From contig CAIKMZ010000084.1 in assembly GCA_903828665.1 (NCBI GenBank), positions 50,074 to 114,073 on the forward strand: 64,000 nt of DNA, in the 5' to 3' direction. The notes under the pieces are model-generated. The model was given only the letters and a program-made list of their open reading frames with translations. It had not been told where the DNA came from and ran no database searches. The stretch is from an uncultured beta proteobacterium (GTDB lineage: Bacteria > Pseudomonadota > Gammaproteobacteria > Burkholderiales > Burkholderiaceae_C). Below are positions 1 through 64,000 of the stretch, one piece after another; within the stretch, counting starts at the first letter, position 1, and the number at the start of each line of letters is the position of its first letter. Position numbers and translations under genes: made by a program.

Positions 1-1544
1 CGCAGATCAGCCTGCAGGTTGGAGGCCTCGAGCACCGGCGTCTTTTCGGCCAGCGTCACCAGCAGCACCTTGGTCTGCCTGGGGTCCTGCAACTGCATCA
101 TGGGGGTCGTGAAGTGCATACCGCTCTCGCCCATCTGGCGCACGACGTCGCGGTGGTAGGCACCGGTGGCATCGAGCAGCAGCAGCGTGTGGCCGGTCGG
201 CGCCGTGTCCATCACGACGAACTTGCGCCCGGCCTCGCGGATGACGCGCGAGAACGCCTGGAAAACCGCGATCTCTTCGGTGCAGGGCGAGCGCAGGTCC
301 TCTTCGAGCACGGCGCGCCCTTGCGCGTCGAGCGCGGCGCCCTTGCTGGCGAGCACCTGCGCGCGGTACTGCGCCGTCACTTCGTGCGGGTCGATGCGGC
401 TCACGCTCAGGCGTTCGAGCGAGCCATGCAGGGTCTCCACCAGGTGCGCCGCAGGGTCGGAGGTCGTCAGGTGCACGGGGTAGCCGCGTTGCGCGAGTTG
501 CACCGCCACGGCGGCCGCTAGCGTCGTCTTGCCGACGCCGCCCTTGCCCATCAGCATCACCAGACCATGGCCGTCGGCGGCAATGTCGTCGACCAGTTGC
601 GACAGGCTCGGCGCATCGATGGCGATCTTCTCGTCGGCCACGACCGCCTGGGCAGAGGCAGACTGCGTCAACAACCGGCGCAGCGCCGCCAGCCCCACCA
701 GGTCAAACGCCTTGAGCGCAATCTGGTCGCTCGGCAGCGCCAGCAACACGGCCGGCATGGCCTGCAGCGCGGCCTGCTCGCGCGCGCAGATGGCGCCGGC
801 CAGCGCATCCTGCTCGCCTTCAGTCGCGGGCATGACGCCGTTGACCACCAGGTATTGCTGCGACATGCCGGTGCCGGCCAGTTCCTCGTGCGTGCGCGCC
901 GCCTCGCGCAGCGTGGAAGCCTGGGCGCGCGCCACCAGCACCAGTCGCGTGCGCAGCGGATCGGCCAGCGCGGCGACCGCCGCCTGGTACTGGGTGCGCT
1001 GCTTTTCCAGCCCGGCCAGCGGGCCCAGGCAGGAGGCGTCGCCCTTGCCTTCTTCAAGAAAGCCGCTCCAGGCGCCGGGCAACTGCAGCATGCGGATCGT
1101 GTGGCCGGTCGGCGCCGTGTCGAAAATCACGTGCGCGTAATCGTGCGTCAGCACGGCATCGGTCAGCAAGGCGGTGAACTCGTCAAAGGCGGCAATCTCT
1201 GTGGTGCAGGCGCCGGAGAGCTGCTCCTCAATGCCCTTGACCACCGCATCGGGCAGCACGCCGCGCACCGGACCGACGATGCGATCCCGATAGGCCTGCG
1301 CCGCAGCCTGCGGGTCGATCTCCAGCGCGCTCAGGTTGGCGACCTCGGGCACGACGGTGATCCGGTTGCCGATGCGAATGCCGAAGACCTGGCCGACATT
1401 GGAGGCCGGGTCGGTGCTGACCAGCAGCACGCGCTTGTTCTGCGCCGCCAGCTCCAGCGCCGTGGCGCAGGCGATCGAGGTCTTGCCGACGCCGCCCTTG
1501 CCGGTGAAGAACAGGAAGCGCGGCGGGTCCTTGAGGAATTTCAT
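1..1544 (-). CDS. arsA: Arsenical pump-driving ATPase ArsA (C-terminus beyond left window edge)
   Basis: Minus-strand reading from ATG at 1544 gives MKFLKDPPRFLFFTGKGGVGKTS... and a second P-loop MGKGGVGKTT about 330 aa later; duplicated ArsA architecture; adjacent to arsD/arsR. Not in the ORF track because it is open at the edge. Confidence 0.93.
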   Translation of the reverse strand, partial: MKFLKDPPRFLFFTGKGGVGKTSIACATALELAAQNKRVLLVSTDPASNVGQVFGIRIGNRITVVPEVANLSALEIDPQAAAQAYRDRIVGPVRGVLPDAVVKGIEEQLSGACTTEIAAFDEFTALLTDAVLTHDYAHVIFDTAPTGHTIRMLQLPGAWSGFLEEGKGDASCLGPLAGLEKQRTQYQAAVAALADPLRTRLVLVARAQASTLREAARTHEELAGTGMSQQYLVVNGVMPATEGEQDALAGAICAREQAALQAMPAVLLALPSDQIALKAFDLVGLAALRRLLTQSASAQAVVADEKIAIDAPSLSQLVDDIAADGHGLVMLMGKGGVGKTTLAAAVAVQLAQRGYPVHLTTSDPAAHLVETLHGSLERLSVSRIDPHEVTAQYRAQVLASKGAALDAQGRAVLEEDLRSPCTEEIAVFQAFSRVIREAGRKFVVMDTAPTGHTLLLLDATGAYHRDVVRQMGESGMHFTTPMMQLQDPRQTKVLLVTLAEKTPVLEASNLQADL

Positions 1545-1563
1545 GATGGCGGCCGGCCAGGCG

Positions 1564-1929
1564 TCAGCTGCAGCAGCGGCCGCCGGAGCAGCAACTGCCC
1601 GCCGCAGCGGCCGGTGCCACACGGACCTCCCGCCCGGTCCAGCGCGCCAGCTCGTCGCGGCTCGGATAGCGCCCGGCCAGCACCAGTTCGCCGTCGAGCA
1701 GCGTAACCGGCAGCACGCCTTCGCCGCTGCGCTCTAGCAGGCCCTTGACGATGACATTGCCGGCAAATTCCATCGGTTGCTGCGCCAGGTTGAAGCGCTC
1801 GACCTGTGCGCCGCTCTTGCGGGCCCAATCGACATCGGCGGCAAAGCTCACCAGTTTCTGATCCACGTCCGCGCCACAGACGCCGCTGCTGCAGCACAGG
1901 GCCGGGTCGAATACTTGCAGTCTCTTCAT
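1564..1929 (-). CDS. arsD: Arsenite metallochaperone / trans-acting repressor ArsD
   Basis: 121 aa, MKRLQVFDPALCCSSGVCG with Cys12-Cys13-Cys18 and C-terminal CC...CC pairs. Confidence 0.95.
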   Translation of the reverse strand: MKRLQVFDPALCCSSGVCGADVDQKLVSFAADVDWARKSGAQVERFNLAQQPMEFAGNVIVKGLLERSGEGVLPVTLLDGELVLAGRYPSRDELARWTGREVRVAPAAAAGSCCSGGRCCS

Positions 1930-2285
1930 GACGATCTCCTTTTACGGGTGGATGCCGGCGCGCAGGCCGCAGGCGGGCACAACTCGGCGCACAGCTCGGG
2001 GTGCCCGGAACAGCATTCCGCCGTCAGGTAGGCAACCAGGTCCTGCATCAGCTTGAGGTTGGCGCGGTAACGCTGAAAGCGCCCTTCCTGCACCACCGAC
2101 AGCAGTTGCGACTGCGTCAGCGCTTTCAGGTGGAAGGAAAGATTGGTCGGCGGCAGCGCCAGCGCGGCGCCGATTTCACCCGCCACCAGCCCCGCCGGCC
2201 CGGTCTTGACCAGCAGCCGGTAGATGTCCAGCCGAATGCCCGATGACAGGGATTCGAAGATCTTGACGGCCGATGAAGTGTCCAT
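1926..2285 (-). CDS. arsR: ArsR-family arsenic-responsive repressor
   Basis: 119 aa winged-helix repressor; C-terminal ECCSGHPELC cysteine cluster; overlaps arsD by 4 bp. Confidence 0.92.
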   Translation of the reverse strand: MDTSSAVKIFESLSSGIRLDIYRLLVKTGPAGLVAGEIGAALALPPTNLSFHLKALTQSQLLSVVQEGRFQRYRANLKLMQDLVAYLTAECCSGHPELCAELCPPAACAPASTRKRRSS

Positions 2286-2291
2286 GGTTTA

Positions 2292-2321
2292 ATTATACAA
2301 GCATTGTTGAAATGTTGACAA
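2292..2321 (-). promoter_or_regulatory. Sigma70-type promoter for arsR (-35 TTGTCA, 18-bp spacer, -10 TATAAT)
   Basis: Minus strand TTGTCA-ACATTTCAACAATGCTTG-TATAAT; spacer contains imperfect inverted repeat CAACATT/AATGCTTG, a candidate ArsR operator. Confidence 0.65.
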
Positions 2322-2377
2322 ATCTGCTGACCGGGCATCAATGTCCGGATCGAAAGACGTGGTGCTTGCGTGCGGCT

Positions 2378-3088
2378 TCAGTGCTCTCGCAACAGGCGGT
2401 AGCCCACAGCCGTTTCCGTCAGCAGATAACGCGGCTGCGCCGGGTCCGCTTCGAGCTTCTGTCTCAGGTGACCCATGTAGATGCGCAGGTAGTGACTCTG
2501 CTGGGCATGCGTCGGACCCCAGACTTCGCGCAGCAGCTGACGATGGGTCAGGACGCGTCCGACGTTGGCGATCAGCACCGAAAGCAGCCTGTACTCGATG
2601 GGCGTGAGGTGCACATCGACGCCACTGCGGCGCACGACACGGGCCAGCCGGTCCACTTCGACTTCGCCGAACCGGAACACCGGGTCGGCCTCCTCGGCGC
2701 TGCCGTCGTCGCTGGCGCTGCTGCGAGGCCGGCGCAGGTTGGCGCGAACCCGGGCCAGGAGTTCGCCCACGCCAAAGGGTTTCGTGAGGTAGTCGTCGGC
2801 ACCGGCATCGAGTGCGGCAACCTTGTCCACTTCATCGGTGCGCGCCGACAGCACGATGATGGGCACCGTGGACCAGCCGCGCACATCGCGGATAACTTCC
2901 AGCCCGTCGCGGTCCGGCAGGCCCAGGTCGAGTACGAGCAAATCGGGTTTTCGGGTGCCGGCTTCAGTGACACCTTGCTGCGCCGTGGCGGCCTCGAATA
3001 CCTGCCAGCCTTCGGCTTCAAGCGCGCCGCGCACGAAGCGGCGGATCTGCGGCTCGTCTTCAATCACGATGGCTACCGGAGCGTTCAT
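2378..3088 (-). CDS. kdpE: Two-component response regulator KdpE
   Basis: 236 aa OmpR-type regulator; overlaps kdpD by 4 bp. Confidence 0.93.
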   Translation of the reverse strand: MNAPVAIVIEDEPQIRRFVRGALEAEGWQVFEAATAQQGVTEAGTRKPDLLVLDLGLPDRDGLEVIRDVRGWSTVPIIVLSARTDEVDKVAALDAGADDYLTKPFGVGELLARVRANLRRPRSSASDDGSAEEADPVFRFGEVEVDRLARVVRRSGVDVHLTPIEYRLLSVLIANVGRVLTHRQLLREVWGPTHAQQSHYLRIYMGHLRQKLEADPAQPRYLLTETAVGYRLLREH

Positions 3089-5790
3089 GGCAATTCCTTC
3101 TCAATCGCTTCCGGTGGCGTCCGGCGCGGCAACCGGATGCTGAACTCCGCGCCGCCGTCGACCGCATTGGTCGCGCTCAGCACACCACCATGGGCATCGA
3201 TCACGGCTTTGCAGATGGCCAGTCCCAGGCCGACCCCGGGCGTGGCGGACTCGGCAGCCCCGCGCACAAATTTCTCGAACAGTTCGTGCTCGCGCCCTTT
3301 GAGCGCAGCGGGCAGACCGGGGCCGTGATCGCGCACGGTGATCACGAGCGAATCGGTCGTGGCGCGGGCACCGATGACGATCGGTGGCGCCGCATACCTG
3401 GCGGCATTTTCCAGGAGGTTGACCAGCACCCGTTCGATCAGTGCGGCGTCGAATTCGACCAGGGGCAAGTCGGGATCGAGTTCGGTCAGCACCTCCTGCT
3501 CGCCCAAGGCCGGGCGCGCCGCGCGGATCGCGCCGCCGACGGCCTCCTCGACCGATTGCCAATCCATGCGCAGGCGCACCGTGCCGCTCTGCAACCGCGC
3601 CATGTCCAGCAAGTTGTTCACGAGCGCGTTGAGTTCGCGCGCCTGCGCGACCAGGGCCTGCGCCGTTGCCGCTTGTCCTGCGGCCAGCGGTGGCAGCGAT
3701 TGGCGCAAGGATTCGGCCAGGGCGATCAAGGCCGTCAGCGGCGTGCGCACATCGTGTGAAATTGCCGCCAGCAACGCATTGCGCAGGCGTTCGGATTCCA
3801 TCTCGACCACGGCCTGCTGCGCAATGTCCACGTAGTGCACCCGTTCCAGCGCGATCGCAATCTGACGGGCCAGCGTGTCAAGCTGCTTGACCTGCTCCGG
3901 AATCAGCAGCCAGCGCGTCTGCGCGGGTCTGAGCGCGAGCACACCGCGCACGCGCATCGCGGCCTTCAGCGGCACATAGTGCCAGGACTGGGATGCCAGC
4001 GTTGCAGTGGCCAGGCCCGCGGCCTGCTCGTTGCGAAAGGCCCAGTCGGCGACGCTGGCGTCGAAACCGGCAGGGACTTCTTGCGGCAAGAGCAACTGGT
4101 CGTTCGCATCGGTGGCCAGCACCAGCGCACTGCCGCCGAAATTTCGCTGCACGGCGGCGACGCCGAGTTCGGCCACCTGGGTGCTCATCAATGCCGCCGA
4201 GAGGTCGCGCGTGAGTTCGAACAGCAGTTGCGCGCGACGTTCGCGGCTGGCAGAAATGCGGGCCTGAAAGCGCATGCCGGCGGTGAGCTGCCCGGTCAGC
4301 AAGCCGACCACCAGCATCACGGCGAAGGTCAGCAGGTACTGCACGTCGCTCACGGCAAACGACAGCCGTGGCGGCACGAAGAAGAAGTCGAACGCCGCCA
4401 CGTTGAAGAACGCGGCCAACGCCGCCGGACCCCGTCCGAACTTCAGCGCCACCAGCACCGTTGCGAGCAGGAACAGCATCACGATGTTGGCCAGATCGAA
4501 GTGGTTTCGAAGCGGCGTCGCCAGCAGCGTGACCGCGATGCAACTGCCCGCTGCGGCGGCGTAGCCCGGCCAGGCACCGTCCCAGGCTTTGGTGTCCTCC
4601 CCGTCCTGAACCCGATCCGCCGCGCGCGCCAGCCGTCTCGCGCTTTCGGCCCGTCCAACTTCCACGATGTCCAGCGAGGGCGCCAGCAGGGCGAGCCGGC
4701 GTGTCATCGTGCGACCCGATAACAGCCAGCGCCCGGCGCCGGGTCGTCCGACCACCAGGGTCGCGCAGTTCAGGGTCTGTGCCTGCGCCACCAGCGCCTC
4801 GGCGACATCGCTGCCGGCCAGAACGGCGGTGGCCGCCCCCAGTTCCTCGGCCAGCTTGATCACGGCCAGGACGTGGTCACGCTGCGCCGCATGAAGCCTT
4901 TGCAGCTGGGGCGTTTCGACATAGGCTGCATGCCAGCGCACATTGAGTTGTCCGGCCAGGCGCGCGGCCGTGCGCACCGTCTGCTCCGCTCCCGCATGCG
5001 GACCGATGCAGGCCAGTATCACGCCCTCGGTATTCCACACCGGGGCGATGCTCTGTTCCACCCGGTAGCTGCGGACATCGTCTTCCACGTGTTCGGCCGT
5101 GCGGCGCAAGGCGATCTCGCGCAGGGCAATCAGATTGCCCTTGCGGAAAAAGTTCTGCGCGGCGCGCTCGGCCTGCTGCGGCAGGTAGACCTTGCCCGCC
5201 TTGAGGCGTGCCATCAGCTCATCGGGCGTCACGTCCACCAGGATGATTTCGTCGGCACTCTCGAGCACCGTGTCGGGAACGGTCTCGTGCACACGGATGC
5301 CGGTGATCGTCCCCATGGTGTCGTTCAGGCTCTCGAGGTGCTGCACATTGAGCGCCGACCAGACGTCGATGCCCGCGTCAAGCAACTCCTGCACATCCTG
5401 CCAGCGCTTGGGGTGGCGCGAGCCCTCGACATTCGAATGCGCCAGTTCATCGACCAGCAGCAGTTCCGGCTTTTCTGCGAGTGCGCGGTCGAGATCGAAC
5501 TCGCGCAGGGCACGGCCCCGGTAGCTCAGCTCGCGCAAGGGCAACTGCGGCAACCCCGCCAACAACTCGGCGGTTTCGCCACGGCCGTGGGTTTCCACCA
5601 CCCCGACCAACACCTTGCGTCCGGCCTTGTGCTCGCGTTGCGCCGCGCTGAGCATGGCGTAGGTCTTGCCGACGCCGGCATTGGCGCCGAAATAGATGCG
5701 CAGCTTGCCGCGCCGCGCACGCACCTCCTCACTGCGGATCTGCTGCAGCAGTGCGTCAGGGTCGGGGCGGGAATCGTGCGGGCTGGCCAA
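3085..5790 (-). CDS. kdpD: Osmosensitive K+ channel sensor histidine kinase KdpD
   Basis: 901 aa; N-terminal GANAGVGKTYAML, USP-like region, TM block, HATPase (ISHDVRTPL ... GVGLGLAIC). Confidence 0.95.
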   Translation of the reverse strand: MASPHDSRPDPDALLQQIRSEEVRARRGKLRIYFGANAGVGKTYAMLSAAQREHKAGRKVLVGVVETHGRGETAELLAGLPQLPLRELSYRGRALREFDLDRALAEKPELLLVDELAHSNVEGSRHPKRWQDVQELLDAGIDVWSALNVQHLESLNDTMGTITGIRVHETVPDTVLESADEIILVDVTPDELMARLKAGKVYLPQQAERAAQNFFRKGNLIALREIALRRTAEHVEDDVRSYRVEQSIAPVWNTEGVILACIGPHAGAEQTVRTAARLAGQLNVRWHAAYVETPQLQRLHAAQRDHVLAVIKLAEELGAATAVLAGSDVAEALVAQAQTLNCATLVVGRPGAGRWLLSGRTMTRRLALLAPSLDIVEVGRAESARRLARAADRVQDGEDTKAWDGAWPGYAAAAGSCIAVTLLATPLRNHFDLANIVMLFLLATVLVALKFGRGPAALAAFFNVAAFDFFFVPPRLSFAVSDVQYLLTFAVMLVVGLLTGQLTAGMRFQARISASRERRAQLLFELTRDLSAALMSTQVAELGVAAVQRNFGGSALVLATDANDQLLLPQEVPAGFDASVADWAFRNEQAAGLATATLASQSWHYVPLKAAMRVRGVLALRPAQTRWLLIPEQVKQLDTLARQIAIALERVHYVDIAQQAVVEMESERLRNALLAAISHDVRTPLTALIALAESLRQSLPPLAAGQAATAQALVAQARELNALVNNLLDMARLQSGTVRLRMDWQSVEEAVGGAIRAARPALGEQEVLTELDPDLPLVEFDAALIERVLVNLLENAARYAAPPIVIGARATTDSLVITVRDHGPGLPAALKGREHELFEKFVRGAAESATPGVGLGLAICKAVIDAHGGVLSATNAVDGGAEFSIRLPRRTPPEAIEKELP

Positions 5791-5834
5791 GCGGATGCGC
5801 CTTTCGCGTCAATGGGCTTCGTTGGAACACAAGC

Positions 5835-6407
5835 TTAGCGCAATGCATCAAGCGCCAGGTTCAGGCGCAGGACATTGACCCGCGGTTCACCGAGCAATCC
5901 CCACAGCGGACCCTGCACCTGCTGTTGCACCAGGGTCTCGAGTTCTTTGATGGGCCGACCGCGGGCCCTGGCCACCCGGGCCACCTGATAGAACGCGGCG
6001 GCGGGGCTGATGTGAGGATCGAGCCCGCTGGCCGAAGTCGTGACCAGGTCGACCGGCACCGGCGCCATGTTGCCAGGATCGGCGTCACGCAAGGCATCCA
6101 TGCGCGCCTTGACCGCGTCGGCGAGCGCCGGGTTCAACGGACCCAGGTTGGAACCACCCGAATTCGCGGCGTTGTCGGGCATGGGGCTGGTGGTCGAAGG
6201 CCGGCCCCAGAAATACCCGGCTTCGCTGAAGTTCTGGCCGATCAGGCTCGAGCCGATCGGCATGCCGTCGCGCAGGATCAGACTGCCAGCAGCCTGCGCG
6301 GGAAACAACAACCGGGCCGCGCCGGTGACCAGCAATGGATAGGCGATGCCGGTCATCAGCGTGAGCACGAAGAACAGCACGAGTGCGGGACGGAGAATTT
6401 GCTTCAT
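5835..6407 (-). CDS. kdpC: K+-transporting ATPase subunit C
   Basis: [29 protein letters not shown]...; downstream of kdpB. Confidence 0.95.
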
Positions 6408-6442
6408 GGGAACTCCTTCAGGGATGCGCAAGGCCGCCAGGC

Positions 6443-8530
<2,088 letters not shown>

Positions 8531-8555
8531 GTCATTTGCTCACGTATCCGTTGAC

Positions 8556-10355
8556 TCAATGGCCGCTCCATAGCATCAGATGCTCAACCACGGGACCAAG
8601 CGCAAGCGCCGGCACGTAATTGAGCAGGCCCACCAGCAGCACCGTTCCGATCAGCAGCGTCACGAAAAGCGGACCATGGGTTGGCATGGTTCCCGCCGTC
8701 ACGGGCAAGCGCTTCTTGGCGGCCAGCGCGCCGGCAATGGCCAGCACAGGCACGATCACGGCGAAGCGACCGAACCACATCACGAGCGCCAGCAGCCAGT
8801 TGTAGAACGCCGTGTTGGCCGACAGTCCGGCAAAGGCGCTGCCGTTGTTGTTGGCAGCCGAGCTCAGGGCGTAAAGGATTTCCGAAAATCCGTGCGCCCC
8901 GGGGTTGGCAATGCCGGAGCGACCGTCGGCCGCCAGCACCGCGATGGCGCTTCCGACCAGCACCAGAATCGGCGTCACCAGGATGACGATCGAGCTCAGC
9001 TTGATTTCATGCGACTCGATCTTCTTGCCCAGATACTCGGGTGTTCGCCCGATCATCAGGCCGGCAATGAACACCGCCAGGATGGCGAAGATCAGCATGC
9101 CGTACAGGCCGCTGCCGGTGCCGCCGAAGACCACTTCACCCAGCTGGATCATCACCATCGGAACCATGCCGCCGAGCGGCGTGAAGGAATCGTGCATGGC
9201 ATTGACGGCACCGCAGGAGGCGGCGGTCGTGATGACGGCAAACAGGCTTGAAGCGTTGATGCCATGGCGCACCTCCTTGCCTTCCATGTTGCCGCCGGAC
9301 TGCAATGGGCCGGCCGCCTGATCGACACCGAGGACGCCAAGCAGCGGATTGCCAGCCTGCTCGGCGGGCGTGATGACGACCACAGCGACCACGAACATCA
9401 GCGTCATCGCGGCCAGCACGGCCCAGCCCTGACGCAGGTCGCCAACCTCTCGACCGAAGGCAAGGCACAGGGCAGCCGGTATGAGGAAGATCGCCAGCAT
9501 CTCGAGCAGATTGCTCAGCGCGGTCGGGTTCTCATACGGATGAGCCGAGTTGGCGTTGAAGAAGCCGCCGCCGTTCGTGCCAATCATCTTGATGGCTTCC
9601 TGCGACGCGACCGGTCCCATCGCGAGCGTCTGCGTGGCGGTCTTCAGGTCTTCCATGACGGGATTGCCCTTGGCATCCTTGAGGGGTTGGCCGTCGACGC
9701 CATTTTTCGGCTGCTGGTAGAGGTTCACTTCCAGTGTCGTCACGTCCTTGTAGGCGTCCAGGTTCTGGATCACGCCCTGGCCCACGAGCAGCACGGCCAA
9801 CACCAGCGACAGCGGCAGCAACAGCCAGGCCGTGATGCGCGTGACATCGACCCAGAAGTTGCCGATCACGCCGGTGGCGCGCGCGGCAAGCCCCCGAATC
9901 AACGCGAAGGCCACGGCAATGCCAGTCGCGGCCGACAGGAAATTCTGCACGGCCAGGGCCAGCATCTGCGTCAGGTAGCTCATGGTGGACTCGCCAGAGT
10001 AGCCCTGCCAGTTGGTGTTGGTGACAAAGCTGATGGCGGTGTTGAAGGACGAGTCCGGTGACACGGCGGCCATGCCGGCCGGATTGAACGGCAGCCAGAC
10101 CTGCAAACGTTGCAGCGCATAGACCGCAAAGACGCCCAAGGCATTGAAGGCCAGCAAGGCCAGCGCGTATTCGTACCAGTTCATGGACTGATTCGGCGAT
10201 GTGCCTGCCAGGCGGTACAGGGGCGCCTCCACCCGCTGCATCCAGCCCGGCACTTGTCCGGCGCACACGCGCGCCAGCCAGATGCCCAGCGGCCAGGCCG
10301 CCGCCAACAACAGGCCCAGGTAAAGGATCAGCAAGCCCCACGACGTGGTGCTCAT
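8556..10355 (-). CDS. kdpA: K+-transporting ATPase subunit A
   Basis: Start at [14 protein letters not shown] (599 aa); multi-TM, KdpA signature [11 protein letters not shown] of kdpF overlaps its ATG. Confidence 0.96.
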
Positions 10356-10453
10356 CAGAACTCCTCGGCGCGAATCAGCGCATAGAGCAGATAGGCCAGC
10401 AACATGGCGACACACAGGCCGCCAAAGCCATAGAGAACTTCCTGGCTGATCAT
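10355..10453 (-). CDS. kdpF: K+-transporting ATPase subunit F
   Basis: [32 protein letters not shown] (32 aa), single TM, ends [11 protein letters not shown], directly upstream of kdpA. Confidence 0.88.
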
Positions 10454-10554
10454 GGCCGGCCTCCTTGCGGCTTTTCGAGCTTCCTGAAACCCCGCACCAG
10501 CAAGACCATCAGGCCCCACAGGCCAGCGACCGCGGCGACAAATACGAAATCCAT
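10450..10554 (-). CDS. 34-aa predicted single-TM microprotein at head of kdp operon
   Basis: [37 protein letters not shown] overlaps kdpF ATG (ATGA); GGAG about 8 nt upstream of its ATG. Below ORF-track length cut-off. Confidence 0.75.
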
Positions 10555-10750
10555 GAAAAACTCCTGCGTCAGATGGATGACCGGAGTTTGCTGATTGACG
10601 CGTAAAAACGGGGATAAGATGGATCAACCGGCTGTATATAAACCGTAAATTCAGCCCCGACCGTGACAGCTGTCATGCGTTTTCCGACCGGAATGACGCG
10701 GCCAACCGCCGCCCGAGCCGCGTCAAGCGTGAACAGCTGGTCCTTCCGTC

Positions 10751-11779
10751 TCAGCCCGGCAGCTCAACCTGCCCCAGCAATTCACGCTGATAAACATGAA
10801 CCGAAGGCAGGCCGCCCGTGTGCAGGAACAGCACGTTCTCGCCGGGCTTGAAGAAGCCCTGGCGCGTCAAGCCGATCAGGCCGGCCATGACCTTGCCGGT
10901 GTAGACCGGGTCGAGCAGGATGGCCTCGCTGCGCGCGAGCGTCTGCACCGCCTCGACCATGCGCGCGTTGGGCACCGAGTACCTGGGCTGCCAGTAGCCA
11001 CCGACGCTGAGCACGGCTTCGCGCGGCACAGTCATCTTCACGCCCAGCAGGTCGAGCACTGCCTGCGCCTCCTGGTGCACCAGCGGCTCCTGGTCCTGCG
11101 GGTCGCGGCTCACGCCGATGCCGACGATCGGGATATTGATGTGGTTGCCGAGTAAGCCCGCCAGCAGGCCGCCGTGCGTGCCGGAACTGCCCGAGCCGAC
11201 CACGACGCGGTCGATCCGCACACCCTGCTCGAAGAACTGCTGCTGCAGCTCCTGGACGCAGGCGACGTAGCCCAGTCCGCCCAGCGCGTTGGAGCCGCCG
11301 CCCGGGATGATGTAGCCCTTGCGGCCCAGCGCCGCCAGCTCGACGGCCACCTGCTGCATGGCCGCGCCCATGTTGCTGCCGGCCGGCAATACGGTCAGGG
11401 CTTCGACCCCCATCAGTCGGAACAGGAAATGATTGCCGCCGGCGTCCTCATGGAAACTGCCGGGGACTCGCTCCTCGATCACGAAGCGGCATTGAAGTCC
11501 TTCACGCAGGGCAGCGGCGAGCGTGATGCGGCAGTGATTGGACTGCGGCGCGCCGCAGGTGATGAGCGTGTCGGCGCCTTGCGCCAACGCGTCGGCCACC
11601 AGGAACTCCAGCTTGCGCGTCTTGTTGCCACCCGGCGTCAGGCCGAGCATGTCGTCGCGCTTGATCCAGATGTTGGGCCCGCCGCCCTGCGCTCTCAGGG
11701 CGCGCGTGAAGTTGGGCAGGAATTCGAGCGGCGTCGGTGTGAGCGTGTAGCGGCGCCGGGGAAAACGTGACGGATCCAT
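10751..11779 (-). CDS. PLP-dependent D-cysteine desulfhydrase / L-cysteate sulfo-lyase family protein
   Basis: 342 aa; [47 protein letters not shown] motifs of the ACC deaminase/D-cysteine desulfhydrase family. Confidence 0.85.
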
Positions 11780-11781
11780 GG

Positions 11782-12351
11782 TCAGGGACTCCAGTGGGTG
11801 GCTTCATCAATCGGATACACCGGACGCGGCAGGCGCGTCCAGGGCAAGGTCTTGAGGTTGGGTGTGGTCAGGCCCGGGCAGTCCACTTCGAGGATGCGCC
11901 CGGGCGGCGCGAACCCATCGAAGGCCGCGCGGAAATGACCGCGGCTCTTGACCACCAGTGTGCGCACATCGGCCAGATCGACGCCCAGCACCTCCAGTTG
12001 CGCCGGGTCGAGCAATTGCTGGCGATTGGAGATGACGGCCACGCGCACGCCGCCGAGATCGAGCAGGGCCGAGCATCCCATCCACTGCTGTGAGCCCTTG
12101 ACCATGCCGCGCCGGCCGACAAAGCGGCCATCGGACAGCGCCAGCACGCGCGCCGCATGCTGGCAGGGCACGGCAAACAAGGCGTCGCTGCTGTCGCGGT
12201 TGAAGCGCGCCATGAAGCTGGCACCGACGCCGAGCGTTGCGGCCTCCTGCGCGAGCGCGGCGTCGGTGAAGACGCCCAGCAGCACGCCCTGGGCGCCGGC
12301 CGCGAGCAGGGCTTCGAGCAGGCGCACGGTGTTGCTGCCGCCCATGTCTAC
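11782..12351 (-). pseudogene. C-terminal remnant of an M81 (MlrC-like) metallopeptidase
   Basis: VDMGGSNTVRLLEALLAAG...TLVVKSRGHFRAAF...[12 protein letters not shown]...LPRPVYPID matches the MlrC C-terminal domain; the M81 N-terminal catalytic domain is absent and the frame runs into unrelated sequence upstream. Confidence 0.7.
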
Positions 12352-12397
12352 CTGCATTCGGATCAGCGCCAGCAGGTCGCAACACGGATCGTGGTCG

Positions 12398-12757
12398 GGG
12401 CACAGCGGCGCGCTCGAGCGCGCGCGCCGCTGGCTGCAAGACCACATGACCGAGCCCTACAGCCTGGCGGACACGGCGCGTGCTGCGGCCACCAGTCCAC
12501 ACTCGCTGCTGCGCCACTTCGCGAGCGCACACGGCCAGAGCCCGCTCGACTACCTGCACGAACTGCGCGTGGCACGCGCCCGCGTGCTGCTCGAGACCAC
12601 CTACGCCAGTGTGGAACAGGTGGCGCAAATGTGCGGCTACCAGGACGCCGGGAGTTTTCGCCGCGTCTTTCTGCGTCTGACGCGGGAATTGCCGGCCGGC
12701 TATCGTGAACGCTACCGCTTGCGCACCAGCCGCAAACGTTGGGCTGGCAGCGCCTGA
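12398..12757 (+). pseudogene. C-terminal DNA-binding remnant of an AraC/GlxA-family regulator
   Basis: ALERARRWLQDHMTEPYSLADTARAAATSPHSLLRHFASAHGQSPLDYLHELRVARARVLLETTYASVEQVAQMCGYQDAGSFRRVF...; no N-terminal domain. The rest of tracked ORF 11948-12757 is antisense to the M81 remnant. Confidence 0.7.
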
Positions 12758-12763
12758 TCGACC

Positions 12764-12994
12764 TCAGTCCGGCGCCGGGCCGGCTTCGGCGCGCTTGGCA
12801 CAGGCGGCGCAGACACAGCGCAGGCCGCGCGCCGCTGGCGGGATGCGATCCAGCAACTCGGCGCTAAAGCTCAGCGCGCTGCACCAGCACGGCGGCTGCG
12901 GGGTGCCGGTCGCGCGCTCGATTTCCATCGCGCACTGGTTGGGCTGCCCGCACAGGGGGCACAACCGGGCATCGGTATCAGGCATCACCGGCAT
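12764..12994 (-). CDS. Cysteine-rich CWC family protein
   Basis: MPVMPDTDARLCPLCGQPNQCAMEIERATGTPQPPCWC...LRCVCAAC; CPLCG..N.C...PCWC pattern. Confidence 0.8.
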   Translation of the reverse strand: MPVMPDTDARLCPLCGQPNQCAMEIERATGTPQPPCWCSALSFSAELLDRIPPAARGLRCVCAACAKRAEAGPAPD

Positions 12995-13225
12995 GGCGTG
13001 CTGGCAGCGCCACACGAATCGGAAAGCGCAGCGCCGGCGCGTGCAGCCGGGCCGAAAATCAACGATGATCGCAGGCGAGCAATTCCGACGTAGTACATTC
13101 ACGCATTATGGCCGCCATCAAACTTTTCTCTGCCACGACCGGCACCGCCTTGCCGGGATCGGGCGATGCCCTTGCGATGAAGCGCAGGATCGGTCCCGGG
13201 CGCTGCAACGAATAAAAGGAAGCAC

Positions 13226-14443
13226 ATGGCAACTGCAACGATGAAGGGCAGCAAGGAATTTGTCTTCGAGTGGGAAGGCAAGGACCGCGCCGGGAAGCTG
13301 GTGCGCGGCGAGACCCGGGCCGGCGGCGAGAACCAGGTGAAGGCGGCCTTGCGCCGCCAGGGTGTCCTGCCCACAAAGATCAAGAAGCGGCGCATGAGCG
13401 GCGGCAAGGCGATCAAGCCGAAGGACCTTGCCATCTTCACGCGCCAGCTGGCCACGATGATGAAGGCCGGCGTGCCGCTGCTGCAGGCCTTCGACATCGT
13501 GGGGCGCGGCAATCCGAATCCGCGCGTGACCAAACTGCTCGGCGACATCCGCAACGATGTGGAAACGGGAACCTCGCTGAGCATCGCCTTTCGCAAGTAC
13601 CCGCTGTACTTCGACAATCTTTACTGCAACCTGATCGAAGCCGGCGAAGCCGCCGGTATTCTGGACCAGCTGCTCGACCGGCTCGCGGTCTACATGGAGA
13701 AGACCGAGGCCATCAAGTCGAAGATCAAGTCCGCCCTGATGTACCCGATCTCGGTGCTGGTGGTCGCCTTCGTCGTGACGGCGGTCATCATGATCTTCGT
13801 GGTGCCGGCCTTCAAGGAGGTATTCTCGAACTTCGGCGCCGACCTGCCGGCGCCGACGCTGGCCGTGATCGCCATCAGTGAAATTTTTGTCAAGTACTGG
13901 TGGCTGATCTTCGGCGGCCTGGGCGGCGGCTTTTATTTTTTCATGCAGGCCTGGCGCCGCAACGAGAAGATGCAGCACGTGATGGACCGCATCATGCTCA
14001 AGATGCCGATCTTTGGCGTGCTGGTGGACAAGTCCTGCGTGGCACGCTGGACGCGGACCCTGTCGACCATGTTCGCCGCGGGCGTGCCCCTGGTGGAAGC
14101 GCTCGATTCCGTCGGCGGCGCGGCCGGCAACTCGGTCTACACATTGGCGACCAAGAAGATCCAGCAGGAGGTCTCGACCGGCACCGCGTTGACCGTGGCC
14201 ATGACCAATGCCAACCTGTTTCCCTCCATGGTGCTGCAGATGTGCGCCATCGGCGAGGAATCCGGCTCCCTCGATCACATGCTGGGCAAGGCGGCCGACT
14301 TTTACGAGGCCGAGGTTGACGACATGGTGGCCGGCATTTCCAGCCTGATGGAGCCCATCATCATCGTGATTCTGGGGACGGTCATCGGCGGCATCGTGGT
14401 CGCCATGTACCTGCCCATTTTCAAACTCGGCCAGGTGGTCTGA
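13226..14443 (+). CDS. pilC: Type IV pilus inner-membrane platform protein PilC
   Basis: 405 aa GspF/PilC family (FTRQLATMMKAGVPLLQAFDI...). Confidence 0.94.
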   Translation: MATATMKGSKEFVFEWEGKDRAGKLVRGETRAGGENQVKAALRRQGVLPTKIKKRRMSGGKAIKPKDLAIFTRQLATMMKAGVPLLQAFDIVGRGNPNPRVTKLLGDIRNDVETGTSLSIAFRKYPLYFDNLYCNLIEAGEAAGILDQLLDRLAVYMEKTEAIKSKIKSALMYPISVLVVAFVVTAVIMIFVVPAFKEVFSNFGADLPAPTLAVIAISEIFVKYWWLIFGGLGGGFYFFMQAWRRNEKMQHVMDRIMLKMPIFGVLVDKSCVARWTRTLSTMFAAGVPLVEALDSVGGAAGNSVYTLATKKIQQEVSTGTALTVAMTNANLFPSMVLQMCAIGEESGSLDHMLGKAADFYEAEVDDMVAGISSLMEPIIIVILGTVIGGIVVAMYLPIFKLGQVV

Positions 14444-15285
14444 TGCCGGTTACGCCGTGGTTGGACGCCACCGTTTTCGGCGTGCTGGGCCTGCTGATCG
14501 GCAGCTTTCTCAACGTCGTCATCCACCGCCTCCCGCTGATGCTCGAGGCCCAGTGGAAAGCCGAGTGTGCGGAAATGGCCGGCCAGGAATTGGCGCAGGC
14601 CGAGCCGCTCAACCTGATGCGGCCGCGCTCGCGCTGCCCCAAGTGCGGCCACGCGATCGCCTGGTTTGAAAACATTCCGGTCCTGAGCTATCTTGTCCTG
14701 CGCGGCCGCTGCTCGGCCTGCAAGACGCCGATCAGCCTGCGCTACCCGCTGGTGGAACTGGCCAGCGGCGCGCTGTTCTTCTATTGCGGCTGGACCCACG
14801 GCCTGGGCATCAGCGCCCTGCTCTGGAGCGGTTTTGCCGCGGCGGTTCTGACCCTGGCCCTGATCGACTGGGACACCACACTGCTGCCCGACGACATCAC
14901 ACTGCCGCTGCTGTGGAGCGGCCTGATCGCGGCCGCGCTGCACTGGACCACCCCTACCCTCGCTGATTCCCTCTGGGGCGCGGTCGCGGGCTATCTGTCC
15001 CTGTGGCTGGTCTACTGGGGCTTCAAACTGCTCACCGGCAAGGAGGGCATGGGCTTTGGCGACTTCAAGCTGTTCGCGGCCCTGGGCGCGTGGTTTGGCT
15101 GGCAGGCGCTGGTGCCCATCATCCTGATGGCCTCTGTCATCGGCGCCGTGATCGGCATCGGCATGAAGTTCGCCAGCAACCTGCGCGAGGGCGGCTACGT
15201 TCCGTTCGGTCCGTTCCTGGCCGGCGCCGGCTTGACGGCGATGATCTTCGGCCCGGCGTCGATCCTCCACGCCGTGGGCCTGTAG
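14443..15285 (+). CDS. pilD: Prepilin peptidase / N-methyltransferase PilD
   Basis: 280 aa; GSFLNVVIHRLP, CxxC pairs (CPKCGH...CSACK), GFGDFKLFAALGAW. Confidence 0.96.
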   Translation: MPVTPWLDATVFGVLGLLIGSFLNVVIHRLPLMLEAQWKAECAEMAGQELAQAEPLNLMRPRSRCPKCGHAIAWFENIPVLSYLVLRGRCSACKTPISLRYPLVELASGALFFYCGWTHGLGISALLWSGFAAAVLTLALIDWDTTLLPDDITLPLLWSGLIAAALHWTTPTLADSLWGAVAGYLSLWLVYWGFKLLTGKEGMGFGDFKLFAALGAWFGWQALVPIILMASVIGAVIGIGMKFASNLREGGYVPFGPFLAGAGLTAMIFGPASILHAVGL

Positions 15286-15288
15286 CCG

Positions 15289-15906
15289 ATGCCCCCACCG
15301 TTTCGGCTCGGGTTGACCGGCGGCATCGGCAGCGGCAAGAGCACCGTGGCCGCACTGCTGGCCCGGCGTGGCGCTGCCATCATCGATGCCGACGCCATTT
15401 CGCGCCAGGCAACCGCGGCCGGCGGCCCGGCCATGGCTTCGATTGGCGCCGCTTTCGGTGCCGACTTCGTGACTGGCGAGGGCGCGCTCGACCGCGACCG
15501 CATGCGCCAGTTGGTCCACACCGACGCCGATGCGCGCCGCCGGCTCGAAGCCATTGTTCATCCCCTGGTGGGACAGGAAACGATGCGCCAGACCGCGCAG
15601 GCGATCGAGCAGGGCCACCCCTGCATCGTGTTCGACGTGCCGCTGCTGGTCGAGTCCCCGGTCTGGCGCGCGCGGGTCGATCATGTGCTGGTCGTCGATT
15701 GCAGCGCCGAGGTTCAGATCAGCCGGGTCATGGCGCGCAACCAGTTGCCGCGCGCCGATATCGAAAAGATCATCGCTTCGCAGGCCAGCCGCGAGCGCCG
15801 GCTCGGCGCCGCGGACAGCGTGCTGTTCAACGAGACGCTGAGCCTGGCCGAACTGGCCGAGGAAGTGCGGCAGCTGGCTTGGCGCTTCGGGCTATCATCC
15901 GGGTAG
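15289..15906 (+). CDS. coaE: Dephospho-CoA kinase
   Basis: GLTGGIGSGKSTVAALLARRGAAIIDAD. Confidence 0.96.
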   Translation: MPPPFRLGLTGGIGSGKSTVAALLARRGAAIIDADAISRQATAAGGPAMASIGAAFGADFVTGEGALDRDRMRQLVHTDADARRRLEAIVHPLVGQETMRQTAQAIEQGHPCIVFDVPLLVESPVWRARVDHVLVVDCSAEVQISRVMARNQLPRADIEKIIASQASRERRLGAADSVLFNETLSLAELAEEVRQLAWRFGLSSG

Positions 15907-15932
15907 CATCTGCACCAGGCAAAGAATTCAGC

Positions 15933-16688
15933 GTGATCCTCTACGAATATCCCTTTAACGAGCGCATTCGCACCTACCTGCGACTGGAGAGTCTGTTTGT
16001 CCGCCTGAGCGAATTCATCGCGCGCGAACTGGCGCTGGACCACCACTTCGCGCTGGCCACCATTTTCGAGATCATGGACGTGGCGGCGCGCGCCGACCTC
16101 AAGTCGGATGTGCTCAAGGACCTGGACCGGCAAAAGCACGCGCTCGACGGCTACCGCGACAACCCGGCCATTGCGCAGGATGTGCTCGACCAGGTGATCA
16201 ATCAGCTCGACCGGTGTTTCCAGACCCTGAGCAATCAGCCCGGCAAGGCCGGCCAGGCGCTGACCGAGAACGACTGGCTCATGAGCATCCGCAGCCGCAT
16301 CGGCATTCCCGGCGGCACCTGCGAGTTCGACCTGCCGGCCTACTACGCATGGCAGCACAAGAGCGTGGCGCAACGCCGCGGCGACCTGGCGCGCTGGACC
16401 GAGACACTGACGCCGCTGGCCGAATCGGTTCACTTGCTGCTCAAGCTGCTGCGCGACTCCGGAATGCCGCAAAAGGTCATGGCCAGCGCCGGGCAGTTCC
16501 AGCAAAACCTGCCGCAGGGGCGCACCTTCCAGCTGCTGCGCCTGGCGCTGGATCCGGCGCTCGACCTGATCCCCGAGATCAGCGGCAACCGGCTGATGGT
16601 CTCGATCAGGCTGATGCAAATGCAGGCCGATGAAAGGCTGCATCCGAGCAGCGCCAACGCCACGTTCGAACTGACCCTGTGCTCATGA
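15933..16688 (+). CDS. zapD: Cell division protein ZapD
   Basis: GTG start, (M)ILYEYPFNERIRTYLRLESLF...; 251 aa; downstream of coaE. Confidence 0.93.
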   Translation: MILYEYPFNERIRTYLRLESLFVRLSEFIARELALDHHFALATIFEIMDVAARADLKSDVLKDLDRQKHALDGYRDNPAIAQDVLDQVINQLDRCFQTLSNQPGKAGQALTENDWLMSIRSRIGIPGGTCEFDLPAYYAWQHKSVAQRRGDLARWTETLTPLAESVHLLLKLLRDSGMPQKVMASAGQFQQNLPQGRTFQLLRLALDPALDLIPEISGNRLMVSIRLMQMQADERLHPSSANATFELTLCS

Positions 16689-16903
16689 AGCCGACGCAAG
16701 CAAAAGCGCCGCTGTCCGTGCGCGAGGTGATCTGTCCGCAATGCAAGGGCCCGGCGATCTATGCGGCGAGCAACCCGTACCGCCCGTTCTGCAGCGAACG
16801 CTGCAAGAACATCGACCTCGGCGCCTGGGCCAATGAAGACTTCCGCATGCCCGACAACACGGCGAACGAGGATCAGCTGACCGACCCCGGCGCGCTGCAA
16901 TAG
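16685..16903 (+). CDS. yacG: DNA gyrase inhibitor YacG
   Basis: 72 aa, CPQCKGPAIY...RPFCSERCKNIDLGAWANEDFRMP. Confidence 0.95.
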   Translation: MKPTQAKAPLSVREVICPQCKGPAIYAASNPYRPFCSERCKNIDLGAWANEDFRMPDNTANEDQLTDPGALQ

Positions 16904-16911
16904 GCGGCGGC

Positions 16912-17403
16912 TTATTCCTGTTCTTGGGCGACCACGCGATGGGTCGCACCCGTGAAGTCCTGCACGACGGCCAGCCACTGCAGCACCGGCACCGTGCCCG
17001 GCAACACGGGCGTGACCTGCACCGGCAGGCGCTGCCATGCAAACAGCTGTCCTTCGCGCATCTCCAGTTCACCCTGCCACTCGAACACCTTGCAGAAATT
17101 CAGGCGCACCAGCGCATGCGGGTAGTCGACCGTTTCCGTCTTCCACGGTGTTACCGCTTCGATGGTGATGCCGAGCTCTTCGTGCAGCTCGCGCGCCAGC
17201 GCCTGCACCACGGTCTCGCCGGGCTCGAGCTTGCCGCCCGGAAACTCCCAGTAGCCGGCATAGACCTTGCCCGGCGGGCGCGAGGTCAGCAGGAAGTCGC
17301 CATCGGGCCGGAACAGGACGCCGACCGCCACCTCGACGACGGCGCGCTCGGCACCGCCGGCACGCGGCAGTTCGGCGTCGGCAACGAGGCGCGCCCTGTT
17401 CAT
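16912..17403 (-). CDS. NUDIX hydrolase (MutT-like)
   Basis: NUDIX box GGKLEPGETVVQALARELHEELGI. Confidence 0.9.
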   Translation of the reverse strand: MNRARLVADAELPRAGGAERAVVEVAVGVLFRPDGDFLLTSRPPGKVYAGYWEFPGGKLEPGETVVQALARELHEELGITIEAVTPWKTETVDYPHALVRLNFCKVFEWQGELEMREGQLFAWQRLPVQVTPVLPGTVPVLQWLAVVQDFTGATHRVVAQEQE

Positions 17404-18278
17404 CCGCCGGCCGCGTGCTGGCCCGCGTAGTCGCGCGCAAACTGGTAAGCGACACGCCCGCTGCGCGAGCCGCGCTCGAGCGCCCAGACCAGCGCCTGCC
17501 CCCTCGCTGCGGCAATGGTATCGCCCGCCACGCCGAACGACTGCAGCCATTGCGCCACGATCACCAGGTATTCGTCCTGCGTGAACGGATAAAAGCTGAC
17601 CCACAGGCCGAAGCGCTCGGACAGCGAGATCTTTTCCTCGACCACCTCGCCCGGGTGGACTTCGCCGTCCTCGGTGTGCGTGTAGCTGAGGTTTTCCTTC
17701 ATGTACTCGGGCAGCAGATGGCGCCGGTTGCTGGTCGCGTAGATCAGCACGTTGGGCGTTGTGGCGGCAACCGAACCGTCGAGGATGGATTTCAGCGCCT
17801 TGTAGCCCGGCTCGCCGTCCTCGAAGCTCAGGTCGTCGCAGAAAACGATGAATTTCTCCGGCCGCTCGGAGACCACATCGACGATGTCGTGCAAGTCGGT
17901 CAGGTCGGCCTTGTCCACCTCGATCAGGCGCAGGCCGCGCGCGGCGTATTCGTTCAGGCAGGCCTTGATCAGCGAGGACTTGCCGGTGCCGCGCGCGCCG
18001 GTGAGCAGCACGTTGTTGGCCGGCTGGCCGTTGACGAACTGCAGCGTGTTGCGCTGGATCTTTTCCTTCTGCGGCTCGATTTCCTTCAGGTCCGCCAGAC
18101 GCATGGCGCCGACATGGCGCACCGGCGCGAGCAGCCCCTGCCCCGAGCTGCGCTTGCGGTAGCGGAAGGCAACCGACGCGCTCCAGTCCGGGCTCGCCAA
18201 GCCGCGCGGCAGCGCCGCTTCGATGCGCTCCATCAACTGTTCGGCGCGGCGGAAGATATGGTCGAAATCCGGAATCAT
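17400..18278 (-). CDS. DUF815-type ATP-binding AAA protein
   Basis: [20 protein letters not shown]..., [19 protein letters not shown]; start chosen within tracked 645-aa ORF because upstream residues are out of frame with argJ. Confidence 0.88.
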
Positions 18279-19504
18279 GATCGGTAGTCGGCGTTGATCG
18301 AGACGTAGTCGTGGCTCAAGTCGCAGGTCCAGACCGTGTCCGCGGCATCGCCGCGCCCGAGCGCCACGCGCACCGTGATCTCGCTTTGCTGCATCACACG
18401 CTGGCCGTCTTCCTCGCGGTAATCGGGGTGCCGTCCGCCACCGGTGGCGACATGGACGTCGTCGAGGTAGAGGTCGATGCCGGTCTGCTCCAAGTCGGCA
18501 ATGCCGGCGTAGCCGACGGCCGCCAGGATGCGCCCCAGGTTCGGGTCGCTGGCGAAAAACGCGGTCTTCACGAGCGGTGAATGGGCGATGGCGTAAGCCA
18601 CCTGGCGGCATTCCGCCTGCGTCTTGCCGCCTTCGACCTGGAGTGTGATGAACTTGGTCGCGCCTTCGCCGTCGCGCACGATGGCCTGCGCCAGCTTCTT
18701 CGCAACGCCCAGCATGGCGGCCTTGAGCGCGCGCCCGTTCACAGTGTCGAGGGAATCGATCTCCGCATGGCCGGCCTTGTTGCTGGCGATGACGACGAAC
18801 GAGTCGTTGGTGGAGGTGTCGCCGTCCACCGTGACGCGGTTGAACGAGCCCTCGGCCAGTTCCTTGGCCAGTTGCTCCAGCACCTCGTAGCTGACGCAGG
18901 CATCGGTCGCCATGAAGCCGAGCATGGTCGCCATGTTGGGCCGGATCATGCCCGCGCCCTTGCTGATGCCGGTGATGCTGACCGGCGCGCCGTCGATCGT
19001 CAGTTGCGTGCCGAAGGCCTTGGCCACCGTGTCGGTGGTCATGATGGCTTCGGCCGCGCGCAGCCAGTTGTCTTCGCGCGCATCGGCGAGCGCGGCGTCG
19101 AGCCCGGCCTCGATGCGCTCCACCGGCAGCGACTCCATGATGACGCCGGTCGAGAACGGAAGGACCGCCGTGGCCGCGATGTCTAGCTTGACCGCCAGCG
19201 CGACGCAGGTGCTGATGGCGCGGCGCCGGCCATCGGCACCGGTGCCGGCATTCGCGTTGCCGGTGTTGATCAGCAGGGCGCGGATGTCGTAGGTGCGCGC
19301 CAGGTGTTCGCGGCAGATCTGGACCGGCGCCGCACAAAAGCGGTTCTGCGTGAAGACGCCGGCAACCGCCGTGCCCGGATCGAGCAGCACCACGGTCAGG
19401 TCCTTGCGGTTGGCCTTGCGCACGCCCGCTTCGGTCACGCCCAGGCGCACGCCCGCAATGGGGAAGAGTTCAGCCGGATTCGGCGTGGACAGGTTCACAG
19501 CCAT
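18275..19504 (-). CDS. argJ: Bifunctional glutamate N-acetyltransferase / amino-acid acetyltransferase ArgJ
   Basis: 409 aa; autocleavage region [16 protein letters not shown]. Confidence 0.96.
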
Positions 19505-19572
19505 ACATACTCTCCATCGAATGCGGACAGTGCCGGCTCACTGCATGCAGCGGCCGCCTGTCGCGCGGGTTC

Positions 19573-22338
<2,766 letters not shown>

Positions 22339-22529
22339 GAATGCAAGTCGGATCGATCAACCCCCCTGGGCCAACCGAGCAGCGCAATCCTTTGTCAAGT
22401 CTGGATGAAATGGGGGCACTGGCACAAAACGCAACCGCGGTAACGGAATACGCCGTGTCTGGAAAACGAAACAGCCAATTTTACCTGTCGGCGGATAATG
22501 AAAGCCGAACCGCCCTGCAACACCCGCCG

Positions 22530-22853
22530 ATGAACCGCCGCCACCAACCATTCACCCTGCTGCAGGCCTGTCAGGACGCGCCAAGCCTGGCGCGCCTGAC
22601 GGAACTCAGCGCCGACTCGGTGGCACGGCTCAAGGCGATCGAACCCCTGATTCCCGCGCCCTTGCGCGCCGCGCTCAAGGCCGGACCGATCGAAGGCCCG
22701 GTCTGGTGCCTGCTGGTGGCGAACAACGCCGCCGCCGCCAAGATCCGCCAGCTCTTGCCCTCGCTGCAGGCGCATCTGCGGAGCAAGGGCTGGGAGGTGG
22801 ACAGCATCCGGCTTAAGGTCCAGATCACAAGTACTCAGGCCCTTCGACCCTGA
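22530..22853 (+). CDS. DUF721/DciA-like protein
   Basis: MNRRHQPFTLLQACQDAPSLARL... 107 aa; length and divergent position next to secA match DciA-like/DUF721 proteins. Confidence 0.65.
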   Translation: MNRRHQPFTLLQACQDAPSLARLTELSADSVARLKAIEPLIPAPLRAALKAGPIEGPVWCLLVANNAAAAKIRQLLPSLQAHLRSKGWEVDSIRLKVQITSTQALRP

Positions 22854-22911
22854 TCACCCAGTCGCCGGGTCGACCCGTGGCGTTTCATTTCAAATTATTC
22901 AGATTCGGCTA

Positions 22912-23000
22912 CAGGTCGGGTCTCGCCCCGGCGGGCGACTCACTTTCTCTTGGCGAAGCAAAAGAAAGTTACTGCGCTGTCGGGCGCATATCCCGACCTG
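22912..23000. repeat. Nested inverted-repeat intergenic element
   Basis: Outer arms CAGGTCGGG / CCCGACCTG; inner hairpin ACTTTCTCTTG-GCGAAG-CAAAAGAAAGT. Confidence 0.7.
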
Positions 23001-23018
23001 GATCAAAAGCAAACATCA

Positions 23019-23735
23019 TCACAACACCGCTTCCAGCCGATGCCGCTTCGGCGGCAGCCCCGCGCGCTTTCGCACCGAAAACCCGAGCTGCTGCAGGCTC
23101 TCGCGCACGCCCAGAGCAACGGTGTAGCTGGCCAGCGTGGTGCCGGCGCGGCAATGGTTCGCCATGGCCTGCAGCGTGGCAAACGACCACATGTCCGGAT
23201 TGAGCGCCGGGCTGAAGCCGTCCAGGTAGACCGCATCGGCCGCGCAATCAATCAGGTTCAGCATCGGCTGCACATCACCGACCGCCAGCGTCAGGCGCAC
23301 GCGGCCCTCGGCAAACTCGAACTGCTGCACGCCGAGCCGCAAGCCCAGCCAAGCGCGCGCCAGTTCCTGCGCCAGCGCTGGCAGTCGCGCCTGCAGTTGC
23401 GCCTCGGCATCGCCCGGCACGCCGGGCGCAAGCACATTGCGCACGATGTCTCCCGCCGCCACGGGATAGGCTTCGACCGATACAAAGTTGAGGCGCTCAC
23501 AGCGCTGCGCGTCAGCCTCCCACGCGGCCCAGGTCGCCAGAAAATTCAGGCCTAGGCCGAAGCCGGTCTCAAGCACGGTGAATTCATGACGAACGCGCCA
23601 GCGAGGCGGCAGACCGCAGGCATTCACAAACACGGTGAGCGCCTGCGCCAGACCGCCCGTGCGCGAGCGGTAGCGGTCATTGAAGCGCGCACTGTGCGGA
23701 CTGCCATCGTCCAGCCATTGCACGAGTTCGGTCAT
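23019..23735 (-). CDS. tRNA (mnm5s2U34)-methyltransferase MnmD / MnmC N-terminal domain only
   Basis: MTELVQWLDDGSPHSARFNDRYRSRTGGLAQ...VLETGFGLGLNFL...VYLDGFSPALNPDMWS...; stops where the FAD domain of bifunctional MnmC would begin. Confidence 0.88.
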   Translation of the reverse strand: MTELVQWLDDGSPHSARFNDRYRSRTGGLAQALTVFVNACGLPPRWRVRHEFTVLETGFGLGLNFLATWAAWEADAQRCERLNFVSVEAYPVAAGDIVRNVLAPGVPGDAEAQLQARLPALAQELARAWLGLRLGVQQFEFAEGRVRLTLAVGDVQPMLNLIDCAADAVYLDGFSPALNPDMWSFATLQAMANHCRAGTTLASYTVALGVRESLQQLGFSVRKRAGLPPKRHRLEAVL

Positions 23736-23777
23736 ATCAGCAGCGCCTCTCATTCAACGCCGAGACAGCAGCCCAAC

Positions 23778-23816
23778 AAAAAACCCGCGCTCCGGTGAAG
23801 AAGGCGGGTTTTGCAG
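23778..23816 (-). terminator. Rho-independent terminator downstream of tRNA-Thr
   Basis: AAAACCCGC...GCGGGTTTTTTG inverted repeat with T-run on the minus strand. Confidence 0.75.
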
Positions 23817-23844
23817 GAACTTGAAACCATCTCAGACAGTTAAG

Positions 23845-23920
23845 TGGTGCCGATTATCGGATTCGAACTGATGACCTACCGCTTACAAGGCGGTTGCTCT
23901 ACCAACTGAGCTAAATCGGC
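23845..23920 (-). tRNA. tRNA-Thr (anticodon TGT)
   Basis: GCCGATTTAGCTCAGTTGGTAGAGCAACCGCCTTGTAAGCGGTAGGTCATCAGTTCGAATCCGATAATCGGCACCA; complete cloverleaf, encoded CCA. Confidence 0.97.
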
Positions 23921-23972
23921 GTGCCCTGAATTTTACCGGACTTGCGCGTGCGTTCCCACTGGCCGGGGCCCG

Positions 23973-24434
23973 TTATTTCACGCGCGTCAGCGTGGGTCGC
24001 GGACTGCTGCTGGGCGGGGTCGGTGGCTCTGGGGCGTCCTTGGGCTTGTGGCCTGAATCCACGCTGGTCAGGCCGGCGGTGGCGGTGCCTGTTGCGCCAT
24101 CAGCCGGCTCGACCACGGGCGGGAAGGCCATGCCCTGCCCGTTTTCTCGCGCGTAGATGGCCATGACCTGATTGACCGGCACCATGATCTCGCGCGCCGT
24201 GCCTGCAAAGCGGGCCTTGAACTCGATGAAATCATTGCCAAGCTTGAGCGCGGTCGTGGCGTCGAAACTGATGTTGAGAACAATCTCGCCGTTCTTGACG
24301 TACTCGCGCGGCACCTGCACCCGATCCGTCACCGCGACCGCGACGTAGGGCGTGAACCCGTTGTCCGTGCACCACTCGTACAGGGCGCGGATCAGGTACG
24401 GGCGGGTCGAAGTGGCTTCGGGCGATTCAAGCAT
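23973..24434 (-). CDS. sspB: ClpXP protease specificity-enhancing factor SspB
   Basis: TRPYLIRALYEWCTDNGFTPYVAV...; next to sspA. Confidence 0.94.
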   Translation of the reverse strand: MLESPEATSTRPYLIRALYEWCTDNGFTPYVAVAVTDRVQVPREYVKNGEIVLNISFDATTALKLGNDFIEFKARFAGTAREIMVPVNQVMAIYARENGQGMAFPPVVEPADGATGTATAGLTSVDSGHKPKDAPEPPTPPSSSPRPTLTRVK

Positions 24435-24452
24435 CGGTCGTCGTTGCGCAGC

Positions 24453-25064
24453 TTACTTGCGCATCACCTTTTCGGAGGGCGTCAGCGCTTCGATGTAGGC
24501 CGGGCGCGAAAAAATGCGCTCGGCGTATTTCAGCAACGGCGCCGCATTCTTGCTCAGGTCGATGCCGTAATAGTCGAGACGCCAGAGCAGCGGGGCAATG
24601 GCGACATCGAGCATCGAGAAGCCGTCGCCGAGCATGTACTTGTTCTTCAGGAACACCGGCGCGAGTTGCGTCAGGCGATCGCGAATGTGGGCGCGGGCCT
24701 TTTCCAGCACTTTTTCGTTGCTCTTGGCGGCGCGGGACTCCAGCGTCGAAACGTGCACGAAGAGTTCCTTCTCGAAATTGAGCAGGAACAGGCGCACGCG
24801 CGCGCGATCGACCGGATCGCCGGGCATCAACTGCGGATGCGGGAAGCGCTCGTCGATGTACTCGTTGATGATGTTCGACTCGTACAGGATCAGGTCGCGC
24901 TCGACCAGGATCGGCACCTGGCCGTAAGGGTTCATCACGCTGATGTCTTCGGGCTTGTTGTAGAGATCGACATCGCGGATCTCGAAGTCCATGCCTTTTT
25001 CGAACAGGACAAAACGGCAACGGTGGGAAAATGGGCAGGTAGTACCTGAATACAACACCATCAT
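24453..25064 (-). CDS. sspA: Stringent starvation protein A (GST-fold)
   Basis: MMVLYSGTTCPFSHRCRFVLFEKGMDFEIRDVD... Confidence 0.95.
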   Translation of the reverse strand: MMVLYSGTTCPFSHRCRFVLFEKGMDFEIRDVDLYNKPEDISVMNPYGQVPILVERDLILYESNIINEYIDERFPHPQLMPGDPVDRARVRLFLLNFEKELFVHVSTLESRAAKSNEKVLEKARAHIRDRLTQLAPVFLKNKYMLGDGFSMLDVAIAPLLWRLDYYGIDLSKNAAPLLKYAERIFSRPAYIEALTPSEKVMRK

Positions 25065-25166
25065 GATGGGGGCTCCTAAAAATTAAAGAGTGGGCTGCGC
25101 GACGCAAGCCCACTCTGCGGAACTCAAGCCGCGCCCGCAGGCGCGAAACCGGAGCAGTTTAAAGTC

Positions 25167-25940
25167 TTACTTGACATCCTTCCAGTAAGCGGCATTGAGC
25201 CGCCAAGTGCAGAAAGTCAGCACGCCCAGAAACAGCAGAACCCAGACACCGATGCGCACACGCTTGTTCTGGGCCGGCTCGCCCATCCACTGCAGGTAAC
25301 CAACCAGGTCGCCAATCGCTTCGTCGTATTGCGTGGCCGTCATGCTGCCCGGTGTCTCCTGCGTCCAGCCCTTGAGCACGTGCACAGCGGCACCGTGTTC
25401 CTGGACCTCTTCGAAGACCGGCCGGCGCACGCCCTGCAGTTGCCACAGCACATGCGGCATCGCCACGTTCGGGAACACCAGATTGTTCCAGCCGCTGGGC
25501 TTGGTCTCGTCGCGGTAGAAGGTGCGCAGGTAGGTGTACAGATAATCGGCGCCCGTGCCATTGGCGCCGGCGCGCGAGCGCACCAGCACGGTCAGGTCGG
25601 GCGGATTGACGCCGAACCAGGCCTTGGCCTGCTGCGGGTCGATCGCGGACTTCATGGTGTCGCCCAACTTGCCGTTGGTCACGAGCAGGTTGTCCTTGAC
25701 CTGCTCCTGCGTCAGGCCGATGTCCTGCAGGCGATTGAAGCGCATGAAGGCGGCCGAGTGGCAGTTGAGGCAGTAGTTGACAAACAGCTTCGCGCCATTT
25801 TGCAGCGCTGCCATGTCGTTGGTCTTGTTGGGCGCCTTGTCCCAGGCCGGTCCGCCGGTGTTGGCCTGCGCACCCAGAGTCAAGCCAAAGGCCAGCGCCA
25901 GGCCGACGATGATTTTGTTGGTGAAACCCATGGTTTTCAT
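25167..25940 (-). CDS. petC: Cytochrome c1
   Basis: Signal peptide, CLNCH heme site, C-terminal TM anchor. Confidence 0.94.
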   Translation of the reverse strand: MKTMGFTNKIIVGLALAFGLTLGAQANTGGPAWDKAPNKTNDMAALQNGAKLFVNYCLNCHSAAFMRFNRLQDIGLTQEQVKDNLLVTNGKLGDTMKSAIDPQQAKAWFGVNPPDLTVLVRSRAGANGTGADYLYTYLRTFYRDETKPSGWNNLVFPNVAMPHVLWQLQGVRRPVFEEVQEHGAAVHVLKGWTQETPGSMTATQYDEAIGDLVGYLQWMGEPAQNKRVRIGVWVLLFLGVLTFCTWRLNAAYWKDVK

Positions 25941-25954
25941 GATGTGTTGTCCGT

Positions 25955-27355
25955 TCAATGCGCCGCGAACACGACACGATCGGGCACCGGCTTGGACGTT
26001 CCGATACGACTCCACCACGGCATCAGAATGAAGAAGCCGAAGTAGAACAGGGTTCCCAACTGGGCCACGCGCCCGCCGATCGCCGAAGGCGGCTGCGTGC
26101 CGAGGTAACCGAGCACCAAGAAGTTGATGACGAAAACCGCGTACAGGTACTTGTGCCAGTCGGGCCGGTAGCGGATCGACTTGACCGCGCTGTTGTCCAG
26201 CCAGGGCAGAAAGAACAGGGTCACCACGCCACCGCCCATCGCCACCACACCCCAGAACTTGGCATCAATGGCCAGCATCATGGCCGCCACCGCGAGCGCC
26301 CCGATGGCGATCACGCCCTTGAACACCACCGGCATTCTGATCTTCAGCACGGCAACCGCCGCACCGCCCAGCACGCAGGCGATCAGCACGTACATCATCT
26401 CGCTGGTGACGGCGCGCAGCAGGGAGTAGAACGGCGTGAAGTACCAGACCGGCGCGATGTGCAGCGGCGTCTGGAACGGGTTGGCCGGAATGAAGTTGTT
26501 GTACTCGAGGAAATAGCCGCCCATTTCCGGCGCGAAGAAGATGATCGCGCAGAACACCATCAGGAAGGCGCTGACGGCGAAGATGTCGTGCACCGTGTAG
26601 TAAGGATGGAACGGGATGCCGTCGATCGGAATGCCGTCTGCGCCCTTGTTGGCCTTGATCTCGATGCCGTCGGGGTTGAGCGAGCCGACTTCATGCAGCG
26701 CAATGATGTGCGCCACGACCAGGCCGACCAGCACCAGCGGCACGGCGATGACGTGGAAGCTGAAGAAGCGGTTCAGCGTGGCGTCGCCCACCACGAAATC
26801 TCCGCGGATCAGCAGCGCCAGATCGGGGCCGATGAAGGGAACGGCGGAAAACAGGTTCACGATCACCTGCGCGCCCCAATAGGACATCTGGCCCCAGGGC
26901 AGCAGATAGCCCATGAAGGCTTCGGCCATCAGGGCCAGGAAGATCGCGCAGCCGAAGATCCAGACCAGTTCGCGCGGCTTGCGGTAGCTGCCGTACAGGA
27001 GGCCGCGGAACATGTGCAGATAAACCACCGCAAAGAAGGCCGACGCGCCGGTGGAGTGCATGTAGCGGATCAGCCAGCCCCAGGGCACGTCGCGCATGAT
27101 GTACTCGACCGAGCCAAAGGCCAGTGCCGCCTCGGGCTTGTAGTGCATCACGAGGAAGATGCCGGTGACCAGTTGAATCACCAGCACCAGCAGCGAGAGC
27201 ACGCCGAAGATGTACCAAAAGTTGAAATTCTTGGCGACGTAATACTCGCTCATGTGGTCGCGAAACAGCTTGGACAGCGGGAAACGGTTGTCAACCCAGT
27301 TGAGCAACTTGGCGCCGGCGGCGGCGTTCGGGGAAATTTCGTGGAATTCAGCCAT
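25955..27355 (-). CDS. petB: Cytochrome b
   Basis: Starts MAEFHEISPN; multi-TM cytochrome b, PEW-region equivalent FAPEMGGY/PVWYFTPFYSLLRA. Confidence 0.95.
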   Translation of the reverse strand: MAEFHEISPNAAAGAKLLNWVDNRFPLSKLFRDHMSEYYVAKNFNFWYIFGVLSLLVLVIQLVTGIFLVMHYKPEAALAFGSVEYIMRDVPWGWLIRYMHSTGASAFFAVVYLHMFRGLLYGSYRKPRELVWIFGCAIFLALMAEAFMGYLLPWGQMSYWGAQVIVNLFSAVPFIGPDLALLIRGDFVVGDATLNRFFSFHVIAVPLVLVGLVVAHIIALHEVGSLNPDGIEIKANKGADGIPIDGIPFHPYYTVHDIFAVSAFLMVFCAIIFFAPEMGGYFLEYNNFIPANPFQTPLHIAPVWYFTPFYSLLRAVTSEMMYVLIACVLGGAAVAVLKIRMPVVFKGVIAIGALAVAAMMLAIDAKFWGVVAMGGGVVTLFFLPWLDNSAVKSIRYRPDWHKYLYAVFVINFLVLGYLGTQPPSAIGGRVAQLGTLFYFGFFILMPWWSRIGTSKPVPDRVVFAAH

Positions 27356-27366
27356 GCTAGTGGTCC

Positions 27367-27981
27367 TCAGGCCTTCTGATCGTCGCCGATGAGCAACTTG
27401 GTATCGGAGAGATACATGTGAGCCGGGACCTGAAGATTGTCCGGTGCGGGTTTGTTCTTGAAGACGCGTCCGGCCAGATCGAAGGTGGAGCCGTGGCACG
27501 GGCAGAAGAAGCCGCCCTGCCAGTCATCCGGCAACGAGGGCTGCGGGCCGGGCGTGAACTTGTCCGATGGCGAGCAGCCCAAATGGGTGCAAATGCCGAC
27601 CACCACCAGGTATTCGGGCTTGATCGAACGGCTGGCGTTGCGCGCATAGGCCGGTGCCTGCTCGTCAGGCTTGCGCTCCGACTTGGGATCGGCCACCTGT
27701 CCATCGAGCTTGGCCAGGGCGGCGAGCTGTTCCGGCGTGCGGCGCACGATCCAGACCGGCTTGCCGCGCCATTCGACCGTCATCTTTTCGCCCGGCTTGA
27801 GCGCGGAAATGTCGGCTTCGACCGGCGCGCCGGCGGCTTTGGCCTTTTCAGAAGGCTGGAAACTGCTGACGAAAGGTACTGCGGCAGCAATGCCGCCAGC
27901 AGCACCGACGCAACTGGATGCGATCAGCCAGGTCCGCTTGCTGGTGTCGATCTGGCCGTGGTCGGCAAGTGTCTCAGTCAT
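27367..27981 (-). CDS. petA: Ubiquinol-cytochrome c reductase Rieske iron-sulfur subunit
   Basis: CTHLGC...CPCHGS Rieske motifs; start MTETLADHG. Confidence 0.96.
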   Translation of the reverse strand: MTETLADHGQIDTSKRTWLIASSCVGAAGGIAAAVPFVSSFQPSEKAKAAGAPVEADISALKPGEKMTVEWRGKPVWIVRRTPEQLAALAKLDGQVADPKSERKPDEQAPAYARNASRSIKPEYLVVVGICTHLGCSPSDKFTPGPQPSLPDDWQGGFFCPCHGSTFDLAGRVFKNKPAPDNLQVPAHMYLSDTKLLIGDDQKA

Positions 27982-28141
27982 GGGAATTCTCAATGAAAAA
28001 CATCGCAACGGGGGGTAAGCTAGGATCGGCGATTGTAGCTGAGGCTCCAGAAATCAGCAGGGCGGCGCCACGCGGCGCTTGCGCAAGCGCCGGCATCTGG
28101 TCAATACTTCAACCCTTTTTGTTCGGACAGGAGTTTTCAAC

Positions 28142-28579
28142 ATGACAATCGCACAAGAGTTCAAGGAGTTTGCCGTCAAGGGCAATGTGATGGACCTGGC
28201 CGTCGGCGTCATCATTGGCGGGGCTTTCGGCAAGATCGTCGAGTCCGTGGTCGGCGACCTGATCATGCCGCTGGTATCGGCCATTGTCGGCAAGATTGAT
28301 TTCTCCAACCTCTTCATCGTGCTCGGAACACCCCCGGCCGGCAGCGCCATGACGCTCGATGCCTTGAAGAAGGCCGGCATTCCGGTCTTCGCCTACGGCA
28401 ACTTCATCACGGTGGCGGTCAATTTTGCGATCCTGGCCTTCATCATCTTCATGATGGTCAAGCAGATCAACCGCATGAAGAAGGAAGCCCCGCCCGCACC
28501 GGCCGTGCCGGCTGCGCCTGCTGCACCGGCCGAAGACGTGCTGCTGCTGCGCGAGATCCGCGACAGCCTCAAGAAATAG
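28142..28579 (+). CDS. mscL: Large-conductance mechanosensitive channel MscL
   Basis: [33 protein letters not shown]..., 145 aa. Confidence 0.97.
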
Positions 28580-29621
28580 ACTGCTGCGCGCAGAGCTGGC
28601 GCGCCACGCGGATCGCGGCAATTAGGCTGGCCGCATCGGCCTGGCCGGTGCCGGCAATGTCGAAGGCCGTGCCGTGATCGGGGCTGGTGCGCACCAGCGG
28701 CAGGCCCAGCGTCACGTTGACGCCGGTCTCGACACCCAAGTACTTCACCGGGATCAATCCCTGGTCGTGGTACATCGCCAGCACCACGTCGAACTCACCG
28801 GGCTGCGTGCCCTTGGCACGCGCCCGCATGAACACGGTGTCCGGCGCAAAAGGGCCGCTCGCCAGCACGCCCCGTGTACACGCGGCCGCAATCGCCGGCA
28901 CAATGATGTCGATCTCCTCGCGCCCGAACAGACCACCCTCGCCGGCATGAGGGTTGATACCGGCCACCGCAATCTTCGGCGCGCGCCCCAAGATGGCGCT
29001 CAAGGACTCGTGCGCGATGACCAGGGTCTGCAGCACCTGATCAAAGGTCACGGCTTCGATCGCGTCGCGCAGCGCGACATGGATGCTGACCAGCACCACG
29101 CGCAGTTCGTCATTGGCCAGCATCATGCGCACCGGCATCTGCGAGAGCGGCTTGCCGGTGTGGGCTGCGGCGAGGGACTGCAGCATTTCGGTGTGACCGG
29201 GGAAGTCGGCGTACGGCGCACCGGACAGGGCCAGCGCCTCCTTGTGCAAGGGCGCCGTCACGAGCGCCGCAACCTCCCGGCGCAGCGCCGCCTGCGCCGC
29301 CCAGACCACGCAGTCGCCAGCGAGCCGGCCGGCCTCGGCGCTCAGCCGCCCGGGCGGCAATGGCTGCGACAGGCGGCCGACCTGCAGCAACGGCAGACAG
29401 CGTGGCGGCATGTTCAGCGCCTGGGCCTCTGTGTCGATCAGGGCCACCGGCAACGCGATGCCACCGGCGCCAATCCATTGCGCGGCGCGGCGCAGCGTCG
29501 CCAGGTCACCCACCACAAAGCAGCCGCTTGTGAGTTCCGGCGCATCGCGAAAGGCCTTGACGATGATTTCCGGGCCGATCCCGGCGGCGTCTCCCATGGT
29601 GATGGCAATTGGTTTATTCAT
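28569..29621 (-). CDS. pdxA: 4-hydroxythreonine-4-phosphate dehydrogenase
   Basis: [20 protein letters not shown]..., [16 protein letters not shown]. Confidence 0.96.
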
Positions 29622-29623
29622 GC

Positions 29624-30382
29624 TCAGGCCGGGTTCTCGATGTCGATGAATTCGTGCGCCAGTCCGAGTTGCGCCGCCACGTGCGCGGCGACGGCCGGCG
29701 CGCCATAGCGCTCGCTGGCGTGGTGGCCGCAGGCCAGGAACGCCACACCGCATTCGCGCGCGTAATGCGCCTGCGGCTCGGAAATTTCACCCGTGATGTA
29801 GGCATCGGCGCCGGCGGCGATCGCGGCTTCGAAATAAGCCTGCGCGCCACCGCTGCACCAGGCGATGGTGCGGATCGGGCGCGGCGCCGCTTCGACCAGC
29901 GTGACGCTGCGGCCGAGCCGGGCGGCCACATGCTCGCGCAGGGCCTGCGCCGTGCCGAAGGCCAGGCCGGCCTGCGGCTTGCCGAGAAAACCCAGATCCT
30001 GCTCGCCAAAGCGCGACTGCCCCTGCAAGCCAAGCTTAAGCCCCAGTTGCGCGTTGTTGCCGAGCTCCGGGTGCGCGTCCAGCGGCAGATGGTAGGCAAT
30101 GAGGTTGATGTTGTGCGCGAGCAGCAGGGCCAGTCGCTGTTTCATCCAGCCGGTGACACAGCCATCCTGGCCGCGCCAGAACAGACCGTGGTGCACGAAG
30201 ATCGTGTCCGCCCGCGCAGCGATGGCGGCCTCGATCAGGGCGCGGCTCGCGGTCACGCCGGAAACGATTCTGGAGACGGCCGCGCGACCCTCGACCTGCA
30301 GGCCGTTCGGTCCGTAATCACGGAATCGTTCGGGTTGCAGCAGGGCATCGAAGGTCTGCAAAAGCTCGGTGCGATCAATCAT
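29624..30382 (-). CDS. Nif3-like dinuclear metal centre hexameric protein
   Basis: NGLQVEGR...FVHHGLFW...GEISEPQAHYARE. Confidence 0.92.
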   Translation of the reverse strand: MIDRTELLQTFDALLQPERFRDYGPNGLQVEGRAAVSRIVSGVTASRALIEAAIAARADTIFVHHGLFWRGQDGCVTGWMKQRLALLLAHNINLIAYHLPLDAHPELGNNAQLGLKLGLQGQSRFGEQDLGFLGKPQAGLAFGTAQALREHVAARLGRSVTLVEAAPRPIRTIAWCSGGAQAYFEAAIAAGADAYITGEISEPQAHYARECGVAFLACGHHASERYGAPAVAAHVAAQLGLAHEFIDIENPA

Positions 30383-30532
30383 GGCGGCGGTGAATGGGGG
30401 GACGCGTTCATCAAGGGCGGTATGCCGTGCCCGATTGTCGGCCAATTCCGCGCCGCGGCGCGCAAGCAGACCGGGCGGCGCCTACAATTTGGGCACCGGC
30501 TGCTTGGCCGCTGTGTCGATATGGCGTTCGCA

Positions 30533-31681
30533 ATGAAACGTTTCTGGTTGTTGTTCTCGCAAACGGTCACCATCCTGCTGGCGGCCTGTTTCGTCGTCGG
30601 CACGCTCAAGCCCGACTGGCTCGCAAACCGGGGCGCGCGCAGCGGCACAGTGGCCTTGCTGGAGGCGCCGGCCGGCAGCAACAGCGGCGGCGCCGCGCCA
30701 CCCGGCAGTTTCCGTCTGGCGGCGCAGAAGGCATCGGCAGCGGTGGTCAGCATCAACACCAGCAAGGCCGCCAAGAACCGGCCGCGCAGCAACGACCCCT
30801 GGTTCAACTTCTTCTTCGGCGAGCAGGGAAACGAGCCGCAGATCGGCCTGGGCAGCGGCGTGATCGTCAGCGCGAGCGGCTACATCCTGACCAACAACCA
30901 CGTGGTCGAGAACGCCGACGAGATCGAGGTCAGCCTCAACGACAGCCGGCATGCGCGCGCCAAGGTCATCGGCACGGATCCCGATTCCGACCTCGCAGTG
31001 CTCAAGATCGAGCTCGACCGGCTGCCCGTCATCGTGCTGGGCAACTCCGATTCGCTGCAGGTGGGCGATCAGGTGCTGGCCATCGGCAACCCGTTCGGCG
31101 TCGGCCAGACGGTCACCAGCGGCATCGTCAGCGCGCTCGGGCGCAACCAGCTCGGCATCAACACCTTCGAGAACTTCATCCAGACCGACGCCGCCATCAA
31201 TCCCGGCAATTCCGGTGGCGCCCTGGTCGACACCAGCGGCAACCTGATGGGCATCAACACCGCCATCTACTCGCGCTCCGGCGGCAGCATGGGCATCGGC
31301 TTTGCCATTCCGGTGGCCACGGCCAAGCTCGTGATGGAGGGCATCGTGAAGGACGGCCAGGTCACGCGCGGCTGGATCGGCGTCGAACCGAGCGACCTGT
31401 CGCCCGAACTGGCCGAAACCTTCGGCATCAAGGCGGATGCGGGGGTCATCATCACCGGCGTCATGCAGAACGGTCCGGCGGCCAAGGCGGGCATCCGCCC
31501 GGGTGATGTCATCGTGCAGGTCGCGGACAAGCCGGTCAACAGCGTGTCCGAACTGCTGTCCGGTGTTGCGGCGCTCAAACCGGGCAAGACGGCGCGCTTT
31601 GGCCTGTTGCGCCGCGAGCAGAAGATCGAGCTCGACGTCGTCCCCGGCGTTCGACCCAAACCACGCCAGCCCGCGCAGTAG
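30533..31681 (+). CDS. Periplasmic Do/DegQ-like serine protease with PDZ domain
   Basis: Trypsin-like triad context NNHVVENADE...NPGNSGGALVDTSGNLMG plus one C-terminal PDZ; alternative ATG at 30521. Confidence 0.93.
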   Translation: MKRFWLLFSQTVTILLAACFVVGTLKPDWLANRGARSGTVALLEAPAGSNSGGAAPPGSFRLAAQKASAAVVSINTSKAAKNRPRSNDPWFNFFFGEQGNEPQIGLGSGVIVSASGYILTNNHVVENADEIEVSLNDSRHARAKVIGTDPDSDLAVLKIELDRLPVIVLGNSDSLQVGDQVLAIGNPFGVGQTVTSGIVSALGRNQLGINTFENFIQTDAAINPGNSGGALVDTSGNLMGINTAIYSRSGGSMGIGFAIPVATAKLVMEGIVKDGQVTRGWIGVEPSDLSPELAETFGIKADAGVIITGVMQNGPAAKAGIRPGDVIVQVADKPVNSVSELLSGVAALKPGKTARFGLLRREQKIELDVVPGVRPKPRQPAQ

Positions 31682-31799
31682 ACCGCTGCGGCGCGCCAAA
31701 GGCCTTGAAATACGGGGCTTCGCCCATAATTACCGGTTTGCCGCGCCCGCTGCGCGGCTTGCTGACATCGATTCCATCTGTTAGACCTTAAAACCCAAA

Positions 31800-33779
31800 A
31801 TGACCCAACAAACCCTCTCCTTCCAGGCTGAAGTGGCCCAGCTGCTGCACCTGGTCACCCACTCGCTTTACTCCAATAAGGAAATCTTCCTGCGCGAACT
31901 GGTCTCCAACGCGTCGGACGCATGCGACAAGCTGCGTTTCGAAGCGCTCGACAACGCCACCCTGTATGAAGACGCGCCGACGCTGGAAGTGCGCGTGTCG
32001 TTCGACAAGGACGCCAAGACGCTGACCATTACCGACAACGGCATCGGCATGAGCCAGCAGGAAGCCATCGATCACCTCGGCACCATCGCCAAGAGCGGCA
32101 CCAAGGACTTCATGTCCAAGCTGACCGGCGACCAAAAGGCCAACGTGTCCGAGCAGGGGCAACTGATCGGCCAGTTCGGCGTCGGTTTCTATTCCGGCTT
32201 CATCGTGGCCGACAAGATCACGGTCGAGTCGCGCCGCGCCGGGCTCAAGGCCGAAGAAGGCGTGCGCTGGACCAGCGCCGGCGCCGGCAATTTCGTGGTC
32301 GAGACCATCACGCGCGCAGCGCGCGGCACCAGCGTCATCCTGCACCTGCGCGACGACGCCATGGACTATTGCAGCGCCTGGAAGCTCAAGAGCATCATCG
32401 CCAAATACTCCGACCACATCAGCCTGCCGATCCTGATGGAAAAGGAAGAATGGAAAGACGGCGAGCTGATCACCCCCGGTGACGAGAATGGCGGGCGCCA
32501 GCCCGGCGCCATGGTCAAGACCGGCGAATGGGAAACCGTGAACAAGGCCAACGCCATCTGGGCGCGCGCCAAGAAGGACATCAGCGCCGAGCAGTACACC
32601 GAGTTCTACAAGCAGATCAGCCACGACAACGAGGCGCCGCTGGCCTACACGCACAACCGCGTCGAAGGCAGCACCGAGTACACGCAGCTGCTCTACATCC
32701 CGGGCAAGGCGCCGTTCGACCTGTGGAACCGCGAGAAATCCGCCGGCGTCAAGCTCTACGTCAAGCGCGTCTTCATCATGGACGACGCCGAGGCGCTGCT
32801 GCCGACTTACCTGCGCTTCGTCAAGGGCGTGGTCGACTCGAGCGACCTGCCCCTGAACGTCAGCCGTGAACTGCTGCAGGAAAGCCGCGACGTCAAGGCG
32901 ATCCGCGAAGGCTGCACCAAGCGCGTGCTGGGCATGCTCGAAGACCTGGCCAAGAACAACCAAGCGCCCGCCGCGACGGAAGGCGTCACCGATGTCGTGA
33001 GCGAGGAAGACAAGGCCCAGCATGGCAAGTACGACAAGTTCTACGCCGAATTCGGCGCCGTGCTCAAGGAGGGCCTGGGCGAGGACTTCGCCAACAAGGA
33101 GCGCCTGGCCAAGCTGCTGCGCTTTGCCTCCAGCACCACGGACGGCGTGAGCGTGAGCTTCGCCGACTACAAGGCGCGCATGAAGGAAGGCCAGGAAGCG
33201 ATCTACTACATCACCGCCGACACGCTGGCCGCCGCCAAGAACAGCCCGCAGCTCGAAGTGTTCAAGAAGAAGGGCATCGAGGTCCTGCTCATGACCGACC
33301 GCGTCGACGAGTGGGCGCTGAACTACCTGCACGACTTCGACGGCACGCCGCTGCAAAGCGTGGCCAAGGGCGCTGTCGATCTGGGCAAGCTGCAGGATGA
33401 GAGCGAAAAGAAGGCGGCCGAGGAAGCCGCCGAGACCTTCAAGCCGCTGCTGGCCAAGCTCAAGGAAGCACTCAAGGACAAGGCCGAGGACGTGCGCGTC
33501 ACGACCCGCCTGGTCGATTCGCCGGCCTGCCTCGTGGTGCAGGACCACGGCATGAGCACGCAGCTCGCCCGCATGCTCAAGCAGGCCGGCCAGACCGCGC
33601 CCGAGGTCAAGCCCGTGCTCGAAGTCAACGCCGAGCACCCGCTCGTGAAGAAGCTCGAAGGCTCGGTCCACTTCAACGACCTGGCCCACATCCTGTTCGA
33701 CCAGGCGCTGCTGGCCGAAGGCGGCATGCCGGCCGACCCGGCTGCCTACGTCAAGCGCGTCAATGCACTGCTCGTCTAG
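31800..33779 (+). CDS. htpG: Molecular chaperone HtpG
   Basis: 659 aa Hsp90, [34 protein letters not shown]. Confidence 0.98.
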
Positions 33780-33794
33780 CCAGAGGATTCCCCG

Positions 33795-34244
33795 ATGAAA
33801 ACTGTTCTGCGTTGCGCCGCCCTTGCCGCGTCTGTTCTGTGCGTTCCCATGAGCGCGTCATGGGCCGCTGATGCGGTCGCGACCGCCGCCGCCAAGGAAG
33901 CCGGCGCCGTCGTCACCGCCAGCGGCCTGGTCTATCGCTCGCTCAAGGATGGCAGCGGCGCCAGCCCGAAGGCCAGCGACAAGGTCAAGGTCCACTACCG
34001 CGGCACCTTCCCCGACGGCAAGGAGTTCGACAGCTCGTACAAGCGCAATGAGGCGATCGAATTCCCCCTCAATGGCGTGATCCCGTGCTGGACCGAAGGC
34101 GTTCAGCGCATGAAGGTCGGCGGCAAGGCCAAGCTGACCTGCCCGTCTGCAATCGCCTATGGCGAGCGCGGCGCCGGTGGTGTGATTCCGCCGAACGCCA
34201 CGCTGCTGTTTGAAGTCGAGTTGCTGGCGATCAACGGGAAGTAA
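33795..34244 (+). CDS. FKBP-type peptidyl-prolyl cis-trans isomerase with signal peptide
   Basis: VKVHYRGTFPDGKEFDSSYKRNE...YGERGAGGVIPPNATLLFEVELL. Confidence 0.94.
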   Translation: MKTVLRCAALAASVLCVPMSASWAADAVATAAAKEAGAVVTASGLVYRSLKDGSGASPKASDKVKVHYRGTFPDGKEFDSSYKRNEAIEFPLNGVIPCWTEGVQRMKVGGKAKLTCPSAIAYGERGAGGVIPPNATLLFEVELLAINGK

Positions 34245-34260
34245 TCAACGCAAGCCGGGT

Positions 34261-34334
34261 GTTGTCATTGCGGGCTGCGACCCGCAATCCAGGGCAGCGT
34301 CGCATGGATCCCGGGTCAAGCCCGGGATGACAAC
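34261..34334. repeat. 74-bp palindromic intergenic repeat with 8-bp terminal arms
   Basis: GTTGTCAT...ATGACAAC perfect ends, internal hairpins GCGGG/CCCGC and CCCGGG/CCCGGG; related half element at 39783-39812. Confidence 0.75.
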
Positions 34335-34370
34335 CGTGGCGCGCGATGTCGAAGGCGAGCTTGCGGTCTG

Positions 34371-35426
34371 TCAAACTACCAACGGCTCTTCCTGCATCGC
34401 TTCCATCTGCTCTTCGAGCATCTGCACTTGGCCCTGCCAATAATCGCTGGAGCCGAACCAGGGGAAGTTGATGGGAAAGGTCGGGTCGCTCCAGCGCCGC
34501 GCCAACCAGGCGCTGTAGTGGATCAGGCGCAGCGTGCGCAGCGGCTCGATCAGCGCGAGTTCGCGCCGGTCAAATTCGCGGAACTGCTCGTAGCCGTCGA
34601 CCAGCGCTCCGAGCTGGCGCGTGCGTTGGCTGCGGTCGCCGCTGAGCAGCATCCAAAGGTCCTGCACTGCCGGGCCCGTGCGCGCGTCATCCAGATCGAC
34701 AAAATGCGGCCCCGGCCCCAAGCTGGCATGCGACTCCAGCGGCGTCCACAGGATATTGCCGGGGTGGCAATCGCCATGCAGGCGCAGGCGCCGGATCGGT
34801 GCGCTGTCCCGGTCCTGCTCGCCTGCAACACCGCTCACGCTCGGGTGGTGGGCGATCAGGTCAAGCGCCTGCTGCGAAGCCTTGGCCCACGCTGACTGGA
34901 CGTCGAGCGGCACCTGATCATGGGCCAGCAGCCAGTCGCGCGAATCGACACCAAAGCTTTGCAGGTCCAACGCCGGCCGGTGCGCGAAAGGCCGCGCCGC
35001 GCCGACCGTGTGAATGCGCGCCAGAAAGCGGCCGATCCACTCCAGCACGTCGGGGTCATCTAGCTCGGGCGCGCGCCCGCCGCGGCTCGGGCTGACGCTG
35101 AAGGCAAAGCCGCCGAAATGATGCAGCGTGCCGCCGTTGAGCGTCAGCGGCCCGACCACCGGGATCTCGGCCGCCATCAACTCGGCCGAGAACGCGTGCT
35201 CCTCCAGAATCTGCGCCTCGCTCCAGCGATCGGGCCGGTAGAACTTGGCGATCACCGCATCACCCTCCTCCAGATGCAACTGATAGACGCGGTTCTCGTA
35301 GGAACTCAGGGCCAGCTGGCGCCCGTCGCCAAACAGCCCAACGCTGGCCAGCGCGTCCATGACCAGATCGGGCGTGAGGGACTCGAACGCGTGCCGCGCC
35401 GGTGCAGAGGAAGAATCAATGACCAT
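34371..35426 (-). CDS. srkA: Stress response Ser/Thr kinase SrkA (YihE/RdoA)
   Basis: YENRVYQLHLEEGDAVIAKFYRPDRWSEAQILEEH, LHGDCHPGNILW, FVDLDDARTGPAVQDLWML. Confidence 0.92.
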   Translation of the reverse strand: MVIDSSSAPARHAFESLTPDLVMDALASVGLFGDGRQLALSSYENRVYQLHLEEGDAVIAKFYRPDRWSEAQILEEHAFSAELMAAEIPVVGPLTLNGGTLHHFGGFAFSVSPSRGGRAPELDDPDVLEWIGRFLARIHTVGAARPFAHRPALDLQSFGVDSRDWLLAHDQVPLDVQSAWAKASQQALDLIAHHPSVSGVAGEQDRDSAPIRRLRLHGDCHPGNILWTPLESHASLGPGPHFVDLDDARTGPAVQDLWMLLSGDRSQRTRQLGALVDGYEQFREFDRRELALIEPLRTLRLIHYSAWLARRWSDPTFPINFPWFGSSDYWQGQVQMLEEQMEAMQEEPLVV

Positions 35427-35448
35427 GCGCGCATTGTCGCGCTTATGT

Positions 35449-37983
35449 TCAGATATTACTGTTGGCGCGGACTTCTTCAATCGTGGTCATGCCGCTGAGC
35501 ACCTTGAGGATGCCGTCCTGGCGCAAGGTGCGCATGAACCCGTTCTGCATACCCTCGAACTGCAACTGCTCGGGCCGGCCACCGGTCTGGATCAGATGGC
35601 GCAGGCCTGGTGTGACCAGCAGAAGTTCATGCATGCCGAGCCGTCCGTGCAAGCCGGTGTTCTGGCAGTGAGTACATCCGGGCGCGCTGTAGCGCGTCAG
35701 GTGTCCGTCATAGCCGAAGCCCGCCAGCCACTCCTCACGCACCACCGCGCGATCCGGTCGCAATGCGTCCGGGTAGGAATGCAGGAAGTCGTCCAGCAAT
35801 TCGTCGACAAAGGCGTCGTCGGCCACCTCGGATGTTCGGCATTCGGTGCACAGGCGGCGCACCAGGCGCTGCGCCAGCACCGCCAGCAGCGAGTCGGCGA
35901 AGTTGAACGGATCCATGCCCATGTCGATCAGCCGGACCACGGTCTCGGGTGCGCTGTTGGTGTGCAGCGTGGACAGCACCATGTGCCCCGTGAGCGAGGC
36001 CTCGATGGCAATCTGGGCGGTTTCCTTGTCCCGGATTTCACCGACCATGATGATGTCGGGGTCGGCGCGCAGGAAGGAGCGCAGCGCCTTTGCGAAAGTC
36101 CAGTCGATCTTCGGGTTGACCTGCACCTGGCGCAGGTCCGGCTGCGTGATTTCGATCGGGTCCTCGGCCGTCCAGATCTTGCGCTGGGGCGTGTTCAGGT
36201 AGCCCAGGACCGAGTGCAGGGTCGTGGTCTTGCCCGAACCGGTCGGACCGACGCACAGGACCATGCCATAGGGCCGGCTGACAGCGGCGCGCAAATGCTT
36301 CAGATTGGGGCTCGTCAATCCGATCTTGTCCATCGGAATCGGCTTCGCCGAGGACAGCAGCCGCATCACGACATCTTCCATGCCGCCGTAGGTCGGGATC
36401 GTCGCAATGCGCAACTCCAGCCGGTGCCGGCTGGAGAACTTGGCGAATTCGATCTTGCCGTCCTGTGGTTTGCGCCGCTCCGAAATGTCGAGATCGGCCA
36501 TGATCTTCAGGCGCGCGGTCAGGGCCGCGCGATAGGTGTGCGGCAGCTCCAGGTAATGCGACAGCACGCCGTCCTTGCGGAAGCGGATGCGCGTCTTGAC
36601 GCGCCCGGGATGGGTTTCAACGTGGATGTCCGAAGCCCCGCGGTTATAGGCCTCGATGATCATGGTGTTGATCAGACGGACCAGCGAGTTGTCGGACTGC
36701 TCGATCGGGCGCTCGATCTCCTGCTCCTCTTCCTCGCGCTGTTGCAGTTCCATCGATTGCAGCAACTCGCTCGACGAGGTCTGCTCGATCGGTCCCGCCT
36801 CAACCGCCTGCCCGGCTGCGCTGCTCTTGCCGAACTGCAGGCCGAAACGCTCATAGATGTCGGCCAGGGACTGCTCGATCACATCCTCGTCGCCGAGCGT
36901 GGCGATGACGCGCGCCTCGACCATGAACTCGAGTTCTTCGAGCATGTCGCGTCGCGTCGGGTCGCCGCTCGCGACCACGAGCAGTTTGTCACGCAGCAAC
37001 AGCGGCAGCACGCCCAGCCGCTGCGCCGTTGCCAGCGGAACCTTGCGAAGCGCATCGGCCTCGACCGGGAAGCGGGTCACATCGACAACCGGGTAACCCA
37101 TCTTGCGGGCCAGTGCGGTATTGAGATCGCGCCGTGTCAGGAAGCCCATGTTGACCAGCAACTGACCCAGGGACACCGAACGCTCGGTCTTTTGCCGCTC
37201 CAGCGCCTGGTTGAGCTGGACCTCGTTGATATAGCCCAAGCCCACCAGGGCCTCGCCGACCCGTATCATCGGCATCTTCTCCTGCTGCTCGAGTGCCAGC
37301 ATCAACTGTTCGGTCGAAACAATGGCATTGCTCACCATCTGGTCGCCCAGTTTGCGGCTGCGCAGGGACTCCTGCTCGTCGGCCGCCTGCTCCACCTGCT
37401 GCGGCGTGACCGAACGCTGCTCGACCAGCATTTGTCCGATCAGCTCGCCATAGGTCACGCGCTCGTAGGCTTCGCGCGGGATGAAGGTGCGTTCGACACC
37501 GCCGCCGCCATCGAAGGGATGAAAGACAAAAAGACCGAAACTGGTTTCGACGTAACCGACGGTCTTGTCCGACACGACACTGCCATCGTGCAGATGCAGG
37601 TGGTAATCGACCGTGGGGCGATGGCCGAAGATGTCGGCAAAATCGGTGTCACTGACGCTCTCTTCCGGATAAAGCGGGGCTTTCAGCGTCAGGCGCCGAA
37701 ACTGCGAGAACTGAACCCGGCCCGGTGCCGTGCGGCTCGGCACGAAGATCATGACGGTCTTGTCGGCCGGCGTCAGCAGCGCCAGCCGGCAACTGCGGAC
37801 AACCCCCTTGAAGTCCTCGATCTCGCAGGCTTGCGGCTCGGTCCAGGGAACCGCTTCACTGAAAATGGCGAATGGCGGGCTGGGCCAATATAGACCGGTG
37901 AACTTGCTAATGGCAGCCGGTGAACCGGCGTCCGCGCCGTTGGTTGACAAGTGGTGCAGGGGATCGGAAGTTGAATCAGACAT
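35449..37983 (-). CDS. GspE/PilB-family secretion ATPase with N-terminal MshEN-like repeats
   Basis: 844 aa; Walker A GPTGSGKTTTLH, Walker B VGEIRDKETA, zinc motif CTEC...CTHC; long novel N-terminus. Confidence 0.92.
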   Translation of the reverse strand: MSDSTSDPLHHLSTNGADAGSPAAISKFTGLYWPSPPFAIFSEAVPWTEPQACEIEDFKGVVRSCRLALLTPADKTVMIFVPSRTAPGRVQFSQFRRLTLKAPLYPEESVSDTDFADIFGHRPTVDYHLHLHDGSVVSDKTVGYVETSFGLFVFHPFDGGGGVERTFIPREAYERVTYGELIGQMLVEQRSVTPQQVEQAADEQESLRSRKLGDQMVSNAIVSTEQLMLALEQQEKMPMIRVGEALVGLGYINEVQLNQALERQKTERSVSLGQLLVNMGFLTRRDLNTALARKMGYPVVDVTRFPVEADALRKVPLATAQRLGVLPLLLRDKLLVVASGDPTRRDMLEELEFMVEARVIATLGDEDVIEQSLADIYERFGLQFGKSSAAGQAVEAGPIEQTSSSELLQSMELQQREEEEQEIERPIEQSDNSLVRLINTMIIEAYNRGASDIHVETHPGRVKTRIRFRKDGVLSHYLELPHTYRAALTARLKIMADLDISERRKPQDGKIEFAKFSSRHRLELRIATIPTYGGMEDVVMRLLSSAKPIPMDKIGLTSPNLKHLRAAVSRPYGMVLCVGPTGSGKTTTLHSVLGYLNTPQRKIWTAEDPIEITQPDLRQVQVNPKIDWTFAKALRSFLRADPDIIMVGEIRDKETAQIAIEASLTGHMVLSTLHTNSAPETVVRLIDMGMDPFNFADSLLAVLAQRLVRRLCTECRTSEVADDAFVDELLDDFLHSYPDALRPDRAVVREEWLAGFGYDGHLTRYSAPGCTHCQNTGLHGRLGMHELLLVTPGLRHLIQTGGRPEQLQFEGMQNGFMRTLRQDGILKVLSGMTTIEEVRANSNI

Positions 37984-38181
37984 CGTCGTCTTCTCGTATG
38001 GCAGGCAGTGGCTTCAATAGTAACCGTTTGGCCCCGAAATACGAAGATGCCCTTCAAGCATCGGGACTTTTCCTCGTCGCGACCGTGGAGCCAAGCCTCT
38101 AAACGCCGGCGCCGCTTTGCGCTACTGTATGTGCCACGGGCACACCCTTGGACGATCCACAGACTGCCCCGGGAGAACGAT

Positions 38182-39771
38182 ATGTTTGACTACATCATCA
38201 TCGGCGCCGGCTCAGCCGGCTGCGTGCTGGCGGCGCGCCTGAGCGAGAACCCCGACATCACGGTAGCGCTGCTTGAGGCCGGCCCGGTCGACAAGAGTGT
38301 GCTGATTCATTGCCCGACCGGTTTCGCCCTGATGGCCCAGACCGGCCAGGCCAACTGGAGCCTGGAGACGGTGCCGCAAACCGGTCTGAATGGCCGGCGC
38401 GGCTATCAGCCCTGCGGCAAGGTGCTCGGCGGGTCGAGCTCTGTCAACGCCATGATCTACATCCGCGGTCAGAAGGAAGACTACGATCACTGGGCGGCTG
38501 AAGGCAACGCCGGCTGGTCCTACGATGACGTGCTGCCCTACTTCAAACGCGCCGAGCACAACGAGCGCGGTGCCGACGCCTTTCATGGCGCAAGCGGCCC
38601 GCTCAACGTCATGGACCTGCGCAGCCCGAGCCGCTATGGAGCGCTTTTCATCCAGGCGGCGCAGCAGGCCGGCTTTGCGCACAACCCCGACTTCAATGGC
38701 GAGCGCCAAGAAGGCGCCGGCCCCTACCAGGTGACGCACAAGGACGGCGAGCGCTTCAGCGCCGCCAAAGCCTACCTGACCCCGAATCTGGCGCGGCCCA
38801 ACCTGACCGTGCTGACGCTGGCACAGACTCAACGCATCCTGTTCGAGGGCAAGCGCGCCGTCGGCGTCGAATTCGCGCACGAAGGCCAGATCAAGCAGTT
38901 CATGGCCCGGCGCGAGGTCATCCTGTGCGCCGGTGCGCTGCATTCACCCCAGATCCTGATGCTCTCGGGCGTCGGCCCGCTCGCGCACCTGCAGCAGCAC
39001 GGCATCACGGTGTTGCACGATCTGCCCGGCGTCGGGCAGCAGCTGCACGACCACATCGATGTGCTGCAGGTGGCCAATGCGCCGCAGCTCACCGACCTGT
39101 TCGGCCTGTCCCTGCGCGGCATGCTGCGCACCATCCAGGGCGTGTTCGAATGGCGTCGTTCGCGCAGCGGCATGCTGACCAGCAATTTCGCCGAGGCCGG
39201 CGCCTTCCTCAAGAGCGCGCCCGATGAGCCGCTGCCGGACCTGCAATTTCACTTCGTCATCGGCAAACTGCACAACCACGGCCGCACGGTGTCCTGGGGC
39301 CACGGCTACTCGTGCCACCTGTGCCTGCTGCGCCCGCTCAGCCGCGGCAGCCTGACACTGGCGAGCAAGGACCCGCACGCATCTCCCCTGATCGATCCCA
39401 ACTTCCTGGGTGATGCGAACGATGTGCAGCGTTTGACACGCGGCTTCAAGCTGATGCGGCGCATCTTGGCGCAGCCGGCGCTGAAGGCACTTGGCGCGCG
39501 CGAACTGGCGGCCTCGGCAAGCGCCCAGAGCGACGCGCAGATCGAGCAGTTCATCCGCGACCATGCCGACACCATCTACCACCCTTCAGGCACCTGCCGC
39601 ATGGGGTCCGGCGCGCTCGACGTGGTCGATGCGCAGTTGCGCGTGCACGGGCTGCAAGGCCTGCGCGTCGTGGATGCGTCCATCATGCCGCGCCTGGTCA
39701 GCGGCAACACCAACGCGCCGGTGATCATGATTGCGGAAAAGGCGGCAGACATGATCAAGGCCGCGCAGTGA
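38182..39771 (+). CDS. GMC-family FAD oxidoreductase (choline/alcohol dehydrogenase-like)
   Basis: [23 protein letters not shown]...[18 protein letters not shown]...HPSGTCRMG. Confidence 0.93.
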
Positions 39772-39782
39772 CACCGTGGCAC

Positions 39783-39812
39783 TGGATCCCGGATCAAGTC
39801 CGGCATGACAAC
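39783..39812. repeat. Half copy of palindromic repeat
   Basis: TGGATCCCGGATCAAGTCCGGCATGACAAC, same family as right half of 34261-34334 element. Confidence 0.7.
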
Positions 39813-39838
39813 TTGCGCCAGCACGACAAACTGAGGCT

Positions 39839-40656
39839 CTACCCTCTAAAGCGCTTGCGCGTCAGTGCCAGCGCAACCCAGAAACCGATCGTCGCGTAGA
39901 CCAGCAGCACCAACGCATGGCGCAGCGCCTGATCGGGCCACTGGTCCATGAACAGCGGACGCACCAGATCGACAGCATTGGTCAGCGGCAGCCATTGCGA
40001 GACCGAGCGCACGATCGGCGGCAGCTGCTCGAGCGGGAAGAAGATGCCGCTCAGGAACATCATGGGCGTGAGAAACAGCGTGAAGTAATAGGTGAAGAAG
40101 TCGTAGCCCTTGGCCAGCGCGTTGAAGATCAGCGCCAGGCAGCTGAAGGTGATGCCCACGCCAAGCAGCACGGGCCAGGCCACCAGTAACTTCGGCGAGT
40201 AGCTGATGCCCAGCGCGAGCATGACGCCCAGGATCGCCGTCACCGTGAACAGCGACTTGAACGCCGCCCACAGCAATTCGGCCAGCACGATGTCGTCCAG
40301 GTTGACCGGCGCGTTCATGATGCCGTCCCAGGTCTTTTGCACATGCATGCGCGAGAACGCCGAGTACAGCGCCTCGAAGCTGGCCGCATTCATCGCGCTC
40401 ATGCAGATCGAGCCGCTGGCCAGGAACAGGATGTAGGGCACCTTGGCGCCAGCCACCGTGACCTGCCCGACCAGCGCGCCCATGCCGTAGCCGAAGGCCA
40501 CGAGCCACATCAGCGGCTCGGCGATGTTGCCGACCAGACTCGGGATGGCGAGCTTGCGCCAGACCAGCAGGTTGCGCAGGAACACCGGCCACCAGCGCCA
40601 TGACAGGTCGGGTGTGCGCCAGACATTGATCCGGTTCGCGTCGCGCGGCGCCGTGC

Positions 40657-40660
<4 letters not shown>
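39839..40660 (-). CDS. ABC-2 type transporter permease (NodJ-like)
   Basis: 273 aa multi-TM, FYTL...[15 protein letters not shown]; 4-bp overlap with ATPase gene. Confidence 0.88.
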
Positions 40661-41580
<920 letters not shown>

Positions 41581-41596
41581 GCTGGTTCCATGCGCC

Positions 41597-43090
41597 TTAC
41601 TGAAACGCCACTTCGGCAAAGCTGCGCAGCTTGCGGCTGTGCAGCTGATCGACACCCTGCTGGCGCAACAGCTCGATGGCGCGCATGCCGATGCGCAGGT
41701 GCTGATCGACGCGCTCGCGGTAGAACTGGTTGGCCATGCCGGGCAGCTTGATCTCGCCGTGCAGCGGCTTGTCGCTCACGCACAGCAGCGTCCCATAGGG
41801 CACGCGGAAGCGAAAACCGTTGGCCGCGATGGTGGCGCTTTCCATGTCCAGCGCCACGGCGCGGCTTTGGCTGAAACGGCGCTGCGGGCCGTTGCCGGGC
41901 AGCAGTTCCCAGTTGCGGTTGTCGGTGCTGGCCACGGTGCCGGTGCGCATGATGCGCTTGAGCTCCGGGCCCTTGAGCTGCGTCACCTCGGACACCGCCG
42001 CTTCGAGCGCCACCTGAATCTCGGCCAGTGCCGGCACCGGCACCCACAGCGGCAACTCTTCATCGAGCACATGGTCTTCGCGCACATAGCCGTGCGCCAG
42101 CACGTAGTCGCCCAACTGCTGAGAGTTGCGCAGCCCGGCGCAATGACCGAGCATGATCCAGGCATGCGGTCGCAGAACGGCGATGTGATCGGTGATGGTT
42201 TTGGCATTGGCCGGGCCGACGCCGATGTTGACCATGCTGATGCCGCTGCGGTCGGCGCGCATCAGGTGATAGGCCGGCATCTGCGGCAGGCGTGGCGGCA
42301 TCTTGCCCAGTTCATCGCCCTCCACCGCGGGGCTGCCAACGCGGCGCGTCACCACATTGCCGGGTTCGACAAAGGCGATGTACTCGCTGCGCGGATCGGC
42401 CATCGCCTCATGCCCGAGGCGCACGAACTCGTCGATGTAGAACTGGTAATTGGTGAACAGCAGGAAGTTCTGGAAGTGCTCGGGCGCGGTCCCGGTGTAG
42501 TGACGCAGGCGGTGCAGCGAGTAGTCGACGCGCGGCGCCGTGAACAGCGAGAGCGGCTGCGCCTCGCCCGGTCGCGGCGCGTAGGTGCCGTTGGCGATGC
42601 CGTCGTCCATGGCGGCCAGATCGGGCAGATCGAACACATCGCGCATCAACTGGCGCCGCTGCGCGCTCAAGCTGCCTTCGATGTGGTCGTTCTCGGCAAA
42701 CGAGAAATGCACGGGAATCGGCTGCGAACTGGTGCCAACTTCGAGTTCGGCGCCGTGGTTCTGCAGCAGCAGGGTGAACTGCTCGAGGTAATAGCCGGCG
42801 TACAGGTCCGGGCGCGTCAGCGTGGTCTCGAAGCGGCCGGGGCCCGCCACAAAACCGTAACTCAGGTGCGAGCTGTCCTGTGTACTCAGGCGCGCCACGG
42901 TGTCGGTCTGCACGCGCACAAACGGATAGCAGGCGCGCGCATGACCAGGAAGACTCTCGCCAGCGACAAATCGCTGCATCGCCGAGCGCAGGTGCGCGAT
43001 GCTGTTGTCGTAAATCTCGCGGGCGCGCGCCAAAGCGGCGTCTGCATCGGTGAAGCGCGCCGGGGCTATGAAGGGAGGCAAATAAGGCAT
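41597..43090 (-). CDS. amn: AMP nucleosidase
   Basis: 497 aa; MVNIGVGPANAKTITDHIAVLRPHAWIMLGHCAGLR. Confidence 0.93.
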   Translation of the reverse strand: MPYLPPFIAPARFTDADAALARAREIYDNSIAHLRSAMQRFVAGESLPGHARACYPFVRVQTDTVARLSTQDSSHLSYGFVAGPGRFETTLTRPDLYAGYYLEQFTLLLQNHGAELEVGTSSQPIPVHFSFAENDHIEGSLSAQRRQLMRDVFDLPDLAAMDDGIANGTYAPRPGEAQPLSLFTAPRVDYSLHRLRHYTGTAPEHFQNFLLFTNYQFYIDEFVRLGHEAMADPRSEYIAFVEPGNVVTRRVGSPAVEGDELGKMPPRLPQMPAYHLMRADRSGISMVNIGVGPANAKTITDHIAVLRPHAWIMLGHCAGLRNSQQLGDYVLAHGYVREDHVLDEELPLWVPVPALAEIQVALEAAVSEVTQLKGPELKRIMRTGTVASTDNRNWELLPGNGPQRRFSQSRAVALDMESATIAANGFRFRVPYGTLLCVSDKPLHGEIKLPGMANQFYRERVDQHLRIGMRAIELLRQQGVDQLHSRKLRSFAEVAFQ

Positions 43091-43235
43091 GGCGCTATTG
43101 TTTCATGCTCCGGAGCACCCGGCTGCCACTGCGCTGACTTTCCACGCGCGAGGGTGGATCCAGCACGCGGCCGACAAGCCAGGAGCCGAAAAGGCCTATG
43201 CTTGCCGTTTAAACACCCGGTATCGCACCTGCATC

Positions 43236-43808
43236 ATGTTCATTCTCCTGCAACCTTTCCATGCCTGGCAGCGGGGCACGATCCGCTGCCTGCTTGTGCT
43301 GGCCGCGGCGTTGAGCCTGAGCGCCTGCTCGACGGCGCCGCCTGCTGGCGTGACTGTCGTCACGCCGTTCGAGCTCGGCCGCTACGAGGGCAAGTGGTAC
43401 GAGATCGCGCGTCTGGACCATTCGTTCGAGCGCGGATTGAGCGATGTCAGCGCCAGCTACAAACAGCAGGCCGACGGCAGCGTGCAGGTGATCAACCGCG
43501 GCTACGACAGCCAGCGCGGCGAATGGAAGCAGGCCATCGGGCGCGCCCTCTTCATCGGCGACCCGCAGCGCGCATCGCTAAAGGTCTCGTTCTTCGGGCC
43601 GTTCTACGGCGGCTACCACGTCGTGGCGATCGACCCGCAATACCGCTGGTCCATGGTCATCGGCCCGGATCGCGACTACCTCTGGATCCTGGCCCGCGAC
43701 AAGCAGTTGTCACACGAGGTGCGCGCACAACTGCTGGAGCAGGCTCGCAAATTGGATATCGCCGTCGAGCAACTGATCTGGGTTGGGCAGGGTCGCAGCG
43801 AAGGATAG
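43236..43808 (+). CDS. Outer-membrane lipoprotein lipocalin (Blc-like)
   Basis: Lipobox LSAC; LGRYEGKWYEIARLDHSFERGLSDVSASY lipocalin signature. Confidence 0.92.
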   Translation: MFILLQPFHAWQRGTIRCLLVLAAALSLSACSTAPPAGVTVVTPFELGRYEGKWYEIARLDHSFERGLSDVSASYKQQADGSVQVINRGYDSQRGEWKQAIGRALFIGDPQRASLKVSFFGPFYGGYHVVAIDPQYRWSMVIGPDRDYLWILARDKQLSHEVRAQLLEQARKLDIAVEQLIWVGQGRSEG

Positions 43809-43863
43809 GCAGGCGCGTGCTTCAGGTACATTGAAGCTCTGCCTTTGCAACCAGGAGACATTC

Positions 43864-45303
43864 ATGGCGCGCACATCGAGTCCGATCCAGCTTGTTTTGA
43901 TCATCGCGTCCGGGCTGCCGCTGATCCTGCTGGCGCTGGCCTGCGCCGTGCTGCTCTACTTCGGCATCCCGCGCAACGCGGCGGGCATGGCGGCCAAGGG
44001 CGTTTGTTCGGCTGCCTTTGTCGCCGGGCGAGCGCTGCCGCAATTGATGGCGGACGATGTGCTGCCGGCCAGCCCGGTGCTGGGGCTGATCACTATCAGC
44101 GTCGATGAAGCGGCCCGCCGCGTCACGGCCCGCTTCGCCGGTCTTTTTGCACGCACCGCCGTGCTGCTGCCGCAGCGCGGCTGCGTGCTCGATGTGGCGC
44201 CGCCGAGCGCGCCGGTCACCAGAACCGAAGCGGCCCAGCCGATTGGCGACGCACCCTGGCCGCAGGGTGAAGCGGCCGTGCCGGTCGCGCAATGGGGGCC
44301 GGGCGTCGACGCCGCTGGATTGCAGCAGGTGCTGGACCAGGCTTTCATCGGCGCCGGCGACCCGAACGGCGCCAATGCCCGCGGCGTGGCCATCGTCCAC
44401 AAAGGGCGCCTCCTGGCGCTGCGCGGTGCGAGCGGGTTCGCGTCGGGCACAGCCTTGCATGGCTGGTCGATGAGCAAGACCGTCACCGGCATGCTGCTGC
44501 ACAAGCTCAGCGTGGACACCCATTTGGCGCTCGACTCACCGGTGGTGGACGCGTTCGCGCCCGCACGCGAGCCGGCGTGGCTGGCCCCCTGGCGCAGCGA
44601 TGGCCGCAAGGCCATCCGGGTGTCAGACCTGCTCTACATGCGCGACGGCCTGGCCAGCACGGAGGATTACCAGCCCTGGGGCTCGGTGCCGCAGATGCTC
44701 TGGGGTCATTCCAATGTGGCGGCGTTCGCGGCGGCCTCACCAGCCGAGGCGACACCCGGCACGCGCTGGCGCTACCTGAGCGCCACGGCCAATCTGCTCT
44801 CGGCCGTGGCGCGCGGCCGTTTCAGCAAGGACACGGACTACTGGGCCTACCCGGCCAAGGCCTTGTTCGAGCCCATTGGCGCCCGCAGCGCGGTGCTGGA
44901 GACCGACAGCGACGGCAACTGGGTCGGCTCGTCCTACGTCTGGGCCAGCGCCGGCGACTGGGCGCGGCTGGGCCAATTGATGCTCAACGATGGCCGCTGG
45001 GGCGAGGTGCAGGTGCTGCCACCGGGCTGGTTGCAGCTTGCGGCCGCGCCTTCAACCATGCAAGGCGAGGGTCTGGGCTACGGCGCCATGAGCTGGCGCA
45101 TCGGCGACCCGGTCGCCGGCGAATGCAAGGGCTACGGTTTACCGCCTGACACGCTGTCCATGGGCGGGCACTGGGGCCAGATCGTGGCCATGGTGCCATC
45201 GCGCCAGGCCGTCATCGTGCGCCTGGGCTGGACCTTCAAGCGCAAGCAGTTCGACAGCTGCGCCTTCGTCGCGCAAGTGCTCAAGACGCTGCCGAAGGAA
45301 TGA
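43864..45303 (+). CDS. Serine hydrolase (beta-lactamase/class C family)
   Basis: GWSMSKTVTG SxxK motif, N-terminal TM. Confidence 0.9.
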   Translation: MARTSSPIQLVLIIASGLPLILLALACAVLLYFGIPRNAAGMAAKGVCSAAFVAGRALPQLMADDVLPASPVLGLITISVDEAARRVTARFAGLFARTAVLLPQRGCVLDVAPPSAPVTRTEAAQPIGDAPWPQGEAAVPVAQWGPGVDAAGLQQVLDQAFIGAGDPNGANARGVAIVHKGRLLALRGASGFASGTALHGWSMSKTVTGMLLHKLSVDTHLALDSPVVDAFAPAREPAWLAPWRSDGRKAIRVSDLLYMRDGLASTEDYQPWGSVPQMLWGHSNVAAFAAASPAEATPGTRWRYLSATANLLSAVARGRFSKDTDYWAYPAKALFEPIGARSAVLETDSDGNWVGSSYVWASAGDWARLGQLMLNDGRWGEVQVLPPGWLQLAAAPSTMQGEGLGYGAMSWRIGDPVAGECKGYGLPPDTLSMGGHWGQIVAMVPSRQAVIVRLGWTFKRKQFDSCAFVAQVLKTLPKE

Positions 45304-45400
45304 TGCGTCGGCGGAACTGCCATACTGCGGGCCTCGTCAAAATATCGGGGCCGCGCTTGACGGGCGCGCCGTCCCGCAAGGTTTAGGAAAGCCAGAATCG

Positions 45401-46957
45401 ATGTTGAAGTTCACCTGCTGCGACGCGGTCCAGCAATTTTTCAGTGGCGGACAGGCGCAGGTTCTGCGCGGCATCACGCGCGGCTACGAGCGCGAATGCC
45501 TGCGCGTCGATGCCGCCGGGAACCTGGCCAGAACCAGCCACCCGCTCGCACTGGGCTCCAAGCTGACGCACCCGTGGATAACGACCGACTATTCGGAGGC
45601 GCTGCTGGAGTTCATCACGCCGCCGTCCACCGACCCGGAATTTCCGCTACGCTTCCTGCGCGACATTCATCGCTTTGTTGCGCCACAACTCCAGGGCGAG
45701 GTGATGTGGGCCAGCTCGATGCCCTGCGTCCTCGGCGTCGACAGCGACATCCCGATCGCCGACTACGGACGTTCGAACGCCGCGCGCTTCAAATACGTGT
45801 ACCGCGAAGGCCTGAGCCTGCGCTACGGCCGCAAGATGCAGACGATAGCCGGCGCGCATTACAACTGGTCGCTGCCGTCGGACTTCTGGCTGGCGCTGCA
45901 GGACTGCTGCCCGGCGCAGGGTCGCGCGGAAGATTACGTCAGCGAGCGCTATTTCGGTCTGATCCGCAACTTCCTGCGCTACGGCTGGCTCGTGCCCTAC
46001 CTGTTCGGCGCCTCGCCCGCGCTGTGCGAGTCGTTCCTACAGGGTCAGGCCTCCGACCTGCCGGTGCTGGTCCCCGGCACGCGCTACGCGCCATTTGCCA
46101 CCAGCCTGCGCATGAGCGACCTCGGTTACCACAACCGGGCCCAGGCCAATCTGGTCGTCAGCGTCAATTCGCTGGCCGAGTACACGCAGGCCCTGGAAGC
46201 CGCGATCCGCACACCCGATCCGTTCTACACCGAAATCGGTGTGCGCGAAGGCGAGCACTGGAAGCAGCTCAGCGCCAACCTGCTGCAAACCGAGAGCGAG
46301 TTCTACGCCGCGATCCGGCCCAAGCGCACGGGCGCCGAGCGCCCCGCCAAGGCGCTGCGCACGCGCGGCGTCGAGTACGTGGAGATGCGCTTGTTCGACC
46401 TGAATCCCTTCGTCGACATCGGCATCGCTCCCGAACAATCCTGCTTTGCCGATGTGCTGCTGCTGATGTGCCTGTTCCGCGACAGCCCGCCCATCACGAG
46501 CCGCGAGCAGGCCGAGAACGACGAGAACAAGCGACGCGTCGTCAATCACGGCCGCCAGCCTGGTCTTCGCTTGCTGGCGCACAACCGCGAACAGCCGTTC
46601 CGGCCGCTGGCGCATGAACTGTTCGACGACATGCAGCCTTTTGCCGAGATGCTCGATGCCGCCTACGGGTGTGACCGCTACACGACGACGATGCGCCAGT
46701 TGCGTCAGCGCATCGACCAGCCCGACAGCACGCCCTCTGCCCGGGTGCTCGAGGGCCTGCGCACGCACGGCGGCTTTGCCAGCTACACACTGGCCCAGTC
46801 GCAGCAGCACCAGCAGCAATTGCTGGCGCAACCGCTCGACGAGGTCGCCAACGCGAAGTTCCTCGCCAGCGTGCAGGCATCTCTGCAGGAGCAGCAGCGC
46901 CTGGAAGCACAAGAGCAAGGGAGCTTCGAAGACTACGTGACGCGCTACTACGCCTGA
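45401..46957 (+). CDS. gshA: Glutamate--cysteine ligase
   Basis: 518 aa; RGITRGYERECLRVDAAGNLARTSHP, YVEMRLFDLNPF. Confidence 0.95.
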   Translation: MLKFTCCDAVQQFFSGGQAQVLRGITRGYERECLRVDAAGNLARTSHPLALGSKLTHPWITTDYSEALLEFITPPSTDPEFPLRFLRDIHRFVAPQLQGEVMWASSMPCVLGVDSDIPIADYGRSNAARFKYVYREGLSLRYGRKMQTIAGAHYNWSLPSDFWLALQDCCPAQGRAEDYVSERYFGLIRNFLRYGWLVPYLFGASPALCESFLQGQASDLPVLVPGTRYAPFATSLRMSDLGYHNRAQANLVVSVNSLAEYTQALEAAIRTPDPFYTEIGVREGEHWKQLSANLLQTESEFYAAIRPKRTGAERPAKALRTRGVEYVEMRLFDLNPFVDIGIAPEQSCFADVLLLMCLFRDSPPITSREQAENDENKRRVVNHGRQPGLRLLAHNREQPFRPLAHELFDDMQPFAEMLDAAYGCDRYTTTMRQLRQRIDQPDSTPSARVLEGLRTHGGFASYTLAQSQQHQQQLLAQPLDEVANAKFLASVQASLQEQQRLEAQEQGSFEDYVTRYYA

Positions 46958-47122
46958 AAACAACACTGGCCGCGCAGCGTGCCGGCAAAACTTGTCATTG
47001 GTCAACCGTTTCCTGCGCTGGATCAAACCGGCCACCGTGTCAGGCGTAAAGTTTTGTCAAGCGCAGAGGCAAAACGGGGGTGTCCCGTAAAATCGCGCCA
47101 CATATTTGCCCGATATCAAGAA

Positions 47123-47755
47123 TTGAATACCTCCCCGTCCCTTTCATTTGCCAAGCTGGGTTGCAGTCGGGGCGGGCGCCAACTTTTTCAGGGCGTTGAC
47201 TGCCAACTGGAAGCCGGACGCTGGCTTTACGTGGCTGGCGCCAATGGCGTGGGCAAGACCAGTCTGCTGCGCATGGTGTGCGGACTGGCACCGGTCGAGG
47301 CCGGGCAAATCCTCTGGAACGGACAGCCGATCCAGTCGCAACGCGATGCCTACCGCGAAGACCTTTGCTATCTGGGCCACCTCAATGCGCTGCAGGAATC
47401 CATGACCGTCAACGAGAACCTGGTCTTCACAGCGGCACTGGGCGGCATCGCGCCGGAGCCGGCGCAGATGCAGTCCGTGCTGGCGCACTTCGGCGTGCGC
47501 GGCCGCGGCGAACAGTTGGTGCGCCATCTCTCGCAAGGGCAGAAGCGCCGCGTCGCCTTGTCGCGCCTGGCCTTGAGCCAAGCCCGCTTGTGGGTGCTGG
47601 ACGAACCTTTTGTTGCGATGGACGAAGCCGGCGTGCGCATGCTCGCCGACCTGATTGCGGCGCATTTGGCCAAGGGCGGACTGACCGTGCTGACCAGCCA
47701 TCAGCAGGTGCCCATCGGCAATATCGCCCCCCAGATGCTGGAGTTGCGCGCATGA
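47123..47755 (+). CDS. ccmA: Heme exporter ATP-binding protein CcmA
   Basis: TTG start proposed; ANGVGKTSLLRMVCGL, LSQGQKRRVALSRLAL. Confidence 0.92.
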   Translation: MNTSPSLSFAKLGCSRGGRQLFQGVDCQLEAGRWLYVAGANGVGKTSLLRMVCGLAPVEAGQILWNGQPIQSQRDAYREDLCYLGHLNALQESMTVNENLVFTAALGGIAPEPAQMQSVLAHFGVRGRGEQLVRHLSQGQKRRVALSRLALSQARLWVLDEPFVAMDEAGVRMLADLIAAHLAKGGLTVLTSHQQVPIGNIAPQMLELRA

Positions 47756-48435
47756 AGAAGCTCGGTTTGACCCGCGTCATGATGGCGCTGATGCGGCGCG
47801 AGTTTGCAGTGGCGTTGCGGCAAAAGGGCGAGGTCCTGACGCCGCTGGTGTTCTTCGTTGTCGTCGCCAGCCTGTTTCCGCTCGGAGTCGGTCCTGAATC
47901 GGCGCTGCTGCTGCGCATGGCGCCGGGCGTGCTGTGGGTCAGCGCCTTGCTGGCGGCCATGCTGTCGCTGCAACGCCTGTTTGCAACCGACTACATCGAC
48001 GGCTCGCTCGAGCAGATGGCGCTCTCGAGCACGCCGCTCGGTTTGCTGGTGCTGGCCAAGGCGTTGTCGCACTTCCTGCTCTCGGGCCTGCCGCTGGTGC
48101 TGATGGCGCCGGTGCTGGGCCTGCAGTTCGGCCTGGACGGTCGGGCGCTCGGCATATTGATGGTGACACTGCTGCTGGGCACGCCGACACTGAGCCTGAT
48201 CGGCAGCATCGGGGCGGCGCTGACCTTGGGCGTGCGTGGCGCAGGGGTATTGCTTTCCCTGCTGATATTGCCGTTGTATATTCCGGTCCTGATCTTCGGC
48301 GCCGGCGCCGTGGAAGCCGATGCCGCCGGCCTGGGTTTTGGCGGACACCTGTCCTTGCTGGCAGCTTTGCTCGTACTCTCCATCTTTTTTGCGCCTTTGG
48401 CGACCACGACAGCCTTGAGGATTTCCCTGGAATGA
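47752..48435 (+). CDS. ccmB: Heme exporter protein CcmB
   Basis: MKKLGLTRVMMALMRREFAVALRQKGEVLTPLVFFVVVASLFPLGVGPE. Confidence 0.95.
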   Translation: MKKLGLTRVMMALMRREFAVALRQKGEVLTPLVFFVVVASLFPLGVGPESALLLRMAPGVLWVSALLAAMLSLQRLFATDYIDGSLEQMALSSTPLGLLVLAKALSHFLLSGLPLVLMAPVLGLQFGLDGRALGILMVTLLLGTPTLSLIGSIGAALTLGVRGAGVLLSLLILPLYIPVLIFGAGAVEADAAGLGFGGHLSLLAALLVLSIFFAPLATTTALRISLE

Positions 48436-49172
48436 ATACACGCGTGATTCACTGGTTCAAATTCGCCTCGCCGCAGAATTTCTACAACTTGGCCGGTCGC
48501 ATGTGGCCGTGGTTTGCCACACTGGCCACCCTGCTGGCTGGCGTCGGCTTGTGGATCTCATTCTTCGTCGCGCCGACCGACGCGCAACAGGGCGAGGGCT
48601 ACCGCATCATCTTCGTCCACGTGCCGGCTTCGCAGATGTCAATGTTCATCTACATCGTGATGGCGGCCTGGGCCGGCTTCGGCCTGGCTTTCAATACACG
48701 CCTGTCGGGCATGATGGCCTCGGCGCTGGCGCCGACCGGCGCCCTGTTCGCCTTCCTGTCGCTGGCCACCGGCGCCTTGTGGGGCAAGCCGATGTGGGGC
48801 GCCTGGTGGGTCTGGGATGCGCGGCTGACATCCGAGTTGATCCTGCTGTTCCTGTACCTGGGTTTTCTAGCGCTGCAAGCCAGCATCGATGACCCGCGCC
48901 GCGCCGACAAGGCCTGCGCCGTGCTGGCGTTGGTGGGCGTGGTCAACGTGCCGATCATCTATTTTTCAGTCAAGTGGTGGAACACGCTGCACCAGGGCGC
49001 ATCGGTGTCGTTGACGCGCTCACCAACCATGGCTTCGACCATGCTGTGGGGCATGCTGATCATGGTTGTGGCCTGCTGGATGTACGCGATCACGATCGCG
49101 CTGCTGCGGGTGCGCACCATCATTCTCGAACGCGAACGTCATACGGAGTGGGTCAAACATGCAGTGGAATAG
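48432..49172 (+). CDS. ccmC: Heme ABC transporter permease CcmC
   Basis: MNTRVIHWFKFASPQNFYNLAGRMWP...GKPMWGAWWVWDARLTSELILLFLYLG. Confidence 0.96.
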   Translation: MNTRVIHWFKFASPQNFYNLAGRMWPWFATLATLLAGVGLWISFFVAPTDAQQGEGYRIIFVHVPASQMSMFIYIVMAAWAGFGLAFNTRLSGMMASALAPTGALFAFLSLATGALWGKPMWGAWWVWDARLTSELILLFLYLGFLALQASIDDPRRADKACAVLALVGVVNVPIIYFSVKWWNTLHQGASVSLTRSPTMASTMLWGMLIMVVACWMYAITIALLRVRTIILERERHTEWVKHAVE

Positions 49173-49335
49173 TGTTTCGGAATTCTTCGCCATGGGCGGT
49201 TACGCCTTTTATGTCTGGGGCAGTTTCGGCCTGACGGCTGCGATCGTGGCCGGCGAAGTGCTGCTGCTTCGCGCCCACCGCAAGACCGTATTGCGCAATC
49301 TGCGCGCTGAACTTCTCTCGGAAAGCAACCCATGA
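49159..49335 (+). CDS. ccmD: Heme exporter protein CcmD
   Basis: [42 protein letters not shown]. Confidence 0.93.
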
Positions 49336-49775
49336 AACCACGTCACAAACGCGCCGCCATCATCATTGGCGCGCTGGCCGCGCTGGGCATTGCGGCCTAC
49401 TTTGTCCTCAATGCGTTCCAGAGCAACCTGGTGTTCTTCTTCTCGCCAACGCAGGTCGCTGCGGGTGAGGCGCCGAAGAACCGGACCTTCCGCATCGGCG
49501 GTCTGGTCAAGGAAGGTTCGGTCAAGCGCGACAACCTGACCGTCTCCTTTGTCGTGACCGATACCAGCAAGGACGTGCCGACGACCTACACGGGAATCCT
49601 GCCGGACCTGTTCAAGGAAGGCAAGGGCGTGGTGGCACAGGGCAAGTTTGACGCTGACGGCAAGTTTGTCGCCACCGAGGTGCTGGCCAAGCACGACGAG
49701 AACTACATGCCGCCGGAAGCCAAGGCCGCGCTGGACCAGGCCCAGATCCAGAAGACCATCAAGTCACTCAAGTAG
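49332..49775 (+). CDS. ccmE: Cytochrome c maturation heme chaperone CcmE
   Basis: [41 protein letters not shown]..., HDENYMPPE heme-binding region. Confidence 0.96.
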
Positions 49776-49826
49776 AAATCTTCCGGACGGCTATTCTTTC
49801 CTGTCGGAACCTGTATTGGACAAACC

Positions 49827-51791
49827 ATGATTCCTGAAATTGGTCACTTTGCTTTGATTCTGGCGCTCTTCGTGGCGCTGGCCTTGGGAACGCTGGGCGT
49901 GATCGGCGGCCAGCAGGGTCGCGCCGACTGGATGGCACTGGCGCGCCCGGGCGCGCAGGCGCTCTGGCTGCTGGCGGTCATCTCCTTTGGCTGCCTGACC
50001 TACGCGTTCTTCACGAACGACTTCTCGGTCTCGTACGTCGCGCAGCATTCCAACACCAAGCTGCCCGACATCTACCGCATCGCGGGTGTCTGGGGCGGCC
50101 ATGAAGGCTCGCTCCTGCTGTGGTTCGTGATGCTGTGCACTTGGATGATGGCGGTGTCACTGTTTTCGCGCCAACTGCCCGACGTCATGGTGTCGCGTGT
50201 GCTGGCCGTGCTGGCCCTGGTGGCCGTGGGCTTTCTGCTCTTCATGCTGATCACCTCGAACCCGTTCCTGCGCCTGAGCGAAATTCCGGCCGAAGGACGC
50301 GATCTGAATCCGCTGCTGCAGGATCCGGGCCTGGTGTTCCATCCGCCGATGCTGTACATGGGCTACGTCGGCATGGCCGTGCCCTTTGCCTTCTCCATCG
50401 CCGCACTGCTCAACGGCCGGCTTGATGCCGCCTGGGCACGCTGGACACGACCCTGGGCTACGGCCGCCTGGATCTGCCTGACCATCGGCATTGCCATGGG
50501 TTCGTGGTGGGCGTATTACGAATTGGGATGGGGTGGCTGGTGGTTCTGGGACCCGGTCGAAAACGCCTCCTTCCTGCCCTGGCTGGTCGGCTCGGCGCTG
50601 ATCCATTCGCTGGCGGTCACGGAGAAGCGCGGACTGTTCCGCAGCTGGACCATCATGCTTTCGATCATCGGCTTTTCGCTGAGCCTGCTCGGCACCTTCC
50701 TGGTCCGCTCGGGTGTGCTGACCTCGGTCCACGCCTTTGCCACCGACCCCAAGCGCGGCGTCTTCATCCTGTTGTTCTTGGCCGCCGTGGTCGGCGGCTC
50801 GCTGGCGCTGTTTGCCGCGCGCTCCGGCAAGGTGCGCTCGGGTGGCGCGTTCGCGCTGGTCTCGCGTGAGACGTTCCTGCTGATCAACAACGTGCTGCTG
50901 ACGACCGCCGCTGCCGCCGTGCTGCTGGGCACGCTCTATCCGCTGATCGTGGACGCGCTCAACCTGGGCAAGCTGTCGGTCGGCCCGCCGTATTTCAATG
51001 CGGTGTTCGCGCCCATCATGCTGCCGGTATTGTTCTTCATGGTAGTCGGTTCCTTTGCGCGCTGGAAAAACGACAGCGTGGCCGAACTCAGCAAGAAGCT
51101 CGGCCCAGTCGCCGCGGTCTCGGTGCTGCTGGGCTGCAGCGCACCGTTCTTGGCCGGACCCTGGTCCTGGCTGGTCGCCCTGTCCCTGTCGCTGGTGTTC
51201 TGGATCATTCTGACTTCGCTGCAGCATATCTACCGCCAGCTCAAGAGCACGACGAACTGGAAGGTCATCCCGCTGGCCTACTGGGGCATGCACATGGCGC
51301 ATATCGGCATTGCCATCTGCGTCGTCGGCATCACCATGGTCAAGGCTTATGAAAATGAAAAAGACGTGCGCATGGCCATTGGCGACACGGTCGAAGTGGC
51401 CGGCTACACCTTCCGCCTAACCAACATCAGCGAAGTGCCGGGACCGAACTACACGGCCGATCGCGGCATCGTCGAATTGAGCAAGGACGGCAAGGTGCTG
51501 CGCACGCTGGAGCCGGAAAAGCGGACCTACTTCTCGTCCAGCATGCCGATGACGGAGACGGCCATCGACAGCAAGCTCACGCGCGACGTCTACGTGGCGC
51601 TCGGTGAGCGGCTGACGGACAGCGCCACGCCAGCCTGGGCCATGCGGGTCTACTACAAACCCTTTGTCACGTGGATCTGGGGCGGGTGCCTGTTGATGGC
51701 GCTCGGCGGCGCCCTGGCGGCGCTGGACCGGCGCTACCGTCGAAAGGCCGCGGCCACCGTGCCGACGCATGCGAAAGGTGTAGCCGTATGA
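49827..51791 (+). CDS. ccmF: Heme lyase CcmF
   Basis: 654 aa; WGGHEGSLLLWF, GWGGWWFWDPVENASFLPWL. Confidence 0.97.
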   Translation: MIPEIGHFALILALFVALALGTLGVIGGQQGRADWMALARPGAQALWLLAVISFGCLTYAFFTNDFSVSYVAQHSNTKLPDIYRIAGVWGGHEGSLLLWFVMLCTWMMAVSLFSRQLPDVMVSRVLAVLALVAVGFLLFMLITSNPFLRLSEIPAEGRDLNPLLQDPGLVFHPPMLYMGYVGMAVPFAFSIAALLNGRLDAAWARWTRPWATAAWICLTIGIAMGSWWAYYELGWGGWWFWDPVENASFLPWLVGSALIHSLAVTEKRGLFRSWTIMLSIIGFSLSLLGTFLVRSGVLTSVHAFATDPKRGVFILLFLAAVVGGSLALFAARSGKVRSGGAFALVSRETFLLINNVLLTTAAAAVLLGTLYPLIVDALNLGKLSVGPPYFNAVFAPIMLPVLFFMVVGSFARWKNDSVAELSKKLGPVAAVSVLLGCSAPFLAGPWSWLVALSLSLVFWIILTSLQHIYRQLKSTTNWKVIPLAYWGMHMAHIGIAICVVGITMVKAYENEKDVRMAIGDTVEVAGYTFRLTNISEVPGPNYTADRGIVELSKDGKVLRTLEPEKRTYFSSSMPMTETAIDSKLTRDVYVALGERLTDSATPAWAMRVYYKPFVTWIWGGCLLMALGGALAALDRRYRRKAAATVPTHAKGVAV

Positions 51792-52315
51792 AAATGAAGG
51801 CAATGATTCCGCTGGGCCTGTTCGCCGTCCTGGTGGTGTTTCTGGCGATCGGCCTGACGCGCGATCCGCGCGAGATTCCCTCGCCCCTGATCGGCAAGCC
51901 GGCGCCCCTGTTCACGGCGCCGCGCCTGCAAGTGCCTGACCAGCAGTTCTCCGCCAAGGATATGCTGGGCAAGGTCTGGATCCTCAACACCTGGGCATCC
52001 TGGTGCGTCGCCTGCCGCGAGGAACACCCGATCCTGATGGAGTTTGCCAAGACCAAAACCATTCCCGTCATCGGCCTCGATTACAAGGACCAGAATGTGG
52101 ACGGCCTGAAGTGGTTGGCGCGCAATGGCGACCCGTATGACCTCTCGGTCACCGACCGCGACGGCCGCATCGGCATCGATTTCGGCGTCTACGGCGTGCC
52201 CGAGAGCTTTCTGATCGACAAGGCCGGCGTCATCCGCTACAAGCAGATCGGCCCGGTGACCAACGAGGCGCTGCGCGACAAGATACTGCCGCTGATCCAG
52301 GAGCTGCAGAAATGA
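51788..52315 (+). CDS. ccmG: Thiol:disulfide interchange protein CcmG/DsbE
   Basis: WASWCVACREEHP thioredoxin site, GVYGVPESFLID. Confidence 0.96.
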   Translation: MKMKAMIPLGLFAVLVVFLAIGLTRDPREIPSPLIGKPAPLFTAPRLQVPDQQFSAKDMLGKVWILNTWASWCVACREEHPILMEFAKTKTIPVIGLDYKDQNVDGLKWLARNGDPYDLSVTDRDGRIGIDFGVYGVPESFLIDKAGVIRYKQIGPVTNEALRDKILPLIQELQK

Positions 52316-52779
52316 AATACGCCCTGGCACTGATTCTGGTGCTGTACTGCGCCCTGTCGTCGTGGGCCGGCGAAGCGGTCCCGCTGGCCGAAGACCCGGT
52401 CGTGGAGCAGCGCATGATCGCCATCTCCGAAGAACTGCGCTGCCTGGTTTGCCAGAATGAATCGCTGGCCGGTTCGCGCGCCGACCTGGCCCAGGACTTG
52501 CGCCGCGAATTGCGCACCCTGGTCAAGGCCAACAAGAGCGACGCAGAAATCAAGGAATACCTGGTCAGCCGCTACGGCGATTTCGTGCTCTACAAGCCCC
52601 CCTTCAAACCGGTCACCTGGCTGCTCTGGTTCGGCCCCTTCGTGCTGCTGATCGGCGCCGTCGTGGTGCTGGTGCGCACGGTGCGCCGCAACCTGCGTGG
52701 CGCGGCACCCGCTGCGCTTGATCCGGACCAGCGCAAAAAAGCGCAATCTCTTCTCAAAGATACGGAAACTCCCTCATGA
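52312..52779 (+). CDS. ccmH: Cytochrome c maturation protein CcmH
   Basis: RCLVCQNESLAGSRADLAQDLRRELR. Confidence 0.96.
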   Translation: MKYALALILVLYCALSSWAGEAVPLAEDPVVEQRMIAISEELRCLVCQNESLAGSRADLAQDLRRELRTLVKANKSDAEIKEYLVSRYGDFVLYKPPFKPVTWLLWFGPFVLLIGAVVVLVRTVRRNLRGAAPAALDPDQRKKAQSLLKDTETPS

Positions 52780-54158
52780 CAGTCTTTATCGCAAGCGCAG
52801 TGCTGTTGACACTGCTGGCGCTGGCTTGGCTGGTACGCCCATTGCTGTGGCCTGCCCGCGGCACCGGGATATCGAGCCAGCGCCTCAATGCCTCGATCTA
52901 CCGCGATCAGCTCGAGACCCTGGACCGGGATCTGGCGCGCGGCGTCATCTCTGCCGCCGACTGTGAAGCCAGCAAGGATGAACTGCAATTGCGTCTGCTT
53001 GACGACACGGAAGAGCCGGCCCTGGTGCAATCGGGCAACCAGCACAGCTTCTGGACCTCACGCCGCACGGCCGTTGTGATCGCACTGCTGTTGCCACTGG
53101 GCGCTGGCGGCATGTACTGGTGGCTGGGTACGCCGGATGCGATCGACCCGGTGGCCGCGCACAAGGCCGCAGAAGACCAGGTTTCGCAAATGATCGACAA
53201 GCTGGCGGCACGTCTCAAAGAAAAGCCCGATGACCCCAAAGGCTGGGCCATGCTGGCGCGCTCGTACAAGGTGATGGGACGCTTCCCCGAAGCGGAGCAG
53301 GCTTTCCTTAAGGCCGGCGACTTGATCAACACCGAACCCGACCTGCTGGTCGACTACGCTGATTTGCTCGCCGTGCGCGCCAACAACAACATCGAAGGCA
53401 AGCCGCTGGAGCTGGTCACCAAGGCGCTGGCCTTGAACCCGCAGCATCCGATGGGACTGATGATGTCGGGCGTTGCCGCCTATCGCCGCTCCGACTTCAA
53501 GCTGGCCGTGGCGCAGTGGGAGAAGCTGCTGGCCGTGCTGGACCCCGGCTCGCCGGATGCGCAGCAGGTGGAAGCCGATATTGCCGACGCGCGTGCCAAG
53601 GCCGGCCTGCCGGCGGGCGCAGCCAAAATACCCGCAGCCGGCGCCGATGCGGGCAAACTGCCGCCGGTCGATGCGGCGGCCGCGGCGGGCATGACCCCGG
53701 AGAAGATCAACCAGATGGTCGAAGGTCTGGCTGCGCGCCTGAAGGCCAATCCGGATGACCTGGCTGGCTGGGTCCGCCTGGCACGTGTCTACAAGACGCA
53801 GGGGCGCATGGCCGAAGCAGAAGCGGCCTTTGAAAAGGCCGGCAAGATGGTCGACAAAGACCCCGACCTGCTGACCCAGTACGCCGACCTGCTGGCGACA
53901 CGCAGCGGCACGATCGAAGGCAAGCCGCTCGCGCTGGTCAACAAGGCGCTGGCATTGAATCCGAAGCACCCGATTGCACTGATGCTGGCCGCCTCGGCTG
54001 CGTACAAGCGCGCCGACTATGCGCAGGCCATCTCGCATTGGGAGAAAGTGCTGACCGTTCTGCCGCCCGGCTCGCCGGACGCGAAGCAGGTGGAAGCCGA
54101 AATCGCCGATGCCCGCAGCAAGACCGGGCTGGGCCTGCTCGGCAAATCGAAACCTTAG
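52776..54158 (+). CDS. ccmI: Cytochrome c biogenesis protein CcmI (with internally duplicated TPR domain)
   Basis: 460 aa; N-terminal 2-TM module, then two alignable TPR segments (53175-53609 and 53700-54132). Confidence 0.93.
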   Translation: MTVFIASAVLLTLLALAWLVRPLLWPARGTGISSQRLNASIYRDQLETLDRDLARGVISAADCEASKDELQLRLLDDTEEPALVQSGNQHSFWTSRRTAVVIALLLPLGAGGMYWWLGTPDAIDPVAAHKAAEDQVSQMIDKLAARLKEKPDDPKGWAMLARSYKVMGRFPEAEQAFLKAGDLINTEPDLLVDYADLLAVRANNNIEGKPLELVTKALALNPQHPMGLMMSGVAAYRRSDFKLAVAQWEKLLAVLDPGSPDAQQVEADIADARAKAGLPAGAAKIPAAGADAGKLPPVDAAAAAGMTPEKINQMVEGLAARLKANPDDLAGWVRLARVYKTQGRMAEAEAAFEKAGKMVDKDPDLLTQYADLLATRSGTIEGKPLALVNKALALNPKHPIALMLAASAAYKRADYAQAISHWEKVLTVLPPGSPDAKQVEAEIADARSKTGLGLLGKSKP

Positions 54159-54163
54159 TCGGT

Positions 54164-54242
54164 CGCCCCCACGCTCCTCGCTTCGCGTAACTCGCTGCCC
54201 CCCAAGGGGGCGCAAACGGTCTTTGGGACGGCCCGGCGGCGG
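54164..54242. repeat. Intergenic repeat with GCCCCCCAAGGGGGC hairpin between convergent genes
   Basis: CCCCACGCTCCTCGCTTCGCGTAACTCGCTGCCCCCCAAGGGGGCGCAAACGGTCTTTGGGACGGCCCGGCGGCGGGT; resembles a repeat I associate with Comamonadaceae genomes; hairpin at 54197-54211. Confidence 0.6.
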
Positions 54243-54244
54243 GT

Positions 54245-54781
54245 TCAGCCCCGGCTCAGTTCGCTGAGCTGGCGGCCGAAGGCCTCGACCTGCTGCCAGT
54301 CGGTGAATTCAACCACCGCGGTCGGGTCGGTCGGACCCTTGGTCATGAGCATGATGAAGCGGATCATGGTGCGGTCGACAAAGCCGTAGCGCGGATAGTC
54401 AAGCTTGCCGGCAAAGACACCGAGCAACTTCGGCTTCCACGTGATCTGGCGCAGGAACTTGATCAGGTAGGGATTGGTCTCGGGCCGGTTCTTCTCCGGC
54501 TTGCGCGCCACGATGTTGACCGTGAAAAACGCGTTCGCCTTGCTCTCCAGCAGGGCCTGATGGCGTGAAATGAATTGCCCTACCTGCGGCTGGTGCTTGC
54601 CATAGCGGATGCTGGCGCCGATGACCAGCGTGTCGAAAGACGGCAAGTCCAGCGCATCGGCCTGCGCCAGCGCCACCACGGTTGCCGCATGCCCCTGCTG
54701 TTCAATGACCTGCTTGAGCCGCTCGCAAATGCGTGGCGTGTGGCCGTCCGTGGTCGAGTAGGCGATCAGGATGCGGCTCAT
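54245..54781 (-). CDS. Flavodoxin-domain protein, HemG-like
   Basis: MSRILIAYSTTDGHTPRICERLKQVI...; menaquinone-dependent protoporphyrinogen oxidase (HemG) family-like. Confidence 0.8.
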   Translation of the reverse strand: MSRILIAYSTTDGHTPRICERLKQVIEQQGHAATVVALAQADALDLPSFDTLVIGASIRYGKHQPQVGQFISRHQALLESKANAFFTVNIVARKPEKNRPETNPYLIKFLRQITWKPKLLGVFAGKLDYPRYGFVDRTMIRFIMLMTKGPTDPTAVVEFTDWQQVEAFGRQLSELSRG

Positions 54782-56853
54782 CGGCCGTTCCCGCCAGCCG
54801 ACTCGTCGTCAAGATCGAGCGCCTTGTACTTGCTGGCCAGCAGACGCTGCGTGGCATCGGGCACCTGGGCGTAATGCGAGAAGCTGATGCTGTAGGAGCC
54901 CTGCCCTGCGGTGAGCGACTTCAGGCGACCCTGGTAGTCATCGAGCTCGGCCAGCGGAATCAGCGCGCTGATGGCCACGCTGCCGGCAGCGCGCGGCTGG
55001 GTGCCGGTGACCTGGCCGCGCTTGCTGGCCAGATCGCCGGTAAGGTCGCCGATGCTGTACTCGGGCGCCAGCACCTCGATGTTGACCAGCGGTTCGAGCA
55101 CGATCGGGTGCGCGTTGCGCACCCCGTCAATGGTTGCCTTGCGTCCGGCCGAGGTAAAGGCAATGTCCTTGCCATCGACGGCATGGGTTTTGCCGTCATG
55201 CACCGTGACGCGGATGTCATGCACGGGGTAGCCCGCCACCACGCCTTCGGCCAGCGCCTGACGCACGCCTTTTTCGACCGCCGCCATGAAGACGCCGGGG
55301 ATAACGCCGCCCTTGACGACGTCGACGAATTCAAAGCCGGCACCGCCCTCCAGCGGCTCGACGCGCAGCATGACCTCGCCGAACTGACCGGCGCCGCCGC
55401 TTTGCTTCTTGTGCCGGCAGTGGCCCTCGGCCAGGGCGGTGATGGTTTCGCGGTAGGCGATTTGCGGCGCACTGGTATCGAGCTCGAGCTTGTACTGCTG
55501 CTGCATGCGCGCGAGCTTGGCACGCAGGTGCATTTCACCGAGGCCGCGGATCACGGTCTCGTTGGTACCGGGATGGCGCTCGACCTTGAAGCAAGGGTCT
55601 TCGAGTTCGAGCTTGTGCAGGATCTCGAACAGGCGCTGCTCATCGCCCTTGCGCCGCGTCTGCACCGCCAGGCCCTGCATCGGCTGCGGAAAGCTCAACG
55701 GTTTGAGATGGATATGGTCTTCATCGTGCGAGTCGTGCAGCACGCAATCGAACTCAATGTCATCGACCTTGGCCACGGCGCCAAGTTCGCCCGGTACCAA
55801 AGCCGGCACTTCGATGTAGTCCTTGCCCTGCAAGCGGTACAGGTGCGCAACCTTGAAGGGACGTTTGCCGGAGCCGACAAACAGTTGCGCGTCGCGCCGG
55901 ATCGTGCCCTGGTGCACGCGAAAGACACCGAGCTTGCCGATGAAGGGATCGATCACCACCTTGAAAACATGGGCCAGCACGTGCAGCGCGTCGTCCGGAT
56001 CGGCCTGGAACGGCTGCGCCTGCGCAAGCGGCTCGCCGCGATAGAACGGCGGCGCATTGCCCTCGGTCGGGTTCGGCGCCAGCCGCGCCAGCGCGTCGAG
56101 AAGTTGCGGGATACCGGCGCCGGTCCTGGCCGAGACAAACAGAATCGGGACCAGGTGCCCGGCGCGCAGGGCGCGCTCGAACGGTGCGTGCAATTCTTCC
56201 AGCGTCGGGTCGGCGCCTGTTTCGAGGTAATTGGCCATCAGGCTGTCGTCTTCCTCGACGATCTGATCGATCAGAGCGCGATGCGCCGCGGCAATCGAGG
56301 CGAAGTCGCTCTCGCCGTCCTCGTGGCCCAGCAGTTCGACCACATCCTGCCCATTGTGGGTCGGCAAGTCCAGCAGCAGGCACTGTTTGCCAAAGCGCTC
56401 GCGGATCTCGTTGACGAGCGCCGGCAGATCCACGTTGTCGGCGTCGATCTTGTTGATAAGCACCATGCGGCACAGACCGCGCTCGCCGGCCAGCGTGAAC
56501 ATGCGCTCGGTCGCCAGTTCAATGCCGGTCTGCGCGTTAACCACCACCAGCGCGGTATCGACCGCCGCCAGCGCGCCCATCGACTGGCCGGAAAAATCCG
56601 GGTAGCCGGGGGTATCGATCAACTGGATCTGGGCGCCGTCCCAACTGAAGCTGACCAGCGACGACTGCAGTGAATGGCCCATCTCCTTTTCGATCGGATC
56701 GAAGTCGCAGACCGTGTTGCCTTTTTCTACGGAGCCGCGGTTCTTGATGGCACCGCTGGCGGCCAAGAGGCTCTCGGCCAGGGTGGTCTTGCCGGCGGCG
56801 CCGTGGCCAACCAGGGCAACGGCGCGAATGGGGGTGCTGAGTTTGTGGCTCAT
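54778..56853 (-). CDS. Elongation factor G paralogue (EF-G2/FusA2-like)
   Basis: 691 aa; P-loop GHGAAGKTTL, DTPGY, NKID, EF-G domains II-V. Confidence 0.9.
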   Translation of the reverse strand: MSHKLSTPIRAVALVGHGAAGKTTLAESLLAASGAIKNRGSVEKGNTVCDFDPIEKEMGHSLQSSLVSFSWDGAQIQLIDTPGYPDFSGQSMGALAAVDTALVVVNAQTGIELATERMFTLAGERGLCRMVLINKIDADNVDLPALVNEIRERFGKQCLLLDLPTHNGQDVVELLGHEDGESDFASIAAAHRALIDQIVEEDDSLMANYLETGADPTLEELHAPFERALRAGHLVPILFVSARTGAGIPQLLDALARLAPNPTEGNAPPFYRGEPLAQAQPFQADPDDALHVLAHVFKVVIDPFIGKLGVFRVHQGTIRRDAQLFVGSGKRPFKVAHLYRLQGKDYIEVPALVPGELGAVAKVDDIEFDCVLHDSHDEDHIHLKPLSFPQPMQGLAVQTRRKGDEQRLFEILHKLELEDPCFKVERHPGTNETVIRGLGEMHLRAKLARMQQQYKLELDTSAPQIAYRETITALAEGHCRHKKQSGGAGQFGEVMLRVEPLEGGAGFEFVDVVKGGVIPGVFMAAVEKGVRQALAEGVVAGYPVHDIRVTVHDGKTHAVDGKDIAFTSAGRKATIDGVRNAHPIVLEPLVNIEVLAPEYSIGDLTGDLASKRGQVTGTQPRAAGSVAISALIPLAELDDYQGRLKSLTAGQGSYSISFSHYAQVPDATQRLLASKYKALDLDDESAGGNGR

Positions 56854-56952
56854 GGAATTCCCTTGTGGTGTGCAGCGGCGTCATGCCGTGCAGCTATCTT
56901 ACCCTCAGCAACAGCCCCGAACCCGGGGTCCGGAGGTGCCAGAATGGATGAC

Positions 56953-57501
56953 TCAGCGACTGCGACCGGCCCTGTATTTGCCGCTGCCGGCACCGATCAC
57001 GCCATCGGCCTGCGCGAGCCGGGCCATGGCCTTGGCGGCGTGGGCATGCGTGATGGCCAGACCCAGTGCATCGGCGGCGTCGGGACCGGGCAGGCCCGGC
57101 AGCGCCAGCAAGCGGCGCACCATCTCCTGCACCTGCGTCTTGTCGGCGCGGCCGTAGCCGACCACCGCCTGTTTCATTTGCAGCGCGGTGTATTCGGCCA
57201 CCGGCAGGTCGGCATGAACCAGGGCCGTGACGCAGGCGCCGCGCGCCTGCCCCAGCAGCAGCGTGGACTGCGGGTTGACATTGACAAACACGATCTCGAC
57301 CGAAGCGGCATCGCACTGGTAGCGCTGCGCCACTTCGCTGACGCCGTCGAACAGCACCTTGAGGCGCGCCGGCAACTGGCCTTTTTCCAGATGCAGTGTG
57401 CTGATGGTGCCGCTGGCAACATAGGCGAGGTCGCTGCCTTCGACGTCGATCACGCCAAAGCCGGTGGTTCGCAGGCCGGGGTCAATGCCAAGAATTCGCA
57501 C
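56953..57501 (-). CDS. ruvC: Crossover junction endodeoxyribonuclease RuvC
   Basis: [19 protein letters not shown]. Confidence 0.97.
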
Positions 57502-57504
57502 GGG

Positions 57505-58494
57505 CTAGAGTCCGAAGTACCAGCGAACCGAGTGGAAGAAGACCGGTGCGGCAAAGCACAGCGCGTCGACCCGGTCCAGCAGGCCGCTGGCGCCGGTGAC
57601 TGCCGTTCCCTGACCGCGCCAGATCGGGATCCCGCGATCACGCTTGAGGGCTTTCATCACCAGATGCCCGAACGAGCCGGCGCTGCAGGCGATGAAGGCC
57701 ATGGCAAAGGCCTGGCCCGGAACAAATGGCGTGATGCCGGCGAGCAAGCCGCCGAGCACACTGCCCACCGTCACGCCGATCCACCAACTCGGCCAGTTAA
57801 AGCTCTGGCTGATATCGGGTGCCGCCGGCGCGCGACGCAGCCTGCGCGAGGCCAGATGCTGCGCCACCGTGCTGGTCTGCACCACCAGCACCAGGAAAAA
57901 AATCAGGAATGCATTCTTCTTGTTGTAGTGCGGAAAGTCGAGCAGCAGCAGCGCCGGCACATGGCTCATGCCGTAGATGCAGACCATGATGCCCCACTGC
58001 AGCTTGGCATTGCGTTCCAGAAAGCGCTGCGGGTCGTTGGCCAGCGCGCTGACCAGTGGAATGGCCAGGAACACATAGACCGGAATGAACACCGAGAACA
58101 GGTTGAAGCGCTCGTAGCCGACCAGCGTGTACTGGATCGGCAGCACGACAAAAAAAGCCAGCACCAGGCTGCGGTGATCGCCGCGGCGCGTCGGCGACAG
58201 TGTCATGAATTCACGCAGCGCAAAGAAAGACACCAAGCCGAACAAGGCCAGCGCAACCCAGTCGCCGGTCAGCCAGCCGACCCAGAACACCAACATCACG
58301 AGCCAGCTGGTCTTGAGCAGGCCTTCCAGATTGTTCAACTCGTTGCGCTGCCGCTCGGCGCGCTGGCTGTCGCCAAATTCACGCATCGACAGCAGCACCG
58401 CAGCCACACTGAGCAGCAGCAAGAGTCCGAACACCAGCGTGAACAAGGCCCCGACCTGCTGGTTGGCATTGAGCTGCTTGAGTAGTTGATACAT
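57505..58494 (-). CDS. cdsA: Phosphatidate cytidylyltransferase
   Basis: 329 aa multi-TM; C-terminal KRDRGIPIWRGQGTAVTGASGLLDRVDALCFAAPVFFHSVRW (variant of CdsA signature SKRxxxxKDxxxxxPGHGGxxDRxD). Confidence 0.88.
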   Translation of the reverse strand: MYQLLKQLNANQQVGALFTLVFGLLLLLSVAAVLLSMREFGDSQRAERQRNELNNLEGLLKTSWLVMLVFWVGWLTGDWVALALFGLVSFFALREFMTLSPTRRGDHRSLVLAFFVVLPIQYTLVGYERFNLFSVFIPVYVFLAIPLVSALANDPQRFLERNAKLQWGIMVCIYGMSHVPALLLLDFPHYNKKNAFLIFFLVLVVQTSTVAQHLASRRLRRAPAAPDISQSFNWPSWWIGVTVGSVLGGLLAGITPFVPGQAFAMAFIACSAGSFGHLVMKALKRDRGIPIWRGQGTAVTGASGLLDRVDALCFAAPVFFHSVRWYFGL

Positions 58495-58499
58495 GGTGT

Positions 58500-59111
58500 T
58501 CAGACGTCCCGCAGGGCAATCACGGCATTGCGGGCACGTTCCAGAAAAGCGCGCCGTTCCTCGCCCTCCTGCAAATGGATCGGCGCGCCGAAGGTGACCG
58601 AGCACAGCACCGGCACCGGCACGACCTCGCCCTTGGGCATGACACGCTGCACGTTGTCGATCCACGCCGGCACCAACTCGATGGCCGGAAACCGGCTGGC
58701 CAGGTTGTAGAGGCCGGCCTTGAAAGGCTGCGGCTGCTCCGCGTTGCCGCGCGTGCCCTCGGGAAACAGGATAATCGAATCGCCATGCTCAAGCGCCTCG
58801 AACAGCGGCTCCAGCGGATCCTCCTCGGCACTGCGGTCGCGCGCGACATAGATGACGTTGAATACGGCGGTCGTGATCCACTGCCGGAACGGCGTCTTGG
58901 TCCAGTAGTCGCGCGCCGCAATGGCGCGCGTCATGTTGCGCAGTTCCTTGGGCAGCGCAGCCCAGATCATGACGAGGTCGGCATGGCTCTGGTGGTTGGC
59001 GAAATAGATCCGCTGCTCGGCCTTGGGCGGGCAGCCGTACCAGCGTGCCTGCGATCCGGTCAGTATCCGGATCAAGCCCAGCAGGAAGTAACTCATCAAC
59101 TTGGCGCGCAT
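58500..59111 (-). CDS. plsC: 1-acyl-sn-glycerol-3-phosphate acyltransferase
   Basis: ANHQSHADLVMI acyltransferase box, FPEGTRG. Confidence 0.93.
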   Translation of the reverse strand: MRAKLMSYFLLGLIRILTGSQARWYGCPPKAEQRIYFANHQSHADLVMIWAALPKELRNMTRAIAARDYWTKTPFRQWITTAVFNVIYVARDRSAEEDPLEPLFEALEHGDSIILFPEGTRGNAEQPQPFKAGLYNLASRFPAIELVPAWIDNVQRVMPKGEVVPVPVLCSVTFGAPIHLQEGEERRAFLERARNAVIALRDV

Positions 59112-59155
59112 GGCAGCGATGATACCGAGAGAAACAATGCAATCGTTGCCGGCAC

Positions 59156-59947
59156 TCAGGGCAATTCTGCGCTGCCCAGGCGACCCGCGATGTGCTGCGC
59201 GCGCTCGGCGAGGTAGCTCGAGTTGGGCAGTTTCTCGAAATACTTGGGGCGCGGCAACATCACGGCCAGGCGCGCCGCCTCATACGCGCTCAAGGTCGAG
59301 GCCGGTTTGCGGAAGTAGTGCTGCGCCGCCGCCTCGGCGCCAAAAACGCCTTCGCCCCACTCGACGCTGTTCAGATAGATTTCAAGGATGCGCTGCTTGT
59401 CGAGCAAGGTCTCCAGCAACAAGGTCAGCACAAACTCCTGGCCCTTGCGCAAAAGCGTGCGCTCCCCCGACAGAAAAAGGTTCTTGGCCAGTTGCTGCGT
59501 GATGGTCGAGCCGCCGACCACCGTGGGTGCGCGCGGCACCGGCTTGCTGCTGATGGCTGCCGCCCTTGGCCGGCGCCCTGCCTGCATTCGGGCGGCCTCG
59601 GCCTCGGCGCGCGCATTCTTCTGCCACGCCTTCTCCAGGGCATCCCAGTCGACGCCATCATGGTTGCTGAAACCGTCGTCTTCGCTGGCGATGACCGCCT
59701 GCTTGAGCTTGTCCGAAATCTGCGCGTACGGCACCCAGCGCTGGCGCCACGGCAGGCGCCCCTTTTCACGCTCGAGACGCCAGGCCTCGGAGCGCTGGAA
59801 AGCCGTCGACTGCGGGTCGATGCGCGTCATCAATGCAATGCGCACGACAAAGAACAACTGCAGCGCCAACAGCGCGACGGCCAGCAGACCGAGCCAGCGC
59901 AGCAAGGGCTTCACAGACTGTCGTTGCGGACTTGATCCGCACGCCAT
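59156..59947 (-). CDS. mtgA: Monofunctional peptidoglycan glycosyltransferase MtgA
   Basis: [55 protein letters not shown] at 59947 is the likeliest in-frame start. Confidence 0.92.
59919..59941. repeat. Fragment of the palindromic repeat family inside the 5' end of mtgA
   Basis: TGTCGTTGCGGACTTGATCCGCA, compare GTTGTCATTGCGGGCTGCGACCCGCA at 34261. Confidence 0.55.
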
Positions 59948-59966
59948 GGCAGTCGAAACAATTTCG

Positions 59967-60809
59967 TCATGAAGCCTCCTGCACGAGCTGGCGCAACTCA
60001 TCGAGCACCTGCTGTTCGGGCGGCAGCACCCCGCGCCAGATCCGGAACGCCTCGGCCGCCTGCCCCACCAGCATGCCAAGGCCGTCGCGCGCATGGGCGC
60101 CATGTTCGGCGGCCCAGGTCAGGAAGCCCTGCGCTGGCGCGCCGTACATCATGTCGTAGGCCAAGGCTCCGCGCTTGAGCGTGCTGCCTGCCACCGGCAC
60201 GCCTGCCTCGTTCAGGCTGGCACTGGTGGCGTTGATGAGCAGATCGAAATTGCCTTGCAAATCCTGCAGGCTGCGGCCCAGCAATTCCACATCCATCTGC
60301 GCAGCCAGGTCGCGATGGCGCGTCACCAGTTCACTGGCGCGCGCCAGCGTGCGGTTGGCCAGCGTGATGCGCGCCGGGTGTTCTTGCAGCAGCGGGCCCA
60401 GGACGCCGGCAGCGGCGCCGCCGGCCCCGATCAGCAGCACTTCGCGGCCGCGCAAATCGAATCCGGCATTGCGCTGCAGATCCATCACCAGACCGGCACC
60501 ATCGGTGTTGTCGCCCAGGATGAGCCCGCCCTCAAAGCTCAGGACATTGGCCGCGCCCGCAAGTGCTGCGCGCGCGCTCACGCGGTCGGCCATTGCGGCG
60601 GCGTCAAACTTGAACGGCACCGTGATATTGCAGCCGCGCCCTCCTTCGGCCGCGAAGGCGTGCACCGACGATGCAAAACCATCCAGCGGGACCAGGCGCT
60701 TGCCATACTGCATGACCTGACCCGTGAGGTCGGCAAAACGCGCGTGAATCCAGGGCGAGCGGCTGTGCGCCACCGGGTTCCCCATCACGCAATAGCGATC
60801 AATTGCCAT
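59967..60809 (-). CDS. aroE: Shikimate dehydrogenase
   Basis: [38 protein letters not shown]. Confidence 0.96.
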
Positions 60810-60815
60810 GTCTTT

Positions 60816-61673
60816 CTATTTCGCCGTGAGCCGGGTTTCCAGCGTTTCGTCGCGCGTGAACTTGAAGCGCGAAACCACCCAGATTTGATCGGCCTGGCGC
60901 CGCATCGCCAGGTTGAAGCGGCCAAAGGGCGCAGCGCTGCGAACAATCGCTTCAGCGCGACGATCCAGCGCGCGGTTGCCCGAACTCTCCACAATTTCGA
61001 TCTGATGAATCCGGCCATCCAGATCGACCGTCACACCCATGGTCAGTTCCCCGTACAGTTTCTTGCCGCCAAGTTCGGGGAAGTTGTCGGTCCCCTTTTC
61101 TTCAATGCGCCGGCGCAGGTGATCGTAATACACGGCGTAGACCTCTTCGCGCGTGGCCGGACCGATGTAGCGTTTGCGCGGGTGCTTGTTTTCCTGATTG
61201 ATGCGCCGCTCGATCTCGGCCAGCAGTTTGCTCAATTGACGGCGCCGCTCCTCGCGCTGTGCCTGGTCCGCCGCTTCGCTGGGTTGACGCAGATCCGGCG
61301 CGGGCAACGCGGCCAACTGGGCCTTGACCTGTGCCAGCAACAGATTCTGCCGCTCCTGCAACTGCTGCAACTGCAACTGCGTCTGCGCCTCGGTGTCGTC
61401 GCCGGTCTCCGACAACAGCGCCGGCGGCAACGGGCTGCTGGCACGACCACTCTCGGCATCCCCACCACCGGCCATCGCGGCCTGCGCGATGGCTTGCGCC
61501 TTGAGCGGTCGCTCGCCGGTATGGGCATTGACCAGAATCACTTCGAGCGGCGTGTCTTCAAAGACGCGGTTGAAGGCCTGCGGATCGACAAAGCGCACCG
61601 TCAATAAGACCACGTGCACCGCGATTGAAGCGCCCAGCGCAAGTTGCAGAGTGCTGAAGGACCGCAGCTTCAC
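60816..61673 (-). CDS. Energy transducer TonB-family protein
   Basis: N-terminal TM, C-terminal YGELTMGVTVDLDGRIHQIEIVESSGNRALDRRAEAIVRSAAPF TonB domain. Confidence 0.9.
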   Translation of the reverse strand: MKLRSFSTLQLALGASIAVHVVLLTVRFVDPQAFNRVFEDTPLEVILVNAHTGERPLKAQAIAQAAMAGGGDAESGRASSPLPPALLSETGDDTEAQTQLQLQQLQERQNLLLAQVKAQLAALPAPDLRQPSEAADQAQREERRRQLSKLLAEIERRINQENKHPRKRYIGPATREEVYAVYYDHLRRRIEEKGTDNFPELGGKKLYGELTMGVTVDLDGRIHQIEIVESSGNRALDRRAEAIVRSAAPFGRFNLAMRRQADQIWVVSRFKFTRDETLETRLTAK

Positions 61674-63745
61674 GGGGCGGGTGGATCAGTGACCGGGGCA
61701 GCGGCCTCGCTGTCGGTCTCAAGCAGGTCGACCGCAATCGCGATCGGCCCGGCCACGGCGCCTTCGTCGTCTTCATCGCCAGCGGCTTCCGCTGCGACAT
61801 CCCCGGCCGCAGACGGGATGTCCAGACGTGCAACAACGGTGCCGCTCACATCCAGCGTCACCTCATCAATGTCACCGAGTCGCACGCGCACATGCGCGCC
61901 GCGCGGCATGCCGCCAGCGCCTGCCACCGGCAGTACCAGCGGCAGGTCGTCGGCCCGAACCATGTTTTCCTTGAACACGGTGGCCTCGATCTCTACGATG
62001 CCGTTTTGCTGCAGGTACTTGAGCGTCCAGAAGCGCTCCATCGCGCCTTGGTAAGCGTTGTAACCCGAGTAGGCAGCGTCGAAACTGGAAATGATGGCGT
62101 ACAGTTCGGCATCCTTGGGTTTGAACGGTGCGGCGAGCGCCGCCGTCTTGCCGTGGCGCGCGCAGGCAATGATCTGCCACTGGTTCACCAGATCGGTGTA
62201 ACGACGCAGCGGTGAGGTGCTCCAGGCATAGCTCGGAACGCCGATGCCGGCATGCGGCAGGGCCTTGGTGCCCATGCGCACCTTGACTCCCGGCAGCAAA
62301 GAGGCCTGGCTGCGGTAAATGCCCGGAACACCGAGTTCCGCCAGCCAGCTACCCCAGGTGCTGTTGGCCAGGATCATGGCCTCGGACACGATCAGGTCGA
62401 GCGGCGCGCCGCGCTGGCGGATGCTGATCTGCACGGTCTCCGTGCCCTGCGGCTCGCGGCCATCGTTGCCGACGAGCCTGAAGTTGTAATCGGGGCGGTT
62501 GAAGGTTTCGGGCTTGCCGCGCATCACTTCCCGCCCGGCCTTCAAGTGCCGGGCCAGCCGAAACAAGAATGACAGTTGCGGGCGTTTGTGCTGCAAAGCC
62601 TGCGGGTCGGCCTGATGCGAGAACGCAGGGTCTTCCAGCCACTCGACGGTGACAATGGTGTCAAGCTGGTCATGGCGAAGGTTGGCGCCAATGAGCACCC
62701 GATCCAGCCGGGTCTCGCTCGACCTGATCTCCAGCGTAGCCTCATCGAGCGTCACATAAAGCGACACGGCCGGACACTCGCGCCCCTCCTGCAAGGTGTA
62801 GCTCTGCACCACGTCATCGGGCAGCATGGTGACCTTGTAGCCCGGCATGTAGACCGTGGACAGGCGCTGGCGCCCGACCTGGTCAACCGCACTGCCCGGC
62901 GCAATCGCCAGGCCCGGCGCTGCAATGTGAATCCCGACGCAGACCGTGCCGGATCCCAGGCCCTGCACCGAGAGCGCGTCGTCAATTTCGGTGGTGGCCG
63001 AGTCGTCGATCGAGAAAGCGCGCGCGCTCGACAGCGGTAGTTCGTCCCGGATCGCCGGCGCATCGAGCTTGGCAAAGCCCGTTCCCTTGGGAAAGTTCTC
63101 CAGCAGGAAACGACGCCAGTGAAACTGATAGGGCGAATCGATGGCCCCGGCCTTGATCAGCAACTCCAGCGGCCCCAGGTGGGTGGCGCGCGAGGCTTCG
63201 ACCACAGCCTTGTACTCTGGCGCGTTCTTGTCGGGCTTGAACAGGATCTTGTAGAGTTGGTCGCGCACGGCCTGCGGGCATTGGCCCTGGCTCAGTTCGT
63301 GAACCCACTGCTCGGTCTGCAGCGCAATCTGCTTCTTCTTTTCGATCGCTGCCAGCGCCTGGGCGATGATGTCGGCCGGTGCCTTGCGAAAACGCCCCTT
63401 GCCGGCACGGCGAAAGTAATGCGGCGCCTCGAACAGGCGCAGCAGCGTGCCTGCCTGCTGCTCCAACGTCGCCTTGTCGTTGAAATACTCGCGCGCCAAT
63501 TCGGCAAAGCCGAACTCGTCCTCGGGCGAAAACTCCCAAGCCAGTTCAAGCTCGATGCTTTGACTGATGGTGTGGGCATCACGCAGCAATTGCGCTGGCG
63601 CCGGTTTTTCAAACTTCAAGAGGAAGTTGGCAGCCTTGACCTTGACCCGCTTGCCGCTGTCAAGCTCGACCTGTGCCGAGGTTTCCGCTTCCGACAGCAC
63701 GCGGCCGGCCATGAATTTTCCGGCTTCTTCAAACAATAAGAACAT
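61670..63745 (-). CDS. Ribonuclease II/R (RNB) family exoribonuclease
   Basis: AFSIDDSATTEIDDALSV RNB motif, YAWSTSPLRRYTDLVNQ. Confidence 0.93.
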   Translation of the reverse strand: MFLLFEEAGKFMAGRVLSEAETSAQVELDSGKRVKVKAANFLLKFEKPAPAQLLRDAHTISQSIELELAWEFSPEDEFGFAELAREYFNDKATLEQQAGTLLRLFEAPHYFRRAGKGRFRKAPADIIAQALAAIEKKKQIALQTEQWVHELSQGQCPQAVRDQLYKILFKPDKNAPEYKAVVEASRATHLGPLELLIKAGAIDSPYQFHWRRFLLENFPKGTGFAKLDAPAIRDELPLSSARAFSIDDSATTEIDDALSVQGLGSGTVCVGIHIAAPGLAIAPGSAVDQVGRQRLSTVYMPGYKVTMLPDDVVQSYTLQEGRECPAVSLYVTLDEATLEIRSSETRLDRVLIGANLRHDQLDTIVTVEWLEDPAFSHQADPQALQHKRPQLSFLFRLARHLKAGREVMRGKPETFNRPDYNFRLVGNDGREPQGTETVQISIRQRGAPLDLIVSEAMILANSTWGSWLAELGVPGIYRSQASLLPGVKVRMGTKALPHAGIGVPSYAWSTSPLRRYTDLVNQWQIIACARHGKTAALAAPFKPKDAELYAIISSFDAAYSGYNAYQGAMERFWTLKYLQQNGIVEIEATVFKENMVRADDLPLVLPVAGAGGMPRGAHVRVRLGDIDEVTLDVSGTVVARLDIPSAAGDVAAEAAGDEDDEGAVAGPIAIAVDLLETDSEAAAPVTDPPAP

Positions 63746-64000
63746 GAGGCACATTGTCCCAGCAAAAACGCAAGGGGCCCCGTTGCCGATCGCTGAGTTT
63801 CCGCAAGGGCCAACAAAACTTCAATGCGCCGCACAACAAATTTGTCCAGCGGCCCGTTTCGCCAAGTTATTGATTTTGCTTGAGTTTTTCTTCGGCGCCG
63901 GTTTTAGGTGCCTGAAAAATTTGTACATGACCCGCCGGACAGACGCGCCGGTTTCTGCCGTCCGACCCGGTCAACACCTGCAAGTCTTTGATTTCATTTG

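Follow-up and report, generated by a model that had tools for sequence, protein, structure and literature searches.

A GspE/PilB-type ATPase with four tandem MshEN motifs: a possible accessory type IV pilus motor with a candidate c-di-GMP site between its second and third motifs

Many bacteria carry genes for GspE/PilB-like ATPases that annotation assigns to no machine. One such gene lies in a stretch of 64,000 nucleotides from an uncultured beta proteobacterium (GCA_903828665.1, contig CAIKMZ010000084.1, positions 50,074 to 114,073; hereafter the window), and it raises two questions, namely, which machine its product might drive and whether a tandem array of MshEN motifs in this product could sense c-di-GMP. 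The coding sequence (35449..37983, minus strand), recognized from its open reading frame and profile matches, specifies a GspE/PilB-type traffic ATPase of 844 amino acid residues, in which an N-terminal beta domain is followed by four MshEN motifs, the MshEN C-subdomain and a T2SSE core. The core (residues 429-838; 35470..36699, minus strand) matches PF00437 with an E value of 9e-120 and contains Walker A (GPTGSGKTT, residues 579-587; 36223..36249, minus strand), Walker B (VGEIRD, residues 647-652; 36028..36045, minus strand), a His box and the two CxxC pairs of a presumed zinc tetracysteine (residues 712-715 and 770-773; 35839..35850 and 35665..35676, both minus strand), features that place it among the T2SSE ATPases. 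Judged by these catalytic motifs in the sequence, the ATPase core looks intact. An antisense open reading frame (35359-37893, plus strand), likewise of 844 amino acids, overlaps the gene; it looks spurious, a chance product of the high GC content.

A quick maximum-likelihood tree of ATPase cores placed the gene in a clade of 44 rows with an SH-aLRT value of 100, apart from PilB, MshE and GspE. The exact placement of this clade is unsure because its stem is long and the tree quick, and the same qualification applies to the observation that the gene did not group with the MshE ATPases. Against the family models, the protein scored 525.4 bits for PilB (TIGR02538; equivalog cut-off 675.65), 456.7 bits for GspE (TIGR02533; cut-off 630.25) and 403.8 bits for TfpB (NF053534; cut-off 850), below the cut-off each time. 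When 124 clade members were searched by pattern, Walker A was found in 122, Walker B in 112, the His box in 122 and two CxxC in 123. The genome that contains the window also encodes GspE, an MshE-type ATPase, a GspE-like ATPase, an ATPase with a GAF-like domain, PilT and PilU. The nearest paralogue by sequence in this genome (L005, G000:C78:28313-29548) is another long ATPase from this clade whose N-terminus looks GAF-like by eye; it is 44% identical to the window protein over residues 244-840 and has no MshEN motif above our own threshold.

The array occupies residues 181-294 (37102..37443, minus strand) and consists of four 24-residue motifs: R1 (residues 181-204, LIGQMLVEQRSVTPQQVEQAADEQ; 37372..37443), R2 (residues 211-234, KLGDQMVSNAIVSTEQLMLALEQQ; 37282..37353), R3 (residues 241-264, RVGEALVGLGYINEVQLNQALERQ; 37192..37263) and R4 (residues 271-294, SLGQLLVNMGFLTRRDLNTALARK; 37102..37173), all on the minus strand. 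An earlier note, made from the DNA sequence by a model, had described these motifs, and we found them as it quoted them, beginning at residues 181, 211, 241 and 271 with a period of exactly 30 residues and spacers of 6. The array was compared with chance by a simple position score of our own, with the highest-scoring window of each of 500 shuffled versions of the protein as reference. R1 to R4 scored 16, 22, 23 and 20.5, respectively, and the best windows of the shuffles had a median of 11, a 99th percentile of 16 and a maximum of 18. R2, R3 and R4 each exceeded all 500 shuffles; the score of R1 alone was not above every shuffle, and R1 stands in exact phase with the others and is conserved. 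The NCBIfam model NF053729 (c-di-GMP_motif), which spans two motifs and has a curated cut-off of 38 bits, matched R3-R4 (52.3 bits), R2-R3 (45.3 bits) and R1-R2 (40.6 bits), all above the cut-off, and gave a whole-protein score of 75.8 bits. A scan with PF05157 (MshEN), proposed as a check on the array, did give a match (48 bits; cut-off 23.1), but one covering only residues 295-378, which form the C-terminal subdomain (36850..37101, minus strand).

The earlier note considered R1 and R2 degenerate, in part for the loss of arginine at position 1. This does not hold for the arginine, as Leu181 and Lys211 are allowed by the extended consensus of R/K/L at that position (PMC11731258), and deviation is not confined to the first two motifs: R4 has Ser271 in place of Arg and Lys294 in place of Gln, neither of which had been listed. 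R1 of the window protein has Arg190 at position 10 and Ala201 at position 21.

The MshEN fold expected for this region was recovered in AlphaFold models, for which the best Foldseek match was 5htl (MshE with c-di-GMP), with a TM score of 0.72-0.73 over ~145 residues (5htl_A, normalized by MshE; E about 1e-8 to 1e-7); the models are predictions and the scores refer to whole models. The confidently modelled MshEN-like part is R3-R4 beside the C-subdomain. Model confidence was low for R1 in the first model and for R2 in the second, and in the first model the second helix of R1 runs into the first helix of R2. In PilF GSPII-A, an extended first helix hindered binding (PMC12002112). Upstream of the array, residues 33-178 (37450..37887, minus strand) are predicted to be all beta, with about 12 strands, mostly at a pLDDT of 93-97, falling to 63-74 around residues 103-121. 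Neither Pfam nor Foldseek gave a confident family or fold match for this region. Two candidate identities were rejected: Pfam returned DUF6982-like hits for 34 of 72 members (below threshold in the one member shown) but nothing for the window protein, and the Foldseek matches to Tudor/Sm-like folds were weak. A search for plasmid carriage of the N-terminal part produced no match.

The number of repeats was then surveyed, as had been suggested, in a sample of 151 sequences that includes the window's own copy. A chain of four motifs was found in 111 sequences, 106 of them distinct, a chain of two in 26 and a chain of three in 11; the step from one motif to the next was 30 residues in 366 of 381 steps in the relatives. 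On the evidence of these sequences, the four-motif array is a conserved trait of the family; the clade occurs through Burkholderiales and in other Gammaproteobacteria (in the GTDB sense). Members from Variovorax and Pseudacidovorax have lost R1-R2 or show them eroded, and the four shortest Variovorax members are also without the N-terminal domain. Natural versions of the protein devoid of both the N-terminal beta domain and R1-R2 are represented by L087-L090, from Variovorax. In L086 (contig JAEKKH010000115.1), the four-motif block is followed by a linker and then by a further block resembling R2, R3 and R4; apparently, the array of this protein was duplicated as a unit.

The statement that such motifs normally occur in twos proved too narrow. 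PMC5013675 mentions tandem (MshEN_N)2; GSPII-C of Thermus PilF, with three MshEN motifs, reportedly binds c-di-GMP (PMC11731258, PMC12002112); and some MshE-like ATPases elsewhere in the phylum have four. Because three- and four-motif arrays are known elsewhere, what sets the array described here apart is its layout and not its kind. The nearest known precedent for it is GSPII-C of Thermus thermophilus PilF, in which, as in the window protein, the C-subdomain and a T2SSE ATPase come after a motif array; our family profile aligned R2-R3-R4 and the C-subdomain colinearly with residues 301-479 of this protein. Thermus PilF differs from the window protein in serving as the principal pilus motor, in carrying two additional GSPII domains, in lacking a beta domain and in having spacers of 7 and 5 residues instead of 6 and 6. 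The third motif of GSPII-C starts with RLED in the PDB sequence and thus has Glu at position 3, so that the first two motifs, which are the counterparts of R2 and R3, are probably the likelier site. The 24-residue motif and the fold are shared with Vibrio cholerae MshE, which is a pilus ATPase, and with MshEN domains in general (PMC5013675), but MshE belongs to a separate clade, has no N-terminal beta domain and carries two motifs, which form a complete canonical pair with a 5-residue spacer. Four MshE-like proteins from other Pseudomonadota (L193, L197, L211 and L216) have four motifs before the T2SSE ATPase, as the window protein does; they differ from it in a spacing of 29-28-29, which is that of a duplicated canonical pair, in their placement among the MshE-like branches of the tree and in having no 150-residue N-terminal domain.

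Where c-di-GMP might bind was assessed from the residues that contact it in known structures. Each guanine bound by MshE contacts position 1 and leucines 17 and 21 of one motif and leucine 2 of the other, and Gln24 reaches the phosphate and ribose (PMC5013675, PMC11731258). We condensed the MshE and PilF structures into a contact rule of our own (R, K or L at position 1; hydrophobic residues at positions 2, 17 and 21; Gly at position 3; Gln at position 24) and applied it to the 106 distinct four-motif sequences. The complete contact set was present in R1 of 53 sequences, R2 of 98, R3 of 105 and R4 of none, and both motifs of a neighbouring pair were complete in 50 sequences for R1-R2, 98 for R2-R3 and 0 for R3-R4. 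The window protein has the full set in R2 and R3, and R2-R3 is its sole complete pair. The pair adjoining the C-subdomain, R3-R4, is never complete because R4 has a nearly fixed Pro at position 1 (98 of 106) and Lys at position 24 (105 of 106), positions occupied by Ser271 and Lys294 in the window protein. Of 19 two-motif PilB/MshE-like proteins, a comparison set not drawn at random, 17 had a complete usual pair. In an alignment of the 111 sequences, the columns of Gln264 and Lys294 were invariant, and those of Gln204 and Gln234 were conserved at 90% or more. The proposal of the earlier note that binding may be limited to repeats 3 and 4 is therefore unlikely. The counts favour R2-R3 as the c-di-GMP site. 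One c-di-GMP per subunit would lie between these motifs and not at the usual R3-R4 position beside the C-subdomain; Lys211 and Arg241 would cover the guanines, with Leu212/Val242, Leu227/231 and Leu257/261 beneath, and Gln234 and Gln264 would reach the ribose-phosphate.

We regard it as unlikely that c-di-GMP instead occupies the usual R3-R4 site through altered contacts, with Pro or Ser at position 1 of R4 covering the guanine and Lys24 directed to the phosphate. This placement agrees with the confident modelling of R3-R4 next to the C-subdomain, with the profile score of this pair, which is the highest of the three, and with the fact that Pro1 and Lys24 are fixed and not drifting. High-affinity PilF GSPII-B has Leu for Arg at position 1, and its single Gln24-to-Glu mutants still bind, with KD values of 460-950 nM (PMC11731258). 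By contrast, PilF GSPII-A, which has Ser at position 1 of motif II and His/Arg at both Gln positions, is non-binding, and putting the Ser back into a repaired construct abolished binding (PMC12002112); R4 also satisfied the contact rule nowhere, against the high counts for R2 and R3.

Unlikely too, and ranked next, is an array that binds no ligand and serves as a helical scaffold docking the ATPase on the inner-membrane platform or on another motor. Degenerate MshEN in XpsE has lost c-di-GMP binding (PMC5013675), and both the absence of a motif above threshold from L005 and the loss of R1-R2 in some relatives are consistent with such a role. However, the contact positions of R2 and R3 are nearly complete at overall identities of 30-50%, and Gln24 of R1-R3 occurs in every four-motif sequence counted, which speaks against this reading. 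Two or more c-di-GMP sites, for example at R1-R2 and R3-R4, in line with the multi-site sensing suggested by the earlier note, would read the ligand concentration in steps, but seem improbable: although three overlapping pairs exceed the c-di-GMP-motif cut-off and PilF binds two ligands, it does so at separate domains (PMC12002112), R1-R2 is complete in fewer than half of the sequences (50 of 106) and R3-R4 in none, R1 of the window protein carries Ala201 and Arg190, and sites with a motif in common would compete with each other. Improbable likewise is a switch of register in which ligand-free R3 packs with a non-binding R4, as in ordinary MshEN, until c-di-GMP pulls it to R2. This re-pairing would change the length of the N-terminal ring and its position on the motor; R4 would be retained as a competitor and not as a sensor, and its fixed Pro and Lys would be explained in this way.

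The gene order around the ATPase gene was examined for a partner machine. In the window, its neighbours are srkA and a gene for a GMC oxidoreductase (names assigned by the earlier note and by eye), and no pilin or secretin gene adjoins it; the description of the gene as an orphan is correct to this extent. Twelve related loci, however, have the gene directly upstream of an mshE-like gene, with mshG next in 10 of them. These 12 loci come from two collections and may include near-identical species (98% shared between the mshE genes of L226 and L019). Six fetched genome_contigs loci have the mshE-like gene directly downstream, with mshG next in 4, and in L019 and L029, which were inspected with family models, prepilin genes follow the mshE-like gene and mshG. 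Six further genomes were chosen because mshL lies within about 16 kb of the gene; in all six, mshE and mshG come immediately after the gene, and an mshA-like pilin gene and mshL lie further downstream, the pilin gene being right after mshG in five and the pilin match lying beyond mshL in L223.

Fourteen more distant loci, fetched from members of the class and order, had no msh genes nearby, and within the family the presence of mshL showed no association with the gene (19 of 51 genomes with the gene, 10 of 29 without it), so that a dependence on MSHA judged by gene presence was rejected. The partner may therefore differ by lineage. Dependence on PilQ was also set aside, as PilQ-type matches occurred in 60 of 60 genomes tested (above the cut-off in 55) and were thus uninformative. 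The genome that contains the window has an MSHA locus with mshL, prepilin-like genes, mshE and mshG on contig C49 (L222); the window gene is not near this locus and not in an msh operon. The same genome has no PilQ or PilM above the cut-off and encodes 31 GGDEF domains. As for srkA, it lies just downstream of the gene in the same orientation in the window, and it was rejected as a general partner, since among the fetched loci it adjoins the gene only in L011-L015 and L071 and is ~3 kb away in L046.

The reading that we prefer, and hold tentatively, is that this ATPase of a separate clade serves as an accessory motor of a type IV pilus, either of the MSHA type or related to it, and that it would work beside the pilus's own MshE and bind c-di-GMP between R2 and R3. 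A second extension motor has a precedent in Acinetobacter baylyi TfpB, which, like the window protein, is phylogenetically distinct and not encoded with pilC (PMC8213720); unlike TfpB, the window protein (404 bits) falls below the cut-off of the TfpB model. In an accessory motor of this kind, the ligand would change the seating of the N-terminal ring on the ATPase ring or on the inner-membrane platform, and the motor would be turned on or off by the c-di-GMP level of the cell. From the conserved sensor layout of the clade, a defined binding site can be predicted and, for some lineages, also a defined partner pilus. If this is true, MSHA-type pili in those lineages would have two c-di-GMP-responsive motors, and the prediction of MshEN sites should weigh upstream motif pairs, beyond the pair beside the C-subdomain.
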